Source: Acidobacteriota bacterium
GTDB taxonomy: Bacteria; Acidobacteriota; Thermoanaerobaculia; Gp7-AA8; JAHWKK01
DNA length: 64,000 bases
Assembly (NCBI GenBank): GCA_019347945.1
Contig: JAHWKK010000004.1
Span: forward strand, 1 to 64,000
Direction: 5' to 3'
In this document: piece after piece, positions 1 to 64,000 of the stretch
How positions within the stretch are numbered: position 1 is the first letter of the stretch
Layout of the letters: each line of letters starts with the position of its first letter
Program-made: the position numbers and the translations under genes
The notes under the pieces: generated by a model
Seen by the model: only the letters and a program-made list of their open reading frames with translations
Told to the model about the DNA's origin: nothing
Databases searched by the model: none

Positions 1-2
1 AG

Positions 3-182
3 ATCGCCGCGATTCTCGGGCTGCGAAGCTACGGTCATGTCTCGACGCTCGTAAAGCGGGTGGAAACGGACAGAAATCGGATACCGGGCCTCGCGCATCT
101 GATCGATTCATGCATCACGACCCTCCGCGCGCACGCGCCACCCCTTCCGCCACCCGAGGTTCTCATCCGACAGCTGTTCTGA
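3..182 (+). CDS. C-terminal fragment of a REP-associated (Y1) transposase-like protein
   Basis: The window opens inside a reading frame that runs to TGA at 180-182. The 59 visible residues contain a helix-turn-helix resembling DnaA domain IV (ILGLRSYGHVSTLVKRVE) and a short Pro-rich tail. This kind of C-terminal HTH is found behind the Y1 domain of REP-associated transposases, and two decayed elements elsewhere in this window (5.3-5.8 kb and 25.5-26.4 kb) have a comparable HTH ending. The catalytic HUH domain lies outside the window, so the identification rests on the HTH alone. A DnaA-like or regulatory protein is the alternative. Confidence 0.45.
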   Translation: MAAILGLRSYGHVSTLVKRVETDRNRIPGLAHLIDSCITTLRAHAPPLPPPEVLIRQLF

Positions 183-373
183 ATCGCCTCGCCACGGTCG
201 AGGTGTGCCTAGTCAGGGCATTCGCGACGCAGTATTTAGTCGCCCAGCTGTCTCAACGCCACTTGTCGATCGCTCTCACGAGCAACAAGCGACGCTCCTG
301 CATCTGGATCGGCTCCTCGTGGAAGACATCGACGGTCAGATTTGCGCGACTGAACCGAATAACGAAGGTGTGA

Positions 374-418
374 CCCTCTGTGCCGCTCTGTGCTCTCTGT
401 GCGCCCTCTGTGCGCCTT
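374..418. repeat. CTCTGTGCG-type short tandem repeat
   Basis: Four to five imperfect copies of a 9-10 base unit (CTCTGTGCGC and variants) lie just past the 3' end of the histidine kinase on the opposite strand. The rest of the gap 183-428 shows no gene: the open frames there have no recognisable protein sequence. Units are too short and too tightly packed for a CRISPR. Confidence 0.6.
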
Positions 419-428
419 GCGCAGGCTG

Positions 429-1982
429 TCAACCGGCTGCAATGTCCGAAATCAGCGGCAGTCGCAGATGAAACGTGGCGCCTTTTCCCAACTCGCTTGC
501 CACTTCGAGACTACCTCCGTGGGACTCGATCATCTGACGGGCCACTGCGAGACCGAGGCCGGTACCGAGCCTTTTCGTGGTGAACAGTGGTTCGAAAATC
601 TTCTGAACGTGTTCCGGCGGAATTCCGGCGCCGGAGTCGCTCACACTAAGTCGAGCCGCGGTCTGTTCGTCGTTCAGCCTCAGAACGACCTGGCCCGATC
701 CGCCCATTGCATCGCGAGAGTTCGAGACCAGATTTGCGAGTATCTGATGGAGCTGATCATGATCGACCCTGACCATCATCTCTCGTTCCGGGACTTCGAG
801 CTGGATATCGATCGTTGGTCCGGCCAGCGACTGCAGCAGGGGGACAGACTCAATGAGCCATTGACGCAGATCGATCTCGTGTAGCAAGGGTTCAGCGGGT
901 CTTCCATAGCGCAGAATCTGCTGGATCAGTCCCTTTGTCTGCTTGACCGACGCAAGGATCGCAGTCGCCGCTTTTTTCTGCTTCGATCCTTCCTCTGCCA
1001 TACGATGAAGCAGTTCCGCGTTTGGCGCGATACCCATCAAGGCATTATTGAACTCATGAGCTACCGTCGACGCAACCATCCCGATCGATTGGACCCGCGC
1101 GGCGTGCTCGAGGCGGCGCTCGGCTTCGCCAAGCCGTTCTTCCGCCCTGATCGTCTCTGTTACATCGACTCCCACGATTCCAATCCCCGGCTGACCCGAC
1201 AGCATCGCGACAGGAAATCGGTTGACGATCCACTTGCGATTCTGCAGGCCGAATGCGTCTGACACGGTAGAGAGCTCCGCCCGCCCATTCCTCAACGTCT
1301 CCAGATCGATTCGATCGGCCTCCGCCGCAGATGGATCGTCGGAAACCCACTCGGCTGAAGTTTTTCCAATCGGATCTCCATGCGCCTCCAGAGCATTCCG
1401 CCAGGCGGCGTTCACGAACTCGTACCTGCCGGAGGATTCCTTCAGCGCGACGAACAGTGGTGAGTAGGCCAGGAACGTCTCCGCGACATAACTGAACTGT
1501 CGGTACTCCAGGACGCGGCGGACCTGCCGCCCAAGTGCTTCCAGCGCCAGTCGCTGCGAAGAGGAGAGATCCCGGGGCCGTGAATCGAGAACGCAGAGGG
1601 TACCGATATTCAAGCCGCTGCGAACGCTCAGTGGTACGCCCGCGTAGAACCGGACGTATGGGTCTCCCATGACCAGCGGGTTATCTCTGAAACGCGGATC
1701 CTCGTGAGTGTCGCTGACGACCATCATCGAGGAGTCATGGATCGCGTAAGCGCAGAATGCCTGGTCACGCGGCGTCTCGGTCAACTCTAATCCAACTCTG
1801 GATTTGAACCATTGTCGCTCCTCATCGACGAGAGATACCAACGCCACCGGAGTCTGGCAAATCTGAGAAGCCAGAAACGTCAGATCGTCAAACGCTTTCT
1901 CTGGCGTCGTGTCGAGGATCCCGAGACGGCGCAACTCTGCCAGACGTTCGTTTTCGTTTGGAGGTAGCTTCGCCTCGGACAC
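429..1982 (-). CDS. GAF-PAS sensor histidine kinase
   Basis: A 517-residue soluble sensor kinase with no membrane segment. Residues about 24-160 form a GAF domain, 165-280 a PAS domain, 281-300 a coiled-coil linker, then HisKA with phospho-acceptor His309 (VAHEFNN) and a HATPase_c domain: N box near 417-425 (NLVSNSRDA), G1 DSGAG 449-453, G2 GTGLGL 473-478. It would autophosphorylate in response to a small-molecule or redox cue read by GAF/PAS. No response regulator is adjacent, so the partner is unknown. The start is GTG with no clear Shine-Dalgarno sequence; the N-terminus matches the usual start of GAF kinases (NENERLAELRRLGILDTTPE), which supports it. The isochorismatase gene lies 153 bases upstream on the same strand. 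Confidence 0.9.
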   Translation of the reverse strand: MSEAKLPPNENERLAELRRLGILDTTPEKAFDDLTFLASQICQTPVALVSLVDEERQWFKSRVGLELTETPRDQAFCAYAIHDSSMMVVSDTHEDPRFRDNPLVMGDPYVRFYAGVPLSVRSGLNIGTLCVLDSRPRDLSSSQRLALEALGRQVRRVLEYRQFSYVAETFLAYSPLFVALKESSGRYEFVNAAWRNALEAHGDPIGKTSAEWVSDDPSAAEADRIDLETLRNGRAELSTVSDAFGLQNRKWIVNRFPVAMLSGQPGIGIVGVDVTETIRAEERLGEAERRLEHAARVQSIGMVASTVAHEFNNALMGIAPNAELLHRMAEEGSKQKKAATAILASVKQTKGLIQQILRYGRPAEPLLHEIDLRQWLIESVPLLQSLAGPTIDIQLEVPEREMMVRVDHDQLHQILANLVSNSRDAMGGSGQVVLRLNDEQTAARLSVSDSGAGIPPEHVQKIFEPLFTTKRLGTGLGLAVARQMIESHGGSLEVASELGKGATFHLRLPLISDIAAG

Positions 1983-2020
1983 GTAGCTGGTAAGAATGCC
2001 AGCCGAGTGCCAGTTCCGAA

Positions 2021-2034
2021 TTCAACCGGTTGAA
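2021..2034. promoter_or_regulatory. 14-bp perfect palindrome upstream of the histidine kinase
   Basis: TTCAACCGGTTGAA is a perfect palindrome 39 bases upstream of the kinase GTG. With the flanking GTTC/GAAC it could be an operator or a weak stem-loop. No T-run follows on either strand, so a terminator is unlikely. Confidence 0.35.
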
Positions 2035-2135
2035 GAACTTCTGCTTCAGGAGGCATTGAGTGGTCCGTCACTAATACGACGACGGCGCATGCTCGGACCC
2101 CGACTTCCTGGACGTGAACCCCGATGGCGCTTCAG

Positions 2136-3161
2136 CTAAGGCCGGTCCTCACGTTGCGTGGAGGGGTCGGTCGATTTGTACAGGCGATCGACCGACGCTC
2201 TGCGGGGACCCAGCTTCTTCTTTTCTTCCGCGGAACGGGGCTCTTCGTCCCATCCCATCTTTCCGACTACCAGCTTCGGTACGTTGATGAAGATCCAGTC
2301 CTCGGTCCGCCGTACGATCGCATCGATCGGAATGTAGAGGTCTCGATCGCGAATGATGCCTCGCGGCACGACGATGTGATCGGCGAGCTCACCTTGCCCG
2401 CGCACGACCTTACCGACCTTGCCGATCTCCCCATGATCCGATCCGTAGACGGTGTCGCCCTCAGCGATGGCCCGCTCCCGATTCTGCCCATTGATGGCGG
2501 CCAGAATCTCGTCCACTTTCATTACCGCATTCGAGATCAGCGGGTAATTGATGCGGACCGAAGCCTCGTACGCCGGCATGTTCTCCGCGCCGATCGCATC
2601 GGTGACGAACGTGACGTCGTAGCCGTGCTCGACCGAATGACGTCCGGTGGATTCGCAGCAGAGATTCGCCGTCATCCCGGCGATGATCAGGTGCTCGATT
2701 CCGAGGCGGTCGAGATGTTGTGGCAGGTCGGTCTCGAAGACGTCGCTTCCCTTGTGGGGTTGCAGAATGACGTCGTCGTTCTGCGGCCGCAGCTCCGGAT
2801 GGAAGTCGGCTCCCCATGACCCGGCGAGAAACATCTTCCGCTCGAACATGATGCGGTTGATGCCACTGCGGCGCTGCCACTTCGAGTCGAGGTAGTCCTC
2901 CTCAGTGTAGGCCATCGGGCCGAACAGGACGGGAATCCCTCGCTCCCTGGCCCCTGCGATCAGTCGCTTCAGATTCGGGACCACTTCATTCATCTCTACC
3001 GTTCCCTTCGTCAGCTCCCAGGCGGCTCCCCCGGGTGAAAGAAAGTCATTGACCGGGTCGATGACGAGCAGTGCGGTCATGCCGGAACGTTCCGGTAAGT
3101 CTCGTGCCTCGGTCGCGAAGATGGCACTCGTAGCGGCGTCGTTTCTGTCTGCTTGATTCAT
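2136..3161 (-). CDS. Isochorismatase-family cysteine hydrolase with C-terminal PRC/DUF2171-like domain
   Basis: Residues about 28-220 are an isochorismatase-like fold with the family triad: Asp35 (LLVIDPVNDF), Lys137 (QPHKGSD) and Cys168 (TANLCCEST). This superfamily hydrolyses amide, carbamate or vinyl-ether bonds (nicotinamidase, N-carbamoylsarcosine amidase, ureidoacrylate amidase and others). Residues about 237-300 match the beta-rich PRC-barrel/DUF2171 pattern (VYGSDHGEIGKVGKVV), an uncommon addition. ATG at 3161 follows a good GGGAGG six bases upstream. The substrate cannot be read from the sequence; it is 2.7 kb from the pyrimidine operon but separated by mobile DNA and another gene, so a link is only speculative. 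Confidence 0.85.
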   Translation of the reverse strand: MNQADRNDAATSAIFATEARDLPERSGMTALLVIDPVNDFLSPGGAAWELTKGTVEMNEVVPNLKRLIAGARERGIPVLFGPMAYTEEDYLDSKWQRRSGINRIMFERKMFLAGSWGADFHPELRPQNDDVILQPHKGSDVFETDLPQHLDRLGIEHLIIAGMTANLCCESTGRHSVEHGYDVTFVTDAIGAENMPAYEASVRINYPLISNAVMKVDEILAAINGQNRERAIAEGDTVYGSDHGEIGKVGKVVRGQGELADHIVVPRGIIRDRDLYIPIDAIVRRTEDWIFINVPKLVVGKMGWDEEPRSAEEKKKLGPRRASVDRLYKSTDPSTQREDRP

Positions 3162-3338
3162 CGTGTCCTCCCATGTGGAGGACGTGCATCACCGATGCCG
3201 TTGAGCTCGTGTGTTGCGGGTGCGACAGCGGACCCCCGCCTGAAGACGGAGGCTACAGATCCTCCGACCGCTTCGCGGGCGGACCGCGCTGGGACTGCTT
3301 CTCTGTGCGCAGCTGTGCCGACTGGGAGGGTGGGGGAA

Positions 3339-3597
3339 GTTGGGGTCACAGCCAGAAACGCAACTTAACGAGTGGCGAGTGGCAGTCCGCCGGGTAAGAT
3401 GATCTCCGGTTTCCACCGCCTGGGTCCCGCAGACAGAAGGTTCTTCGGCCGGCCGTTCGCGTGTCCCCTTCGGGATCCCGCCGCCCTCACCCCTCATGGC
3501 CGGCAGACAACTCCGCATCGATCCCTGGTGGGATCCACGTCACCCCATGGGCGATTTCCGACGTGCCGTGGCGGCGAGGTGTGACCCCAACTTTATT
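3339..3597. mobile_element. Deleted, non-autonomous copy of the REP-transposase element (MITE-like)
   Basis: The stretch begins AGTTGGGGTCACAGCC and ends TGTGACCCCAACT, so its ends are inverted. Bases about 3339-3520 match, with few changes, the right end and transposase start of the 25.46-26.55 kb element, including the remnant of its first codons (RQLRID), then the homology is lost. It is therefore an internally deleted derivative about 260 bp long. The gap 3162-3338 upstream contains no gene I can support. Confidence 0.7.
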
Positions 3598-3659
3598 TTA
3601 TCTTCACTCCAGCGCTGTATACTCCGCTGCTCTTTCGGTCTGACCGGGTCAGGATTCTG

Positions 3660-5192
3660 ATGCTCAAACGCCGTTTGCTGCTCATCGCTTTCGCTCTGGT
3701 CGCGCTCCTGGGATCGGTGGTCGTGCTCTTTTTCGTGGGAGTTGTCTGGCCGCTCCGGACTCTGGAGCCGATCCGCACGAGCACCCCGCTGGCGATTGTC
3801 GATGTCACGGTGATCGATGTCCCGTCCGGCACGACCAGGCCTTCGCAGACCGTTGTGATCGACCGCGGCCGCATCGTCGAGACGGGCGGCCGCGATGACG
3901 TCGTTGTTCCTTCTGATGTAACGGTCATCGACGGAGCCGGCCTCTATCTCCTGCCCGCGCTATGGGACATGCATACCCACGTCTATGCGGTGAGCCCGAT
4001 GCTTGACCTTCCACTGTACATCGCCTACGGCGTGACCAGCGTGCGCGACATGCAAGGGTGTCCCCAGCCGGATGATCCGTTCATAGCCTGCGCCTCCGAC
4101 AAGCGCCGCTGGAGCAGTGAAGCGATTGCCGGTGAGCGCGTCGGGCCTCGCATCGTCTCCACGGCCAGCTGGATGGCCAATGGCCCCGGAATGGTCGACC
4201 GGCTCGGAGATGTCCCGCTGTACTTCGATACCGCGACCCCGAAGCAGGCGCGGCAATTCGTTCGCCACCATGCGGGGAGCGTCGACGCCATCAAGGTCTA
4301 CGACCGGCTCCCACGCGACGCCTACCTCGCTCTGGTCGCCGAGGCGAAGAAGCTCGATCTCGAAGTGGTCGGGCATCGGCCGCACGCGGTCAGCGCGGTT
4401 GAGGCCGCGGCGCATCAGAAGAGCCTCGAGCACGCGCGTTTTCTCCTGCACGAGTCCTTTCCCGGAAGCGAAGAGCTCCGCTCCCGCGCCGGAACCTCCG
4501 GGTGGCGCGAGGATCGCCGCCGAATGCTCGACGAGCACGACCCCGTGATGGCGGCAGCGATATTCGAGGCGATGCGCGAGCATGGAACCTGGTATGTCCC
4601 GACTCATCTGACGCGATGGTCGGACGCCTGGGCCGATCATCCTTCCGTCCGTCGGGACCCGCTCCTCCGTTATCTCCATCCCCTGATGAAGCGTCAATGG
4701 CTGGAGGACGTCGACGAAGTTCTGGCCCGGGATCCGTCACCCGAGGCGAGAGAAACGTACCGTGAATTTCACCGAAAGGGGCTCGAGCTGACCGGCGCGG
4801 CTCACCGCGCGGGGGTCCGCATTCTGGCAGGGACCGACTACATCGTTGCCGGCGCGGATCTTCATCGCGAGCTCGAGCAGCTCGTCGCCGCCGGGCTCAC
4901 TCCGCGGGACGCACTCTACGCGGCCACCGTTGCCCCGGCCGAATACTTCGGTGCCGAAATGAACTACGGGGCGGTCGCCCCGGGAAAGGTGGCCGATCTC
5001 CTCCTGCTGGACGCCAACCCGCTCGAGGACATCCGCAATACCCAACGCATTGCGGCGGTGGTGTTCCAGGGCAACCTGTACGATCGCGAAGCGCTGCAGA
5101 CGATCTCGGATCACGTCGAGCGCCAGGCGCAGAGCTGGACGGTCGGATGCAAGATGATCTGGCGGTTCGTCCGCAATCCCGGTGGATATTGA
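3660..5192 (+). CDS. Membrane-anchored amidohydrolase (metal-dependent, amidohydrolase family 1)
   Basis: 510 residues: an N-terminal signal anchor (about 5-30), then an amidohydrolase TIM barrel with the full metal set: His105 and His107 (MHTH), Lys212 (AIKVYD) as bridging residue, His239 (VVGHRPH), His258 (SLEHARF) and Asp393 (AGTDY). Relatives include imidazolonepropionase-like hydrolases, prolidases acting on Xaa-Pro bonds, and exported cyclic-amide hydrolases; the substrate is not evident. The anchor suggests work on the periplasmic side. ATG follows CAGGA at six bases. It is flanked on both sides by decayed transposase elements and stands alone, so it may have arrived with them. Confidence 0.85.
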   Translation: MLKRRLLLIAFALVALLGSVVVLFFVGVVWPLRTLEPIRTSTPLAIVDVTVIDVPSGTTRPSQTVVIDRGRIVETGGRDDVVVPSDVTVIDGAGLYLLPALWDMHTHVYAVSPMLDLPLYIAYGVTSVRDMQGCPQPDDPFIACASDKRRWSSEAIAGERVGPRIVSTASWMANGPGMVDRLGDVPLYFDTATPKQARQFVRHHAGSVDAIKVYDRLPRDAYLALVAEAKKLDLEVVGHRPHAVSAVEAAAHQKSLEHARFLLHESFPGSEELRSRAGTSGWREDRRRMLDEHDPVMAAAIFEAMREHGTWYVPTHLTRWSDAWADHPSVRRDPLLRYLHPLMKRQWLEDVDEVLARDPSPEARETYREFHRKGLELTGAAHRAGVRILAGTDYIVAGADLHRELEQLVAAGLTPRDALYAATVAPAEYFGAEMNYGAVAPGKVADLLLLDANPLEDIRNTQRIAAVVFQGNLYDREALQTISDHVERQAQSWTVGCKMIWRFVRNPGGY

Positions 5193-5227
5193 GGAAGTCA
5201 GGGTCGCCAGAGTTCTAACTTAACGCC
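5193..5227. repeat. Isolated end of the TTAACG/GGGTC repeat family
   Basis: AGTCAGGGTCGCCAG followed by AACTTAACG matches the pattern of the transposase-element termini at 3339, 5279, 25464 and 26552, with divergence. It directly follows the stop of the amidohydrolase gene. Confidence 0.45.
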
Positions 5228-5278
5228 CCACGGATCCGCTCCATCGATCGGCGAAGACTGCGGTCACACTGGAGAAGA

Positions 5279-5790
5279 AAGTTGGGGTCACAGCCAGAAA
5301 CGCAACTCGACGAACTGGTTCGCGCACCATCGTTCTGAATCCGGTTCGGTGTGGTGCGGTGACCTACGCCGGAGACTGGAAATGAGCATATACCGCGCAG
5401 CCTCGTCCTCGCGGAGTCAAGAAGCTCGAGGGAAGGCCGGTGCGGTGGAGGCTACGGACCGGCGACTTCCGGAGGCCCTCTTCACCTGCTGAAGCGGCTT
5501 CCTTCAAAGCGAAGATCTGAACGCGGCAGGCTTCTCGATGAAGAACTTCATGCGCATCTGCAGAGTCTCTCCGAATCCGACCGCTGCCTCGACCTCTTTC
5601 GGAGGGCTTCGAACCAAGAGCCATCGGACGGGACGGAAGGTCTTCGCAATGCTCGCCTATCGGGAGTGCGGCTTGACGATGCAGATGATCGCCGAGTATC
5701 TGGACGTCTCGGGTCAGGGAGTCTCTGAAATGATCCGCGCCGCAGAAGAGCTGGAACGCGGCAACGGCATGTGGAAGTCATGGTTTTACC
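5279..5790 (+). pseudogene. Decayed REP-associated Y1 transposase element
   Basis: Starts with the element terminus (AGTTGGGGTCACAGCC, 5281 onward), then jumps directly to an internal stretch of the transposase (LNPVRCGAVTYAGDW near 5333-5380, interrupted by a stop at TGA) and, after about 200 bases of unrelated sequence, to the C-terminal helix-turn-helix (GRKVFAMLAYRECGLTMQM, about 5630-5690, ending MIRAAEE). The HTH is nearly identical to that of the 25.5-kb copy. The catalytic His and Tyr parts are missing, so it cannot be active. Its right end is lost where it meets the pyrimidine operon. Confidence 0.75.
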
Positions 5791-5838
5791 GTACATTCGT
5801 GAGGTCGCGCAGCCACGTCTCTCGCCTGGCGCCTTCGC

Positions 5839-6708
5839 TTATAACTCACCGAGTGACTTGTAAGTCTCCGGCCTGCGGTCACGGTAGAACTGCCACACGT
5901 TCCGCACCTCGCGAATCTTGTCGAAGTCCAGGTCAGCAACCACGAGCTCGTCCTTGTCGCGTGATCCCTCCGCGAGGAACTGGCCGCGCGGATCGCAGAA
6001 GTAGCTCTGGCCATAGAACTCGCCGATGTTCCAGGGAGCCTCGATCCCGACCCGGTTGATCGCACCGATGAAATACGCATTCGCAACCGCGTGCGCCGGC
6101 TGCTCGAGCTTCCAGAGATACTCGGAGAGTCCGGCCACCGTAGCCGAGGGGTTGAACACGATCTCCGCTCCATTGAGCCCGAGCTCCCGCGCCCCCTCCG
6201 GAAAGTGTCGGTCGTAACAGATGTACACGCCGACTTTCGCGTACCGCGTATCGAAGACCGGGTACCCGAGGTTCCCGGGACGGAAGTAGAACTTCTCCCA
6301 GAAGCCGGGCGCGCAATGCGGGATGTGGTTTTTCCGGTACTTCCCCAGATACGTTCCATCCGCATCGATCACTGCCGCCGTGTTGTAATAAATGCCGGTC
6401 CCTTCTTCCTCGTAGATCGGGACGACGATGACCATCTGATGCTTCTTCGCGTACTCCTGCATCAGCTTCACGGTGGGACCGTCCGGGATTTTCTCGACCG
6501 CCTCGTACCACCGCGGGTTCTGCTCGGCGCAGAAATATGGTCCGGTGAAGATCTCCTGCATACAGAGGATCTGGACGCCTTGTTTCCCGGCCTCGTCGAT
6601 GAGCTCGAGGTGCTTTTCGATATTCGCTTCCCGGATCGTCTCGATCGGGTCATCGACGCTTCCGGCGACCTTCGCCTGAATCAGTCCACATTTCACGATT
6701 CTGCTCAT
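5839..6708 (-). CDS. pydC: Beta-ureidopropionase / N-carbamoyl-beta-alanine amidohydrolase (nitrilase family)
   Basis: Third step of reductive pyrimidine catabolism: hydrolyses N-carbamoyl-beta-alanine (or the beta-aminoisobutyrate analogue) to the beta-amino acid, CO2 and NH3. 289 residues, one carbon-nitrogen hydrolase domain with the catalytic set Glu52 (MQEIF), Lys126 (KYRKNHIP) and Cys164 (ICYDRHFPEGAR). Length is typical. Last gene of the operon; its ATG follows the permease stop with no spacing (TGA-ATG), and its GAGGAGG ribosome site lies inside the permease gene, so the two are translationally coupled. D-carbamoylase is the alternative, but the neighbours favour PydC. Confidence 0.9.
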   Translation of the reverse strand: MSRIVKCGLIQAKVAGSVDDPIETIREANIEKHLELIDEAGKQGVQILCMQEIFTGPYFCAEQNPRWYEAVEKIPDGPTVKLMQEYAKKHQMVIVVPIYEEEGTGIYYNTAAVIDADGTYLGKYRKNHIPHCAPGFWEKFYFRPGNLGYPVFDTRYAKVGVYICYDRHFPEGARELGLNGAEIVFNPSATVAGLSEYLWKLEQPAHAVANAYFIGAINRVGIEAPWNIGEFYGQSYFCDPRGQFLAEGSRDKDELVVADLDFDKIREVRNVWQFYRDRRPETYKSLGEL

Positions 6709-8232
<1,524 letters not shown>

Positions 8233-8269
8233 CGTTCGTTCTCTCCCTCTTCGTTTTCTTCAGCGGCAG

Positions 8270-9655
8270 TCAGCGCGGCGAGTTGAACAACCCTCGTTTC
8301 AGAAACGTGCCGTCTCCCTCCCTGCCGACGAATTTCCCATTCTCGACGACCACACGACCGCGCGAGAGCACGGTCCTGCTCACGCCCCGCACCTTCATTC
8401 CCTCGTAGGCCGAGTAGTCGACGTTCATGTGATGCGTCTCGGCGCTGATGGTCATCTCCTCATCGGGGTCGAAGATCACGATGTCCGCGTCCGACCCAAC
8501 GGCGATCGTTCCCTTCTTCGGAAACAGCCCGAAAATCTTCGCCGGCGCGGTGGAGACGATCTCGACGAATCTGTTGAGACTGATCCGTCCCCCCAGGACA
8601 CCACCGTTGTAGACGAGGCTGAGCCGGTGCTCGACACCCGGTCCCCCGTTCGGGATCTTCGAGAAGTCACCCCGGCCGAGGTCCTTCTGCTCCTTCATGC
8701 AGAAAGGACAATGGTCGGTCGAGATCACCTGCAGATCGTTGTACTGCAAGCCCCGCCATAACTCCTTCTGATTCTCCCTGCCGCGGAGAGGCGGAGTCAT
8801 GACCCATTTCGCTCCCTCGAATCCTTCTTTCTCGTACAGCGAATCATCGAGGAACAGATACTGCGGGCACGTCTCGGCGTACGCTGGGATTCCGGCGTCG
8901 CGCGCCTCTACGACCTTCTGCAAGGCGTCATGGCAGCTGAGATGGACGATGTAGACTGGCGATCCCGCCATTTCGGCGATCGCGATCGCCCGGCCAGTCC
9001 CTTCCGCCTCCGCCTTGGTCGGCCGGGTCAGCGCGTGGTACTTCGGTGCCGTCCTCCCTTCCGCCAGCGCGCGTTGCACCATGACGTCGATGATCACGCC
9101 GTTCTCCGCGTGCATGCAGATCAATCCGCCCGCGTCTCCCGCCGTGGTCATCGCCTTGAAGATCGTCGCGTCGTCGACCAGGAAGACACCGGGGTAGGCC
9201 ATGAAGAGCTTGAAGCTCGTCACCCCCTGATCGATCATCGATTTCATCTCACCGAGCCGCTTGTCCGGTAGATCGGTGCAGATCAGATGGAATCCGTAGT
9301 CGATCGATGCTTTCCCCTCGGCCTTTTCGAACCATACGTCGATCGCCTCGCTCAGGCCCTGTCCGTGGTACTGAACCGCGAAGTCGATGATCGTCGTCGT
9401 TCCACCGTGCGCCGCGGCGATCGTCCCTGTGCGGAAGTCATCCGACGACGAGGTCCCGCCGAACGGGAGATCCATGTGCGTGTGCGGATCGATGCCGCCG
9501 GGGATGACGTAGCAGCCACTCGCGTCGATCAGCTTGTCCGCTTCCACATCGATCGATCTGCCGATCATCTCGACCGTCTCACCATCGATCAGCACGTCGG
9601 CGAGGTAGTCGTCGACGGCAGTGATCACCCGCCCGTTTCGAATCAGCGTCTTCAT
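8270..9655 (-). CDS. hydA: Dihydropyrimidinase (D-hydantoinase)
   Basis: Second step: opens dihydrouracil/dihydrothymine to the N-carbamoyl-beta-amino acid. 461 residues with the complete binuclear zinc site: His58 and His60 (DPHTH), Lys149 to be carbamylated (SFKLFMAY), His182 (CMHAEN), His238 (VHLSCH) and Asp314 (STDHCPF). Tyr154 (FMAY) matches the substrate-orienting Tyr of the family. Length and C-terminal beta-sandwich are normal. Allantoinase or phenylhydantoinase activity is possible in this family, but the PreA, PydC and MmsA neighbours make dihydropyrimidinase the natural call. Confidence 0.92.
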   Translation of the reverse strand: MKTLIRNGRVITAVDDYLADVLIDGETVEMIGRSIDVEADKLIDASGCYVIPGGIDPHTHMDLPFGGTSSSDDFRTGTIAAAHGGTTTIIDFAVQYHGQGLSEAIDVWFEKAEGKASIDYGFHLICTDLPDKRLGEMKSMIDQGVTSFKLFMAYPGVFLVDDATIFKAMTTAGDAGGLICMHAENGVIIDVMVQRALAEGRTAPKYHALTRPTKAEAEGTGRAIAIAEMAGSPVYIVHLSCHDALQKVVEARDAGIPAYAETCPQYLFLDDSLYEKEGFEGAKWVMTPPLRGRENQKELWRGLQYNDLQVISTDHCPFCMKEQKDLGRGDFSKIPNGGPGVEHRLSLVYNGGVLGGRISLNRFVEIVSTAPAKIFGLFPKKGTIAVGSDADIVIFDPDEEMTISAETHHMNVDYSAYEGMKVRGVSRTVLSRGRVVVENGKFVGREGDGTFLKRGLFNSPR

Positions 9656-9742
9656 ACGCTCATCTCCTCCTCACTCATGGATGAACCGATCGGAGCGTGA
9701 CCCTTCATAGAGCCCACGGCCACGCGTCGAGCTGCGCCCGCC

Positions 9743-11077
9743 TCACACCAACGACGAGAATGCGCCATCCAGCGCGTCGACGAGCTCATCGATGTCAGCC
9801 CGCGTCGCAATCAACGGCGGTCCGAGCCGGATGACGTTTCCGTAGAGCCCGCCTTTTCCGATCAGCACACCGCCCCGCCGCGTCTCTTCGAATACCTTCA
9901 GCACCGCTTCCGGAGCGGGCTCCTTCGTCGTTCGATCCTTCACACATTCGATCGCCTGCATCAATCCCATCCCGCGGACGTCACCGATCACGGGGTACTT
10001 CTCCTTCAATTCCTCGAGTCGCTGGCGGAGGTACCCACCGACGACCGCGGCGTTTCGCGGAAGCTCGTTCTCCTCAATGACACGGATCGTCGCCAGGGCC
10101 GCCGCCGAGCTCACCGGATTTCCGCCGAAAGTCGAGAACGTCAGCGACGGGTAGGCGTCGGCAATCTCCCCGGTTGCCACCGTCAGCCCGATGGGTGCTC
10201 CGTTCGCCATCCCCTTCGCGGAGGTGATCACGTCGGGCTCGACGTCCCAGTGCTCGATGCCGAACCACTTGTCACCCGTGCGCCCCCATCCGGTCTGGAC
10301 CTCGTCGGCGATGAAGATGCCGCCGTATCGTCTGATGATCGAGGTGACCTCGGAAAAGTACTCCTTCGGCGGGGTGATGAAGCCGCCGACACCGAGAATC
10401 GGCTCGGCAATGAAGGCGGCGATCTGGCCGTCGGTCGTGGTCTGGATCAGCTCTTCCGCGTCTTTGGCACAGCGGATGTCGCATGAGGGGTAGCTCAGGC
10501 CAAACGGGCAACGGTAGCAGTACGGCGCCGCGAGATGCTTGATTCCCGCCACGTGCGTGCCGCCGTGCCGCCAGCTCGCATGACCCGCCGCGCTCATCGC
10601 GAGCATCGATCGGCCGCTGTAGGAGTGGCGGAGTGCGATGATCTCCTGGCGGCCGGTGTAGAGCCGGGCGAGCACGATCGCGGTCTCGTCCGCCTCGGTT
10701 CCGCTGTTGGTGAAGAAGCTCTTTTCGAGGCGGCCCGGCGTAATCTCCGCGATCTTCTCTGCGAGATCCGCCTGCGGCCGGTTCACGTAGAGGGTGGAGG
10801 TGTGTGCGATCTTCCGGGCCTGATCGATGATCGCTTCGGTCACGACGGGATTCGCGTGTCCCACCGAGACCGTCAGCACGCCCCCGAAACAATCGAGATA
10901 ACGATTGCCGTCCTCGTCCCAGACGTGCATTCCCTCGCCTCGATCGAGAACGAGCGGCTCTTCGTAATAGGTCGTCGCACAGCGCCAGATATGCTCCCGA
11001 TGCTTGCGAAGCGTCTCTGACGAGCGTGACGGCGAGGCCGTCTCGCGTCCAGCCGCGGCGGTTCCCGGCTCAGCCAT
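9743..11077 (-). CDS. Class III PLP aminotransferase (AGXT2-like; beta-alanine/beta-aminoisobutyrate:pyruvate)
   Basis: Fourth step: moves the amino group of beta-alanine or beta-aminoisobutyrate to pyruvate or glyoxylate, giving malonate or methylmalonate semialdehyde. 444 residues; PLP lysine Lys288 (SAKGMANG), phosphate/pyridine contacts around IADEVQTGWGRTG (Asp258) and the GTEAD turn at 126-130. Four cysteines (Cys187, 190, 199, 203 in YCYRCPFGLSYPSCDIRC) match the conserved insert of AGXT2-type enzymes. Only three bases separate it from the preA stop, so the two are coupled. Other omega-amino acids may also serve. Confidence 0.88.
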   Translation of the reverse strand: MAEPGTAAAGRETASPSRSSETLRKHREHIWRCATTYYEEPLVLDRGEGMHVWDEDGNRYLDCFGGVLTVSVGHANPVVTEAIIDQARKIAHTSTLYVNRPQADLAEKIAEITPGRLEKSFFTNSGTEADETAIVLARLYTGRQEIIALRHSYSGRSMLAMSAAGHASWRHGGTHVAGIKHLAAPYCYRCPFGLSYPSCDIRCAKDAEELIQTTTDGQIAAFIAEPILGVGGFITPPKEYFSEVTSIIRRYGGIFIADEVQTGWGRTGDKWFGIEHWDVEPDVITSAKGMANGAPIGLTVATGEIADAYPSLTFSTFGGNPVSSAAALATIRVIEENELPRNAAVVGGYLRQRLEELKEKYPVIGDVRGMGLMQAIECVKDRTTKEPAPEAVLKVFEETRRGGVLIGKGGLYGNVIRLGPPLIATRADIDELVDALDGAFSSLV

Positions 11078-11080
11078 CCA

Positions 11081-12223
11081 TCACCCCTTGATCACCGCTT
11101 CGGCGGTCTCCTCGCTCGGTGCATACCCTTCCTCGTCGTAGCCGCCGTGATAGTCGCGGCCATCGGGTCTGCGAATCTTCGAATGCGTCACGATCCGGTC
11201 GCGGAGCAGACCGCGGAAGTCATCCAGCCTGCTCCAGCCGCGATCGCTGTTGCGCTCGATGAACGCCTCCATCCCGCCGGTCAACGTGCGGATCACGTTC
11301 GGCCCGATCGCGTGATCGAGCATCGCCGCGGTGCAGACCTGGACCGTTCCGCATCCGAGCAGAAAGTAGTTCAGTGCGTGGTCGAAATTCGAGACTCCGC
11401 CGATGCCGGAAAACTCCGCCTCCGGAAATCGCTTCGTCATCTGCGCCATCTTCGCCAGCGACAGCGGGAGGATCGCCGGTCCCCCGAGACCACCCGTCGA
11501 GACCAGGCCATCCACATTCATTTCGAATTCCAGCGTCTCCGGGTCGACCAGAGGGAGCGAAGTGAACGTGTTGGTCGATGCGATGGCATCCGCACCGCCC
11601 TTGAAGGCTGCCTCCGCTTCGATCGTGATGTCGGTCGTCGTGGGTGTCAGTTTGCACCACACCGGAACCGTCGCGACCTCCTTCACGACCTTGTTCACCA
11701 GCTCGCACAGTCGTGCGTTCCGTCCCACGTTGGAGCCCATGTCGTCGCGGTCCATGTGCGGACAGGAGAAGTTCAGCTCGATTCCGTCGACTCCTTCGTC
11801 CTGTACTGCTCTGGTCAGGGTCTGCCAGTGCTCGAGCTCACGATCATTCTCCGACCCTGCCATGATCGAGGCGATGAGCATGTGATCCGGATAGCTCTTC
11901 TTGATGTTGCTCAGCCGGCCGATCCACCATTCGAGCGGCTTGTCCGAGATCAATTCCCAATTCCAGGAGGAGTGAAGTACGGATCCGGGCCGCTTCTTCA
12001 TCGACAGCCCCGGACTGGCTGCATCGGCGCGGAGAAACTTCGTCTTCGGACCGGCGACATTGACCACGGGATGCATTCCGATGGTCTTGGTGACCACTCC
12101 CCCCCAGCCCGCTTCGAAGGCGCGCATGATGTTGTTCTCCGACTCGGTTGGAGGCGCCGATGACAGAAGGAACGGATTTCTGAATCGAAGCCCGGTGAAA
12201 GTTACTGAAAGATCTGCTGCCAT
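11081..12223 (-). CDS. preA: Dihydropyrimidine dehydrogenase subunit PreA (short form)
   Basis: First step: reduction of uracil/thymine to the 5,6-dihydro form (or the reverse). 380 residues, FMN-binding dihydroorotate-dehydrogenase-like barrel with LSSAPPTESENN at 20-31, NFSCPHMDRDDMGSNVG around 151-167, KTIG near 46 and GIGG/FMN phosphate loop in the C-terminal half. Unlike Escherichia coli PreA (about 410 residues) it ends in DEEGYAPSEETAEAVIKG with no cysteines, so the C-terminal two-[4Fe-4S] ferredoxin domain is absent. No PreT-like flavoprotein is present in the operon. The electron partner must come from elsewhere. ATG follows GAGGGGG at about seven bases. Confidence 0.88.
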   Translation of the reverse strand: MAADLSVTFTGLRFRNPFLLSSAPPTESENNIMRAFEAGWGGVVTKTIGMHPVVNVAGPKTKFLRADAASPGLSMKKRPGSVLHSSWNWELISDKPLEWWIGRLSNIKKSYPDHMLIASIMAGSENDRELEHWQTLTRAVQDEGVDGIELNFSCPHMDRDDMGSNVGRNARLCELVNKVVKEVATVPVWCKLTPTTTDITIEAEAAFKGGADAIASTNTFTSLPLVDPETLEFEMNVDGLVSTGGLGGPAILPLSLAKMAQMTKRFPEAEFSGIGGVSNFDHALNYFLLGCGTVQVCTAAMLDHAIGPNVIRTLTGGMEAFIERNSDRGWSRLDDFRGLLRDRIVTHSKIRRPDGRDYHGGYDEEGYAPSEETAEAVIKG

Positions 12224-12275
12224 GATTGCCCCCTCATCATTACACCCGATCGCTGTACGCTGAGCGCGATCCGGG

Positions 12276-13760
12276 TTACGACATCCAGTTCACGCCCGCT
12301 TCCCGGTTCCACTTGGTCGTGAACTTCTTCGTCTGCGTCCAGAGCTCGATCGATCCTTTCCCGGTGATGTCGCCGACGCCGAATTTCGATTCGTTCCACC
12401 CGCCGAACGGAAACGGCTCGCGCGGAACCGGTACGCCGACGTTGATGCCGATCATGCCGGCGCTCGCACGCTCCATCACTGTCCGCGCGGTCCCGCCGCT
12501 CTCGGTGTAGACGGCCGCCGCGTTGCCATAGGTCGAGCGGTTCTCGATCGACAGCGCCTCGTCGAGGTCGGAGCTCCGGATGATCGCCAGAACCGGCCCG
12601 AAGACCTCCTCCTGTGCGATCGCCATTTCCGGGGTCACGTGATCGAGAATCGTAGGACCGACCCAGAAACCGTCCTCGCGGCCCACGGGGCTGTAGCCGC
12701 GACCGTCGACCAGTACTTTCGCTCCCGCCGCCTCCGCTTCGGTGATGTAACGCTCGATCCGCTCCTTCGCTTCGCGCGAGATCACCGGGCCCATCGTCTC
12801 ACCCGGCACCACGCCGGTGACGACCGCCTTCATCCGTTCGATCACCGCATCCGTTTCGCCCACCGCGACCATCACCGAGGCTGCCATGCAACGCTGCCCG
12901 GCACACCCGGACATCGAGGCGATGACGTTCGACGCGGTCATCTCCACATCCGCGTCCGGCATGACAAGAAGATGATTCTTCGCTCCACCCAGCGCCAGCA
13001 CGCGCTTCAGATTCGAAGTGCCCCGCTGGTAGACGATCTTCGCGACGCGCGTCGAGCCGACGAAACTGATCGCGCGGATCCCGGGATGGTCGCAGATTGC
13101 CTCGACGATCTCTCGATCCCCGTGGACGACGTTCAACACGCCTTTCGGCAAACCCGCCTCCGCGAGAAGCTCAGCGATCCGGCGCGCGCTCAGCGGAACG
13201 AGCTCCGACGGCTTCAGCACCATCGTGTTGCCGAGAACGAGCGCGTTCGGGATCGACCAGTTCGGAACCATGTTCGGGAAGTTGAACGGAGTGATCGACG
13301 CGACGACGCCGAGCGGAAACCGTTCGGTACGGCACTCCACGCCCCGGCTCACCTCGAGAACCTCGCCCGGCACCAGTTGCGGAAGCGAACAGGCGAACTC
13401 GCAAAGCTCGGCCGACTTCAGAACCTCCGCCCGCGCCTCGTCCGGCACTTTCCCGTTCTCCTCGTGGATGAGCGCAGCCAGCTCTTCGAGATTCGCCTCG
13501 AGCAGAGCTTTGTAGCGATAGAAGATCGCGGCGCGCTCCTTGATCGGCGTTGTGGACCACCCCGGGAAGGCTGCCTCCGCCGCGTCGACCGCTCGAGCCA
13601 GGTCCGCGGCGCTCGACCGCGGCACGCGAGAGATCACCCTTCCGGAGGTCGGATTCGTCACCTCGAGATGATCACGGTCGACGCGCTCGAACTCCCCGCC
13701 GACGTAGTTCTCGACGTCCGGGTACTTCGGCGACACTTTCGATTCGGCTGCGACACTCAT
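12276..13760 (-). CDS. mmsA: CoA-acylating methylmalonate/malonate-semialdehyde dehydrogenase
   Basis: Final step: oxidises malonate semialdehyde to acetyl-CoA (or methylmalonate semialdehyde to propionyl-CoA) with NAD+ and CoA, releasing CO2. 494 residues, aldehyde dehydrogenase fold; catalytic Cys291 in SGCAGQRCMAAS, NAD motif FVGSTRVA at 233-240, and the family-typical ITPFNFPNMVP at 156-166. I chose ATG 13760 rather than the in-frame ATG at 13802 because GGAGG sits six bases before it and the family starts near there. First gene of the six-gene pyrimidine operon. Confidence 0.92.
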   Translation of the reverse strand: MSVAAESKVSPKYPDVENYVGGEFERVDRDHLEVTNPTSGRVISRVPRSSAADLARAVDAAEAAFPGWSTTPIKERAAIFYRYKALLEANLEELAALIHEENGKVPDEARAEVLKSAELCEFACSLPQLVPGEVLEVSRGVECRTERFPLGVVASITPFNFPNMVPNWSIPNALVLGNTMVLKPSELVPLSARRIAELLAEAGLPKGVLNVVHGDREIVEAICDHPGIRAISFVGSTRVAKIVYQRGTSNLKRVLALGGAKNHLLVMPDADVEMTASNVIASMSGCAGQRCMAASVMVAVGETDAVIERMKAVVTGVVPGETMGPVISREAKERIERYITEAEAAGAKVLVDGRGYSPVGREDGFWVGPTILDHVTPEMAIAQEEVFGPVLAIIRSSDLDEALSIENRSTYGNAAAVYTESGGTARTVMERASAGMIGINVGVPVPREPFPFGGWNESKFGVGDITGKGSIELWTQTKKFTTKWNREAGVNWMS

Positions 13761-13804
13761 CACGCCCTCCGATCTGGAGCCGGGCCTCAACGGCGAAAAC
13801 AACG

Positions 13805-13810
13805 ATTATA
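13805..13810 (-). promoter_or_regulatory. Candidate -10 box of the pyrimidine operon
   Basis: TATAAT on the minus strand, 45 bases before the mmsA start, preceded by GGGG; no good -35 hexamer is seen at 17 bases, so an activator or extended -10 would be needed. Confidence 0.3.
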
Positions 13811-13933
13811 CCCCTCGAATGTCCGGGTCGGGCCGCCGTTGGATGTCGCAGCGCTCGTTACGGCGAGATCGGATCTGGTGGATCGCGCAGAACGGCCGAG
13901 CCTCGCCCGCGCAAGTCGACGCGGCACCACCTC

Positions 13934-13970
13934 AAAAAGCTCCGGGAGGCCGATTTCGGCCTCCCGGAGC
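13934..13970 (-). terminator. Rho-independent terminator of the TonB receptor gene
   Basis: GCTCCGGGAGGCCG pairs perfectly with 13957-13970 across a four-base loop (14-bp stem) and is followed on the minus strand by TTTTTGAGG. It lies 22 bases beyond the receptor stop. Confidence 0.85.
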
Positions 13971-13991
13971 GTGATGCGTCGATGAAGTGAA

Positions 13992-16900
13992 TCAGAATGA
14001 GACGCGAAGGCCCAGGCGGAGCTGCCACCGGGAGCGCGTGTCCTGGGTGGAAAACTGGCGGCCAGGGTTCAGCGCGCCGTTGAAGCTTTCCCGGTAGATC
14101 GACTTGCCGGTCGTGGGGTCTTCCCCGCGATAGGTGACGGGTGTGTACGTCTGGAAGCGGACGAACTCCATCACGCCCCAGTCGCTGTCGAGGAGGTTGG
14201 CGAAGTTCATGACGTCCAGGTAGATGTTGGTCAGGGTGCCTGCGAGCGGAACACCGAACTCGTAGTGGAGGTCGATCTGCTGGTTCCACGGTCCGGTCGA
14301 CTCGTTGGCCGAAAGGATTCTGCCGGCGGTCGGGTCGATTCCCGCGCTCTCGAGAAAAGCGGCGAGCACGCTGTAGTCGACCACCTGTCCGGAGGAATTC
14401 TGGATGATGACCTCATCCGCGGAGCCCGGAACAAAGAGAAGATCGTTCGAGAACAGACGGTCCCTGTTCGGATCGCCGCCCATCAGAAGCGAATAAGGCT
14501 GCCCCGACGAAGCGTCGAAATAGAGACCGATCGTCTGGTTGAAGATTCCCGTCGTGAACGTGTAGCTCCCACTCGCCACGACGCGCTCACTGACCTCGAA
14601 GCTCGAACGATAGGTGTCCTGCTCGAAAAGGTCGCCTCGGGTCGGGTGGAACTGGAAATTCGAGATTGCGCGGCTCGACGTCGCTTCGAACGCCGTGGTG
14701 GCGTCCTGATTGGCGTAAGAGGCCGACAGAGTCACGCCATTGGTGAACGGACGCACGAATTGCACCGTGTACATCGTCGCGTCGCCCTCGTTCGTATTCG
14801 TCAGAAGAATCGCATCGCGAATGGCGGGGCTGACGTTCGAATAGGTCGGACGCCCGTCGAGAGGACTCGTGCCGGTCTGAACGCGATTCACGTTCTCGTA
14901 GAACACGTCCTTCTGCGTTTCCTCCAGGATCACCTCGGCCGAGCCGCGAATACCCCACGGGAGCTCGCGATCGTAGCCGAGGGTCGCGCGAAGAACGCGC
15001 GGCATCTCGAAGTCGGGATCGATCAGGTCGACCGAGAAGGCGCCCCCGGCGGCGGGAAGATCCTTGGGCTGGCTGTTCGGATCAGGATTGAACAGCGGCA
15101 TGCACGAAGCGCTGAAGCAGCTCAGCGCCGTCTGCTCGACCCCTGTGTTCCCGTAGGCGTTCGAGATCCAGACGTACGGCGTGCGGCCGGCGAAGACGCC
15201 GACGCCGCCACGAAGCTGATGTTGAACGAACCCGGGGAGGGCCCAGTTGAATCCGACCCTCGGCGAGATGACGACGTCTTCACTCGGCGCAACGGCGGTC
15301 GAGAAACCGATCGCCGGTGGGACATCGGGATTGAACGATGGGGTGTCCGGAAAGTTCGGCTTGTCCGCGCGAAGCCCGAGATTCACGGTGAGGTTGTCAC
15401 TCATCCGCCAGATGTCGTTCACATAGACGCCGAGCCGGGAGGCCTCGAACTGCGTCGGGCGCCGGGGATCGGCGCCGTTGGCGAATGTGATGCGATACTC
15501 ATCGGCGATGCCCGACCGGAACGCGTCGAGGTCCGGGAAGTAGTAGTACCCCAGCGCCTCGGCCATGAAGAGATTCTTGAACTCGAAGAACTCGTTGTTG
15601 GTTCCAATCACGAGGGTGTGATCGCCTCGGACCCAGGTCAGGTCGTTGGTGAGCTCGAGGATGTCCTGATCGAGCGCGTTTGCGCCCGAGAAACGTTCGG
15701 TTCCGACCCGCGCTGCTCCTCTTCGAGGCCCGGTGCCGCCGATCTCGACGGACGGGAACTGAATGGGTACCGCACGCTGGTCGCGGATGGTCTGCAGACC
15801 GATTCGTGCTTCGTTGAACACTGAGGCGCCGAACACGCTGTTCAGCTGGGCCACGGTCGAATTCGTCTCCGATGTGAACGTATAGATCGCGGTGGGGAAT
15901 GTGAAAACGCTCGTCCCACGCGAGCCCGTGTTGTCCCGTCCGCCTTTTACGTAGTTGTGCCGGAGGGTGAAGTTGTGGTTGTCGCCTGCGTTCCAGTCGA
16001 GACGACCGAAAAAGAGGTCGTTCTCGGTGATGCTGGCAATGTCCCCGAGCCCTCCCGGATCGTAGCCGTATGTATCGATCAGGAAATCCCGCAGAGCGAC
16101 GAGGTCGACGTTGCCCTGATACTGGTTGCCGGTCGTTCCGTCGGCCGACACGCCGGTGGGTGCCTCGCGCTCGTTGATCTCGGCATTGAGAAAGAAAAAG
16201 GCGGTGTCGCTGACGATCGGTCCGCCCAGGCGGCCGCCGTACTGATCCGAGCTGAAGTTCGCAATCGGTCTGTCGAAGGGACCGTCTCCGACGAAGGACT
16301 CGTCCCTCTGGTTCCAGAACAGCGATCCCTCCAGCGAGTTCGAACCGGAGCGGGTAACCGCGTTGATGCCGCCGCCGGTGAAGCCGCTCTGTCGAACGTC
16401 ATAAGGTGAGACCACGAGCTGCAGTTCCTGAATCGCGTCGAGGGAGATCGGCTGCGTGTCCGCCTGGCCTCCGGGCGTACCGGTGGCGGCGAGGCCGAAG
16501 AGGTCATTGTTGACCGAACCGTCGATCTGAATCGTGTTGTAGCGGTTGTTGCGTCCCGCAACGCTCATGCTCGTCGCGCTCGAATCGAACGGTGCGACGT
16601 TGAACAGCGGGTTGGTTCGCGCGAAGTCCTGAAGACTCCGGTTCACCGTCGGCAGTGACATGATCTCCTCGGTGGAGACCGACGAGGTCGAGCCGGTCTG
16701 GGCCGGATCGATCAGCTCCGCGGTCGCCGTGACCGACACAATCTCGGTGACGACCGCCAGCTGCAGCGCCATCGAAACCTCCGTGGCGGTACCCAGATTG
16801 ACCATTACGCCCGTCAGCTCCGAAGTCTGGAAGCCACTCAGGCTCGCGCTGATCGTGTAGGGGCCACCGACGCGGACGTTCGGAATGAGATAGCGGCCAT

Positions 16901-17114
16901 TCCCCCCGGTGACCGCCGAGTAACGGCTCGAGGTCGGGGTGTGAATCGCCTCGATCGTGACGCCCGGCAGCGCCGTACCGTCGGCAGCCGCCGTCACGGA
17001 TCCCGTCAGCGTACCCGTTGTCGCCTGCGCGAACGCGGCTGACGGGACGAGAAGAATCAGAATCGCGAGAGCGGAAAAAAGTGTGAATCGTGAATGTGTT
17101 TTTCTAACCGACAT
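13992..17114 (-). CDS. TonB-dependent outer-membrane receptor with carboxypeptidase-regulatory-like N-terminal domain
   Basis: 1,040 residues: signal peptide about 1-30 (ending AAFAQ), a Cna-B/CarboxypepD_reg-like beta-sandwich about 32-115 (TGSVTAAADGTALPGVTIEA), a plug domain about 120-240 (QIDGSVNNDLFG; GGGINAVTRSGSN) and a beta-barrel ending in aromatic LGLRVSF, the usual outer-membrane insertion signal. This architecture is abundant in Acidobacteriota as Oar/SusC-like importers of oligosaccharides or peptides. The correct start is ATG 17114, eight bases after AGGAGG; the longer frame upstream lacks protein-like sequence. No SusD partner is adjacent, so the cargo is unknown. The secreted subtilisin gene lies upstream in the same direction behind its own terminator. 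Confidence 0.93.
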   Translation of the reverse strand: MSVRKTHSRFTLFSALAILILLVPSAAFAQATTGTLTGSVTAAADGTALPGVTIEAIHTPTSSRYSAVTGGNGRYLIPNVRVGGPYTISASLSGFQTSELTGVMVNLGTATEVSMALQLAVVTEIVSVTATAELIDPAQTGSTSSVSTEEIMSLPTVNRSLQDFARTNPLFNVAPFDSSATSMSVAGRNNRYNTIQIDGSVNNDLFGLAATGTPGGQADTQPISLDAIQELQLVVSPYDVRQSGFTGGGINAVTRSGSNSLEGSLFWNQRDESFVGDGPFDRPIANFSSDQYGGRLGGPIVSDTAFFFLNAEINEREAPTGVSADGTTGNQYQGNVDLVALRDFLIDTYGYDPGGLGDIASITENDLFFGRLDWNAGDNHNFTLRHNYVKGGRDNTGSRGTSVFTFPTAIYTFTSETNSTVAQLNSVFGASVFNEARIGLQTIRDQRAVPIQFPSVEIGGTGPRRGAARVGTERFSGANALDQDILELTNDLTWVRGDHTLVIGTNNEFFEFKNLFMAEALGYYYFPDLDAFRSGIADEYRITFANGADPRRPTQFEASRLGVYVNDIWRMSDNLTVNLGLRADKPNFPDTPSFNPDVPPAIGFSTAVAPSEDVVISPRVGFNWALPGFVQHQLRGGVGVFAGRTPYVWISNAYGNTGVEQTALSCFSASCMPLFNPDPNSQPKDLPAAGGAFSVDLIDPDFEMPRVLRATLGYDRELPWGIRGSAEVILEETQKDVFYENVNRVQTGTSPLDGRPTYSNVSPAIRDAILLTNTNEGDATMYTVQFVRPFTNGVTLSASYANQDATTAFEATSSRAISNFQFHPTRGDLFEQDTYRSSFEVSERVVASGSYTFTTGIFNQTIGLYFDASSGQPYSLLMGGDPNRDRLFSNDLLFVPGSADEVIIQNSSGQVVDYSVLAAFLESAGIDPTAGRILSANESTGPWNQQIDLHYEFGVPLAGTLTNIYLDVMNFANLLDSDWGVMEFVRFQTYTPVTYRGEDPTTGKSIYRESFNGALNPGRQFSTQDTRSRWQLRLGLRVSF

Positions 17115-17291
17115 CGAGTTGTCCTCCTGCTGAATTGAACTGTATCGAGCGTCACATCTTCGATTTGGGTTCGTGCGAATGGTCCGGCTCGTGGCCATTC
17201 TATCCTGCATGGACAAAATGGCCACGAAACTTTCCGCTCCGTTCTGCGGCCAAGGTGACCCTCGATGCGGGGACATGCGCGCGCCACGGCA

Positions 17292-17325
17292 AAACGGGCT
17301 GGCCCGAAGCCCAGCCCGTTTGATC
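17292..17325 (-). terminator. Stem-loop terminator of the subtilisin gene
   Basis: AAACGGGCTGG (17292-17302) pairs with CCAGCCCGTTT (17311-17321). On the minus strand the stem is followed by TTTT and lies about 25 bases beyond the subtilisin stop. Confidence 0.75.
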
Positions 17326-17344
17326 ATTGCCGCTGTCGTCCCGA

Positions 17345-20300
17345 CTACCTGACCCTCACCGTGCGGGCGATGCTGATGTCGATCGCTCCCGTTCCGCCGA
17401 GTGCATCGATGATCTGGACCGTGTAGGTCCCGGGCTCGGAGACTGAGGTCACGACACCGGAGACACCTTCGAGAAGGCTCTCACCGGAGGCGAGGAGATC
17501 TCCGAGGGGTCCGAGGACGTTGACGGTGAGCGGATGGGACGCGCCCTCGACGATGACCGAGAGCGCCGTGTCGTACTCGCTCACCTCCACGGTACGGACG
17601 ACGCTGCTGTTGAGCAGTCCGCCCATGTCGGCGGTGCTGTTCGACGTGGCGCTCCGCGACTCGACCGCCGAAGCGTCCGCGCCGCCACCCTCACAGCCGG
17701 CGATCCGGAAGCCGTCGACGAAGGCCGCGGCGTTCGTCGGGACGAGGACGACTTCGTGCACCCCCTCGCCGAGATCCGCGTATGTCCTGGAGGCGCCAAA
17801 CAGCGGCTGCGTCCCCGTTCCAGCGTAGGAGATCTGATCGCGCAGGACTCCGTCGATGTAGAGATCGGCGCTGCCGCCATGCTTCGAGGTGGCGTAGAAG
17901 TACGTCACCTGGTCTCCCTCGAAGACGACTCGGACGCGCGAGCTCTGCCCGTCGCTCTGCCGCGCCATCAGCCGGTGGTAGCCGCCACTCGACGCGCCGC
18001 CGTCCTCCTTGAAGTGCCACCCGCGGCCGTACTCGACCGCCGGGTCGGAATCGTCAATATCTTCGGTGAACGTCGTGCATTCCGCCTCGCCGACCACGCT
18101 GAACGCTGCACTTCGGGTCCCGGAGATGCCGTCCATGTTCGTGACCGTCACGTCACGTGGTCCCGCCGCGGCGCCGTGGGAGACCGAGATTGTGGCGACG
18201 AGCCACGACCCGCTTCTGTACTCCACTCCGTTGACCTCGATTCCCTCGCCGAACGACGCTGTGGCACCGGGCGAGAAATCGGCGCCGAAGATGCTCACCT
18301 CGAGCTCCTGCCCCCGCTCGGCGGAGGAAGGATCGGTCTCGATGACCGTCGGTGTGTCGCCGGTGACCCAGAGGTCCGGGTTGTCCGGAATCCACAGTTT
18401 CGTCGTCGTCCCCTCGACCGTCTCCTGAGGTGTCGGATCGGCCGTCTCGTACGTGGCGGTCGGGTTGCCGTCCGCATCGAATGTAGTGAGCGAGAACGAG
18501 TTCACGCGTCCCGAGCGGTTGATGTACCCACCCTCCTTCACGGAGAGGAACCACGGGTTCGTCTTCGACGGCGGGAGATACGACTCGACCTCATGAGTCG
18601 TCGTGAGGTCGATCGTGAAGTCGTGCTGGCGATTGCCCGTGGTCGACTCGCCCGGAACGACCGTGACGGTATCCGCCTGAAGTGCGGACTTTCCGTCGAT
18701 CACGAACCGCGCGCGCTCCACCTGCGGGCCGGTGCCGAGCAGCACGAGAAGATCGTTGTCAATCGCGTTGTGGGTGATGCTGTACGACAGACGCGCGACG
18801 GGGCGCGGTTGACCGAGCGTGACGGCGAGCGCGGGCTCTTCGATCGTTCCGACCGTCGAGTCGGTCGAGGTGTGCGCGATGCGATACCAGTACGTCTTCC
18901 CCGCCTCGACATCGGTATCACGGAAGCTGTAACCGTTCCGGTTGTGCGTCTGCTCGATGATCGCGCTGCCGATGCCCGGAATCGACGCTGCCGTCACTCT
19001 CTCGAAGACTCCCGGCGCACCGTTCACATCCTCGGCGCGATCGATGTCGTATCCCGCCAGATTGATCTCGCGCTGCGAGGCCCACGTCACGTCGATCGCC
19101 GCGGAACCGTCCGAGGCCGGCTCGGCATGGATGTAAACGACCTGCGTCTGCGAGGCAGGGTCGCCAGCGAGCCGGAGCGCTTCCTTCACCGCGGCATACG
19201 CGTCGATCTGGCCCCACCCCCCCGACGGATGGTAGTTCGGATCCCCCTGCGGGAAGGGATCCGCGCCGGCTGGTGTCTTGCCCCAGTCTCTCCGGTGCTC
19301 GCTCGTGTGTTTGAGGATCTCCCACACCTCTCGCGGTGCGAGTGACGGGTTCGCCTCGAGAATCAGCGCGACGATTCCTGCCGCATGCGGCGTGGCCATC
19401 GACGTGCCGCTGAGCGGCTTGTACTGCCTTCCGTCGGTGGTGAGCATGCCGTCCGCGGACACGATGCCCGATCCGGGCGCGGCGACGAGCGGCTTCATCT
19501 CGTCCTCGAAGTCCGCGTCTCCGTCGCTCATCCGCGGCCCCTCGTTCGAGTAGGAGGCGATGAGATCGTCCTGGCGCGTCAGCGAGTTCTGGTCCGCGAT
19601 CGCGCCGATCGTGAACGCCTTGTCGGCGGCGGCAGGCGACGGCATGTAATTGGTCGCGCGGTCATTGCCTGCCGCGACGATCGGGAACAGGCCCGCGTCG
19701 AACGCGGCGTTGATCGCACGAGAGCTGGCATCGGTGCCGTCCGACTCAGTCAGAGTCCCGAGGCTGAGATTGAGGATCCGGATGCCGTACTTCTCCTTGT
19801 TGAGGATCGCCCATTCGACCCCGTCCGCCGAACCGAACCCGGCACCGGCGTCGGAGAGAACCTTCTGATCGACGAGCAGCGAGCCGGGCGCATTTCCGCC
19901 GAACACTGCCGTGGGACCGCCGGTCCCGATCGCCGTTCCTGCCACGTGCGTCCCGTGCTGGCTCCGGGGCCCGCGGTCGATCGGGTTGATACTCTGGTCG
20001 GGCGGTGTGTTCACTGCGGGCTGGCCCGCGTAGAAGTCGCCGCCGGCGATGAACTTGCCGGTAAACGCTTCGTGCCCGGGGAATCCCGTAAGAGAATCGG
20101 GCTGATCGTTGACGCCGGTATCGAGGATGCTGACGACGACGCCGCTTCCGGTAAACCCGAGGTTGCCCTGTACGGTCGGGAACCGCTGGAACCGGCTGTC
20201 GACCACGCCCGAGGTCTTCCCGGCGACGTTGTTGACCGGATACATCATCTCGATCGCTTCGACCCGCTCGACATTCGGCAGCGATGCGACGGTCTCGATC

Positions 20301-20662
20301 TCTCCGAACGTCAGATTCATCCGGACGTAGGGGATCGTCTGATATGGCCTGAAGACTGCGGTACTGACACCGCTCGAGCTGAGATTCTGGAGGTCGCTGT
20401 CGGTCGGCTGATGCTCATAGCCGACGTAGACGCCATACCGCAGCACCCCGTCGGCATCCCCCACGGCGATGATGAGGCGCCCGAGCTCCGTATCACCATT
20501 CTCGTAGGCGGCGGCGAGGCCGGAGGCATTCACCTCTTCGATCCGGTCGTCGATCCGATTTTCGTTCTTGTCCCAGACCCAGCCGAAGGCCGGGGTGGCG
20601 GCCATGATCGTGATGCAGATCGCCATGATGAGCCGCAGCGGTATCGTTGAATTTACTGTCAC
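17345..20662 (-). CDS. Secreted subtilisin-like serine peptidase (S8) with IPT/TIG and C-terminal beta domains
   Basis: 1,105 residues. Signal peptide about 1-27 (AATPAFG). An I9-like prodomain precedes the S8 domain (about 165-490) with Asp181 (SILDTGVND), His236 (QHGTHVAG), oxyanion Asn333 (AAGND) and Ser421 (LSGTSMATPH). Behind it come a fibronectin-like region (about 510-620), an IPT/TIG domain (TPTVIETDPSSAERG onward, about 775-860), a beta-rich lectin-like module (RGWHFKEDGGASSGG) and a terminal pre-peptidase-like domain. The extra domains should bind substrate or the cell surface. Start is GTG 20662 after AAGGGGGATCCC. It shares its upstream region, with clustered TACC/GGTA sites, with the divergent hybrid kinase. 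Confidence 0.93.
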   Translation of the reverse strand: MTVNSTIPLRLIMAICITIMAATPAFGWVWDKNENRIDDRIEEVNASGLAAAYENGDTELGRLIIAVGDADGVLRYGVYVGYEHQPTDSDLQNLSSSGVSTAVFRPYQTIPYVRMNLTFGEIETVASLPNVERVEAIEMMYPVNNVAGKTSGVVDSRFQRFPTVQGNLGFTGSGVVVSILDTGVNDQPDSLTGFPGHEAFTGKFIAGGDFYAGQPAVNTPPDQSINPIDRGPRSQHGTHVAGTAIGTGGPTAVFGGNAPGSLLVDQKVLSDAGAGFGSADGVEWAILNKEKYGIRILNLSLGTLTESDGTDASSRAINAAFDAGLFPIVAAGNDRATNYMPSPAAADKAFTIGAIADQNSLTRQDDLIASYSNEGPRMSDGDADFEDEMKPLVAAPGSGIVSADGMLTTDGRQYKPLSGTSMATPHAAGIVALILEANPSLAPREVWEILKHTSEHRRDWGKTPAGADPFPQGDPNYHPSGGWGQIDAYAAVKEALRLAGDPASQTQVVYIHAEPASDGSAAIDVTWASQREINLAGYDIDRAEDVNGAPGVFERVTAASIPGIGSAIIEQTHNRNGYSFRDTDVEAGKTYWYRIAHTSTDSTVGTIEEPALAVTLGQPRPVARLSYSITHNAIDNDLLVLLGTGPQVERARFVIDGKSALQADTVTVVPGESTTGNRQHDFTIDLTTTHEVESYLPPSKTNPWFLSVKEGGYINRSGRVNSFSLTTFDADGNPTATYETADPTPQETVEGTTTKLWIPDNPDLWVTGDTPTVIETDPSSAERGQELEVSIFGADFSPGATASFGEGIEVNGVEYRSGSWLVATISVSHGAAAGPRDVTVTNMDGISGTRSAAFSVVGEAECTTFTEDIDDSDPAVEYGRGWHFKEDGGASSGGYHRLMARQSDGQSSRVRVVFEGDQVTYFYATSKHGGSADLYIDGVLRDQISYAGTGTQPLFGASRTYADLGEGVHEVVLVPTNAAAFVDGFRIAGCEGGGADASAVESRSATSNSTADMGGLLNSSVVRTVEVSEYDTALSVIVEGASHPLTVNVLGPLGDLLASGESLLEGVSGVVTSVSEPGTYTVQIIDALGGTGAIDISIARTVRVR

Positions 20663-20720
20663 GGGATCCCCCTTCGTGAGCTCTCGATACGGAGAGAGCG
20701 GAGTATTTTGTGGTTCCGAT

Positions 20721-20783
20721 TACCGTAATGGTAGTGATACTACCTCGGTCGAATGGTGGCGATGCTACCATACCTCGGTAGCC
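20721..20783. promoter_or_regulatory. Cluster of TACC/GGTA dyads between the subtilisin and the hybrid kinase
   Basis: Within 63 bases are TACC-GTAAT-GGTA (20721-20733), GGTAG-TGATA-CTACC (20730-20744), ATGGTGG-CGATG-CTACCAT (20753-20771, one mismatch) and TACC-TC-GGTA (20772-20781). Centres of the two larger dyads are 25 bp apart. The cluster lies 60-120 bases upstream of the subtilisin GTG and looks like a multi-site operator. The gap 20663-21113 holds no other gene. Confidence 0.55.
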
Positions 20784-21113
20784 GCGAGAGCACCGGCGAT
20801 GCCCCGAGTCGCTTCCGGTTTGACTCGTGCGATTTGGTTACGCGCTCCGAACGATTCAACAAAATAGAATCCTCGGGATCCGGCACCTTATGAATCGTAC
20901 TGTGGAGCTATTGAAATGCGCATCGGAGACCTCCAGATGTTCCTTTTATGGAACTGATCGCTAAGAGGCTCCTGGGTGCGCCGGTTTCTCAACCGGCCCC
21001 GGCTCCGAAGGCGGCCCGGACCCTCTTTCCTCGTTTCCAGGATCGTCACCGCCCCTCCGGTGATAATCTCCCAGGCCCTGCCCCCTTCCAGGTTTCCACT
21101 ATCATCCCGACAG

Positions 21114-22970
21114 ATGAATTCTCCTCCCGCGGCCACTGACGATTCACCAGCCGGGCTTCCGTCAGAGTTCCAGCTCGAGCTCGATCCCGAAAAGCGAGAG
21201 CGGCAGCGGGACCTCCGGGGACGGGCGCTCCACGCGGTGTATGTTCCGCGACTCCGGCTGATCGGGAGCGTGATCATCTGCGCATGGCTCTACCTCCACA
21301 TGCGCTTCATCTCCGGAGGGTCGTTCGGTGAGTGGGCTTTCGCCTCGGCGCTCCTCTTTGCCTGGGGTGCCGCCGCCTGGATCATCCTCTACCGGTTCTA
21401 TCGACGTCGCGCCCGCTTCGATCTCGCTCATTTTTTTCTTGCCGGCGATCTCTTCCTCTGGACCTATCTGATCTACATCACCGGGGCCGAGCGAAGCTGG
21501 CTGTTCATCCTGCTTTCCGTCCGGGCCGCGGATCAGTCCCCGACCACCTTCCCCAAAACGCTTTACTACGCACACCTCGGCTTTTTTCTGTACCTCGCAC
21601 TGCTCGGATTCATGTATCTGCGGGGAGAGCCGGTGGACTGGGGACTCGGCTGGACCAAGGCCGGGATCATCTACGGCTTCAACCTGTATCTCGCGCTGGC
21701 TGCTCGTACCATGGAGAGAATGAGAGGGAGGATGTCATCGGCCATACGATTTGCGATCGAGCTGATCGGCGACCTGAAACGAAGCGAGAATGAGCTTCAG
21801 GTGGCGCTCTCGAGGAGTGCAGAACTGGAGCGATCTCTCGCTCAGGCGCAGAAACTCGAGTCGCTCGGTCAGATGGCGGCAGGAATCGCACATGACTTCA
21901 ACAACACGATGATGTCGGTCCTCCCGTGGGCGAATCTGATTTCGAAGAAATATCCGGACGATCCTGAGCTGAGCCGCGCGTCCTCCCAGATCAGCAACGC
22001 CGTCACGCGCGCACGCGAGGTGACATCCCACCTGCTTGGCTTCGCTCAGCCGAGGCCTCCCCAGATCGAACTGGTGGATCTCGAAGCGCTTCTCGAGCAG
22101 CAGCTCGACACATTGCGTCTCTCCGTACCGGAGAACGTACGGATCGAGATCGAGCGGACCGCCAGCCCGTGCATGGTCGCGGTCGATACTGCTCAGTTCG
22201 CGCATGCGATCACGAATCTCGTCCTGAACGCTCGCGACGCTCTTCCGGAAGGGGGCGTGATCACGTTCCGCATCAGGGATGCCGAGCCTCATGAGCAGGG
22301 AAGAGCGGAGATCCACCCAGGCTCCCACATCGCCCTGGACGTTGCCGATACCGGAACGGGAATGGACGAAGAAACGATGACGAAGGTCTTCGATCCGTTC
22401 TTCACGACGAAACCGTTTGGGCAGGGTTCCGGGCTCGGACTGGCGGTGGCACACCAGATGGTCACTCAGGCGGGAGGGATCCTGTCGGTTCGATCCGAGC
22501 CGGGCCGCGGATCTGCCTTTACGATCCTGCTTCCCTGTGCAGAACGTGCGCTGCCGCCCTCCGAGACCCGTCCGGTACAGGAAGAAGCTCCGCAAAACTA
22601 TCGCGGTGTCGACGTCATGATCGTCGATGACGACCCGGCCGTCGGGGAAGGTATTCGAATCATGCTCGAGATGACGGAAGCGAATGTGACCCTGCGCAGC
22701 TCCGGACGCGAGGCGCTCGAGTTGCTCGACCGTGGCTTCCATCCCGAGCTGATCATTCTCGACATGGGAATGCCGGAGATGAGCGGTGCAGAGGTTCATG
22801 CCGCCATCCGAGCTCGCAATCTCCGCATTCCGATCCTGATTTCTTCGGGTTACGGGGACCCGAAGCGCCTCGATCAGATCCTCGGCGACGACGCGACCTT
22901 TTATCTGCAGAAGCCGTACGAGCTCAACGACCTCCTCGCCATGATGCAGCGCGCCCTCGGCTCGCGATAG
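21114..22970 (+). CDS. Hybrid membrane sensor histidine kinase with C-terminal receiver domain
   Basis: About 618 residues from ATG 21114. Five to six hydrophobic helices (about 48-200) form a membrane sensor without a large extracytoplasmic loop, then a coiled coil, HisKA with His260 ([10 protein letters not shown]), HATPase_c with N box at about 368-376 (NLVLNARDA), DTGTGM and GQGSGLGLA, and a receiver domain (about 500-618) with phospho-acceptor Asp550 ([13 protein letters not shown]), acidic pair in VDDD and Lys in LQKPYE. Internal phosphotransfer is expected. The frame is open back to 20976, but the upstream residues do not look like protein; no strong ribosome site decides the start. 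It is divergent from the subtilisin gene. Confidence 0.9.
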
Positions 22971-23039
22971 GCGGCGCGCCTCCCCGATCCATCGAAGACC
23001 GGAATCCGGATCCCCGCACCGTCGCCCTGAAGTCTCGCG

Positions 23040-23297
23040 GAACACATCGACCCTGAGACCGCTCCCGAGGACTACCAGCACCGTTCGATCGGCCCGTTCC
23101 GCGGAACGCCGGAAGATGCCGTCGCGAAGATGGAGGAAGCTCTCGGGCGCATGCACGACCGAGATCGCCGCGTTCGACCCGCTTTGCGGCTCTCATTGGA
23201 GGAGGTGGCGAAGGAGACGGGCTCGATCACGTCATCTTCGACACGGCCCCGACCGGACACGCGCTCCGCCTCCTGAACCTCCCGGCGGCATGGGACG
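23040..23297 (+). pseudogene. Remnant of an ArsA-family ATPase gene
   Basis: Three pieces of an arsenite-pump/GET3-type ATPase lie in order but in different frames: EHIDPETAPEDYQ...DAVAKMEE from 23040, then LSGACTTEIAAFDPL from about 23137, then GDGLDHVIFDTAPTGHALR from 23213, ending LLNLPAAWDG. The last carries the family's DTAPTGH signature. The P-loop half and the C-terminus are absent, and two frameshifts separate the pieces, so it is dead. The rest of the stretch 22971-23668 shows no other gene. Confidence 0.75.
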
Positions 23298-23668
23298 GCA
23301 GAGCGATTCCGAATTCTCGCCACGGTCGCTCGAACCGTCCCTCCGGCACGTCAGGCCACAGTCCCGGCAGAAGAGCGGTCGCCACCAGCCATCCGCCCGG
23401 CGAGATGAGATAGCGACGACCAGAGGTGCAAAGTGTTCGGTAAACATCTCACACGGTTTTCGTCAATCGATCCCAGAACGGCGATTCACATTCGCCGCGG
23501 TGTGGTTCGATGGAGATGAATCGGCCCGTCTGGCGAGAGTGCAGCCGACAATGGCCAGCACACACGCTGCTGAAGCGTAGCGAACCATCTCCCCGGGGTT
23601 CTCGGATCTGAGTGTTCCGAACGCGGACGATGCGCCGCGAATGCCTGAGAGCGGGACCGTATCCCGGT

Positions 23669-24637
23669 TCAGGATCGCTTCGGTAACGACCGCCGAAGTT
23701 TCTCCGTGGAAGGGCGCGATCTCCGCGACTCGCCCGCGAGAAACTCGAGATTCTTGTTCACGACGAATGAGAGAATTTCTCGGCTCGAGTGTTCGGAGAA
23801 TACCCGCGGAGCCGGAACCAGACTCGTCTGCCGAGGAAGGTCCTTCAATGCTTTGCGCGCTTCCAGAGTGATGTAGGTAGGCTCTCCAGGCACGATCTGA
23901 TCGAGATCATCACGACCGGCGATCAGAACGCGCGGTCGTGAAGTGGCCCGGATCGCGGAGAACATCGAATTGAACTTCGGCTCGAACCTCGGATCTCGTG
24001 CGATGAACCATACCGGACCTTTTTCCGTCAGCCGTCCCATCTCCCCGAGGAACTCCGGTCGGAGCGATACGACGATCTCAGGTCTCTTCAGCTCCTTCGC
24101 CGTTTCAGAAATCTGGGACGAGTGGAACGACGTCGTCACGAGCAGGTCGGCTGTTCGCAGATGCCGAAGTGACGCCGGCTTGTTCAGATCCTCGATGTTC
24201 AGAGGCCTGGTCTCGATGCCGTAATCTCTACGGAGCTCCTCGCAAAGACCGGTGAGTTGATCGTCATTGCACTCGATGCAGCAGGCCCGGATTCGAACTG
24301 TCTGTAGGCACCGTGCCAGTCGCTCGGGAAATTCCGTCGCCGGGATGCCACGCTCGAGCACCTCCGTGAGCAGATCGACCATCCAATTCGCGGGCTGCAG
24401 ACTCGCGAGAGCTGCTCCGACAGCCGCGACGTACACGCCTGATCGAGGTCGCATCTCGACGAGCCCTTCGGAGGCAAGCTGCTGATAGCCGGCAAGCACC
24501 AGGCGTGGGTCGGTCCCGAGCTCGGCCGCCGTGCTTCGTACACCGGGTAAGCGGGTCCCAATCTCGAGAACTCCAAGGTGAAGTCCTGAAACAACCCGCT
24601 GCCGGAGAGCTCTCGTGATTTCGTGTTGTCGGGGCAT
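23669..24637 (-). CDS. GntR-family transcriptional regulator
   Basis: 322 residues. The N-terminal winged helix (about 5-72: ITRALRQRVVSGLHLGVLEIG ... SEGLVEMRPRSGVYV) is typical GntR, with the wing LRPRSGVYV pattern. The C-terminal 240 residues contain a conserved-looking alpha/beta region (LLVTTSFHSSQ; VVSLRPEF) but are not the FadR, HutC or MocR effector domain; a periplasmic-binding-like fold, as in some GntR proteins of this phylum, is possible. Divergent from the lipoprotein gene with a perfect dyad between, so it probably regulates itself and that gene. ATG start at 24637. Confidence 0.8.
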   Translation of the reverse strand: MPRQHEITRALRQRVVSGLHLGVLEIGTRLPGVRSTAAELGTDPRLVLAGYQQLASEGLVEMRPRSGVYVAAVGAALASLQPANWMVDLLTEVLERGIPATEFPERLARCLQTVRIRACCIECNDDQLTGLCEELRRDYGIETRPLNIEDLNKPASLRHLRTADLLVTTSFHSSQISETAKELKRPEIVVSLRPEFLGEMGRLTEKGPVWFIARDPRFEPKFNSMFSAIRATSRPRVLIAGRDDLDQIVPGEPTYITLEARKALKDLPRQTSLVPAPRVFSEHSSREILSFVVNKNLEFLAGESRRSRPSTEKLRRSLPKRS

Positions 24638-24668
24638 TTTGTGGCGTGATCTGCATCAGCGGGAGTCC

Positions 24669-24728
24669 AATACAACAAAGTTCGCCTCTGCCTCGATTCT
24701 GTAGCACCAATAATACAACAGTTGGTGC
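24669..24728. promoter_or_regulatory. Probable GntR operator
   Basis: GCACCAA-N11-TTGGTGC (24704-24728) is a perfect 7-bp inverted repeat whose spacer holds AATACAAC; a second AATACAAC lies 43 bases away (24669). It sits in the 133-base gap between gntR and the divergent lipoprotein gene and is the best candidate binding site for the regulator. Confidence 0.6.
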
Positions 24729-24770
24729 CCTGATTGCACGCCACAGAAAAGGATTGGAAAGGAGATCTAC

Positions 24771-25406
24771 ATGAACAGACTTATCAGCACGGCGGCGTTT
24801 GTTGCCGCGTCAGTCGGCATGGCATCGTGTGCCACCGATACCACCATGGACAGACCTCGACCGACCACGGTCCAGGCGACTCACGAGCAGTCGGTCCGAG
24901 CGATGGTCAACACGTGGCCCGAAACGGCGAGAAAGGCAGCCTGGGAGGCGATGGGCAAATACGGCTCACCGGATGGCGTGACCGACACGATGCTGATCTG
25001 GCACGACAACGGTCCGTGGAAGCGAACCATCGTCTACAGGGAGGAAGTCGACCATCGGTTCCCGATGCCGCACAAGGACGTTTGGGAGCAGTTCGTCAAC
25101 TACGACGTTCCGCCGGAAAAATTCGATGAGATTGCGGCATATGACGGTAGCGTGATGATCGAAAGGACAAAGGGCGAGATCTCCGCTCGGTGTGACAAGG
25201 AGGCAGCAAACTTTCTCGCACTGAATCTCGCCGACGACATCATCAACAACCGGCGCACGGTGGATGACGCAAGAAACTTTTACGCTCAGACGATCAAGAC
25301 GATGAAGGAGGGCGGTTCTTCGCCGTATCTCGAGGGACTGCGGTTCACTCCGCCGGCACGTTCCGGATTCGCGGATCGGCCGTCTCCGATTCTTGCCAGT
25401 CGGTGA
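24771..25406 (+). CDS. Putative lipoprotein of unknown function
   Basis: 211 residues with an N-terminal lipoprotein signal (MNRLISTAAFVAASVGMASC; lipobox cysteine at 20). The mature part is mixed alpha/beta with no recognised domain; VDHRFPMPHKDVWEQFVNYDVPPEKFDEI is the most ordered-looking stretch. AAAGGAGAT lies six bases before the ATG, the strongest ribosome site in the neighbourhood. Gene pair with the divergent GntR regulator; a stem-loop follows the stop. Function not recognised. Confidence 0.8.
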   Translation: MNRLISTAAFVAASVGMASCATDTTMDRPRPTTVQATHEQSVRAMVNTWPETARKAAWEAMGKYGSPDGVTDTMLIWHDNGPWKRTIVYREEVDHRFPMPHKDVWEQFVNYDVPPEKFDEIAAYDGSVMIERTKGEISARCDKEAANFLALNLADDIINNRRTVDDARNFYAQTIKTMKEGGSSPYLEGLRFTPPARSGFADRPSPILASR

Positions 25407-25413
25407 TCTGGTG

Positions 25414-25437
25414 GAGCCGGAGCCCGCGCTCCGGCTC
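25414..25437 (+). terminator. Stem-loop after the lipoprotein gene
   Basis: GAGCCGGAGC pairs perfectly with GCTCCGGCTC across CCGC. No T-run follows, so it is either a weak terminator or an mRNA-stabilising hairpin. Confidence 0.5.
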
Positions 25438-25463
25438 TGCAGTATGGAGCCTACGGTTAGGGG

Positions 25464-26552
25464 AGTTGGGGTCACGGCTATAAAATCAACTTAACGTCCG
25501 ATCGAATACCCCTCAGAGATTCCCGCCATGTGCGGTCGTCTTCTGCGGCGCGGATCATTTTGAGACTCCCTGACCCGAGACTCCGAGATACTCCGCGATC
25601 ATCTGCATCGTCAAGCCGCACTCCCGATAGCCGAGCATTGCGAAGGCCTTACGTCCCGGCCGATGGCTCTTGGTTCGAAGTGTCTCCGGCGTCTCATTGA
25701 ATTCACTGAGAACCAGCTCGATGACGTGGTCCAGCGTCGGTCGCACGATCTCGAGCTGGGCGCGCGGGTGCGCACGGCTTCGCGGCTGCGACGAGATCAT
25801 CGGCTGAATCATGTCGCAGAACGCCTCCCCGCCGAGGTAGATCTGACCGATCAGCGATTCCAACGGGTTGTACGAAGCTCCGCGGGCATCCGCAACGAAC
25901 CCACGATAGCTTCCCGTGCCCGTCCCTTGTCCCGCAGATCGAACTTCGCCAGAGTCCACTCCGTCTCGAGCCAGTTCGGCGCGGGTGCCAGACCGGCGGT
26001 CGCGCGGTAGTTGCTCCATTTCCAGTCTCCGGCGTAGGTAACCGCACCACAATGAACCGGATTCAGAACGATGGTGCGCGTGAGCTCGAGCAGGTGCGAC
26101 ACGCGTTCGACCAGGATGTTCTTGAACCGGCCCTGGACAGGTGTCCCACCCTCCGGTGGCGTTCATTGAACCAGCGCGCGTAGGACTCGTTCAACTTCTT
26201 CATTCCGCGAGACAGCCCCACCTCCGGGGTCTCGATCAGCAGGTGGTAGTGATTCGACATCAGAACCCACGCGTGCAGGATCCAGCGGCGGAGAATCACC
26301 ACCTCCTCGAGGATCTCGAGAAACCTCAACCGATCGCGATCATCGCGATAGATGATCCGCCTTTCGTTGCCGCGGGAGGTGATGTGATGGATCGCATCAG
26401 GGAAATCGATGCGGAGTTGTCTGGACACGCGAACGCCGGCCGAAGAACCTTCTGTCTGCGGGACCCAGGCGGTGGAAACCGGAGGTCATTCTACCTCGGC
26501 GGACTGGCACTCGCCACTCGTTAAGTTGCGTTTCTGGCTGTGACCCCAACTT
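25464..26552. mobile_element. 1.09-kb REP-associated transposase element with inverted ends
   Basis: Left end AGTTGGGGTCACGGC ... CAACTTAACG; right end, inverted, AGTTGGGGTCACAGCC ... CAACTTAACG. The interior is filled by one degenerate Y1-type transposase gene on the minus strand. Internally deleted relatives are at 3339-3597 and 5279-5790. The element abuts the truncated LRR gene at 26553, so it, or the deletion that accompanied it, cut that gene. Confidence 0.75.
25478..26428 (-). pseudogene. REP-associated tyrosine (Y1/HUH) transposase, frameshifted
   Basis: The N-terminal 100 residues are a clear Y1 transposase: IDFPDAIHHITSRGNERR (HUH-region), WVLMSNHYHLLIETP and GLSRGMKKLNESYARWFN. 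A frameshift near 26120 moves to the frame RFKNILVERVSHLLELTRTI and LNPVHCGAVTYAGDW, a second near 25890 moves to ARGASYNPLESLIGQIYLGG, and a one-base deletion at about 25558 breaks the C-terminal HTH (GLTMQMIAEYLGVSGQGVS) compared with the 5.7-kb copy. Reading through, the gene would end at TAG 25478. At least three frameshifts make it inactive. GTG start near 26428. Confidence 0.85.
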
Positions 26553-26771
26553 CTACGAGTTGACGGATGCCGAGAGTGAGGCCGATCCTTCGTTGCACAC
26601 GACACCTGCCCACGTGCACTCGGTGCCGGCTGGGCCTCTCCAGTTCGTGTCATCGATCCAGATCTCACCGTCGGTGGAATCGTAAAGGGCGAGGAGCGCC
26701 TGCCGCTCCGAGCTCGGAATCGCGGCGACCGCCGGGGACGCGATCGCGCACGAGAGCGAAATGACCGCCAC
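26553..26771 (-). pseudogene. 5' stub of a leucine-rich-repeat protein gene
   Basis: Signal peptide (MAVISLSCAIASPAVAA) followed by SSERQALLALYDSTDGEIW and WRGPAGTECTWAGVVC, the N-terminal cap of plant-type LRR proteins found in many bacteria. The frame then runs straight into the end of the transposase element, and no LRR units follow, nor on the far side of the element. The exact start is uncertain (GTG 26771 used). Confidence 0.7.
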
Positions 26772-26923
26772 GATGGTAGAAAGCCTGATGACACGCCTCC
26801 AGCCGCTTTGCGTATTCTGATGCTCCGGAGACTCGATTGTATCGCGTTCAGACCGTGTGGGCGATCTTGGGAACCGCTACCTCTGCTTTGTCGGACCTGT
26901 CAATGCCTGAGAGCCGAGCTGGA

Positions 26924-29596
26924 TCAGTCTGCTGAGCCGAGCAGTGTCTGCCAGTTCCGAATCACCCGGATCGGCTCTTCGCTGTCTCGACCGTCCGTCG
27001 CGAGCGTGATGAAGCTGTCTCCGAGAGCTTTGAACTCCCCGATTATCGGAAGTGTCCCGAGCTCGATCAGTTCGGGTGTGCCTGGCTCGAGCCGGTCCCC
27101 ATCCCGGGTGAGCCGCACTCTCACGAAGCCAGACCGAGAGCGATAGTAGAGCGCATCCCCCTCGAGGTTCCATCCTGCACTTCCGGTCGAATCGCCCTTA
27201 CTGATCTGCCACTTCCGCTTCCCGTCGGGAAAGTCACTGAGATAAATTTCGTAACTGCCTGACTCGGCCGAACCGTAGGCGATCCAGCTCCCATCGGGAG
27301 ACAGCCAGACTCCGTATTCATCGTAGGGGGAAGCGACGAATTTGAACAACTTCTCCGGCTCGTCAATGAGGAGATAGCCGATGTCGTGGCCGGTCTCGGT
27401 CTCCTGAATCCCTCCGACGAGATAACGTCCGTCTCCCGACCATTGACGTACGAAAAATCTCGCCGAGTCGAGCAGACGATTCTCTTCCCCACTTCCGGAC
27501 GCGGACTGGATCCAGAGCGAGGAACCGGCCCAACCACGACTGCCGCCGGAGCTCGAGATCGCGATACGCTCGCCGTCTGGCGAAAATGATCCGGTGACCA
27601 GACGCCGGCTGGAAGTGAAGGTCGCTCGGGTCATCTGCTGTCGGTCGAGGTCCATGACCCATAGATCAGTTCCGCCTCGCGAGCCGTCCTCTCTCGAGAG
27701 AAGCACCTTTCGACCGTCTCGACTGAAGTCCCGGATCGACAGGAAGCCAGGCTCGCCGAAGGTCTCGACTTCACGACCATTCCAGTCGTATCGCGCAAGT
27801 CGAGCCGTCGTCCGATTCTCCCGCCTCCAGGCGATCAGACCGGCTCCTGATACCCCGTAATTGGCCATGTCTCGAGAGTTGTAGTACTCGATCCCTTCCG
27901 CGATCGGCTTTGGTGAGGCCGACAGTTCCAGTGAATCGGGATCGAAGGGCTGTGCAAGCAGATTCCCCTCCCGGACCCAGAAGAGAAAGCCGCTTGCATA
28001 CTGAGGGTTCGATGCCCGCTCGACCAGAATCCGCGGCTGGGAGAGGTTGCCTGTAGACGCTACTGCGATGGAACCGTACTGGTCAGCCAGGTTGTCCCTG
28101 AGAATGAACAGGACGTTCCGCCCCCCGGGGAGGATGTGAGGATTGCGGTGGGTGACGCGCTCGCCGTCGATCCGGGTCACCGCTCGTGCCGTCCCCCCCG
28201 AGTCCGGCACTGCGTGCAGTGGACCGGCGATGTCGGGCGCAAAGATGATCGTTCCGTCACTGCTCCAGGTGCCGCCGCGGCCCTGCGGAGCGTCTGCGAG
28301 CGACTGGACTGCGCCGCCGCTGCTACCGACTTTTTTCAACCGGCCATCGGAGAAGAATCCGATCCATTGCCCGTCTGGAGACCAGAAGGGGAAAATCGCG
28401 CCGTTCGTCCCCTCGAGCGTCCTGACGGCACCTGACTCCAGATCTCTGACCGCCACCATGAAATCATCCCCGGCGTCCACGAGCATCAGAATGAGAGAGC
28501 CATCGTGTGAGATCGAAATGTTTCCAACGGCGACCGGGGCCACCCCCGCTTCGGGCGGCGCGACCAGTTCGGCCCGAAAAGGTCGGGAGGTCATTTCGAC
28601 CTTCGACCGCTCCACGAGCGCCCATGAAATCGCAGCGATTGCGATGAGCCACCCGATCAGACCGGCAGCGCCGAGCAGTCTCCGCTTCGACTTCCGTGAT
28701 TCCTGGATCGCCTTGCCGACACCCGCCTGTGATCCCGCTTCGCTGATCCACTGCAGCTCGCTCGCGATGTCGTGCGCCGACTGCCAGCGATCGTCCGGAT
28801 CTTTTTCGAGGCATCTCCGAACGACGTGATCGAGTGCCGGTGGTGTCATCGGTGTTACGTCGGAGATCGGCTCCGGCTGCTGCGAGACGATCGCCGCGAT
28901 CAGACTCGTCTTCGTCCCACCCTGAAACGCGCGACGGCCCGTCGCCATCTCGTACAGGACCGCACCGAGCGCGAAGATGTCGGTTCGCGCATCCGCCTCG
29001 GTTCCCTCGAGCTGCTCCGGCGCCATGTACTGGAACGTCCCGAGGATCGTGCCCTCCTGCGTCAGCGGTTTGTACTCCGTCGGAAGACTCGTCAGACCTT
29101 CGATGACGCCCTGCCCTCCGGACGATTTGGCGAGACCGAAATCGAGAAGCTTGGCACCCGACTTGGTCAGCATGATGTTGCCCGGCTTCAGATCGCGATG
29201 GATCACACCTCGCCGGTGGGCAGCGTCGAGCGCCGATGCGATCTGCCGGCCGTACCTGAGCACCTCGTGAAGCGGAAGCGGTCCCCTCTTCAGCCGGTCC
29301 GCGAGCGACTCCCCCTCCATCAGCTCCATCACGAGATAGTGCGTCCCGTCGGCCTGTCCGACGTCATGGAGCGTGCAAATGTGCGGATGGTTCAGCGAAG
29401 AAATGGCCTTCGCCTCCCGCTCGAAACGCTGGAGGAATGCAGTGTTCTCAGCAAAACCGGACGGCAGCACCTTGACCGCAACTTCGCGATCGAGTCGCGT
29501 ATCCTTCGCACGCCACACCTCACCCATCCCACCCGCACCGAGCGAGTCGACGATCTCGTAAGGACCGAGCAGCTTACCGGAGGAAATCATCGTCAC
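26924..29596 (-). CDS. Receptor-like Ser/Thr protein kinase with PD40 beta-propeller (kinase 1 of the array)
   Basis: 890 residues. Kinase domain about 12-275: glycine loop GAGGMGEV, Lys42 (VAVKVLPS), catalytic HRDLKPGN with Asp135, DFG Asp152, MAPEQ at 191-195. A transmembrane helix at about 307-328 divides it from a C-terminal domain with repeated PD40 blades (SPDGQWIGFFSDG; SRDGRKVLLS; SPDGERIAIS; SPDGSWIAYG), a TolB-like propeller expected outside the membrane. The beta4-beta5 loop is short (DVGQADGTHYLVMEL), without the repeat insertion of the other members. GTG start, ATG two codons on. It lies 31 bases downstream of kinase 2 and ends the array. Confidence 0.92.
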   Translation of the reverse strand: MTMISSGKLLGPYEIVDSLGAGGMGEVWRAKDTRLDREVAVKVLPSGFAENTAFLQRFEREAKAISSLNHPHICTLHDVGQADGTHYLVMELMEGESLADRLKRGPLPLHEVLRYGRQIASALDAAHRRGVIHRDLKPGNIMLTKSGAKLLDFGLAKSSGGQGVIEGLTSLPTEYKPLTQEGTILGTFQYMAPEQLEGTEADARTDIFALGAVLYEMATGRRAFQGGTKTSLIAAIVSQQPEPISDVTPMTPPALDHVVRRCLEKDPDDRWQSAHDIASELQWISEAGSQAGVGKAIQESRKSKRRLLGAAGLIGWLIAIAAISWALVERSKVEMTSRPFRAELVAPPEAGVAPVAVGNISISHDGSLILMLVDAGDDFMVAVRDLESGAVRTLEGTNGAIFPFWSPDGQWIGFFSDGRLKKVGSSGGAVQSLADAPQGRGGTWSSDGTIIFAPDIAGPLHAVPDSGGTARAVTRIDGERVTHRNPHILPGGRNVLFILRDNLADQYGSIAVASTGNLSQPRILVERASNPQYASGFLFWVREGNLLAQPFDPDSLELSASPKPIAEGIEYYNSRDMANYGVSGAGLIAWRRENRTTARLARYDWNGREVETFGEPGFLSIRDFSRDGRKVLLSREDGSRGGTDLWVMDLDRQQMTRATFTSSRRLVTGSFSPDGERIAISSSGGSRGWAGSSLWIQSASGSGEENRLLDSARFFVRQWSGDGRYLVGGIQETETGHDIGYLLIDEPEKLFKFVASPYDEYGVWLSPDGSWIAYGSAESGSYEIYLSDFPDGKRKWQISKGDSTGSAGWNLEGDALYYRSRSGFVRVRLTRDGDRLEPGTPELIELGTLPIIGEFKALGDSFITLATDGRDSEEPIRVIRNWQTLLGSAD

Positions 29597-29627
29597 GTCC
29601 CAATATTGGCGGTGGTCTCATCCTGAA

Positions 29628-32345
29628 TCATCGAGCCTGATCCTCGTAACGGACGTGCCAGTTTTCGACGAGCGTCAGCGGACTCGACGTCGCCGTACTA
29701 CCGAAAGTACCGGCCAGGATCCGTCCACCGTCCGACGAGACCGTGTACGGACGCAACCTTCCATGCATGAAAGGGAGCTCCAGCAGCTTCGCTGGCGTAC
29801 CAACCACCAGCCCGGCATTGGTGGAGACAGGAACCACCCACAATTCCGTCCTCGGAGGATTCATGAAGAAAATCTCGTCTCCGATCCAGAGAGGCCATAC
29901 CCCCCCAATCGTTGAAAGCTGCCACTTCCCTCCCTTCTCCAGAGATTGCACGTAAACCTCCGGTACACCAGACTCCATCGATGTGTAGACGAGATATCTA
30001 GCATCGGGAGAGAGCCTCGCCTGAGACTCCTCGAACGGCGTTGCGATCAGAGGCTCCGTCTTCCCCGTTTCGATCGAAGCAATGGCGATATCCTCGGCTC
30101 CATTCTCCCGATCGAGCACCGTGATCAGGAGCTTATCCCCGTCCGGAAATATGTCCTGGGGCCAGGCCTCGGTGAGCAGCATCTCGTGGGAGCCGAGGCC
30201 GTTCGACCGTTTGCGATAGATATTATCGTGTCCCCCCTCGGAGCCACCGTAATAGATCCACTCATCATCTGTGCTCCAGAACGGCCGAAACTCGTCGCCC
30301 GCCTGAAACGTCAGACGGCTCTGCGTCTTCCTTTCCAGATCCCGGATCCAGAGATCGGCACCCGCGGAGCGGTCATTCACGATCATGAAGACGATCCTGC
30401 GGTCGTCACTCGAGAGCGCGAATCCAAAATCCGTTCCCTCCCGGAGCACGGTCTCGATGGGAGTCCCGCCCCGGTCGTACCACACCAGTTCCGATTGGCC
30501 GGCTCCGCTGGCGGTGTGGTACACGAGCGTTCCCGTGTCGGAGACGGCGGCAACTGGATACTCCCAATTCGTGTAATCGACACCCTCCGCAACCGGGAAT
30601 GGCTGCCCCCGCAGCTCCAGCCGCTCGACGTCGAGCCTCTGCGCCAGAAGGTATCCTTCCTTCCAGAACAGAAGGTATCCGGCAGAGGACCATATGGGTG
30701 CGCTGTTGACCTCGATCAGCCGTTTCTCCTTACCCGACTCGACGTCCAGCACGTATATCGCGCTCTGGTCATTGGCTGCCCCTCGATCCGCAGCCTGCGC
30801 AAGGTAAAGCAGATGCCTTCCGTCCGACAGGAACACCGGCCACCGATGATTCGTCTCCCCCTCACGAAGCTTCGTCAGCGGTTTTGCTCCTCCACCTGAC
30901 AGAGAAAGGGTATGGAGCTCGGCATAGGCAGGGCAGAAGACGATGGTGCCATCAGGCCCCCAGGTTCCACCCCGCGGCTGGAGGGCGTCCGCCAGAACCT
31001 GCGCAGGCCCTCCGTCGGCGTCGATCCGCTTGAGCTTTCCATCCGCAAAGAACGCGACGGAACGACTGTCGGGGGACCAGAATGGGGCCACAGCCCCCTC
31101 GGTTCCCTGCAGCCGACGGGGCTCCAGAGCATCGGATCTCCGAATCCAGATACGGGTGTTTGCGTCTTCAGAACGGCCGAGGAATGCGATGCGCTTTCCA
31201 TCCGGAGATATCGTCAAGCCACCGAAGCCGTAGTCGTAGCGCAGCTCAGCAGGTGCAATGATCGACCAGACTGAAGTCTCCAACGGCTCCGGCTCTCTCC
31301 TGCCCCCGATCCAAAGTGCCACAAACACCAGCGCCACCACGGTTGTCAATCCGGCCAGAATCCAGGCGAGACGTTCCCGCGTCTTTCTCCGAATCGCCAC
31401 GGAGCTGGCCACACCCGCTTGGGATCCCGCTTCGCTGATCCACTGCAGCTCGCTCGCGATGTCGTGCGCCGACTGCCAGCGATCGTCCGGATCTTTTTCG
31501 AGGCATCTCCGAACGACGTGATCGAGTGCCGGTGGTGTCATCGGTGTTACGTCGGAGATCGGCTCCGGCTGCTGCGAGACGATCGCCGCGATCAGACTCG
31601 TCTTCGTCCCACCCTGAAACGCGCGACGGCCCGTCGCCATCTCGTACAGGACCGCACCGAGCGCGAAGATGTCGGTTCGCGCATCCGCCTCGGTTCCCTC
31701 GAGCTGCTCCGGCGCCATGTACTGGAACGTCCCGAGGATCGTGCCCTCCTGCGTCAACGGCTTGTGCTCGGTCGGAAGACTCGTCAGACCTTCGATGACG
31801 CCCTGACCTCCCGCGGAAGACTTGGCGAGACCGAAATCGAGAAGCTTCGCACCCGACCTGGTCAGCATGATGTTGCCCGGCTTCAGATCGCGATGGATCA
31901 CACCCCGCCGGTGGGCAGCATCGAGCGCCGACGCGATCTGCCGCCCGTACCTGAGCACCTCGTGAAGCGGAAGCGCTCCCTTCTTCAGCCGGTCCGCGAG
32001 CGACTCACCCTCGATCAGCTCCATCACGAGATAGTGGAGGCTCGGGGGTCGAGGCTCGAGGCTCGAATCTTCCGCGAGTCCCGATTCTCGAGTCTCGAGC
32101 CTCGCCTCACCTGCGTCATGCAACGTGCAGATGTGCGGATGATTCAGCGAAGAGATCGCCTTCGCTTCCCGCTCGAATCGCTGCAGGAATTCGGCGTTCT
32201 CAGCAAAACCGGACGGCAGCACCTTAATCGCGACCTGGCGGTCGAGGCGCGTATCCCGCGCACGCCACACCTGCCCCATCCCACCCGCGCCGAGCGAGTC
32301 GATGATCTCGTAAGGACCGAGGCGAGCACCAGTCGTGATGGACAT
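29628..32345 (-). CDS. Receptor-like Ser/Thr protein kinase with PD40 beta-propeller (kinase 2)
   Basis: About 905 residues from ATG 32345 (an in-frame TTG lies five codons earlier). Kinase domain with VAIKVLPSGF, VIHRDLKPGN, LLDFGLAK and YMAPEQ, one transmembrane helix (LAWILAGLTTVVALVFVALW) and a PD40 propeller (SPDGKRIAFLGR; SPDSRSVAFFADG; SPDARYLVYTS). The beta4-beta5 loop carries a 19-residue insertion (ARLETRESGLAEDSSLEPRP) encoded by a CTCGAG-rich repeat. The DNA of the C-lobe is identical over 334 bases to kinase 1 (31423-31756 versus 28731-29064), while the propellers are only distantly alike. Confidence 0.92.
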   Translation of the reverse strand: MSITTGARLGPYEIIDSLGAGGMGQVWRARDTRLDRQVAIKVLPSGFAENAEFLQRFEREAKAISSLNHPHICTLHDAGEARLETRESGLAEDSSLEPRPPSLHYLVMELIEGESLADRLKKGALPLHEVLRYGRQIASALDAAHRRGVIHRDLKPGNIMLTRSGAKLLDFGLAKSSAGGQGVIEGLTSLPTEHKPLTQEGTILGTFQYMAPEQLEGTEADARTDIFALGAVLYEMATGRRAFQGGTKTSLIAAIVSQQPEPISDVTPMTPPALDHVVRRCLEKDPDDRWQSAHDIASELQWISEAGSQAGVASSVAIRRKTRERLAWILAGLTTVVALVFVALWIGGRREPEPLETSVWSIIAPAELRYDYGFGGLTISPDGKRIAFLGRSEDANTRIWIRRSDALEPRRLQGTEGAVAPFWSPDSRSVAFFADGKLKRIDADGGPAQVLADALQPRGGTWGPDGTIVFCPAYAELHTLSLSGGGAKPLTKLREGETNHRWPVFLSDGRHLLYLAQAADRGAANDQSAIYVLDVESGKEKRLIEVNSAPIWSSAGYLLFWKEGYLLAQRLDVERLELRGQPFPVAEGVDYTNWEYPVAAVSDTGTLVYHTASGAGQSELVWYDRGGTPIETVLREGTDFGFALSSDDRRIVFMIVNDRSAGADLWIRDLERKTQSRLTFQAGDEFRPFWSTDDEWIYYGGSEGGHDNIYRKRSNGLGSHEMLLTEAWPQDIFPDGDKLLITVLDRENGAEDIAIASIETGKTEPLIATPFEESQARLSPDARYLVYTSMESGVPEVYVQSLEKGGKWQLSTIGGVWPLWIGDEIFFMNPPRTELWVVPVSTNAGLVVGTPAKLLELPFMHGRLRPYTVSSDGGRILAGTFGSTATSSPLTLVENWHVRYEDQAR
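32037..32106. repeat. CTCGAG-type repeat inside kinase 2
   Basis: Alternating CTCGAGGCTCG/GAGTCTCGAG units, partly palindromic, read in frame as the loop LETRESGLAEDSSLEPR. Cognate copies are at 34961, 37690 and 42522. Confidence 0.75.
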
Positions 32346-32469
32346 TGGAAGAGAACTCAATGATAGAGGCAGAGAAGCGGTTCGTCATCCTAAATCTGGA
32401 TGTAGACGAAAAGGTCAGCACGAATCGTCGTGACTACGTCGACTCTGGCCCCGTCTTGCTCCGGCTGAC

Positions 32470-32556
32470 CTCGCGTCTCGCGAGCGCCACACTTCTCCCA
32501 TGCCGCCAGGCCTATGCGGGAGAGGAGCTCGTAAGGTCCCAAGGGGGTCCGGTTTC
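32470..32556 (-). pseudogene. Relic of a kinase 5' end
   Basis: In the 219-base gap between kinases 3 and 2, the minus strand reads TPLGPYELLSRIG and, after a one-base shift, [13 protein letters not shown]. That is the glycine-rich loop and start of another array kinase, cut off after about 30 codons. It shows the array once held more members. Confidence 0.7.
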
Positions 32557-32564
32557 CATCTGCT

Positions 32565-35279
32565 TCACTGTTTTACCCGCTGTTTCAGTTCGTCGAACCA
32601 ATTCACGACGACGTGGAGATAATCCTGCGTCGGCCCGCTTTCGGCCCTTTCCACGAGAATGATTCTTTGGCCGTCAGGACTGATGTCAAACTCGGAAAAG
32701 GGTGCCTCGAGGACGACTGTCGCCGCACTTGCGCGGAACTCGGGTTCCATTTCCACGTCCACCTTCAGAAGTCTTCTGCCGCTCTTGAAAAAGATTTCGT
32801 TCGCATATGTCCAGACTGGTTGCCCGCCCCCACTAGTCGAAATCTGCCATCTGCCGCCATGGTGCAGATTTCGGATGTACACTTCCCACTGCCCGGACTC
32901 GTCGGAGCAGTAGGCAATCCACTCACCATCCGGAGAAAAGACGGCCTGAATTTCAGAGCTTTCGGTCTGGACGACCCAGCTCATCTGTCCGCTTTCGAGA
33001 TCGACGATTCCTACGTCGTCCGAGGTTGCGGCACTGCTCACCATCACCAGCAGTTTGCTTCCATCAGGCGACCAGTCGGAGGGGACTGTCGGTGATCCCG
33101 AATCGAACAGAGGCGCGGGCAGGTCGCTTCCATCCGTTGCACGGGAGTAGACGGCCCATGGGCCATCCTTCTCATAGCCGAAAGCGATACGCCGTCCGTC
33201 CGGGCTCCACGTCGGGCCGTAGGCGCGAAACTCGGAAGTGATGCGTGAGGCCGAACCACGCTTCAGATCCCAGCTCCAGATTTCGTATCCGGGCGCTCCC
33301 GCGATTGCATCCCCCGACGGCGAGAAGCGCACCCAGACCTGCCGGTCGGGGAGTGGGACGTCCAGCCGATTCCCGCCGCGGTCGAACATCGCCAGTTTTC
33401 CTCCTTCGTCGAACGTGGCGCCGGCGGGAAGATAGGCAATAATGCCGCTGGTCGAGACGGAGTACTCTCCGTTCCCCGCCAGATTGTTGGCGATGCCGTC
33501 GAGAACGGGGATCGAGTCGCCGCGAACCTCGAGACTCTCCGGATCGAACTCCACGGCGTAAAGCGAGTTCTTTCGCATGTAGACCAGGTGACCACTCGAC
33601 AGGTAACGCGCTCCGAATCCGCCGCGGACGAGAACGTGTCGCTCGTCGCTTCCGAAGGTTTGCGCCACGATCACGCCTTCGTCAAAGCTTTCGCCAAATC
33701 CGATGGTGTAGATGAAGCTGCGGCTTCCGGGAAGCATCTGCGGCCATCGATGATTCCGCTCTCCCTCCGCCTCTCGGAGCTCGGTGACCGGCTCCGGCGT
33801 TCCGTGGTCCGCGGAAATGCGCATCAGTGCTGAATAGTAAAACGGCGCGTAGACGATCGAACCGTCATCTCCCCACGATCCTCCCCTGGCATAGGCAACT
33901 TTTGCGACAGGGACGGGGACACCACCGGCTACCGCCAATTTCCACATCTGATGCCGGGTGAAGTAGCCGATCCAGTTTCCGTCGGGAGAGAAGAATGGTT
34001 GCGAGGCGCCCTGGCTGCCGGCGAGTCGTATCGAGTCGAGCTCTCCGATTTTGCGGATCCAGAGATTCGATGCCTCTCCGTCCCGGCCGACATAGACGAT
34101 CCTCGTTCCGTCTGGTGAGATCACAACGTTTCCGTACGCCTCCGCGACCCGCGGATCTGCGGCGAGGGGGACTGCGAACCGCATCACCGGAAGTGTTGGC
34201 TCGGATTTCATCGCACTGTAGAAGAGGGAGATGCCGCCGCCGATCATCGCGACTGCGGCAAGCATCCACGCTGTGAGTTCCCGTCGAGCCCGACGCCTGA
34301 CAATCGGCACCGCAGCACCCGCCTGCGATCCTGCTTCGCTGATCCACTTCAGCTCGCTCGCGACGTCGTGTGCCGACTGCCACCGGTCGTCGGGATCTTT
34401 CTCGAGACATCTGGCGATCACGTGCTCGAGCGCCGGTGGAGTGAGCGGCTGCATGTTGCGAATCGGGCGTGGCTCGCCGCTCACGATCTGAGCGATGAGC
34501 GACGTCTTCGTCTTTCCGTCGAATGCCCGCTTTCCGGTCGCCATCTCATAGAGCACGCACCCGAGCGCAAAGATGTCCGTACGCGAGTCTGCCTCGATCC
34601 CCTCGAGCTGCTCGGGCGCCATGTACTGGAACGTTCCGAGAATCGTTCCCTCGGCGGTGAGCGGCTCCTGCGGCCGGAATGCCGTGGGTTCGTCCACAGC
34701 TACAGGTGGCTGAGATGACCCGGGGAGGCTTAAGCGGATATCACTTTTTGCCAGTCCGAAGTCGAGGAGTTTCGCACCCGACTTCGTGATCATGACATTC
34801 CCCGGCTTGAGATCGCGGTGGACCACTCCCGCGCGATGCGCCCGGTCGAGCGCCTCGGCGATCTGCGCGCCGTACTTCAGAACGTCTGGCAGGGGGAGCG
34901 GCCCCTTCGCGATTCGCGCGGCGAGCGATTCGCCATCGATCAGCTCCATGACGAGGTAGGAGAGGCTCGGAGCTCGGGGCTCGAGGCTCGGATCCCCCGC
35001 GAGTGCCGAATCTCGAGTCTCGAGACTCGCTTCGCCGACATCATGCAGCACGCAGATATGCGGGTGATTGAGCTGCGAGATCGTCTTCGCCTCGCGCTCG
35101 AATCGCAGCTTCAGTTGCGCGTTCGACGCGAATTCAGTGGGGAGGATCTTCAATGCGACCTCACGCTCCAGGCGCTTGTCCCGCGCCCGCCACACTTCTC
35201 CCATGCCGCCAGCACCAATGGGCGAGATCAGTTCATAAGGGCCGAGCTGGGTACCGACGGAAAGCATCTGCGCTCTCAC
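32565..35279 (-). CDS. Receptor-like Ser/Thr protein kinase with PD40 beta-propeller (kinase 3)
   Basis: 904 residues. Kinase motifs VALKILPTEF, VVHRDLKPGN, LLDFGLAK, YMAPEQ; a transmembrane helix near 335-360 (LTAWMLAAVAMIGGGISLFY); PD40 blades (SPDGTRIVYVGR; SPDGNWIGYF; SPDGRRIAFG; SPDGEWIAYC). GTG start whose GTGA overlaps the TGA stop of kinase 4; an ATG four codons on is the alternative. The loop insertion reads [19 protein letters not shown]. The kinase half is about 98 percent identical in DNA to kinase 4 by eye (34.3-35.2 kb versus 37.0-37.9 kb), including a 100-base linker without any difference. Confidence 0.92.
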   Translation of the reverse strand: MRAQMLSVGTQLGPYELISPIGAGGMGEVWRARDKRLEREVALKILPTEFASNAQLKLRFEREAKTISQLNHPHICVLHDVGEASLETRDSALAGDPSLEPRAPSLSYLVMELIDGESLAARIAKGPLPLPDVLKYGAQIAEALDRAHRAGVVHRDLKPGNVMITKSGAKLLDFGLAKSDIRLSLPGSSQPPVAVDEPTAFRPQEPLTAEGTILGTFQYMAPEQLEGIEADSRTDIFALGCVLYEMATGKRAFDGKTKTSLIAQIVSGEPRPIRNMQPLTPPALEHVIARCLEKDPDDRWQSAHDVASELKWISEAGSQAGAAVPIVRRRARRELTAWMLAAVAMIGGGISLFYSAMKSEPTLPVMRFAVPLAADPRVAEAYGNVVISPDGTRIVYVGRDGEASNLWIRKIGELDSIRLAGSQGASQPFFSPDGNWIGYFTRHQMWKLAVAGGVPVPVAKVAYARGGSWGDDGSIVYAPFYYSALMRISADHGTPEPVTELREAEGERNHRWPQMLPGSRSFIYTIGFGESFDEGVIVAQTFGSDERHVLVRGGFGARYLSSGHLVYMRKNSLYAVEFDPESLEVRGDSIPVLDGIANNLAGNGEYSVSTSGIIAYLPAGATFDEGGKLAMFDRGGNRLDVPLPDRQVWVRFSPSGDAIAGAPGYEIWSWDLKRGSASRITSEFRAYGPTWSPDGRRIAFGYEKDGPWAVYSRATDGSDLPAPLFDSGSPTVPSDWSPDGSKLLVMVSSAATSDDVGIVDLESGQMSWVVQTESSEIQAVFSPDGEWIAYCSDESGQWEVYIRNLHHGGRWQISTSGGGQPVWTYANEIFFKSGRRLLKVDVEMEPEFRASAATVVLEAPFSEFDISPDGQRIILVERAESGPTQDYLHVVVNWFDELKQRVKQ
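34961..35030. repeat. CTCGAG-type repeat inside kinase 3
   Basis: GAGGCTCGGAGCTCGG through GAGTCTCGAGACTCG, in frame at the same site in the beta4-beta5 loop as in kinases 2 and 4. Confidence 0.75.
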
Positions 35280-38002
35280 TGCCTGTTCTCGAGGAGGCGC
35301 GGCCAGTTCACCATCACACGGGTCGGTGGCGAGGCATCGAAGTCACGCTTCATGAGGACCAGAAGCCTGCGGCCATCCGGAGCGACCTCGAATCCGGAGA
35401 GGTCGGGATTGTCGAAGATGGTTTGCGGATCCTCACCAGGATCGCTCACACTCGAAGACAGCAGCCTGGTGCCGGCCAGATAGAAGAGCGTCTCTCCGTT
35501 CTGACTCCAGGCCGGAGAGGTCCCGCCGCTGAGGGAGATCTGTCGCGCTGGTCCGGGGCCGGGGAATGGTTTGATGTAGACCTGCGACTGCCCCGATTCG
35601 TCCGATGTGTAGCTCACCCATTTACCGTCGGGAGAGAACCGCGCATGGTTCTCCGCGAACGGAGAGCGAACGAACGGAAACGGCTCGGCGTCACCCTCGA
35701 GCGGCGCGACCCATAGATCTCTCTTCATCGCCGGCTCTTTATCGGTGGCGTAGAGGAGATAGCGTCCGTCGGGCGAGATGTCCCTCGGGATCTGCACACC
35801 CGGCTCGGCAAGCACGAGTGCATCATCGCGCTGACTGTCGAGCTCTTTCACATAGATGTCGGGCACACCCGACCTGTCCGAGGCGTAATAGATCCGCCCG
35901 CCGTCCGGGCTCAGGAGAGGCGAAGCCTCCCATCCCGGCTCGTAGGTGAGGCGGGTCGAGGTCTCACGCTCGACGCCGAAGAACCACAAATCGAAGGTTC
36001 CGATGGAGGGATCAGCAACGGCAGCCAGAAGTCTCGTGCCGTCGGCCGTGAATCGCGGAGCACTCGAGTACTCGCGCGGCTGTGCCGGAAAGGCGCCGAG
36101 ATTCAGCCCCGAATGGTCGATCCATCGCAGGGTCGAGCCGGTACGCGGCTCCTGGACGGTCAGAATCCCGTTGTTCGACACAGAGAAACTCGCGGCGCCC
36201 GTCGGGAGAAAGTAGTAGACGTGCTCGCTCACGACAATCGGATCTCCAGTAAAGGAGAGATCCTCTTCATCGAACGGCGCGGCGAGAAGAATGCCGTTCC
36301 GGACGAAGAGCAGGTATCCGGGGGCCACATACTGAACTCTCGATGGAACGTCGCCAATGTACCTGATCTCCGGAGAGTCGATGGACGCTGCCATCAGTCT
36401 GTGTGGCTGCACGTCCCGGTTCGGTTCCCGGGTGAACGTGATGAAAAGAAACCGCCGGCCATCCGGAAGGAACGTAGGGAAAGCGTGTCCGAGGTCGTGT
36501 TGCGCAGCGTCAGGTTTGGTGATCCCGACCGGGGCTCCTCCGTTCGCGGGGACCATCCGGATTCCTTGTCGCGTCGAGCCGACCAGGATACGCCCTTCCG
36601 GTCCCCATTCGATTCCGACGGCGGTTGGAACGTCCGCAAGTACCTGCACCGGGCCACCATCCGCGTCCACCCGATGAAGCCGCCCCGCGGCGAGAAAGGC
36701 AATCGATCTGCTGTCGGGGGACCAGGATACGACGCCCGCTCCCTCAGAACCCTCAACTGGCCGGACTTCAAAGGAATCGAGCGATCGGACCCATAGGCTT
36801 TGGGGGTGGTCGACCCCGGCGGCGTTGAAGACCACCTTCGAACCGTCCGGCGAGATGCGTGCGAGAGAGGCAGCGCGATAGGTGCGGTCGATCCCGGGAA
36901 TCGTGAACTGGTAGTGCGGTTTCGGCGCGCTCTTCCTCGCAAGGAAATAGCCGAGGACTCCGGCAGCCGCGAGGCCAGTGATCAGGCAGAGCGCGAGAAA
37001 AAGCTGGTCGCGTCGGCGCTTTCTGATTCGAAGCGGGGTGATCACACCCGCCTGCGATCCGGCCTCGCTGATCCACTTCAGCTCGCTCGCCACGTCGTGT
37101 GCCGACTGCCACCGGTCATCGGGATCTTTCTCGAGACATCTGGCGATCACGTGCTCGAGCGCCGGCGGAGTGAGCGGCTGCATGTCGCGAATCGGGCGTG
37201 GCTCGCCGCTCACGATCTGCGCGATGAGCGACGTTTTCGATTTTCCGTCGAATGCCCGCTTTCCGGTCGCCATCTCATAGAGCACGCACCCGAGTGCAAA
37301 GATGTCCGTACGCGGGTCTGCCTCGATCCCCTCGAGCTGCTCGGGCGCCATGTACTGGAACGTTCCGAGAATCGTTCCCTCGGCGGTGAGCGGCTCCTGC
37401 GGCCGGAATGCCGTGGGTTCGTCCACAGCTACAGGTGGCTGAGATGACCCGGGGAGGCTTAAGCGGATATCACTTTTTGCCAGGCCGAAGTCGAGGAGTT
37501 TCGTACCCGACTTCGTGATCATGACATTGCCCGGCTTGAGATCGCGGTGGACCACTCCCGCGCGATGCGCCCGGTCGAGCGCCTCGGCGATCTGCGCGCC
37601 GTACTTCAGGACGTCTGTCAGGGGGAGCGGCCCCTTCGCGATTCGCTCGGCAAGCGATTCGCCATCGATCAGTTCCATGACGAGGTAGGAGAGGCTCGGG
37701 GCTCGGGGCTCGAGGCTCGGATCCCCCGCGAGTCCCGAGCCTCGAGTCTCGAGACTCGCTTCGCCGACGTCGTGCAGCACGCAGATATGCGGGTGATTGA
37801 GCTGTGAGATCGTCTTCGCCTCGCGCTCGAATCGCAGCTTGAGCTGCGCGTTCGACGCGAACTCGGCCGGGAGGATTTTCACGGCGACGTCGCGCTCCAG
37901 GCGCGTGTCGCGCGCACGCCACACCTCCCCCATGCCGCCAGCGCCAATGCGGGAGATCACCTCGTAAGGACCCAGCCGGTTGCCACTGTGAATGTTCGTC
38001 AT
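35276..38002 (-). CDS. Receptor-like Ser/Thr protein kinase with PD40 beta-propeller (kinase 4)
   Basis: 908 residues from ATG 38002, which overlaps the TGA of kinase 5 (ATGA); an in-frame ATG at 38131 would lie inside kinase 5 and is rejected. Motifs [34 protein letters not shown]; transmembrane helix near RDQLFLALCLITGLAAAGVL; propeller blades (SPDGSKVVFN; SPDSRSIAFLAAG; SPDGGRIYYASD; SPDGRYLLYAT; SPDGKWVSYTSD). The loop insertion [19 protein letters not shown] matches kinase 3. Translationally coupled to kinases 5 and 3. Confidence 0.92.
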   Translation of the reverse strand: MTNIHSGNRLGPYEVISRIGAGGMGEVWRARDTRLERDVAVKILPAEFASNAQLKLRFEREAKTISQLNHPHICVLHDVGEASLETRGSGLAGDPSLEPRAPSLSYLVMELIDGESLAERIAKGPLPLTDVLKYGAQIAEALDRAHRAGVVHRDLKPGNVMITKSGTKLLDFGLAKSDIRLSLPGSSQPPVAVDEPTAFRPQEPLTAEGTILGTFQYMAPEQLEGIEADPRTDIFALGCVLYEMATGKRAFDGKSKTSLIAQIVSGEPRPIRDMQPLTPPALEHVIARCLEKDPDDRWQSAHDVASELKWISEAGSQAGVITPLRIRKRRRDQLFLALCLITGLAAAGVLGYFLARKSAPKPHYQFTIPGIDRTYRAASLARISPDGSKVVFNAAGVDHPQSLWVRSLDSFEVRPVEGSEGAGVVSWSPDSRSIAFLAAGRLHRVDADGGPVQVLADVPTAVGIEWGPEGRILVGSTRQGIRMVPANGGAPVGITKPDAAQHDLGHAFPTFLPDGRRFLFITFTREPNRDVQPHRLMAASIDSPEIRYIGDVPSRVQYVAPGYLLFVRNGILLAAPFDEEDLSFTGDPIVVSEHVYYFLPTGAASFSVSNNGILTVQEPRTGSTLRWIDHSGLNLGAFPAQPREYSSAPRFTADGTRLLAAVADPSIGTFDLWFFGVERETSTRLTYEPGWEASPLLSPDGGRIYYASDRSGVPDIYVKELDSQRDDALVLAEPGVQIPRDISPDGRYLLYATDKEPAMKRDLWVAPLEGDAEPFPFVRSPFAENHARFSPDGKWVSYTSDESGQSQVYIKPFPGPGPARQISLSGGTSPAWSQNGETLFYLAGTRLLSSSVSDPGEDPQTIFDNPDLSGFEVAPDGRRLLVLMKRDFDASPPTRVMVNWPRLLENRQ
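37690..37759. repeat. CTCGAG-type repeat inside kinase 4
   Basis: GAGGCTCGGGGCTCGGGG through GAGTCTCGAGACTCG, in frame in the beta4-beta5 loop; one added GGGCTC unit compared with kinase 3. Confidence 0.75.
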
Positions 38003-40773
38003 TTGGCCTTTTCCCTGATATCGGAATCGAAGCCGGCGGAAAGGTGAATGCGATCCTGCATCTGTTCTTCCTCGTACAGCAGAAGAAGGAAGCGCTCCCC
38101 GTCGGGAGCCACGTCGAAATATCGCCCCCATCTCGACTCGCCGAGTCCGTGAATGTGCTCGAAGAGACGCCGCGGCCGCTCGCTCCGGCCTTCCGGACCG
38201 GATGGCATTCTGACGCCGAACATCTGCTCTCCGCTGCGGTAGAAGAGCTCGTCTCCGCGTGGAGACCAGACCGGGTCGTCGCCGCCATCGATGGAGATCA
38301 GAATTTTGGCGTCTCCTTCCAGTGGGCGCAGGTAGATTTCACGCCTTCCTGACTCGTCGGAGGAGTACGCGAGCCACTTTCCGCCCGGTGAGAAACTGGC
38401 GGACCGCTCTTCGAAGGGAGTGGCGACCAGCGGTGCCGGCTTCCTGTCCCGATCCTCGAGAGAAAGCGTCCAGAGATCGCTCCCACCAGAGTCGGCGAAC
38501 TCAGTAAAGACGACAGTTCCATCCGTCGAGACTGATGTTGGCACCTGCTCTCGCGTGCTCTCGGTCAGCCGCTCGACGATTCCGGAACCGTCCGTCCTCA
38601 TCCGATACAGGTTGAACTGACCCGCGCGATCGGACGCAAAGATGATCCACTTCCCGTCCGGAGTCCAGACCGGGTTGTAATTTTCTCCCTCAAAAGTCAG
38701 CCTGACCTGCGTTCCCCGCTCCAGGTCGAGCAGCCACAGATCGTCGTTTGAGGAGACGACCTGCACCGCCACCTTCTGCCCGTCGGGCGAAATCCGGAAA
38801 AGATTGTAAGAGCCGGGCTGCTCGACCGAAGATGTCACATTCCCGTTCAGGTCTGTCCAGAGAAGGCGGTTTCTGCGAACGACCTCACCACCGGGGACGA
38901 ACGCCAGCAGGCCACTGCGTGAGATGGAATAGTGGGACGTTCCGCGTCCCTGGTTCATCAGAACCCCATTCACGAGCTCGACAGGCGTACCGGTCACCTT
39001 CTTCCGCTTGGGATCGAAGGCAACCCCGAACAGCGAGCTCGATCGGGCGAAGAGCAGATAGCCGCCGGCGACATACGAGGCACGTGACCCGCCCTCCAGA
39101 ATGGTCGATCTTGTGCCGTCGCGAAGGGAGACAGCGCCGATCACGGCGCGGTCGAAAAGCTGTCCCGATCTCTCGATGGTGAAGATGATCGTCTCGCCGT
39201 CCGGAAGTACGTCCGGCCATCCATGACTCGACTCTTTCGCAGACAGATCGAGCGTTGTAAGCGTTTCGATTCTGCCCCCCGATGCACTGACTCGTGAGAG
39301 GCCGCTGTTGTAGTGAGGAGCGAAGACGATCGTATCGTCCTCGAGCCAGACGGCACCCGTGGGCGAACCGCGGACAGTCGCGATCCTCGCCACCGCTCCT
39401 CCGTCGACAGCCACCTTGCGCAATTCACCTCCGGCGACGAAACCTACCCACTTCCCATCAGGAGAGAAGAAAGGAGTGTCGGCGTGCTCGGATCCCGGTA
39501 CGACTCTGCCTTCGAACTGGTCGAGCGCGCGAAGGTGCATCATCGCGGGACCGCCGCCCGTGCTGGCCGTGTAGGCGAGGATGCCGCCGTCGGGAGAGAC
39601 CGCAATGTTCGGCAGCATGCTCTGTCCCAGCACTGTTCCTTCGGCCAATGGAATCCCGAGCCGGAGCGACGGCATCCGAGAGTCTCGCAGCTTCCACAGT
39701 GCCGCGCCGAGGGCAGCACTGAGCAGCACGATCACGACCGCTGCCACGACCGCCAGCCGCACTGGAGAGCGTCTTCCACTCTGCGGCTGTACTTCCGACG
39801 AACTCCCGATCCATCGCAGCTGTTCGGCGATGTCACGGGCTGACTGCCAGCGATCGTCGCGATCTTTCCGGAGACACCGTTCGATCAGGTGCTCCAGAGC
39901 GGAAGGCGTCAGCGGCTGCAGAGTTCTCGCCGGCCTCGGCTCGGAGCCGACGATCGCGGCAATCAGACTCGTCTTCGTCTTCCCCTCGAACGCGCGAGTC
40001 CCGGTGAGCATCTCGTACAGAACCGCGCCGAGGGCGAAGATGTCCGTGCGGGGATCCGATTCCTCCCCTTCGAGCTGCTCGGGAGCCATGTATTGAAACG
40101 TCCCGAGGATGGTGCCCTCCTGCGTCAGGGGCTGTGCAGGCCTGAAGGCCGTCGATTGATCCTGGACATCTCGCTGCGGTTCGGCTGAGCTCTTTCGTTG
40201 CAGTCCGCCGGCAGAGAATATGGTAGCTGTCTTGGCCAGACCGAAATCGAGGAGCTTCGCCCCTGAGCGCGTCAGCATGACGTTACCGGGTTTCAGATCC
40301 CGGTGAACCACGCCATGGCGGTGCGCCCGGTCGAGAGCGTCGGCGATCTGGGCACCGTACTTCAGGACCTCGGCGAGAGGGAGGGGCCCCCTGCCGAGCC
40401 GATCGGCGAGCGATTCGCCATCGATCAGCTCCATGACGAGGTAGGAGACGAGAGGCGAGAGGTGAGAGGCGAGTTGTTGTTCTCCCTCGCCTCGCGCCTC
40501 TCCCCTCTCGACTCTCGTCTCTCCCACATCATGCAGCACACAGATATGCGGGTGATTGAGCTGCGAGATCGTCTTCGCCTCGCGCTCGAAGCGAAGCTTC
40601 AGTTGCGCGTTCGCCGCAAACTCCGTCGGGAGGATCTTCACCGCGACGTCGCGCTCCAGTCGCGTGTCGCGCGCACGCCACACCTCTCCCATGCCGCCAG
40701 CGCCGATGCGGGAGACGATTTCGTAGGGTCCGAGACGGCTGCCGGAACTGACGTTCATTGAGGGTGGACTCAT
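37999..40773 (-). CDS. Receptor-like Ser/Thr protein kinase with PD40 beta-propeller (kinase 5)
   Basis: 924 residues. Motifs VAVKILPTEF, VVHRDLKPGN, LLDFGLAK, YMAPEQLEGEES; transmembrane helix around LAVVAAVVIVLLSAALGAAL; propeller blades (SPDGGILAYTA; SPDGKWVGFVAG; TPDGKWIIFASD; SPGGKWLAYSSD). The beta4-beta5 loop holds a different in-frame repeat (TRVERGEARGEGEQQLASHL), encoded by GAGAGGCGAG units, not CTCGAG. ATG start with no good ribosome site; 34 bases downstream of the amidase gene. First intact kinase of the array; its stop overlaps kinase 4. Confidence 0.92.
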   Translation of the reverse strand: MSPPSMNVSSGSRLGPYEIVSRIGAGGMGEVWRARDTRLERDVAVKILPTEFAANAQLKLRFEREAKTISQLNHPHICVLHDVGETRVERGEARGEGEQQLASHLSPLVSYLVMELIDGESLADRLGRGPLPLAEVLKYGAQIADALDRAHRHGVVHRDLKPGNVMLTRSGAKLLDFGLAKTATIFSAGGLQRKSSAEPQRDVQDQSTAFRPAQPLTQEGTILGTFQYMAPEQLEGEESDPRTDIFALGAVLYEMLTGTRAFEGKTKTSLIAAIVGSEPRPARTLQPLTPSALEHLIERCLRKDRDDRWQSARDIAEQLRWIGSSSEVQPQSGRRSPVRLAVVAAVVIVLLSAALGAALWKLRDSRMPSLRLGIPLAEGTVLGQSMLPNIAVSPDGGILAYTASTGGGPAMMHLRALDQFEGRVVPGSEHADTPFFSPDGKWVGFVAGGELRKVAVDGGAVARIATVRGSPTGAVWLEDDTIVFAPHYNSGLSRVSASGGRIETLTTLDLSAKESSHGWPDVLPDGETIIFTIERSGQLFDRAVIGAVSLRDGTRSTILEGGSRASYVAGGYLLFARSSSLFGVAFDPKRKKVTGTPVELVNGVLMNQGRGTSHYSISRSGLLAFVPGGEVVRRNRLLWTDLNGNVTSSVEQPGSYNLFRISPDGQKVAVQVVSSNDDLWLLDLERGTQVRLTFEGENYNPVWTPDGKWIIFASDRAGQFNLYRMRTDGSGIVERLTESTREQVPTSVSTDGTVVFTEFADSGGSDLWTLSLEDRDRKPAPLVATPFEERSASFSPGGKWLAYSSDESGRREIYLRPLEGDAKILISIDGGDDPVWSPRGDELFYRSGEQMFGVRMPSGPEGRSERPRRLFEHIHGLGESRWGRYFDVAPDGERFLLLLYEEEQMQDRIHLSAGFDSDIREKAK
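40445..40526. repeat. GAGACGAGAGGCGAGAG-type repeat inside kinase 5
   Basis: The plus strand starts with GAGACGAGAGGCGAGAG and continues with GAGAGGCGAG units, then a CTCTCGCCTC-type complement, partly palindromic. The same 17-base word recurs at 57886-57902 at the end of the VWFA gene. Confidence 0.7.
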
Positions 40774-40807
40774 TATAGGCCGCCGAGGCGGCTATTCATT
40801 GGACGAT

Positions 40808-42475
40808 TCAGTGCGAGCTCTCCACCGCCGCAGCCCCGCCACTTCCACGGGGCAGCGGAGGCGTGGACACAGGCGCTCTCCGGTGGCGGGTCGCCTGCTC
40901 ATACCCGTAGGCAATCTCAATGAGGATCGGCTCCGACCAGGCATCACCGACAATCTCGAGTCCCACCGGCAGACGCTCCTGCTGCACCCAGCCCATCGGA
41001 ACAGTAATCGCCGGAAAACCGATGGGCGGAGCCAGCAGACCGCTGTTGTTCCCGTGGGGCGTGTTCAGGTCTCCGATCAGTCGCGGCGGATTGTTCCAGG
41101 AGGGATAAACGAGCGCGTCGAGCCGCTGCTCACTCAGGACCCGCCGGACGGCGGCACGAAGCTGGTCGGCGTCCGCGGCTATCCCCACACAAGCCTGGTC
41201 CTCCTCAGGTGAAAGTTCGGCGGCTGCGAAGTACCGCAGCCGAGGCTCGGACGATGGGTGGAACCGACGCGAATCAAGGACCTCCTCGAGCGTGCGTACC
41301 GGCGCGCGGTCTCCGAGGCTGGCGAGGTAGGATTTGAGATCATGCCTGAACCGGCGGCAGACCAGGGTCGTCTCCCGAAGCCGTTCGTGACCAGGAATGG
41401 AGATCGGATCGACGACCACGGCCCCGGCTGAGCGGAGTGCCGCAAGGGCTTCTTCAAACCGGGTTCGCACCTCGGCATCGGCCGTCTTCGTATCGGAAAT
41501 CTGACGGAGGACTCCGATCCGTTTGCCACGCAAACCACCGGCCTTCAGGTGTGCTCTGTAGCCGCCGGGAGGGCTCTTCTCGAGGCTGGAGACCGTGACA
41601 GGGTCAGCGGGATCATGGCCGGCGATCACGTCGAGGACGGCGACTGCGTCGCTGACTGTCCGGGCCATCGGACCGCCGATATCGCGGTCCAGGTTGAGCG
41701 GAACGATTCCATCGCGGCTCGTCAGACCGAGCGTCGAGCGGATGCCCACGAGCGCGGTATGCGACGCCGGTCCGCGAATGGAATTCCCGGTATCGGTGCC
41801 GAGGCCGACAGCGCCAAGGTTGGCGGCCACTGCCGCCGCCGTCCCGCCGCTCGAGCCGGCAGTCGAGCGGTCGAGCGCGTAGGGGTTCTTCGTGTATCCC
41901 GGAAGCCTGGAGCTCACCGTGACGAAGGCAGAAAATGCGAATTCCGAGAGATTGGATTTGGCGAGCACGATCGCGCCGGCCTCACGGAGCCGGCGCACCT
42001 GGAACGAATGGTCCGGAGGCAGCGATTCCTCGAGCACCAGCGAGCCGGCGGTCGTCGGCAGCCCCTCGACGTCATAGTTATCCTTCACGATCACAGGAAT
42101 ACCGTGAAGAGGTCCGACGAGAGCGCCACTCGATCGGAGCGCCGCGTCAAGCGAGTCGGCATTTTCCAGGGCATCGGGATTCAGCGCGATCAGCGAGTTG
42201 ATCGCGGGACCGCTCTTGTCGTAGGCGTCAATCCGCTCGAGGTACGTCTCCACGAGCTGGCGCGCCGTCAGCCGTCCCGCCAGCATCGCCGCATGAATCT
42301 CTGCGATGGTCGCCTCCTCGACTTGGAAAGAGGGCGCCGCATCCTGAGCGTAAAGCGGCTTCGGAATCAGCAGCGCGAACAGCGCTGCAACGGCCATGAT
42401 GCCTGAACACAACAGCGCCGCTTCGAAGAGCCGGTCGTCCTCGCGCGTGCGCTCGGCTGTCTTACCGTAACACAT
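40808..42475 (-). CDS. Exported amidase (amidase signature family)
   Basis: 555 residues. The Ser-cisSer-Lys triad is complete: Lys in GIPVIVKDNYD (about 129), cis-Ser in STAGSSGGTAAAVAA (about 208) and nucleophile in GTDTGNSIRGPAS (about 232). The N-terminus has a hydrophobic stretch (MAVAALFALLIPKPLYAQ) read as a signal peptide; an alternative ATG at 42397 starts exactly there and may be the true start, as neither has a strong ribosome site. Amidases of this kind hydrolyse amides or act in peptide/cyclic-imide breakdown; the substrate is not evident. It lies between a kinase relic upstream and kinase 5 downstream, same strand. Confidence 0.88.
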   Translation of the reverse strand: MCYGKTAERTREDDRLFEAALLCSGIMAVAALFALLIPKPLYAQDAAPSFQVEEATIAEIHAAMLAGRLTARQLVETYLERIDAYDKSGPAINSLIALNPDALENADSLDAALRSSGALVGPLHGIPVIVKDNYDVEGLPTTAGSLVLEESLPPDHSFQVRRLREAGAIVLAKSNLSEFAFSAFVTVSSRLPGYTKNPYALDRSTAGSSGGTAAAVAANLGAVGLGTDTGNSIRGPASHTALVGIRSTLGLTSRDGIVPLNLDRDIGGPMARTVSDAVAVLDVIAGHDPADPVTVSSLEKSPPGGYRAHLKAGGLRGKRIGVLRQISDTKTADAEVRTRFEEALAALRSAGAVVVDPISIPGHERLRETTLVCRRFRHDLKSYLASLGDRAPVRTLEEVLDSRRFHPSSEPRLRYFAAAELSPEEDQACVGIAADADQLRAAVRRVLSEQRLDALVYPSWNNPPRLIGDLNTPHGNNSGLLAPPIGFPAITVPMGWVQQERLPVGLEIVGDAWSEPILIEIAYGYEQATRHRRAPVSTPPLPRGSGGAAAVESSH

Positions 42476-42502
42476 GTTTTACCGTCAGGCCGGCATTCAC
42501 CG

Positions 42503-42829
42503 ATCGATCCATGACGAGGTAGGAGAGGCTCGGGGCTCGAGGCTCGAGGCTCGGATCCCCCGCAGTCCCGAGTCTCGAGTCTCGAGCCTCGCTTCGCCGA
42601 CGTCATGCAGCACGCAGATATGCGGGTGATTGAGCTGTGAGATCGTCTTCGCCTCGCGCTCGAACCGCAGCTTCAGCTGCGCGTTCGACGCGAACTCGGC
42701 CGGGAGGATCTTCACCGCGACGTCGCGCTCCAGGCGCGTGTCGCGCGCACGCCACACCTCTCCCATGCCGCCAGCGCCAATGCGGGAGATCACTTCGTAT
42801 GGGCCGAGCCGGGTACCGACGAGGAGCAT
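42503..42829 (-). pseudogene. Truncated kinase gene (5' third only)
   Basis: [47 protein letters not shown] and [14 protein letters not shown] are the N-lobe of an array kinase. A one-base deletion in the CTCGAG repeat shifts the frame, and homology ends at about 42503, inside the sequence for VMELIDGES. The shifted frame stops at 42497, 22 bases before the amidase start. There is no catalytic loop, so no activity. Confidence 0.85.
42522..42594. repeat. CTCGAG-type repeat in the kinase relic
   Basis: GAGGCTCGGGGCTCGAGG through GAGTCTCGAGCCTCG; same element as in kinases 2-4, one base shorter (CCGCAGTCC versus CCGCGAGTCC). Confidence 0.75.
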
Positions 42830-43183
42830 GTTCAGAAAGTCTGCCGAAGCGACATTATCAACCGACTGCGCCGGAAAAGCGAGACCCAGGCGTTTCTTCG
42901 CAGCGGGGTAATTGAATTCGGCGCGGGAGTCCCGAACCCGCGGCGCTCTGCCCGCCCGGGTGTTCCATCCGCGAGGGCCTTCGGGTAAACGCCGCATTAC
43001 ACGCGATCTTCGCAGGCTTCATGACGACTCAGCCGAAGCCCGACTGAGCGTCCCCCCCTCGTCTGCACCAGTTCGAGGAGCTCGTCGGCGACGTCTGTAC
43101 GTGTTTTGTCGAGTGTGCGTTCATGTTCATGTACTAACTTCATACGAAACCGGTTCTATGACACGCCGTCAAAGTTGTAAGTC

Positions 43184-45142
43184 ATGAAGATGAGAACGGT
43201 ACCTGCCACCATCCTGCTGTCGATCGCGCTTCTCCAGACGAGCGCGTTTGGGTCCGATGTTCAGTTGCGCTCGTTGCTGGAAGCGTCGGACATGCGCACC
43301 GAATCGCTCCATCCCGCACCTGATGGCGGTTCCGTGATTGCGGTCGTCCGGACGGGCAACGCGCCTTATCGCGATGATTTCGTCGGCCTCGGTGTGCGGG
43401 TACTCTTCCTGATCGATCTGCGCGCCGGCTCGATTCGGCCGCTCACCGCCGCTTCGGAAGACGCACACTCTCCCGCCTGGTCTCCGGATGGTACGCGAGT
43501 CGCGTTTTTCAATCGCGCATTTCACTTGAGCACGCTCGATCTAGCCACGGGGAATCGCCTGGTCATCACTTCCGTTGAGGGAGCGGCGCGAAATCCTGTC
43601 GGTGAAGCGGCCGAGATCGCGTGGTCCACCGACGGCAGGTCAGTTGCCTTCGCCGTCCAGCCGGACGTGTCATGGCAGGAACGTTTCATCGACAGAACTG
43701 TAAGCGCACCGGGCAGTATGAAAGGACCGATTGTCGTCGACGGGACCTCGGACGATGCGCCGCTGCTTCGCGCCCAGGGCATGCGCGGGCCTCTCTTCAC
43801 CGGGACGGAGAAGGTATTACGCACTGCCTCTGGAGTGCTGGCGAGTCTTGCCGCGACTGAGCGGCTCCTTTCGTTTTCCGGCGAGGAGGCGATCGTCCGG
43901 AACGGCAGCGCGATCGAGATGGTCCCTTCGCGGCGCCGCCTCGGAACGATCGAAGGAAATGTGGTCCACGCGCACCGTACGTCCGGCGGTGCCTGGCTCT
44001 TCGTATCGCGAGAAGGGGAGGAGTGGCTGCTCACATCTCTTCGGGAGGAATCCCTGGAGATCCTCGGCCGCACACCGGCTCGCAACGATGTGCGCGTGAT
44101 CGGCATCACCACAAACGCCCTGATCGCGATCGAAAAGACCGGGACGACTGACCGTCTCGTGGAAATCCACCTCCGCACTGGCGAAGCGCGCACGATTCTC
44201 GAAGATGCGGTAGTGCATCGTGTCACGGTCGTTGGTGATCGCGTACTCGCAGCCACGGCTACGGCTACGGAGCCCGAGTCGCTCCAACTCCTCGGCGCGC
44301 GCGAACACGTCCGCATCGGGTCGTGGCCCGGGGTGAACCCGAAGATATTTGACGGGATCACCACACGCGTAGTCCGCTGGACCAGCGGCGAAGCCATCAT
44401 CGAAGGTCTCTATGTGACTCCGCAGGAGGAGAAGCCGCGTGCAACCCTACTCTTTCTACACGGCGGCCCCGAGAGCCGCGCCACCGCCGATGCTCACTTT
44501 CTGCATGGCCCTCTCGGAGGCTACGCTGGACTTCTCGCGCGGGCCGGCTACGCCGTTCTGCTCCCGAACTTCCGCCACGGAAAGGAGCTCGGGAATGGGC
44601 GCCTCTTTCAGACCCCGGCAGCCGATGCACTGGCCGGAGTCGAGAAACTCGTGTCCGATGGCATTGCTGATCCGAACCGCCTCGGGATTTACGGCTTCAG
44701 CTATGGCGCAATGCTCACGGGCTGGATCGTCGCCCGTGATCACCGTTTTCGCGCTGCCGTCCTCAGCGCCGGAACGCTGGACATGCTCGCCGACGATCGC
44801 GCCCGGCTTCACGGCGACCGCGCATATCACGCCTACGCGCCCGGCCGCGCCGGCCCCAAGGATCACCTCCTCGATCACTGGATCGCTCCGGAGAAGTATC
44901 GCGAGCTGTCCCCGCTCGAGCGCGCCTCCGACGTCCGTACTCCCGTGCTCCTCATTTCCACCGCCGCTGAACATCTCAGCGGTTACGACTATCCTGCGTA
45001 CTTCAATGCACTCCGCCTCAACAAAGTCGCAGTGCAATGGGCGTATTACCCCGCTGCGTGGCACGGTGGGTCGTGGTCGGTCGACGACCGCGTGGACAGC
45101 ATGCAACGGATACGGGAGTGGTTCGATGAATCGATCCAGTGA
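43184..45142 (+). CDS. Secreted S9-family (prolyl oligopeptidase-like) peptidase
   Basis: 652 residues: signal peptide about 1-24 (QTSAFG), a PD40-type propeller (SPDGTRVAFFN; STDGRSVAFAV), then an alpha/beta-hydrolase with Ser506 (YGFSYGAML), the strand FLHGGPESRAT and His627 (AWHGG). The position of the usual catalytic Asp (HGxxD) reads STAAEHLSGYD, suggesting Glu in its place. Probable role: peptide cleavage outside the cytoplasm (dipeptidyl or acylaminoacyl peptidase). The gap 42998-43183 before it contains no gene. ATG at 43184 has only a weak ribosome site. Confidence 0.88.
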   Translation: MKMRTVPATILLSIALLQTSAFGSDVQLRSLLEASDMRTESLHPAPDGGSVIAVVRTGNAPYRDDFVGLGVRVLFLIDLRAGSIRPLTAASEDAHSPAWSPDGTRVAFFNRAFHLSTLDLATGNRLVITSVEGAARNPVGEAAEIAWSTDGRSVAFAVQPDVSWQERFIDRTVSAPGSMKGPIVVDGTSDDAPLLRAQGMRGPLFTGTEKVLRTASGVLASLAATERLLSFSGEEAIVRNGSAIEMVPSRRRLGTIEGNVVHAHRTSGGAWLFVSREGEEWLLTSLREESLEILGRTPARNDVRVIGITTNALIAIEKTGTTDRLVEIHLRTGEARTILEDAVVHRVTVVGDRVLAATATATEPESLQLLGAREHVRIGSWPGVNPKIFDGITTRVVRWTSGEAIIEGLYVTPQEEKPRATLLFLHGGPESRATADAHFLHGPLGGYAGLLARAGYAVLLPNFRHGKELGNGRLFQTPAADALAGVEKLVSDGIADPNRLGIYGFSYGAMLTGWIVARDHRFRAAVLSAGTLDMLADDRARLHGDRAYHAYAPGRAGPKDHLLDHWIAPEKYRELSPLERASDVRTPVLLISTAAEHLSGYDYPAYFNALRLNKVAVQWAYYPAAWHGGSWSVDDRVDSMQRIREWFDESIQ

Positions 45143-45313
45143 GCACCGCCCAGCGAAGGCTCGCCTGCTGTTGCGCATCGATTTGGGGGTCAGACTTTCG
45201 TTCTTCGCCCGGGAGCCGCGGACTGGTCGGCCTCGCGACCGTGATCGATGTCCTGGTGCAGTAGGTACTGTCGGTGCACCGTATGAAGCGGTCACTTTAC
45301 GGCATGGACTGTC

Positions 45314-45487
45314 TTAGGCTTCGAGTGTAACCGCGACCGCCAGGCATCTCTCGATCGCCTCACGGAGATTGGATTCGAGCTCTTCGAGCGTTTCGCCCTG
45401 CGAGGCGCAACCGGGAATCGCCGGAATCTCGCCCCAGAAACCGCCCTCTTTACTTGTGCCGGGATCCTGACCTTCGTTTTCGGTTCG
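45314..45487 (-). pseudogene. HicB-like antitoxin remnant
   Basis: The minus strand reads GQDPGTSKEGGFWGEIPAI, PGCASQGETLEELESNLREA, IERCLAVAVTLEA then TAA: the RNase-H-like core of HicB/DUF1902 proteins. No start codon precedes it in frame, and the first strand is missing. No HicA is next to it. Either a truncated antitoxin or a solitary HicB with an unusual start. Confidence 0.55.
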
Positions 45488-45919
45488 CGACGTCGGCGTG
45501 AGCCTACGGGGCCTTGGACTCTCCCACTGCTGCAGTGAGCCACAGATCTGTGATCCTCCTATTGGACACGCCCTCGCACCGACCGCGTTTCTGGTGCACG
45601 GCTTCGTGCATGGGCTCGCCTCGGCGATCTAGAACCCGATGGATGACTGATGCGGACCGGCGGTCCGACATCGACCGAAAGAAACGCCAGGGATAGCGTG
45701 CTGGAGCGAAGATCAAGACCACGGCGAGGTCGGGACCGAGGCCTGGAATCCATGGAAAACGCCACCGCCGACCCACCATCCGGCGTTTCCCACAGCTACC
45801 AAAGGCCCGACCGCCGCGACAGAATCCTTGGAGAATCAAAAAGACGAGGCGACCTATCCGGCCGCAAGGAAGACCTGCGCTCACGCTTGACAACTGCGCC
45901 CAATGGACGACCCCAACTC
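45488..45919. other. Gene-free stretch next to an insertion-sequence stub
   Basis: Open frames here have no recognisable protein sequence. It contains the 12-base palindrome CACAGATCTGTG (45541-45552). It may be the left flank or leader of the IS110-type fragment that follows. Confidence 0.4.
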
Positions 45920-45967
45920 ATGATGTGTTCGGCCATTGACCTTCACTCCAACAACAGCGGCTCTCTC
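45920..45967 (+). pseudogene. N-terminal stub of an IS110/IS1111-family transposase
   Basis: MMCSAIDLHSNNSG matches the first residues of IS110-family DEDD transposases, with the first catalytic Asp in AIDLHSNN. Homology stops after about 14 codons. Only a scrap of the element remains. Confidence 0.45.
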
Positions 45968-45976
45968 CGGTCCGTC

Positions 45977-46453
45977 TCAGCGATTCAGGAGATCCATTGC
46001 CCACGGACCGATGCCGTTGAGCTGGATCTCGACCGGCTCACTGCCGGTGTAGCCCCACATCTTCATGCGCGGGGGCATCACGGTGACACTGCCGGCCGGC
46101 AGTGTCACGGCGGCATCGCGGCTGAGGTTGTTCCCTGTCGCCAGATAGAGAGTCCCCGACAGAACCGTCACGCGCTCGGTGGTCGGATGGGTATGCGCCG
46201 GGATCTCGTAGTTCGCCGGGAACCTCAGTCGCAGAGTGAACGGCTCGCGCGCCGAAAGATCGCCCTCGATCACGGCCGACGTGGCTCCAGGCGGCAGTGA
46301 ACCGACCCGGTTCCATTCGAGCTCGTCGGGCAGAACGGTGATGTGTCCCACGGCTTCCGTCCGTACCGCAGATTGCTCGGCAATGGTCGGTGTTCCGGCT
46401 GCAGCGCATCCGATCAGGAACATCAGTGGCAAAGTCCTCATCAATAGCTTCAT
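45977..46453 (-). CDS. Cupin-domain lipoprotein
   Basis: 158 residues. Start ATG 46453, five bases after AAAGGAGG, the best ribosome site nearby; the longer frame is rejected. Lipoprotein signal ending MFLIGC (Cys13 or so). A single cupin barrel: PAHTHPTTERVTVLSGTLYL with the His-His-Glu metal set, then PPRMKMWGYTG. Small cupins of this type bind metal or act on small ligands; the role here is unknown. Monocistronic. Confidence 0.85.
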   Translation of the reverse strand: MKLLMRTLPLMFLIGCAAAGTPTIAEQSAVRTEAVGHITVLPDELEWNRVGSLPPGATSAVIEGDLSAREPFTLRLRFPANYEIPAHTHPTTERVTVLSGTLYLATGNNLSRDAAVTLPAGSVTVMPPRMKMWGYTGSEPVEIQLNGIGPWAMDLLNR

Positions 46454-46562
46454 ACACTCCTCCTTTCGAAGGATGTCTGTGCATGCAGAGACCACACCGG
46501 ATCCGAAGCCGGAGGCGCCTCCACAGCCTTCTCACTTACCAGGATGACCAGCTGGCGCCATA

Positions 46563-46588
46563 ATGTCGGCACTTTACTGCGCCGACAT
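46563..46588. other. Inverted repeat between cupin and vapC genes
   Basis: ATGTCGGC (46563-46570) pairs with GCCGACAT (46581-46588) across ten bases. It lies past the end of vapC and could act as a terminator-like hairpin; no T-run. Confidence 0.35.
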
Positions 46589-46678
46589 CGGGCGCGACTG
46601 AGCTCCTCCACGACTCGATAGCGTCGTTCTGAACTTCCATGTTCTGCTTCATCAGAAGATCCCGGCCGAGGATCTCGA

Positions 46679-47098
46679 TCACTCCGTGCCGATGACCTCG
46701 AAACCGAACGCTTCAGCAGCCCGACCGAGCGCACCGTCGTGCGTAGCAACGACCAGCCTTTCGGCCGACTGCTCGGACCAGAGCACTGCAGTCGCGAGAT
46801 GAATCGCATCGAGAGTTCCAACCACCGTCGGCATGGGCTGAGACGCGCGGGAAAGAACGGGACGGGTAATCTCGACGATGTCGATCTCGTCGATGATCGC
46901 GTAGACGGCGGAGCGGCGGCGCGCATGATCTTTGTCCGACAATCCGAACTTCATCCGAAATCGGTCGATCGTCCGCAGGCATTCCACTTCGATGAGCGAG
47001 CTGGAGACTCCTCGTCGGATCTCCTTCCACTGGCTGAGACCACCCGGTTGTCCCAGGACCAGCCGGAGTACGACCGAGGAATCGACATATGCGATCAT
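46679..47098 (-). CDS. vapC: VapC-type PIN-domain toxin
   Basis: 139 residues, PIN ribonuclease fold with acidic residues Asp6 (AYVDSSVVLRL), Glu37 (SSLIEVECLR), Asp97 (GTLDAIHLATA) and Asp119 (VATHDGALGRAA). It should cleave RNA when free of antitoxin. Its ATG overlaps the vapB stop (ATGA), so the toxin is translationally coupled to its antitoxin. Confidence 0.9.
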   Translation of the reverse strand: MIAYVDSSVVLRLVLGQPGGLSQWKEIRRGVSSSLIEVECLRTIDRFRMKFGLSDKDHARRRSAVYAIIDEIDIVEITRPVLSRASQPMPTVVGTLDAIHLATAVLWSEQSAERLVVATHDGALGRAAEAFGFEVIGTE

Positions 47099-47352
47099 CT
47101 TCGCGCGCGATCCTCGAGAAGCAGATCGACGACGTCCTGCTTTTTGCGAATTGACGGCGGGAGAGGAATGCTGGCGAGGCGCCTTTTCCCGGCAGCCTGG
47201 CGTACCCGAAGCGGCTCCGATCCGCCCCGGTAAGGAACGATCAGCGCGACGGGCGATCTCCGATCGAGGACGGTGATCGTCTCACCTCGCCGCACCTTTC
47301 CGAGGTTCTCGCTCAACTTCGCTTTGAGCTCCGCAATCCCGACGCTCTTCAT
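47095..47352 (-). CDS. vapB: VapB/Phd-type antitoxin
   Basis: 85 residues from ATG 47352. N-terminal Phd/YefM DNA-binding part (VGIAELKAKLSENLGKVRRGETITVLDR), C-terminal toxin-binding tail (KQDVVDLLLEDRARR). Longer frames to 47544 run through unrelated sequence and are rejected. Upstream lies an ATGACC-N17-GGTCAT dyad over the start. Confidence 0.88.
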   Translation of the reverse strand: MKSVGIAELKAKLSENLGKVRRGETITVLDRRSPVALIVPYRGGSEPLRVRQAAGKRRLASIPLPPSIRKKQDVVDLLLEDRARR

Positions 47353-47379
47353 GACCCTATAGTAGTCATATCTGGTCAT
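47351..47379. promoter_or_regulatory. Candidate vapBC operator
   Basis: ATGACC (47351-47356) and GGTCAT (47374-47379) form a dyad that overlaps the vapB start codon, with TACTATA between (minus strand) as a possible -10. Autorepression is usual for this family. Confidence 0.35.
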
Positions 47380-47736
47380 TACCGCAAGTGCGGCTTCTAC
47401 TGAAACCTTTACCGTCCCTCCGGCCACCAATCTGCAGACCCCTCTGATTTCTTCGAGGTTCCTTTCGATTCCTCCGGCACCGGCCCGGCAGGTCGTGTTC
47501 GCCGCCTGGGGAGCCGCACGCGACGACGGGGACCTTGGGGTCACATCTGTAGTTTAGCGTGGCACCCGGCCCTGTTAGCGGGCAACCGGCCCTGTTGTAG
47601 ACAGCCGATGCCTGCCCAGGGCGTCCCGGCGGCGTCGAGCGATGCATCGGAACATTCGTCGCCGGGGGCTTCGTACGGAAACGTTCGCGATGGCTGGATA
47701 TTCGACGATGGTGGCGTCGTGCAGAATGTCCGTGGC
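47353..47736. other. Gene-free stretch with a repeat-family end
   Basis: No convincing gene. CTTGGGGTCACATCTG ... GTTTAGCG (47534-47562) is a diverged copy of the transposase-element terminus, followed by two CCGGCCCTGTT copies (about 47566-47597). Confidence 0.4.
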
Positions 47737-48036
47737 TCAGATTCGGATCGGTTGCGGGAGCTTCTTCATTTTCGAGCTCGCGCGATGCAGATCCACCGCC
47801 TTCTGAGCATTGAGCCAGAAGCCGGGAGTCGTGCCGAAGGTTGCGCCGAGCTTCAACGCCATTTCTGCGGTGACGGAAGTGCGGTCGTTGACGAGCCGGT
47901 TGATCACCTTTACATCGCATCCGATGTGATCGGCGAGCTGCTTCTGCGTCATCTCCAGCGGAACGAGGAACTCTTCCCTCAGTATCTCGCCCGGAGTCGT
48001 GGGTGGGCGGTCAATGCCTGCACGTTTTTCCATCAT
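47737..48036 (-). CDS. higA: HigA-type antitoxin (XRE family)
   Basis: 99 residues with the HigA start pattern PTTPGEILREEFLVPLEMTQ and a helix-turn-helix (QKQLADHIGCDVKVINRLVN, about 31-50). Neutralises HigB and represses the pair. Its GAGGAGAG ribosome site overlaps the higB stop. ATG 48036 or the next codon. Confidence 0.93.
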   Translation of the reverse strand: MMEKRAGIDRPPTTPGEILREEFLVPLEMTQKQLADHIGCDVKVINRLVNDRTSVTAEMALKLGATFGTTPGFWLNAQKAVDLHRASSKMKKLPQPIRI

Positions 48037-48042
48037 CTCTCC

Positions 48043-48333
48043 TCAATGGTAGTCCGTGATCTCGACATCGATCACGCCGAGGTCGGTCCAGCGGAAGATA
48101 ATCCGCCATTGATCGTTGATCCGGATACTGTGGAACCCCTCCAGTGAACCCTTCAACGCCTCGAGCCGGTTCCCGGGCGGAGATCGAAGATCACTCAAAA
48201 TCTCTGCGTAGTCGATCATGTCCAGCTTCCTCAGGGCGATCTTCGCGACGCTTCGCCAGCCCGCACGTCTGGGAATCGGTCCGCCGCGAAAGAATTTTTC
48301 AAGCGCGGGGTCTGAGAAACTCCTGATCGCCAC
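48043..48333 (-). CDS. higB: HigB-type toxin (RelE/ParE superfamily)
   Basis: 96 residues: FSDPALEKFFRGG, GWRSVAKIALRKLDMID, GSLEGFHSIRINDQWRIIF and DVEITDYH are the HigB mRNA interferase signatures. Toxin-first order, as usual for HigBA. GTG start at 48333; tandem operators upstream. Confidence 0.93.
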   Translation of the reverse strand: MAIRSFSDPALEKFFRGGPIPRRAGWRSVAKIALRKLDMIDYAEILSDLRSPPGNRLEALKGSLEGFHSIRINDQWRIIFRWTDLGVIDVEITDYH

Positions 48334-48342
48334 GTGAACAGC

Positions 48343-48374
48343 ATACCTTAGAACGGTATACCATGTAGCGGTAT
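48343..48374. promoter_or_regulatory. Tandem palindromic operators of higBA
   Basis: ATACC-N7-GGTAT occurs twice with a shared GGTATACC centre: 48343-48359 and 48358-48374, 15 bp apart. They lie 10-41 bases upstream of the higB GTG, where HigA autorepression sites are expected. Confidence 0.7.
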
Positions 48375-48435
48375 TGCACGACGAGGGCGCTCGATCGTCC
48401 CGTCATGCTCCACCGTTGGGTGGGGAAGATGTGAC

Positions 48436-50634
48436 GTGGAACCTGATCTCCGTCCGAGATCACGCGATCGGTTAGACTTTGCGACGACGATGCTCGATTT
48501 CAAGCACCTCTTCGAATCGGCACCCGGTCTGTACCTCGTACTCGATACCGATCTCCGCATCGTCGCCGCAAGCAAGGCCTACCTGGCCGCCACGATGACC
48601 AAGCTCGACGAGATCGCCGGGCGGAACATCTTCGACGTCTTCCCGGACAATCCGGACGATCCGACCGCCGACGGGACCCGGAATCTTCGCGCGTCACTCG
48701 AGGCGGTCCTCGAAACCAGAGAACCGAACGCGATGGCGGTTCAGAAATACGACATCCCGCGGCCCGCCGAGGCGGGAGGGGGGTTCGAGGAACGCTACTG
48801 GAGCCCGATCAACTCGCCGGTGTCGGTCGACGGCCAGCTCACTCACATCATCCACCGGGTCGAGGACGTCACCGAGTTCGTCAAACTCCAGCAGCTCCAG
48901 AGCGAGAAGGAAGCGGCCTACGAGCGCACCAGGGCCGAGCTCTACGCTCAGGCCCAGCTCACCGAGGTTCTGAATCTGAAGGAGAGCATCTTTCCCGACG
49001 TCGGAACGCTCGGGCTCATCCCCCGCTCGAATCTCTACGTGATCCTGATGAATGCGCCGGCGGCCGTCTGTATCGTTCGAGGCGCGGATTACGTCATCGA
49101 GCTCGCCAACCCCGCGTTTCGCCGGCTGTGCGGGCACCGCGAAATCCTCGGCCGGCCGCTGCGAGAAGCTTTCCCGGAGAAGATGTCGCCTCAGTTTCTC
49201 GAACCCCTCGGCGAGCTGCCTCGAACGAGGCACGCCGTCATCACCAGAGAGGTCCGTCTGATGATCGACGCCGGGGATGGAACCGAAGAGAAGGAAATCT
49301 ACTCCTTCGTTTACCAGCCGATGCACGGAGTCAGCGGCGAGAGCGAAGGTGTCGTGATGTTCGGGTTCGACGTCACCGAGCTTCAGACGACCAACGCCGC
49401 GCTCGAGCGACTGACCCTGCTCGACCCGCTGACCGAGACCCTCAACCGTCGCGGGCTGCAGGAAAAGCTCGACAGGCAGATCGAAAGCCTGCGGGAGAAG
49501 GAGGAAGCGACTCTCGTCGTCCTGATGGACCTCGACAATTTCAAGCAGATCAACGATTCGCTCGGGCATGCGGTCGGCGACATCGCTCTCAAGGAGGTCG
49601 CGCTGCGCCTCAAAGCGTGCATCAGGCCGATCGATGATCTGGCACGACTCGGTGGCGACGAGTTCATGGTGCTGATGCCGCGGGTGCCCATCGACGAAGT
49701 CCAGCGAATCGCGGAAAGATTGCGGCTGGCAATCAGCAGTACGACCATCCAGGTGAGCACGGGATCGGTCATGTTCACCGCGAGCCTCGCAGCGATGATG
49801 CTCACCGAGGAGCTCTCCTCGATCGACGAGCTGCTCACGAAATCTCATCAGGTTCTCTACCGCAGCAAAAAAGGCGGTGGAAACCGCGTGTCGTATTCGG
49901 GGTCGCACTTCGATGACACCCTCCGGCGGCTGGCCGAGGCAAGAGACCGGCGCGAAATCCTGATGAAGGGAAAGAAATTCTTTTCCGTCCGGCATCCGAT
50001 CGTCCGCCTGGAAGACGAATCAACCGTCGGTTACGAATTCCTGACCCGTCTGACCGGCAAGAATGCCGTGGAGATGCCGGACCATTTCTTCCGCTTCTCG
50101 GCGGAAGAAAACATTCTCACGGTCGTGGATCGTCAGTGCCTTCGAATCGCTCTCCGGGCAGCCGGGGCGGTCGCGTCAGGGCGGTGTCACGTGAATCTCT
50201 ATCCTTCGACGATCGTCGGAGTACCAGTGGAACAGCTCATCGACGAGTTCCCGGATGATCGGCCGGACGGGTCGTTCTGCATCGAGATCAGCGAGCAGCA
50301 GATTCTGGGCGATCCCTCCTATCTGCTCGAGCCCGTGCGGCAATTGCGACAGGCCGGTATCGCGATCGCCGTGGACGACGTCGGCTTCGGCAACAGTTGC
50401 CTGGAAAGTCTGGTTGTCCTCGAGCCCGAAGTGATCAAGATCGACAAGCGCTGCGTCAGGGATCTCGACAGCGACGCCGCCGTCCGCGGGCGACTCGAGC
50501 GGTACCGGGACCTCGCCACATCGCTGGGAGCGATGATCGTGGTCGAGGGGATCGAAACGCGCGAGAATCTGGACATCCTCCGTTCGATGGGTTTCGAGCT
50601 CGGTCAGGGCTTTTACTGGGGCCGGCCGGAGTGA
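48436..50634 (+). CDS. PAS-PAS diguanylate cyclase/EAL-domain protein
   Basis: 732 residues from GTG 48436 (GGGGAAG upstream); ATG 48490 ([13 protein letters not shown]) is an equally plausible start because PAS relatives begin there. PAS domains about 18-140 and 195-310, GGDEF domain about 320-480 with intact GGDEF (406-410) and an [12 protein letters not shown] start; EAL domain about 505-732. The EAL signature is changed: VGYEFLTRL in place of EAL, and [10 protein letters not shown] in place of DDFGTGYSS, though HVNLYP, EISEQQ, IKIDKR and VVEGIE are kept. Cyclic-di-GMP synthesis is likely; phosphodiesterase activity is doubtful, and the EAL part may act as a sensor. Confidence 0.9.
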
Positions 50635-50737
50635 TTGAAGGATACGAGGATATGAGGGTTCCTCGGCAGGCAATGGCCTCGGAGGCCCGTAGTTCGAGCT
50701 CGGCGCGGTTGGGCGCAAGTGATTGTAGAATCAGAGC

Positions 50738-51553
50738 GTGAGTCGTCGACGACTGTCGATATCGACACTTTGGTCCTTCATCGTTCTGCTGGCGGCGCTC
50801 GGCGTCACCGCCTCGGTGCTGCGGGCGTGGGGGGTGTTCGACAGTGTGTTCCTCAGCGAAGGCGAGGTGCCGGAGATGTCGAGGATTGATCGCGCCAACC
50901 TCCGCGCTCTCAATGAACTGCTCGCGATCGAGCCTGGAACGGCGCTGTACGAGGATGGAGAGGAGCAGAACCGCCGGTTTCTCGGAAAATTCAACAGCAA
51001 TCCGGGCGCGACGCTCCTTCACGTGATGCCTGCTGCCCTGTTCATGATCCTTGCGCCGATACAGTTCGTGGCTCGACTCCGTTCCCGGCATCCGGCGTGG
51101 CATCGCTGGAGCGGCCGATTCCTGGTCGCCCTGGCTGTTCCGATTGCGATTTCAGGATTCTACTTCGGTATCCTGATGCCCTTCTCGGGACTTCTGGAAT
51201 CGTCGGGGATCGCCCTGTTCGGCACGCTCTTCCTCGTTGCTGCGATCCGCGGCTTCGGCGCCATCCGCGCCGGAGACGTGGTACGCCACCGAGCATGGAT
51301 GATTCGGATGGTCGCGGTCGCCCTCGGCGTGTCGAGCGTTCGAATCATCGGAATGCTGCTTGCGGTGCTCCTTCGGGAAGGCCCCGACATCTGGTTCGGC
51401 CCATCCGTATGGCTCGGATTCGGCCTCACGGTCGTCGCAGCAGAGCTCTGGATCCGCCGTACGAGCCCGAGGAAAAAGCGAGCAACTCCACTAGGCCCCA
51501 CGCTCCCCCCTCCGGCTTCCCTGCCCGCGCCGGAACCGTCCATTGGCGGGTGA
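50738..51553 (+). CDS. DUF2306 family membrane protein
   Basis: 271 residues, about seven hydrophobic helices after an N-terminal anchor, with the DUF2306 pattern HPAWHRWSGRFLVAL and VRHRAWMIRMVAVALG. The conserved His-rich loops could bind heme or metal; function unknown. Pro-rich tail. GTG start. 103 bases after the diguanylate cyclase gene. Confidence 0.8.
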   Translation: MSRRRLSISTLWSFIVLLAALGVTASVLRAWGVFDSVFLSEGEVPEMSRIDRANLRALNELLAIEPGTALYEDGEEQNRRFLGKFNSNPGATLLHVMPAALFMILAPIQFVARLRSRHPAWHRWSGRFLVALAVPIAISGFYFGILMPFSGLLESSGIALFGTLFLVAAIRGFGAIRAGDVVRHRAWMIRMVAVALGVSSVRIIGMLLAVLLREGPDIWFGPSVWLGFGLTVVAAELWIRRTSPRKKRATPLGPTLPPPASLPAPEPSIGG

Positions 51554-51767
51554 GATCGCGCACCGTCACCGCGGCAACCTGATACCGAAACCATGTTGCG
51601 CTCAGCATGTATATACTTTACGATACAAAGTCCTTCGTAGTCGAGGACATCATGAAGAAATGGATCGGATTTCCCCCACCGCTATCAGTACCGTTCTCAT
51701 CTGGGGGTTCGGATGGCATCCCGCGGGTGCGGGGGGTTGACGCCGACGCTCCATCAGGACTGAAAGC

Positions 51768-53102
51768 ATGACGAAAACCACCATTGCCGGCGTATCCGCC
51801 GTCGCGCTCGCCGTCATCCTCGCCATCATCCTCGGTTACCGCACGCTCCAGCATAGTTTCGAGCGATCCGCGGCGACACCCGACGGGACGACGACCGCCG
51901 TCACCGCGGCCCATCCGAGCTTCATCCATGGGCGCATCACCACGGTCAGCGGGGCGATCTACGAGGGGCGGCTCCGCTGGGGCATCGACCAGGAGGCGTT
52001 CTGGAGCGACCATTTCAACGGTGTCAGAACCGACAACCGATGGGTCGACCATGTACCGCCCGAGCAACTCCCCACCGAGCCCCGCCGCATCGAGATCTTC
52101 GGAGTCAGCGTCGGCCGACAGCAGCGCCCTCTCGACCTCGGGCGTCCCTTCATGGTGCGATTCGGCGATATTGCACGCATCGAGACGCTCGGCGTCAACG
52201 AGGTGCGGGTGAGTCTGAAAAACGGGACGGTCGTGGACCTCAATCGTCTCGATGCCAGCGACTTCGACGACTCCATGCGCGTGTGGGACGCGACGCGCGG
52301 CGTCATGGATGTCGACAGGCGGCTTCTCCGCACCATCGAGCTCTTCCCCCCGCCGGTAACGGGCACCCCGCCCGACCGGCTGCACGGAACGGTGCGCACG
52401 CGCGACGGAGACTTCACCGGTTTCGTCCAGTGGCATCGTGAGATGAGTCTCGGGACCGACGAGTTGGAGGGGCGGGCTGACGACGGCACTCACAGCATTC
52501 CGTTCGGCACGATCCGCTCCATCGCAAAAAACTCCCCCGACAGCTCTCTCGTGACGCTCGCCGACGGCAGCGAGGTGGTTCTCTCGGGAACACGTGAGGC
52601 CGGCCGAGGCAACGGCGGGATCTATGTCGACGATTCGCGTTACGGGCGGGTGCTCGTGTCGTGGGACGCCTTCGAGCGCATCGATTTCAGCGCGCCCGAA
52701 GCGGCCGGGAGTGGACCTGCGTACGACGACTTTCCCCCGGGCGCTCCGATCACCGGCGGGGTCACGACGCGCGATGGCCGCCGCCTCGAGGGACGGCTCG
52801 TTTTCGATCTCGACGAGACTGAGACCATCGAGACGCTCGATGCCCCGCGGCATGGGGTCGACTACACGATCCCCTTCGGTCTGATCGCTTCGATCGCCCC
52901 CCTCGGTCCCGAAGAGGGAGCGCGAGTGACCTTCCACAGCGGTGAGGAGCTCGTGCTCGAGCATGAGGGGGATCTCGGCAGCCAGAACGCCGGCCTGCTG
53001 ATCTTCGCCGAGGGAGTCGAGCGCGGCGAGTACTTGCGGTGGGCCGACGTCGCGCGGATCGACCTCGACCGTCCCGGGGCGATGTACCCGCCGATCGAGT
53101 AG
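51768..53102 (+). CDS. Anchored beta-repeat protein of unknown function
   Basis: 444 residues: N-terminal anchor (about 6-25), then three related modules of roughly 125 residues. Each starts with a G-x-V/I-T-T-x-D/S-G-x-x-x-x-G hairpin (HGRITTVSGAIYEGRL; HGTVRTRDGDFTGFV; GGVTTRDGRRLEGRL) and continues with an I-P-F-G-x-I-x-S-I type strand (IPFGTIRSIAK; IPFGLIASIAP; VRFGDIARIET). The repeats suggest a multi-blade or Sm-like beta assembly. I do not recognise a function. AGGACTGAAAGC precedes the ATG. A long opposite-strand frame (51618-53183) is rejected for its unnatural composition. Confidence 0.8.
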   Translation: MTKTTIAGVSAVALAVILAIILGYRTLQHSFERSAATPDGTTTAVTAAHPSFIHGRITTVSGAIYEGRLRWGIDQEAFWSDHFNGVRTDNRWVDHVPPEQLPTEPRRIEIFGVSVGRQQRPLDLGRPFMVRFGDIARIETLGVNEVRVSLKNGTVVDLNRLDASDFDDSMRVWDATRGVMDVDRRLLRTIELFPPPVTGTPPDRLHGTVRTRDGDFTGFVQWHREMSLGTDELEGRADDGTHSIPFGTIRSIAKNSPDSSLVTLADGSEVVLSGTREAGRGNGGIYVDDSRYGRVLVSWDAFERIDFSAPEAAGSGPAYDDFPPGAPITGGVTTRDGRRLEGRLVFDLDETETIETLDAPRHGVDYTIPFGLIASIAPLGPEEGARVTFHSGEELVLEHEGDLGSQNAGLLIFAEGVERGEYLRWADVARIDLDRPGAMYPPIE

Positions 53103-53302
53103 CGCCGAGCGAGCGACTGGGAGGGCGACCCTCCGGCGAGCGAAAATGACCGCAATCTCACCACTCGCCGTAATCAAACTCATGCGCCGCCCTTCCGTTC
53201 ATCCCGAGCGTGCGGTCGGGCGGGGGGCGAGGGATCTCTCATGAAAGTACTAGCAAACCAAGCGAAGCACCGAGTTTGCGGGATTAACAAACTGAAAATC
53301 GA

Positions 53303-53532
53303 TGCGCCCCGGAAGGGGCGCTCAGAAAGGAGCGCGGGGTTAAGGGAGGTGCCGCCAGGCGCCGACCGCAACCCCGGGTTCACATCGCCCACACATTTGG
53401 AGCCCCGGAGGGGCGACAGATTCAGAAGCCTTCAGTCTCGGGGACGGCTCATCTGTCGCCCCTCCGGGACTCGAGATTTTGATGCCCTCGTGACCCGGGG
53501 TTCCGCGGCCTTCGGCCGCTCCACCCCGCGCT
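53303..53532. repeat. Nested multi-arm palindromic element
   Basis: Three concentric inverted-repeat pairs: AGCGCGGGGT (53331-53340) with ACCCCGCGCT (53523-53532); AACCCCGGGTTCAC (53370-53383) with GTGACCCGGGGTT (53490-53502); CCCGGAGGGGCGACAGAT (53404-53421) with its exact complement at 53451-53468. Local hairpins GCGCCCC-GGAA-GGGGCGC (53305-53322) and CGGCCTTCGGCCG lie beside. It fills the 463-base space between two convergent genes; no coding sequence is present. Confidence 0.8.
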
Positions 53533-53565
53533 ACTTTATGCCGCGCCTCCGGCGCTGCGCTCGGA

Positions 53566-55083
53566 TCACTGCACGCGCTCGAATCGCTCGCCACGCATCA
53601 CCACCGCCGTCGCGGGGCTGCCATCATCGGGAAACTCGAAGCTGAAGACGACGCCGCCACCGATGTCGACCCGCAGCTGATTGTTCGCCGCATCGTAGAT
53701 CTCCGCACGGCTTCCGGCGACTCCCATTCTCGCCTCGAGCCCTCCGGCAACGACGTGCCAGTCGATCCTCCCGAACTTCGGGTTCTCATACGTACCCGCG
53801 AAGTGCTCGAGAGAATGACTTAGGGGCGCGAGACGGTCTTGGCGCTCGGCGAGATGCTCACTCATTTCGTTCTTCCAGCTGTCCCGCTCTCCCTGCAGAG
53901 CTGCAAATTGTCGTTCGTACTCCTCTTCCAGATCCCCGCGTCCGGCAAGCCTGTCGTAAATCCAGGTCGCCACGAGATCGGCCGCGTCCGACGCGATACC
54001 GCCTCCATTGGTCAGCACCACGACGCCGAGACCGGTTTCCGGCTCGAACGACATGTGCGAGCGATAGCCGGAGAAGGCCCCGAAGCGCTGGACGATCGTC
54101 CTTCCCTGCCACTCGGAGACGTCCCATCCGTAACCCCACGCCTTCCGCTCGAATGGACCGAATCTCCTGGCCTGGGGGACAATCCGCTCGTGCATCGAAG
54201 CGATCGGTTCTGCGGGGAAAACGCGCCTGCCTTCGAGCCGCCCGTGGCTCGCATGCGCCGCAACGAACCGGATGAGATCGCTGGCGGTCGTGAAGTGGCC
54301 TCCTGCCGCGTGGAGGTTCGCGTCGGCCTTCGGCAGTCGAATTCTTCCCCACCCCTCGCCGGCGACGAGTGGGGCGAGCGCGTGGGGCCAGGCCACTCGC
54401 TCCGGGTCGATGGCCGAGACGCGAGCCGTCGTCGACTCCATCCCGAGCGGTTCGAGCACCTCACGCTCGACTACGTCCTTCCAGCCGTGGCCATCTCGCG
54501 GATCGAGCGCCAGACCGAGGATGTTGTACGGGAGGTTGCGATATGCGAATGCGTTTCCCCTCTCGGATGGACCATAGTCAGCGAGAAGCTCGATCAGAAG
54601 CTCGGGGGTGAACTCGCCGCTATACGCAGTACGGACGACGACCGGGCCCTCCTGATCGATGCCATCGGTCATGGTCAGCAACTGGTGCACGGTGATCTCG
54701 TCCGCATCGAGAGGGGCGGCAAGCTCGAGGGTCGGCAGGTAACGCGTGATCGGCGCGTCGAGCGCGATCTTTCCTTCGGCAGCCATGAGAACGAACGCAG
54801 TTGCGGTGAGCGCCTTGGTGCTCGAAGCGATGTAGAACGCGCTGTCGGCTGTGGCGGGCCGGCCCGAGGCGGCGTCGGCGACACCGAATCCGCCCTCGTA
54901 GAGCACCCACTCCCCTTTCGACACCGCGATCGCCATCCCCGGGGCCAGACCCGCGTCTACGACCCGGGCCGCGAACCTCTCGACGTCCTCCCGCCATTCT
55001 CCGCCGATCGTGGCCTGGGAGTGAGCAGGTGCAGCGACGGTAAGAGCCGCGCACAGGATGGTTGCAGCGATTCGAGCGTTCAT
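53566..55083 (-). CDS. Secreted serine hydrolase, class C beta-lactamase/esterase family
   Basis: 505 residues with a signal peptide (cleavage after AHSQ). Catalytic SxxK at Ser87-Lys90 (YIASSTKALT), YxN at Tyr181-Asn183 (AYRNLPYN) and the GGHFTTASD strand. Relatives are serine esterases, D-amino-peptidases and penicillin-binding-like proteins, not necessarily antibiotic resistance enzymes. A C-terminal beta domain (about 405-505) follows, as in several family members. ATG 55083 has GAGGAGGG at six bases; the longer frame is rejected. The AraC regulator gene lies 90 bases upstream in the same direction. Confidence 0.9.
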   Translation of the reverse strand: MNARIAATILCAALTVAAPAHSQATIGGEWREDVERFAARVVDAGLAPGMAIAVSKGEWVLYEGGFGVADAASGRPATADSAFYIASSTKALTATAFVLMAAEGKIALDAPITRYLPTLELAAPLDADEITVHQLLTMTDGIDQEGPVVVRTAYSGEFTPELLIELLADYGPSERGNAFAYRNLPYNILGLALDPRDGHGWKDVVEREVLEPLGMESTTARVSAIDPERVAWPHALAPLVAGEGWGRIRLPKADANLHAAGGHFTTASDLIRFVAAHASHGRLEGRRVFPAEPIASMHERIVPQARRFGPFERKAWGYGWDVSEWQGRTIVQRFGAFSGYRSHMSFEPETGLGVVVLTNGGGIASDAADLVATWIYDRLAGRGDLEEEYERQFAALQGERDSWKNEMSEHLAERQDRLAPLSHSLEHFAGTYENPKFGRIDWHVVAGGLEARMGVAGSRAEIYDAANNQLRVDIGGGVVFSFEFPDDGSPATAVVMRGERFERVQ

Positions 55084-55173
55084 GTTCCCTCCTCGTTGCC
55101 GCCGATGATATGCGGCCACCGAAGCGCCGCGTTGAATGAATCAAACCGCGGATGAATCAAATCGGTGAACGAA

Positions 55174-55968
55174 TCAGCCTCTGGCCAGTTTGCGGAGAAT
55201 CGCGGGAGTCAGTCCGGTGGCCGAGCGCATCTCCCGGCACATGTGCGGCTGATCGGCATACCCGGCAAGCTGGGCAATCGCGGAGAGACTTTGCCTGGTG
55301 CCGGCCACCTTCTCGGCCGCTCTGCGGAGCCGGACCTGGCGGCGATAGCGGCTGACCGGGATTCCGTACGCGCGCCGGAACGCCCGCGTGAGCGACACCG
55401 GATGTACGCACAGGCTTTCGGCGAGCTCGCGGACCTCGATTCCCGCCGGTGCGAGATCGTCGAGTGCTTCACGCGCGCGCCGAATCCAGCCCGGAGCATC
55501 GCCCGGCCGCGGTGCCGGAGCATCGATGAACTCCGCAAGCAGCTCGAAAACGATGTTCTCTGCGTCGCGTCCGGAAGACGGCTCGAGCAGCGCACGACCG
55601 AGGGAGAGGAGGGGTTGGATGCCTTTGTCGGCGTGACTCCATCGCCAGACTTCCGGACGGCGATCGTCCTCGAGAAGATCGGGATCGGTGATCTCGACGG
55701 CGATCGTTCGCGCGCCGCGAGGACCCACGTCGTTCTCGTGGACGGTGCCGGCCGGCTTGAAGACGACACTGAGGGCCGACGCATCTTCTTCAATCCCGTT
55801 GGCACGCTCGCGAAGGGCCCCGTCGATCACCAGGGTGATTCCCATCCAGTCGTGCGCATGCGCCTCTCGCCGATATCCCGGGTGATAGCGGACACGCTCC
55901 ACCCGGAAACCGCGGCCGCTGAGGGACGCGCCCTTCTCGAACAGATCTTTCGCGGCTCGCGCAGCCAT
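55174..55968 (-). CDS. AraC-family transcriptional regulator
   Basis: 264 residues. An N-terminal cupin-like effector half (HPGYRREAHAHDWMGITLV) precedes a double helix-turn-helix: VRELAESLCVHPVSLTRAFR and LSAIAQLAGYADQPHMCREM, the AraC pattern. Frames that extend to 56715 on this strand are antisense to the next gene, so I start at ATG 55968. Likely to control the serine hydrolase downstream, by position only. Confidence 0.9.
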   Translation of the reverse strand: MAARAAKDLFEKGASLSGRGFRVERVRYHPGYRREAHAHDWMGITLVIDGALRERANGIEEDASALSVVFKPAGTVHENDVGPRGARTIAVEITDPDLLEDDRRPEVWRWSHADKGIQPLLSLGRALLEPSSGRDAENIVFELLAEFIDAPAPRPGDAPGWIRRAREALDDLAPAGIEVRELAESLCVHPVSLTRAFRRAYGIPVSRYRRQVRLRRAAEKVAGTRQSLSAIAQLAGYADQPHMCREMRSATGLTPAILRKLARG

Positions 55969-56163
55969 ACTCTCGAGTATACGTGTCGGGGGGAGCGCCG
56001 TTAACAGCGATGACGCGTCGGATCGGACGGACGAGAGGAAAAGCGGGATCGCCTGCTGACGCAGCGCATAGAGCGCGCCGCGAACGACCCGGCAGAGCCC
56101 GGCGGTCCAATGAATACCCCGGGCCGGTAGGCTCCTTGCTCTCCATTTCTGCCGGAGGGTTCG

Positions 56164-56712
56164 ATGAGGTTCGGACGAAGAAGAAAGAAGCGGCCATCCA
56201 TCCTGAAGGGCATGCTCGCGGGTGCCATCGGCGGCGCCGCCGGCACCGTCGCGATGAACTATGCGCACATCGCCTGGAACAAAGCCGAGGCGAAGCTCCG
56301 TGAGGCCGACGGATCGGGATCCGCTGAGCAATCCGGCGAGCCCGCAACCGCCAGGACCGCCGGCAGAATCACCGAGTCGTTCCTCGACCGCCCCCTCACC
56401 AGCCGGGAAAAGGCGATCGCCGCGCAGATCGTCCACTGGTCGATGGGCTCCGGGTCCGGCGCGGTCTACGGCGGCCTCGCTTCCCGTTACCCCGGCGTCG
56501 CTTCCGGCGCCGGGCTCCCGTTCGGCCTCACCCTCTGGGCCGTCGCCGACGAGATCGCCGTCCCTGCCGCCGGCCTCTCCCCGCCACCCGGCGAGGTCTC
56601 CGCGACGATGCACACCAAAGCGCTCGCCGCCCATCTCGTCTACGGACTCGTCACCGAGCTCGTTCGCCGCGGCGTCGTCCGCCTCCTCGGTGACCCGGTC
56701 AGGAGTCGATGA
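56164..56712 (+). CDS. DUF1440-like small membrane protein
   Basis: 182 residues with hydrophobic segments GMLAGAIGGAAGTVAMNY, SMGSGSGAVYGGLASRYPG and LPFGLTLWAVADEIAVPA plus HLVYGLVTELVRR. Matches the DUF1440/YagU pattern of inner-membrane proteins linked to stress in Enterobacteria. GGAGGG lies five bases before the ATG. 14 bases ahead of the VWFA gene, so the two may be cotranscribed. Confidence 0.7.
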   Translation: MRFGRRRKKRPSILKGMLAGAIGGAAGTVAMNYAHIAWNKAEAKLREADGSGSAEQSGEPATARTAGRITESFLDRPLTSREKAIAAQIVHWSMGSGSGAVYGGLASRYPGVASGAGLPFGLTLWAVADEIAVPAAGLSPPPGEVSATMHTKALAAHLVYGLVTELVRRGVVRLLGDPVRSR

Positions 56713-56725
56713 CATCGGACCGCAG

Positions 56726-57916
56726 ATGCGACCCCCAGCCGATACGATGACGATGATGCGTGAGAACTGCCTGCAGCGAAAACGCGAAACGGCCGGACGA
56801 CTGACCGCGGCGCTCCTCTTCGGCCTGATCGCTACGACAGCCTTCGCGCAGGACGCGCAGCAGCAACAGCCTTACACCGAGACGATCGACGTCATCCGGC
56901 ACCTCATCATCGTCCGCGTCAGCGATTCGGCCGGAAATGCGATCACCGATGTCGAGCCGGAGGAGTTCCAGGTCACGATCGGCGGTGAGCCCGCCGAGGT
57001 GGAGTCGGCGAGCTGGATCGCGGCCGGCGCGAGCGATCCTCTCCCCGCTGCGGAGGCAGCGACGCCGGAAGCCGTCCCGGAGGCACAGCCGTCGAGCCGG
57101 CTCATCGTCATCTTCGTCCAGACCGATTTCGCGCGCGCGACCCAGCGGCTTGCCGGCCAGATGAAGTTCAACGCCGGCTTCGTCCGGGATCTCGTCGACT
57201 CGTTGCAGCCGGACGACCTCGTCGCGGTCGTCTCGCACGATTCGCACATGAAGCTGCAGCTCGACTTCACGATCGATCACGACGCGGTCGCGGAGGCCGT
57301 CCGGGAGTCGATCCGGATCCGTCAGGTGCCGCTGCCCGAGCCGCTCACTCTCGGGCCGACGCTCGCCGGCGAGCTCGACGAGTCGGAGATGCGCGATGCC
57401 GCGACGGGAGAGGAGGCGCTGCTCGTACTCGCGCGCGCGCTGCTGTCGCTGCGCGGCGAGCGGATCGTCATCATCGCCGGCTGGGGGCTCGGCGAGCTCC
57501 GCGACGGTTCGGTCGCGATGTCGGAGGAGTGGTCGCGGGCGATGGCGCTGTTCCAGTCGGCCAGCATTCCGGTCATCACGCTCCACACCGGACTCGAAGG
57601 AGGCCAGCTTGCCGGGGGAATGAAGTCGACCTCCAAAGCGACGGGCGGCTTCTTTGCCGGAACCCAGCAGTTTTCGGGACAGGCTCTCCGGCGCGTGCGC
57701 GGCGCGCTCGCCGGCTACTGGGAGCTGGTCGTGCGGCGGGACGAGACTCTCGGACCCGGCGCGCACGAGGTCGAGGTGGTGGTCGCCCGGCCGGGGGCCG
57801 TCCTCATGGTCGCTCCGGCGATCCGCGTGCGGCGAACCTCCGCGCCCGCTCCCCTGAACTCGAAAAGATCCCGATCCCGTAGGAAGAGACGAGAGGCGAG
57901 AGACGAGACGGTGTGA
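56726..57916 (+). CDS. Secreted VWFA-related-domain protein
   Basis: About 396 residues. Signal peptide ending near FAQD (residues about 30-37), then the VWFA-related domain typical of Acidobacteriota: RVSDSAGNAITDVEPEEFQV, RLIVIFVQTDF, LQPDDLVAVVSHDS, LSLRGERIVIIAGWG. The metal-ion (MIDAS) motif DxSxS is not intact (FVQTDFARA), as is common in this family. Role unknown, probably protein-protein contact outside the cytoplasm. The last 15 codons (SRSRRKRREARDETV) come from a GAGAGGCGAG repeat, so the C-terminus is basic and perhaps foreign to the fold. ATG 56726 chosen; further ATGs follow at 56747-56756. Confidence 0.8.
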   Translation: MRPPADTMTMMRENCLQRKRETAGRLTAALLFGLIATTAFAQDAQQQQPYTETIDVIRHLIIVRVSDSAGNAITDVEPEEFQVTIGGEPAEVESASWIAAGASDPLPAAEAATPEAVPEAQPSSRLIVIFVQTDFARATQRLAGQMKFNAGFVRDLVDSLQPDDLVAVVSHDSHMKLQLDFTIDHDAVAEAVRESIRIRQVPLPEPLTLGPTLAGELDESEMRDAATGEEALLVLARALLSLRGERIVIIAGWGLGELRDGSVAMSEEWSRAMALFQSASIPVITLHTGLEGGQLAGGMKSTSKATGGFFAGTQQFSGQALRRVRGALAGYWELVVRRDETLGPGAHEVEVVVARPGAVLMVAPAIRVRRTSAPAPLNSKRSRSRRKRREARDETV

Positions 57917-57978
57917 CCTCGAAGGTCGCGGAGTATGATTCCTCGAAACGACCCGTCCCGAACAGGAGCCTACCGACG

Positions 57979-59277
57979 ATGCGATCTGCAATTCTTTCCC
58001 TCTTCTCCCTTCTCTTCATCCTGCCTGCTGCCGCACAGCCGACCGACCGGCTCATGCAGGAAGCGGAGCGCGTCGAAGAGCAGGTGATCGAGTGGCGGCG
58101 CGACATCCATGAGCACCCCGAGCTCGGCAACCGCGAGTTTCGCACCGCGAAGATCGTCGCGGATCATCTTCGCTCGCTCGGCATCGAGGTAGAGACCGAG
58201 ATCGCGCACACCGGAGTCGTCGGGACGCTGCGCGGCAATCGCCCAGGGCCGGTGGTCGCGCTTCGCGCCGACATGGACGCCCTGCCGGTCCTGGAGCAGA
58301 CCGGACTTCCGTTCGCTTCGCGCGTCACCGCGGAGTACAACGGGCAGGAAGTCCCGGTCATGCACGCGTGCGGTCACGACAATCACGTCGCGATTCTGAT
58401 GGGTGTCGCCGAGGTGCTCGCCTCGATGCGCGAGGACCTTCCGGGGACGGTGAAGTTTTTCTTTCAGCCCGCCGAGGAAGGGCCGCCGGAGGGGGAGCGG
58501 GGAGGCGCAGCGCTGATGATGGAAGAGGGTGTGCTCGCGGGTCCGCGCGCCCCGGAGGCGATCTTCGCGCTCCATGTCGGTCCGTATCCTCCGGGAATCT
58601 ATTACAAGGCGGAAGGGATCATGGCGGCCGCGGATACTCTCCGGATCCGGGTCGACGGGCGGCAGACGCACGGCTCGATGCCCTGGCTCGGAGTCGATCC
58701 GATCACAGCCTCGGCGCAGATCATCGCCGCGCTCCAGACAATACCCAGCCGGCAGCTCGACGTCTCCGCGGCTCCGGCGGTCGTCTCGATCGGCTCGATT
58801 CAGGGAGGTGTTCGCGGCAACATCATTCCGGACTTCGTCGAGATGGTCGGAACGATCCGAACGCTGGATGAGGCGATGCAGAAGGACTTTCATGAGCGGA
58901 TTCGCCGCACGACCGAGCACGTGGCGATGAGCGCGGGCGCGACCGCATCGGTCGAGATCGAATCGTACGCGCCGGTGACCTGGAACGATCCGGAGCTCGT
59001 GAGCCGGATGCTGCCGACGCTGGTGCGAGCCGCAGGCGAGAAGCGCGTGCACGCATTCGCACGGCCAATCATGGGCGCCGAGGACTTCGCGCATTTCCAG
59101 CAGCAGATTCCCGGCTTCTACTTCTTTCTCGGTGTGAACGATCCGGGAGTCGGAGCCGGCGAGGCACCGCCGAACCACTCCCCTTTCTTCGACGCGAACG
59201 AAGATGCGCTGATCATCGGGGTGCGCGCGCTCGCCGGGCTCGCGTGGGATTACCTCCACGGCGCGGCGGCACAATAG
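57979..59277 (+). CDS. Secreted M20-family amidohydrolase (M20D, aminoacylase/hippurate hydrolase-like)
   Basis: 432 residues from ATG 57979 (CAGGAG ten bases before), which gives a clean signal peptide ending AAAQ; the GTG at 57913 inside the VWFA gene is rejected. M20D motifs: DIHEHPELGN, ALRADMDALPV, MHACGHDNHVA with the metal-binding Cys and His, FQPAEEGPPEGERGG with catalytic Glu, and GAEDFAHF. A dimerisation domain lies in the middle (HGSMPWLGVDPI). Should release acyl groups from N-acyl amino acids or peptides, here outside the cytoplasm. Confidence 0.92.
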   Translation: MRSAILSLFSLLFILPAAAQPTDRLMQEAERVEEQVIEWRRDIHEHPELGNREFRTAKIVADHLRSLGIEVETEIAHTGVVGTLRGNRPGPVVALRADMDALPVLEQTGLPFASRVTAEYNGQEVPVMHACGHDNHVAILMGVAEVLASMREDLPGTVKFFFQPAEEGPPEGERGGAALMMEEGVLAGPRAPEAIFALHVGPYPPGIYYKAEGIMAAADTLRIRVDGRQTHGSMPWLGVDPITASAQIIAALQTIPSRQLDVSAAPAVVSIGSIQGGVRGNIIPDFVEMVGTIRTLDEAMQKDFHERIRRTTEHVAMSAGATASVEIESYAPVTWNDPELVSRMLPTLVRAAGEKRVHAFARPIMGAEDFAHFQQQIPGFYFFLGVNDPGVGAGEAPPNHSPFFDANEDALIIGVRALAGLAWDYLHGAAAQ

Positions 59278-59295
59278 ATGTGAACAGCCCGCGTT

Positions 59296-59640
59296 TCAGG
59301 AAAGGTCGAGCACCAGCCGCAGACCAGCGTCGAGTCGCGCAAGCGAAGCACCTTCGAGTCGCCCCATCCGCTCGGTCAGCAATGATTTAGTCAAGGTCAG
59401 GATCTGAGAGACGTTGACGACCGACTTCTTCGGCAATCCCGTCCCGCGCCGTGACACGACGAAGTTCCCAGGCGCTTCGCCGAGAGCGAGATTCGACGTG
59501 AGCGTCGCTATGATTACGGTCTGAATGCGACTCTCGTTGAAGTCGTTGGCTTGGATCACGACCACCGGTCGCCGGTAACCGGGAGACGAGCCATGGGGAT
59601 CCGGCAGAGAAGCCCACCAGATCTCCCCGCGCCTCACCAC
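59296..59640 (-). CDS. mazF: MazF/PemK-family mRNA interferase toxin
   Basis: 114 residues: RRGEIWWASLPDPHGSSPGY, RRPVVVIQAND, TVIIATLTSNLALGEAPGNF and KSVVNVSQILTLTKSLL are the MazF motifs; the conserved Arg/Thr pair is present. GTG start. Overlaps the 3' end of its antitoxin gene by seven bases. Confidence 0.92.
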   Translation of the reverse strand: MVRRGEIWWASLPDPHGSSPGYRRPVVVIQANDFNESRIQTVIIATLTSNLALGEAPGNFVVSRRGTGLPKKSVVNVSQILTLTKSLLTERMGRLEGASLARLDAGLRLVLDLS

Positions 59641-59870
59641 TCCTCCCGCGGAATCGAGAGTCCCTGCATGATCGACAGCGCCTCATCCACCTCGGCGGAT
59701 TGCTCGCTATAAATATCATCGAGCTTTTCTCTCACTGCCTTCGAGCGATGCCTGACCGTATAGTCGGCCACGGCTAGCGCATAAAGGCGGCTGCGCGTTA
59801 TCTGGAGTCTCTCCGCAAGCTCCTCGGCCTGCTCGAACAGTTCGTCTGGTATCGAGATCGCTGTTTTCAT
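59634..59870 (-). CDS. Ribbon-helix-helix-type antitoxin paired with MazF
   Basis: 78 residues from ATG 59870: AISIPDELFEQAEELAERLQITRSRLYALAVADY is a ribbon-helix-helix, followed by an acidic helix (DDIYSEQSAEVDEALS) that should bind the toxin. Not the AbrB-like MazE of E. coli but the MazE6/PemI-like type. TATACT upstream on the minus strand is a likely -10; the mRNA leader would be short. Confidence 0.85.
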   Translation of the reverse strand: MKTAISIPDELFEQAEELAERLQITRSRLYALAVADYTVRHRSKAVREKLDDIYSEQSAEVDEALSIMQGLSIPREEW

Positions 59871-60013
59871 ACCACAGTATAACTCAAGTGGCTGGTCGCT
59901 ATTCCTGCGACGTACCGCTGTAAGACCTTCTCCCGCGGTCGATCGAGGTGTGATGCCGACTCCCCCAACCTCCAACCTCCAACTGTGATGCTGGTACCAT
60001 TCGGCGCCGCTGA

Positions 60014-61081
60014 ATGGACCCGCTCGCTCACACGCTCACAGGGGCGAATCTCGCCGCCACCCGGCTCGGTGGCAAGTCCCGTCTCGCCGCCGCCGCGCTC
60101 GTGATCGGGGCCAACGCGCCGGACATCGACGCGATCCTCTACTTCACCGGCCACCGCGATCTCGCGCTCGGCTTCCGGCGCGGCTGGACCCACGGCGTGC
60201 TGGCGCTGGTCGTTCTCCCCTTGATCCTGACCGGGCTCCTCCTTCTGTACGACCGGCTCCGGCCCGATCCGGAGCGGCGCGCCGATCCGAAATGGCTCCT
60301 TCTTCTCTCCGCGATCGCGACGCTCACGCATCCGACGCTCGACTGGCTCAACACCTACGGGATGCGCTGGTTGATGCCGTTCCGGCCGACGTGGTTTTAC
60401 GGCGACTCGGTGAACATCATGGATCCGTGGATCTGGCTGATCCTCGGAATCGGCTGGCTCGTCGGACGGCGGCCGACGATCGCGATGGTCGCTCTCTGGG
60501 CAATCTTCACGTTCCTGATCCTCCGAATCGTCGGCGGGCGCGCGCCGGAGTACCTCGTTCTCGTCGCAATGATCGCCGTGATTCTTCTGCTGGCGCTGCT
60601 GTGGCGCGGTCCCGCGCGCAATGCGCGGCTGGGCGCGCGCTTCGCAACGACGGCGCTCATCGTCACGACGCTCTACATTTGCTCGCGGCTGCTGATCAAC
60701 GCCGCGGCGGGCGCGGAGGTAGAGCGTCAGCTCGAAGCGCGCGGCATCGTTCCCGTACGCGTGCTGATGCTCTCCCCTCATCCGATCGATCCTCGGGCGT
60801 GGTCGTTCGTCGCGCGCAACGACGACCTCTACCGCGTCGGGACGATCGAGTGGCCGGGAGGGGAGGTCGAGCTCTCCGAAGAAACGCTTCCGGTCGCGAA
60901 GGAGAGCCCGGAATGGAGAGCGGCGCGGCGCGATCCCTCGATCCGCGGCTTCATGACGTGGGTGCGTTTCCCCTCGTACGTGATCGAGAGAACCGGTGGT
61001 GAGACGCGAGTCCTGATCTACGACGCCAGGCGAGCGACCGGCAGCTGGCCCTCACCAAGGATCGTGACGCTGAAACCGTGA
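60014..61081 (+). CDS. YdjM/DUF457 membrane-bound metal-dependent hydrolase family protein
   Basis: 355 residues: N-terminal DPLAHTLTGANLAA, GANAPDIDAILYF, GWTHGVLALV and LTHPTLDWLNTYG with the His/Asp residues of the family, about six transmembrane helices, then a soluble C-terminal domain (about 240-355). Proteins of this family are phospholipase/PAP2-like membrane hydrolases in name; actual substrates are unproven. Ends just before the 50-bp repeat at 61087. Confidence 0.85.
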   Translation: MDPLAHTLTGANLAATRLGGKSRLAAAALVIGANAPDIDAILYFTGHRDLALGFRRGWTHGVLALVVLPLILTGLLLLYDRLRPDPERRADPKWLLLLSAIATLTHPTLDWLNTYGMRWLMPFRPTWFYGDSVNIMDPWIWLILGIGWLVGRRPTIAMVALWAIFTFLILRIVGGRAPEYLVLVAMIAVILLLALLWRGPARNARLGARFATTALIVTTLYICSRLLINAAAGAEVERQLEARGIVPVRVLMLSPHPIDPRAWSFVARNDDLYRVGTIEWPGGEVELSEETLPVAKESPEWRAARRDPSIRGFMTWVRFPSYVIERTGGETRVLIYDARRATGSWPSPRIVTLKP

Positions 61082-61086
61082 CACTG

Positions 61087-61136
61087 GGCTTTTCCGCGGG
61101 TATCGGAGTTAAGTTCCGGGTTCGGACCCGACCCCG
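61087..61136. repeat. 50-bp repeat, copy 1, upstream of the antiporter
   Basis: GGCTTTTCCGCGGGTATCGG through GTTAAGTTCC and TTCGGACCCGACCCCG. Direct copy, three or four changes, at 62681-62731. The stop of the upstream gene is five bases away; the antiporter start is 15 bases downstream. Confidence 0.8.
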
Positions 61137-61151
61137 CATATATTGAGCTCG

Positions 61152-62666
61152 ATGCCAGAGATCCTGCTCGAGAAAGCTGTTCCGATCGAGATGCTTCTCG
61201 TCGCCGTCGGCATTCTGCTCGTCGTCAGCATCCTCGCGAGCAAGGCTTCGGGGCGGCTCGGTGTCCCGGCACTGGTGCTCTTTCTGACGATCGGAATGCT
61301 GGCCGGTTCGGAGGGAATCGGCGGGATCTACTTCGACGACGCCGAGACGGCGCAGTGGATCGGAGTCGTCGCGCTCGCTTTCATTCTCTTTGCGGGAGGT
61401 CTGGAAACGAACTGGGACTTCGTCCGTCCGAGCATCCGGGGCGCGCTGTCGCTCTCGACGCTCGGAGTGCTTCTGACTTCCGCATCCGTCGCGCTGGCCG
61501 TTTTCTATTTTCTGGGGCTCCCACTCCCTCAGGCTTTTCTTCTGGGAGCGATCGTTTCGTCGACGGACGCGGCGGCGGTTTTTTCGGTATTGCGCTCGAA
61601 AGGCGTGGATCTGAACGAACAGCTCGCCGCGACACTCGAACTGGAGTCGGGAAGCAACGATCCGATGGCTATCTTTCTCACCACGGCGTCGATCCAGTTT
61701 CTGCTGCAGCCGTCCACGACCGTCGGCACGCTCGCTCTGGACTTCGTTCTGCAGATGAGTCTCGGTGCTCTCTTCGGCTACCTGATGGGGGTCGTGGCGA
61801 CCCTGATCGTGAATCATCTCCATCTCGAGTACGGTGGCCTTTACCCCGTTCTGACGATCGCGGTCGTCATGCTCACGTATGGAGGGGCGGCTGCGCTCGG
61901 CGGAAACGGATTTCTGGCGGTCTACATCGCAGGGATCGTCATGGCCAATCGAAATTTCGTTCACAGGCGCCGGCTGACAGCATTTCACGACGGCCTCGCC
62001 TGGCTGATGCAGATCGCCATGTTCCTCGTGCTCGGGCTTCTCGTGTTCCCGTCGCAGCTCATCGAGGTGGCGTGGGTCGGCATCGCCGTGGCCCTCGTGC
62101 TGATCTTCATCGCGCGCCCGGTCGCCGTGTTCGTGTCTCTCGCTTTCACTTCGCTCGGTTTACGGGAGAAGACACTGATCTCCTGGGTCGGGCTTCGTGG
62201 GGCCGTGCCGATCATTCTCGCAACGTTCCCTCTGCTCGCGGGAGCGCCGGGAGCGGCGCTCATTTTCAATGTCGTCTTCTTCATCGTCCTGACGTCGGTC
62301 ATTCTGCAGGGAACGACGATTCCTCTGGTGGCGCGCTGGCTGAGGGTCGACGTAGCGACCGTTCCGGATCTCCCGCCAGGCGAGCCGGCCTTTTCATCGC
62401 GGAAGGAAAGCGCGCTTCTCACCATCGAAGTCGCCGAGGGCTCGCAGGCCGCCGACAAAAAGATCGTTCAGCTTCCGCAATGGCCGCGCGAAGCGCTGAT
62501 CCTCGTCGTCTATCGCGATGACGAGTTCTTTCTCCCGGTGGGCGGGACCGAGCTGAAGCCGGGCGATCGGCTGATCGTCCTCACGAGCAAGAAGGTCGCT
62601 GACCGGGTTCGCGCAATTGGAGCAGCACCTCCCCGGGACGGGGTCGGGTCTGAACTTGGAACTTAA
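61152..62666 (+). CDS. Cation/H+ antiporter (CPA1/NhaP2-CvrA type) with TrkA-C domain
   Basis: 504 residues. About 12 transmembrane helices with the CPA1 patterns LELESGSNDPMAIFLT (essential Asp) and WVGLRGAVPIILA, then a cytoplasmic TrkA-C domain (LLTIEVAEGSQAADKKIVQL; GDRLIVLTSKK). Probably exchanges K+ or Na+ for H+. The last 12 residues (RDGVGSELGT) and the stop codon are encoded by one arm of the palindromic repeat. ATG 61152 or TTG 61143; no strong ribosome site because the repeat lies directly upstream. Confidence 0.9.
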   Translation: MPEILLEKAVPIEMLLVAVGILLVVSILASKASGRLGVPALVLFLTIGMLAGSEGIGGIYFDDAETAQWIGVVALAFILFAGGLETNWDFVRPSIRGALSLSTLGVLLTSASVALAVFYFLGLPLPQAFLLGAIVSSTDAAAVFSVLRSKGVDLNEQLAATLELESGSNDPMAIFLTTASIQFLLQPSTTVGTLALDFVLQMSLGALFGYLMGVVATLIVNHLHLEYGGLYPVLTIAVVMLTYGGAAALGGNGFLAVYIAGIVMANRNFVHRRRLTAFHDGLAWLMQIAMFLVLGLLVFPSQLIEVAWVGIAVALVLIFIARPVAVFVSLAFTSLGLREKTLISWVGLRGAVPIILATFPLLAGAPGAALIFNVVFFIVLTSVILQGTTIPLVARWLRVDVATVPDLPPGEPAFSSRKESALLTIEVAEGSQAADKKIVQLPQWPREALILVVYRDDEFFLPVGGTELKPGDRLIVLTSKKVADRVRAIGAAPPRDGVGSELGT

Positions 62667-62733
62667 CTCCGAAATCATCAGGCCTTTTCCGCTGGTATCG
62701 GTGTTAAGTTCCAAGTTCGGACCCGACCCCGTC
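62637..62733. repeat. Palindromic repeat copy 2 (inverted pair) between antiporter and SGNH hydrolase
   Basis: Left arm GACGGGGTCGGGTC to GGAACTTAAC (62637-62667) and right arm (62703-62733) are inverted over 31 bases with one mismatch, spacer 35 bp. The right half (62681-62731) is a direct copy of the repeat at 61087-61136. The left arm holds the antiporter stop, and the right arm abuts the ATG of the next gene. Confidence 0.85.
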
Positions 62734-62735
62734 TA

Positions 62736-63653
62736 ATGCTCTTTCACATTCACAGCGGCGACATCTTTTTCAGCGCGGCGGGCATTCTGACGCTGGCGGT
62801 GATTGCCGGATTCCTCCTTCCGGAGGGGAAGTACGACCTGGCGCGGCGCGTGATCCGGACGTTCTTTCTCCTCTCGGTTCCGCTCGGCGCACTCGGCACG
62901 GTGCCGGTTCCTCCGGGGCTCGCGTTTGCGCTCGTCGGAGTGTGGGTCGTTCACGCCGCGCTCGGATTCGGGCGTCGCTCGAGGCGCGGCGCGGTGCTCA
63001 GCGGTTCGGTCCTGCTGCTTCTGGTCGTCGCGTCGGCCGCTCCGGAGATTGCATGGAGGCTTCGCCAGCCGCCTGAGCTCGCTCCGCCTCCGACAGTTTT
63101 CGTCTTCGGCGATTCCCTCAGTTCGGGAGGCTTCGGCGAGAGCCGAACCTGGGTCGACCATCTCGATGGCAGCGGAGGGACGAAGTTCATCAATCTCTCG
63201 ATGCCGTCCGACACGACCGGTTTCGTGCTTCGGTCGCGAATCGGCGAGCTCGAGGACGGCTGCCGGGCATGCGGAGTGGTGATCGAGCTCGGTGGAAACG
63301 AAATGGTCGGAAACGGATCGGCGCGCGAGTACGAGCACAACCTCCGAAAACTGATTGCCCAATCTCGCGAGCATGGTGCGGAAAGAGTCTGGCTCGTCGA
63401 GCTGCCGCCGCTTCCCGGCCGATGGTCGTGGCCAGCCGCACAGCGTCGCGTCGCCCGCGACACAGGATGTATTGCGGTTCCCCGTCGCGTCCTCGCCTCG
63501 GTTCTCGTCGATGAAGCGAATACCTTCGACGGGCTTCATCTCACCGATCGGGGACATCAAAGGCTCGCCGGGCTGATGCACGTCTGGCTCGGGCTCGCGG
63601 CGTCGGAGGCGACACCGGTACATCGTGAGGGCCCGGTACGCCGAAATCATTAA
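62736..63653 (+). CDS. SGNH/GDSL hydrolase with N-terminal membrane segment
   Basis: 305 residues. Three hydrophobic helices (about 10-105), then an SGNH domain with Block I VFGDSLSSGG, Block III GGNEMVGN and Block V FDGLHLTDRG carrying Asp and His. Typically an esterase or O-acetylhydrolase for cell-wall or surface glycans. ATG 62736 follows the palindromic repeat with no room for a ribosome site; if the repeat is a newcomer the original start may have lain elsewhere. Its stop (TAA 63651-63653) is within TTAAGTTGACCCGACC, a partial match to the same repeat. Confidence 0.85.
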   Translation: MLFHIHSGDIFFSAAGILTLAVIAGFLLPEGKYDLARRVIRTFFLLSVPLGALGTVPVPPGLAFALVGVWVVHAALGFGRRSRRGAVLSGSVLLLLVVASAAPEIAWRLRQPPELAPPPTVFVFGDSLSSGGFGESRTWVDHLDGSGGTKFINLSMPSDTTGFVLRSRIGELEDGCRACGVVIELGGNEMVGNGSAREYEHNLRKLIAQSREHGAERVWLVELPPLPGRWSWPAAQRRVARDTGCIAVPRRVLASVLVDEANTFDGLHLTDRGHQRLAGLMHVWLGLAASEATPVHREGPVRRNH

Positions 63654-63741
63654 GTTGACCCGACCTTCTCCGTCATTAAACAATACGACCTGGTTGGCGG
63701 CGCGTTCGTCAGATTGCGCCGCACGACACCGGAGGGCAATC

Positions 63742-64000
63742 ATGAAAGACGTTTCGATGAAGGCATTATTGGCGTTGGCGGCTCTGGTCATTGCCGTGAT
63801 CATCCCGGCAGGTCCCGTCCTTGCGCAGGACGAGGACGACGAACGGGAGGAGACCGAACAGACCGCGCGAAGAGTGACCGAAGAGATGACGGTCACGGCG
63901 CGAAAACAGGAAGAGTCGATTCAGGAGGTTCCGTTGTCGGTCGCGGCCCCGACCGAGGAGGAGCTGCGGGACCGTGGCGCCGAGACTCTCGAGGACGTCT
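63742..64000 (+). CDS. TonB-dependent receptor, N-terminal part
   Basis: The window ends 86 codons in. Signal peptide (MKDVSMKALLALAALVIAVI...VLAQ), an acidic stretch, then VTARKQEESIQEVPLSV with a TonB-box-like region and the start of a plug domain (ELRDRGAETLEDV). GGAGGG lies six bases before the ATG. It lacks the Cna-B-like domain of the receptor at 14 kb. Continues past the right edge. Confidence 0.85.
   Translation, partial: MKDVSMKALLALAALVIAVIIPAGPVLAQDEDDEREETEQTARRVTEEMTVTARKQEESIQEVPLSVAAPTEEELRDRGAETLEDV

Follow-up and report, generated by a model that had tools for sequence, protein, structure and literature searches.

The window considered here, the whole 64,000-nt stretch of DNA at the start of contig JAHWKK010000004.1 of an Acidobacteriota genome (3.72 Mb in 49 contigs), carries near its end a potassium/proton antiporter gene (nt 61152–62666, + strand), which lies between a YdjM-family membrane protein gene (nt 60014–61081, + strand) and an SGNH/GDSL hydrolase gene (nt 62736–63653, + strand). 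Family search and reading of the frame place the antiporter in the CPA1 family as an NhaP2/CvrA-like protein (Na_H_Exchanger, PF00999, and TrkA_C domains; NF003716). Further upstream, in the region nt 59296–59975, are a PemK/MazF-like toxin gene on the - strand (nt 59296–59637) and, upstream of it, a small gene of antitoxin size (nt 59634–59870).

The initial annotation described the antiporter gene as looking like a cassette bracketed by a palindromic repeat, which supplies its last codons and stop, and noted that the antiporter and SGNH genes both start close to a repeat with no ribosome site. The repeats themselves were readily recovered. A repeat search of the window gave a direct repeat in the same orientation (nt 61086–61136 and 62681–62731, 51 nt, 90% match) and an inverted repeat (nt 62637–62677 and 62693–62733, 41 nt, 90% complementary, 15 nt apart), and the window contains the 27-nt repeat core three times, compared with no occurrence in 100 shuffles. 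Taken together with a genome-wide alignment, the downstream repeat is a complete miniature element, palindromic and so given no strand (nt 62637–62733, the family member proper being nt 62639–62731), with a left arm (nt 62639–62667), a variable loop (about nt 62668–62702) and a right arm (nt 62703–62731); it is predicted to fold into a hairpin of -70.4 kcal/mol. The upstream repeat (nt 61086–61136, + strand, in the orientation of the copy at nt 62681) holds just the right half of a loop and the right arm, and the YdjM-family gene ends 4 nt ahead of it. The loop halves of these two copies match at 19 of 22 positions in the same orientation, with no other copy close to them; the upstream piece and the downstream element are sister copies, the former truncated. 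The close contacts also proved correct: the antiporter ATG (nt 61152) follows the half copy by 15 nt, and the SGNH ATG (nt 62736) follows the full copy by 4 nt. Neither gene is preceded by a Shine-Dalgarno-like motif, as had been observed, but this is ordinary, since only 27 of the 63 ATG genes examined in this genome have one.

The left arm encodes the last nine residues of the antiporter, DGVGSELGT, followed by its TAA stop codon (nt 62664–62666, + strand), and the same kind of donation was found in four other genes. All five are unrelated, and they fall into two sets according to the frame in which the arm is entered: the antiporter, a small membrane protein (contig C15) and an MFS-like transporter (C20) all end in DGVGSELGT and take a TAA, while a metallo-beta-lactamase-fold protein (C6b) and a LipB/Nudix-like protein (C14) both end in RGRV and take a TGA, the products of these last four being named from sequence and not by family search. 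The LipB (lipoyl transferase)-like protein (locus L078, nt 4102–5172 on C14 of the host genome) appears to be fused to the Nudix-like domain, both domains having been assigned in the same manner. Repeated stop donation is explained by the reading frames of the arm: of the three in which it can be entered, two run into a stop inside about 30 nt, either a TGA after 15 nt or a TAA after about 28 nt. That the DGVGSELGT tail is kept on three unrelated proteins for some common function, the element being a protein-tagging insertion, is very unlikely.

Across the host genome the palindrome gave 52 BLAST matches and 40 exact arms, compared with none for a reversed control pattern. Alignment resolved these into 18 complete elements lying clear of contig edges, several others truncated where a contig ends, and a small number of single arms, so that at least 17 complete members lie elsewhere than nt 62639–62731; contigs C19, C26, C31 and C49 break in or beside an element. 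In each complete element a 29-nt arm, CGGGGTCGGGTCTGAACTTGGAACTTAAC, is separated from its inverted counterpart by a loop of about 35 nt, and predicted folding energies range from -48 to -78 kcal/mol across the family. The arms are near-invariant and the loops diverse, the exceptions being related pairs: the C3 and C6b copies, the C14 and C40 copies (which also have an arm variant in common), and the two copies at the antiporter locus. The sharing of a loop by such pairs indicates that the whole unit moves or is copied. Direct target-site duplications of 2–12 nt were found at 0 of 18 complete copies, which fits Y1 but not DDE transposases, and a miniature derivative (MITE) of a DDE-transposase insertion sequence was rejected on this ground. 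The outer flanks of complete copies favour GAGA, outside CGGGGTC.

All copies examined are intergenic, and most are separated from a gene end by just a few bases. By gene calls from a simple codon-usage caller, 9 of the 18 complete copies occupy convergent gaps, compared with 17 of 139 gaps overall (Fisher p = 4e-4), and 0 of 18 lie in divergent gaps. This distribution, the strength of the hairpins that occupy gene 3' ends and convergent gaps, and arms that stay identical though the loops diverge would all suit selected host regulatory elements, such as bidirectional terminators or stabilisers of mRNA 3' ends, for which mobility was secondary. Such a role is improbable as the primary explanation, as the elements are absent from all related genomes searched, they lack the T-run that would flank an intrinsic terminator, and a terminator scan made no call on the element, so that the intrinsic terminator was rejected as a candidate. 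The same positions would be expected if insertions are simply tolerated at the ends of genes. Pairing within the loops is only modestly above that of shuffled sequences (46 of 2000 shuffles reach the observed value), and loop covariation was dropped as a claim for that reason.

The dispersed family bears directly on the proposed gene cassette. The same element is present in complete form at 18 sites where there is no antiporter and, as a rule, no gene enclosed by copies; no integron integrase was found above cut-off, and the composition of the antiporter gene is ordinary for the genome, all of which speaks against the gene being a cassette. One point in favour of that claim survives, namely that the two locus copies have a loop in common (19/22) that is unlike the loop of any other copy. 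In its integron form, in which the palindrome would be the attC site closing off the gene at its 3' end, the idea has next to no credibility. The attC core boxes have the consensus RYYYAAC/GTTRRRY, and the inner arms, ACTTAAC...GTTAAGT, happen to fit these degenerate boxes. However, TIGR02249 (IntI) has no match over cut-off in the genome, its below-cut-off signal being seen also in 14 of 14 control genomes; the copies occur singly on many contigs, have unrelated genes as neighbours in convergent and tandem gaps alike, and form no array; and the long arms are near-identical outside the core boxes, unlike those of attC sites.

Because of the loop common to both locus copies, a second form of capture is kept as a minor rival, in which the antiporter came as a segment by homologous recombination between element copies, for example as a circle of antiporter plus element that entered a resident element. 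Such an event would leave copies in the same orientation on both sides, and the gene itself is patchy, being present in 4 of 61 genomes (its own included) without conserved neighbours. Local transposition explains the shared loop equally well, however, and the loop-sharing pairs C3/C6b and C14/C40 have their members on different contigs and bracket nothing. With a left copy that is only a half, a gene of ordinary composition, and best antiporter matches that lie within the same order (those named being an Acidobacteria MAG and a Thermoanaerobaculia MAG), capture by recombination appears a poor prospect. The antiporters of two relatives (G016 and G017) are 61–63% identical and occupy other neighbourhoods, with no such repeats nearby; their sequences stop at the corresponding residue and lack the nine-residue tail. 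Relatives of the YdjM-family and SGNH genes are found at unlinked places. The locus is not common to any relative compared, the host genome being the sole member of its family in the set.

Several Y1 transposases are encoded in the genome. The one on C31 (nt 393–1439; PF01797) has its catalytic HUH and tyrosine residues intact, and its NHYHLL and RYIVLNP motifs are conserved with relatives. Against the REP_Tyr_transpos model (NF047646, cut-off 80) it scores 72.3 bits, just under the cut-off, and a transposase on C7 scores 82.9, above it; the transposases also match the solved E. coli TnpA-REP (4ER8) weakly. A decayed RAYT-like Y1 transposase element with a broken frame lies within the window (nt 25464–26551, - strand). 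Pieces of it are about 69–82% identical to the intact copy on C31, and it has kept both terminal inverted repeats (nt 25464–25496 and 26519–26551). The architecture GGGGTC-N14-AACTTAA is common to the palindrome arms and to the ends of both of these transposase copies. A search for it covered 120 relatives and 297 phylum genomes (about 380 genomes). Within this set it was multi-copy only in the present genome and in others of its order, with 90 arms in one (G002, from a different family) and 8 in another (G006). Two arms were found in G016 and one elsewhere in the phylum, and controls were near zero. The G002 orthologue of the transposase is 55% identical to that of C31 and is flanked by arms of that genome's own 90-arm family, with a complete match; this family likewise consists of inverted doublets with variable spacers. 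An arm in the host genome (C3, nt 10689–10715) is identical over 27 nt to the G002 family.

These observations, namely the family, its positions, the donated stops, the arm architecture as at transposase ends, and the linkage of transposase and repeat in G002, form the basis for reading the repeats as non-autonomous, REPIN-like dimers of terminal inverted repeats, of the TIRYT or 'TIRtron' kind, moved by an HUH-Y1 transposase and landing at gene ends, for which we estimate a probability of about 87%. The whole unit, two 29-nt inverted arms and a fast-changing 35-nt loop, would move as one, most likely as a single-stranded hairpin that is cut and joined by a RAYT-like HUH-Y1 transposase encoded elsewhere in the genome. 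Copies would be retained at the least damaging sites, close up to the 3' ends of genes and above all between convergent genes, and a copy that lands in the last codons of a gene would swap the native stop for its own with little change to the protein, the antiporter being a probable case. Insertion and mobilisation of the family are suggested by its distribution and architecture, and the hairpins may also affect transcript ends.

The arms have the same spacing as the transposase ends, but in the 14 nt between the two conserved blocks they match none of the ends found in this genome. Some other details count against the TIRYT reading. No transposase with the exact arm (CGGGGTCGGGTCTGAACTTGG) was found in the assembly. 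For this reason we can only infer the mover, for which the intact C31 copy is, from its sequence, the best candidate. The arms of the palindrome family read GGGGTCGG, one position off the published GGGGWSAS, and they are missing the AAGTT..AACTT foot stem of the transposase ends. Ends of the GGGGWSAS type are present on the decayed copy in the window (GGGGTCAC) and on the G002 element (GGGGTCAC/GGGGTCGC), and those of C31 (GGGGTCAA/GGGGTCGC) are themselves one position off.

TIRtrons, or TIRYTs, were described in 2013 as Y1 transposase genes with terminal inverted repeats carrying GGGGWSAS; in some genomes there are dispersed families of TIR dimers, and a distinct acidobacterial group includes Koribacter versatilis (PMC3733652). 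The present system is similar in its Y1/HUH genes flanked by GGGG-led inverted repeats, in its dispersed dimers and in its acidobacterial host. It differs in having an arm that is specific to this genome, with GGGGTCGG in place of GGGGTCAS, as well as in the lack of an exact-arm transposase in the assembly, and, unlike the Koribacter group, its host belongs to another acidobacterial lineage, the Thermoanaerobaculia. Most TIRYTs fall in subclass 2.1 of TnpA-Y1, which has a C-terminal HTH-like domain (PMC6006769), and this subclass probably contains the closest kin of the present family; in the transposase here, HTH matches stayed below threshold (residues 295–331).

The palindrome family also has traits of REPINs, being an extragenic, multi-copy inverted doublet with conserved arms and a variable spacer, and it resembles both these and the dimers of GTAG REPs associated with RAYTs (PMC3116915, PMC3733652) in forming hairpins and in lying near 3' ends and between convergent genes. 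Published repeats of this kind are found mainly between convergent and unidirectional ORFs, near their 3' ends, and the termini of GTAG REPs often give stop codons to flanking ORFs (PMC3733652). Unlike REPINs, the present elements have no GTAG/GTGG foot, exist in tens of copies only, and have single arms that form no hairpin alone (none was visible on inspection of the sequence). The family therefore belongs to a kind of element already described, and repeat-donated stop codons have also been published. What had seemed a gene cassette gives way to a palindrome family linked to a transposase, in an acidobacterial lineage that has received little study. The family puts numbers on how mobile repeats come to lie at the 3' ends of genes, provide their stops and leave unrelated proteins with one short tail in common. 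It is also a warning that tight contacts between repeats and genes need not signal a functional unit.

Other sequences of transposases and their ends occur in the window and elsewhere in the genome. A single arm of the same architecture, GGGGTCACAGCCAGAAACGCAACTTAA (nt 3342–3368, + strand), matches one end of the decayed transposase element (nt 26521–26547) at all 27 nt, and arm-like sequences within nt 5284–5756 match the same end. Short remnants of the C-terminal half of a transposase are found at nt 5320–5382 and 5604–5756, and together these sequences are probably an older, broken transposase copy. An IS200-like transposase on C5 (nt 112637) was considered as the mover, as it lies beside a single arm (nt 113282), but it sits within a different repeat family (GCCCGCTTCAGCGGGC / CCCCCGGCTTCAGCCGGGGG) and was rejected; the closeness of the two is probably accidental. 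This second repeat system, in which short IS200-like transposases lie within palindrome arrays of GCCCGCTTCAGCGGGC and CCCCCGGCTTCAGCCGGGGG, is seen in L071 (C5, nt 2700–3700) and L089 (C8, nt 60–1250) of the host genome. Other Y1 transposases, on C1, C7 and C38, adjoin tandem repeats of the CGAAGGTGTGACCCTCATT type (L091, nt 829–1112; L092, nt 3865–3952; L093, nt 226–984), and these repeats may possibly represent a further family derived from transposase ends.
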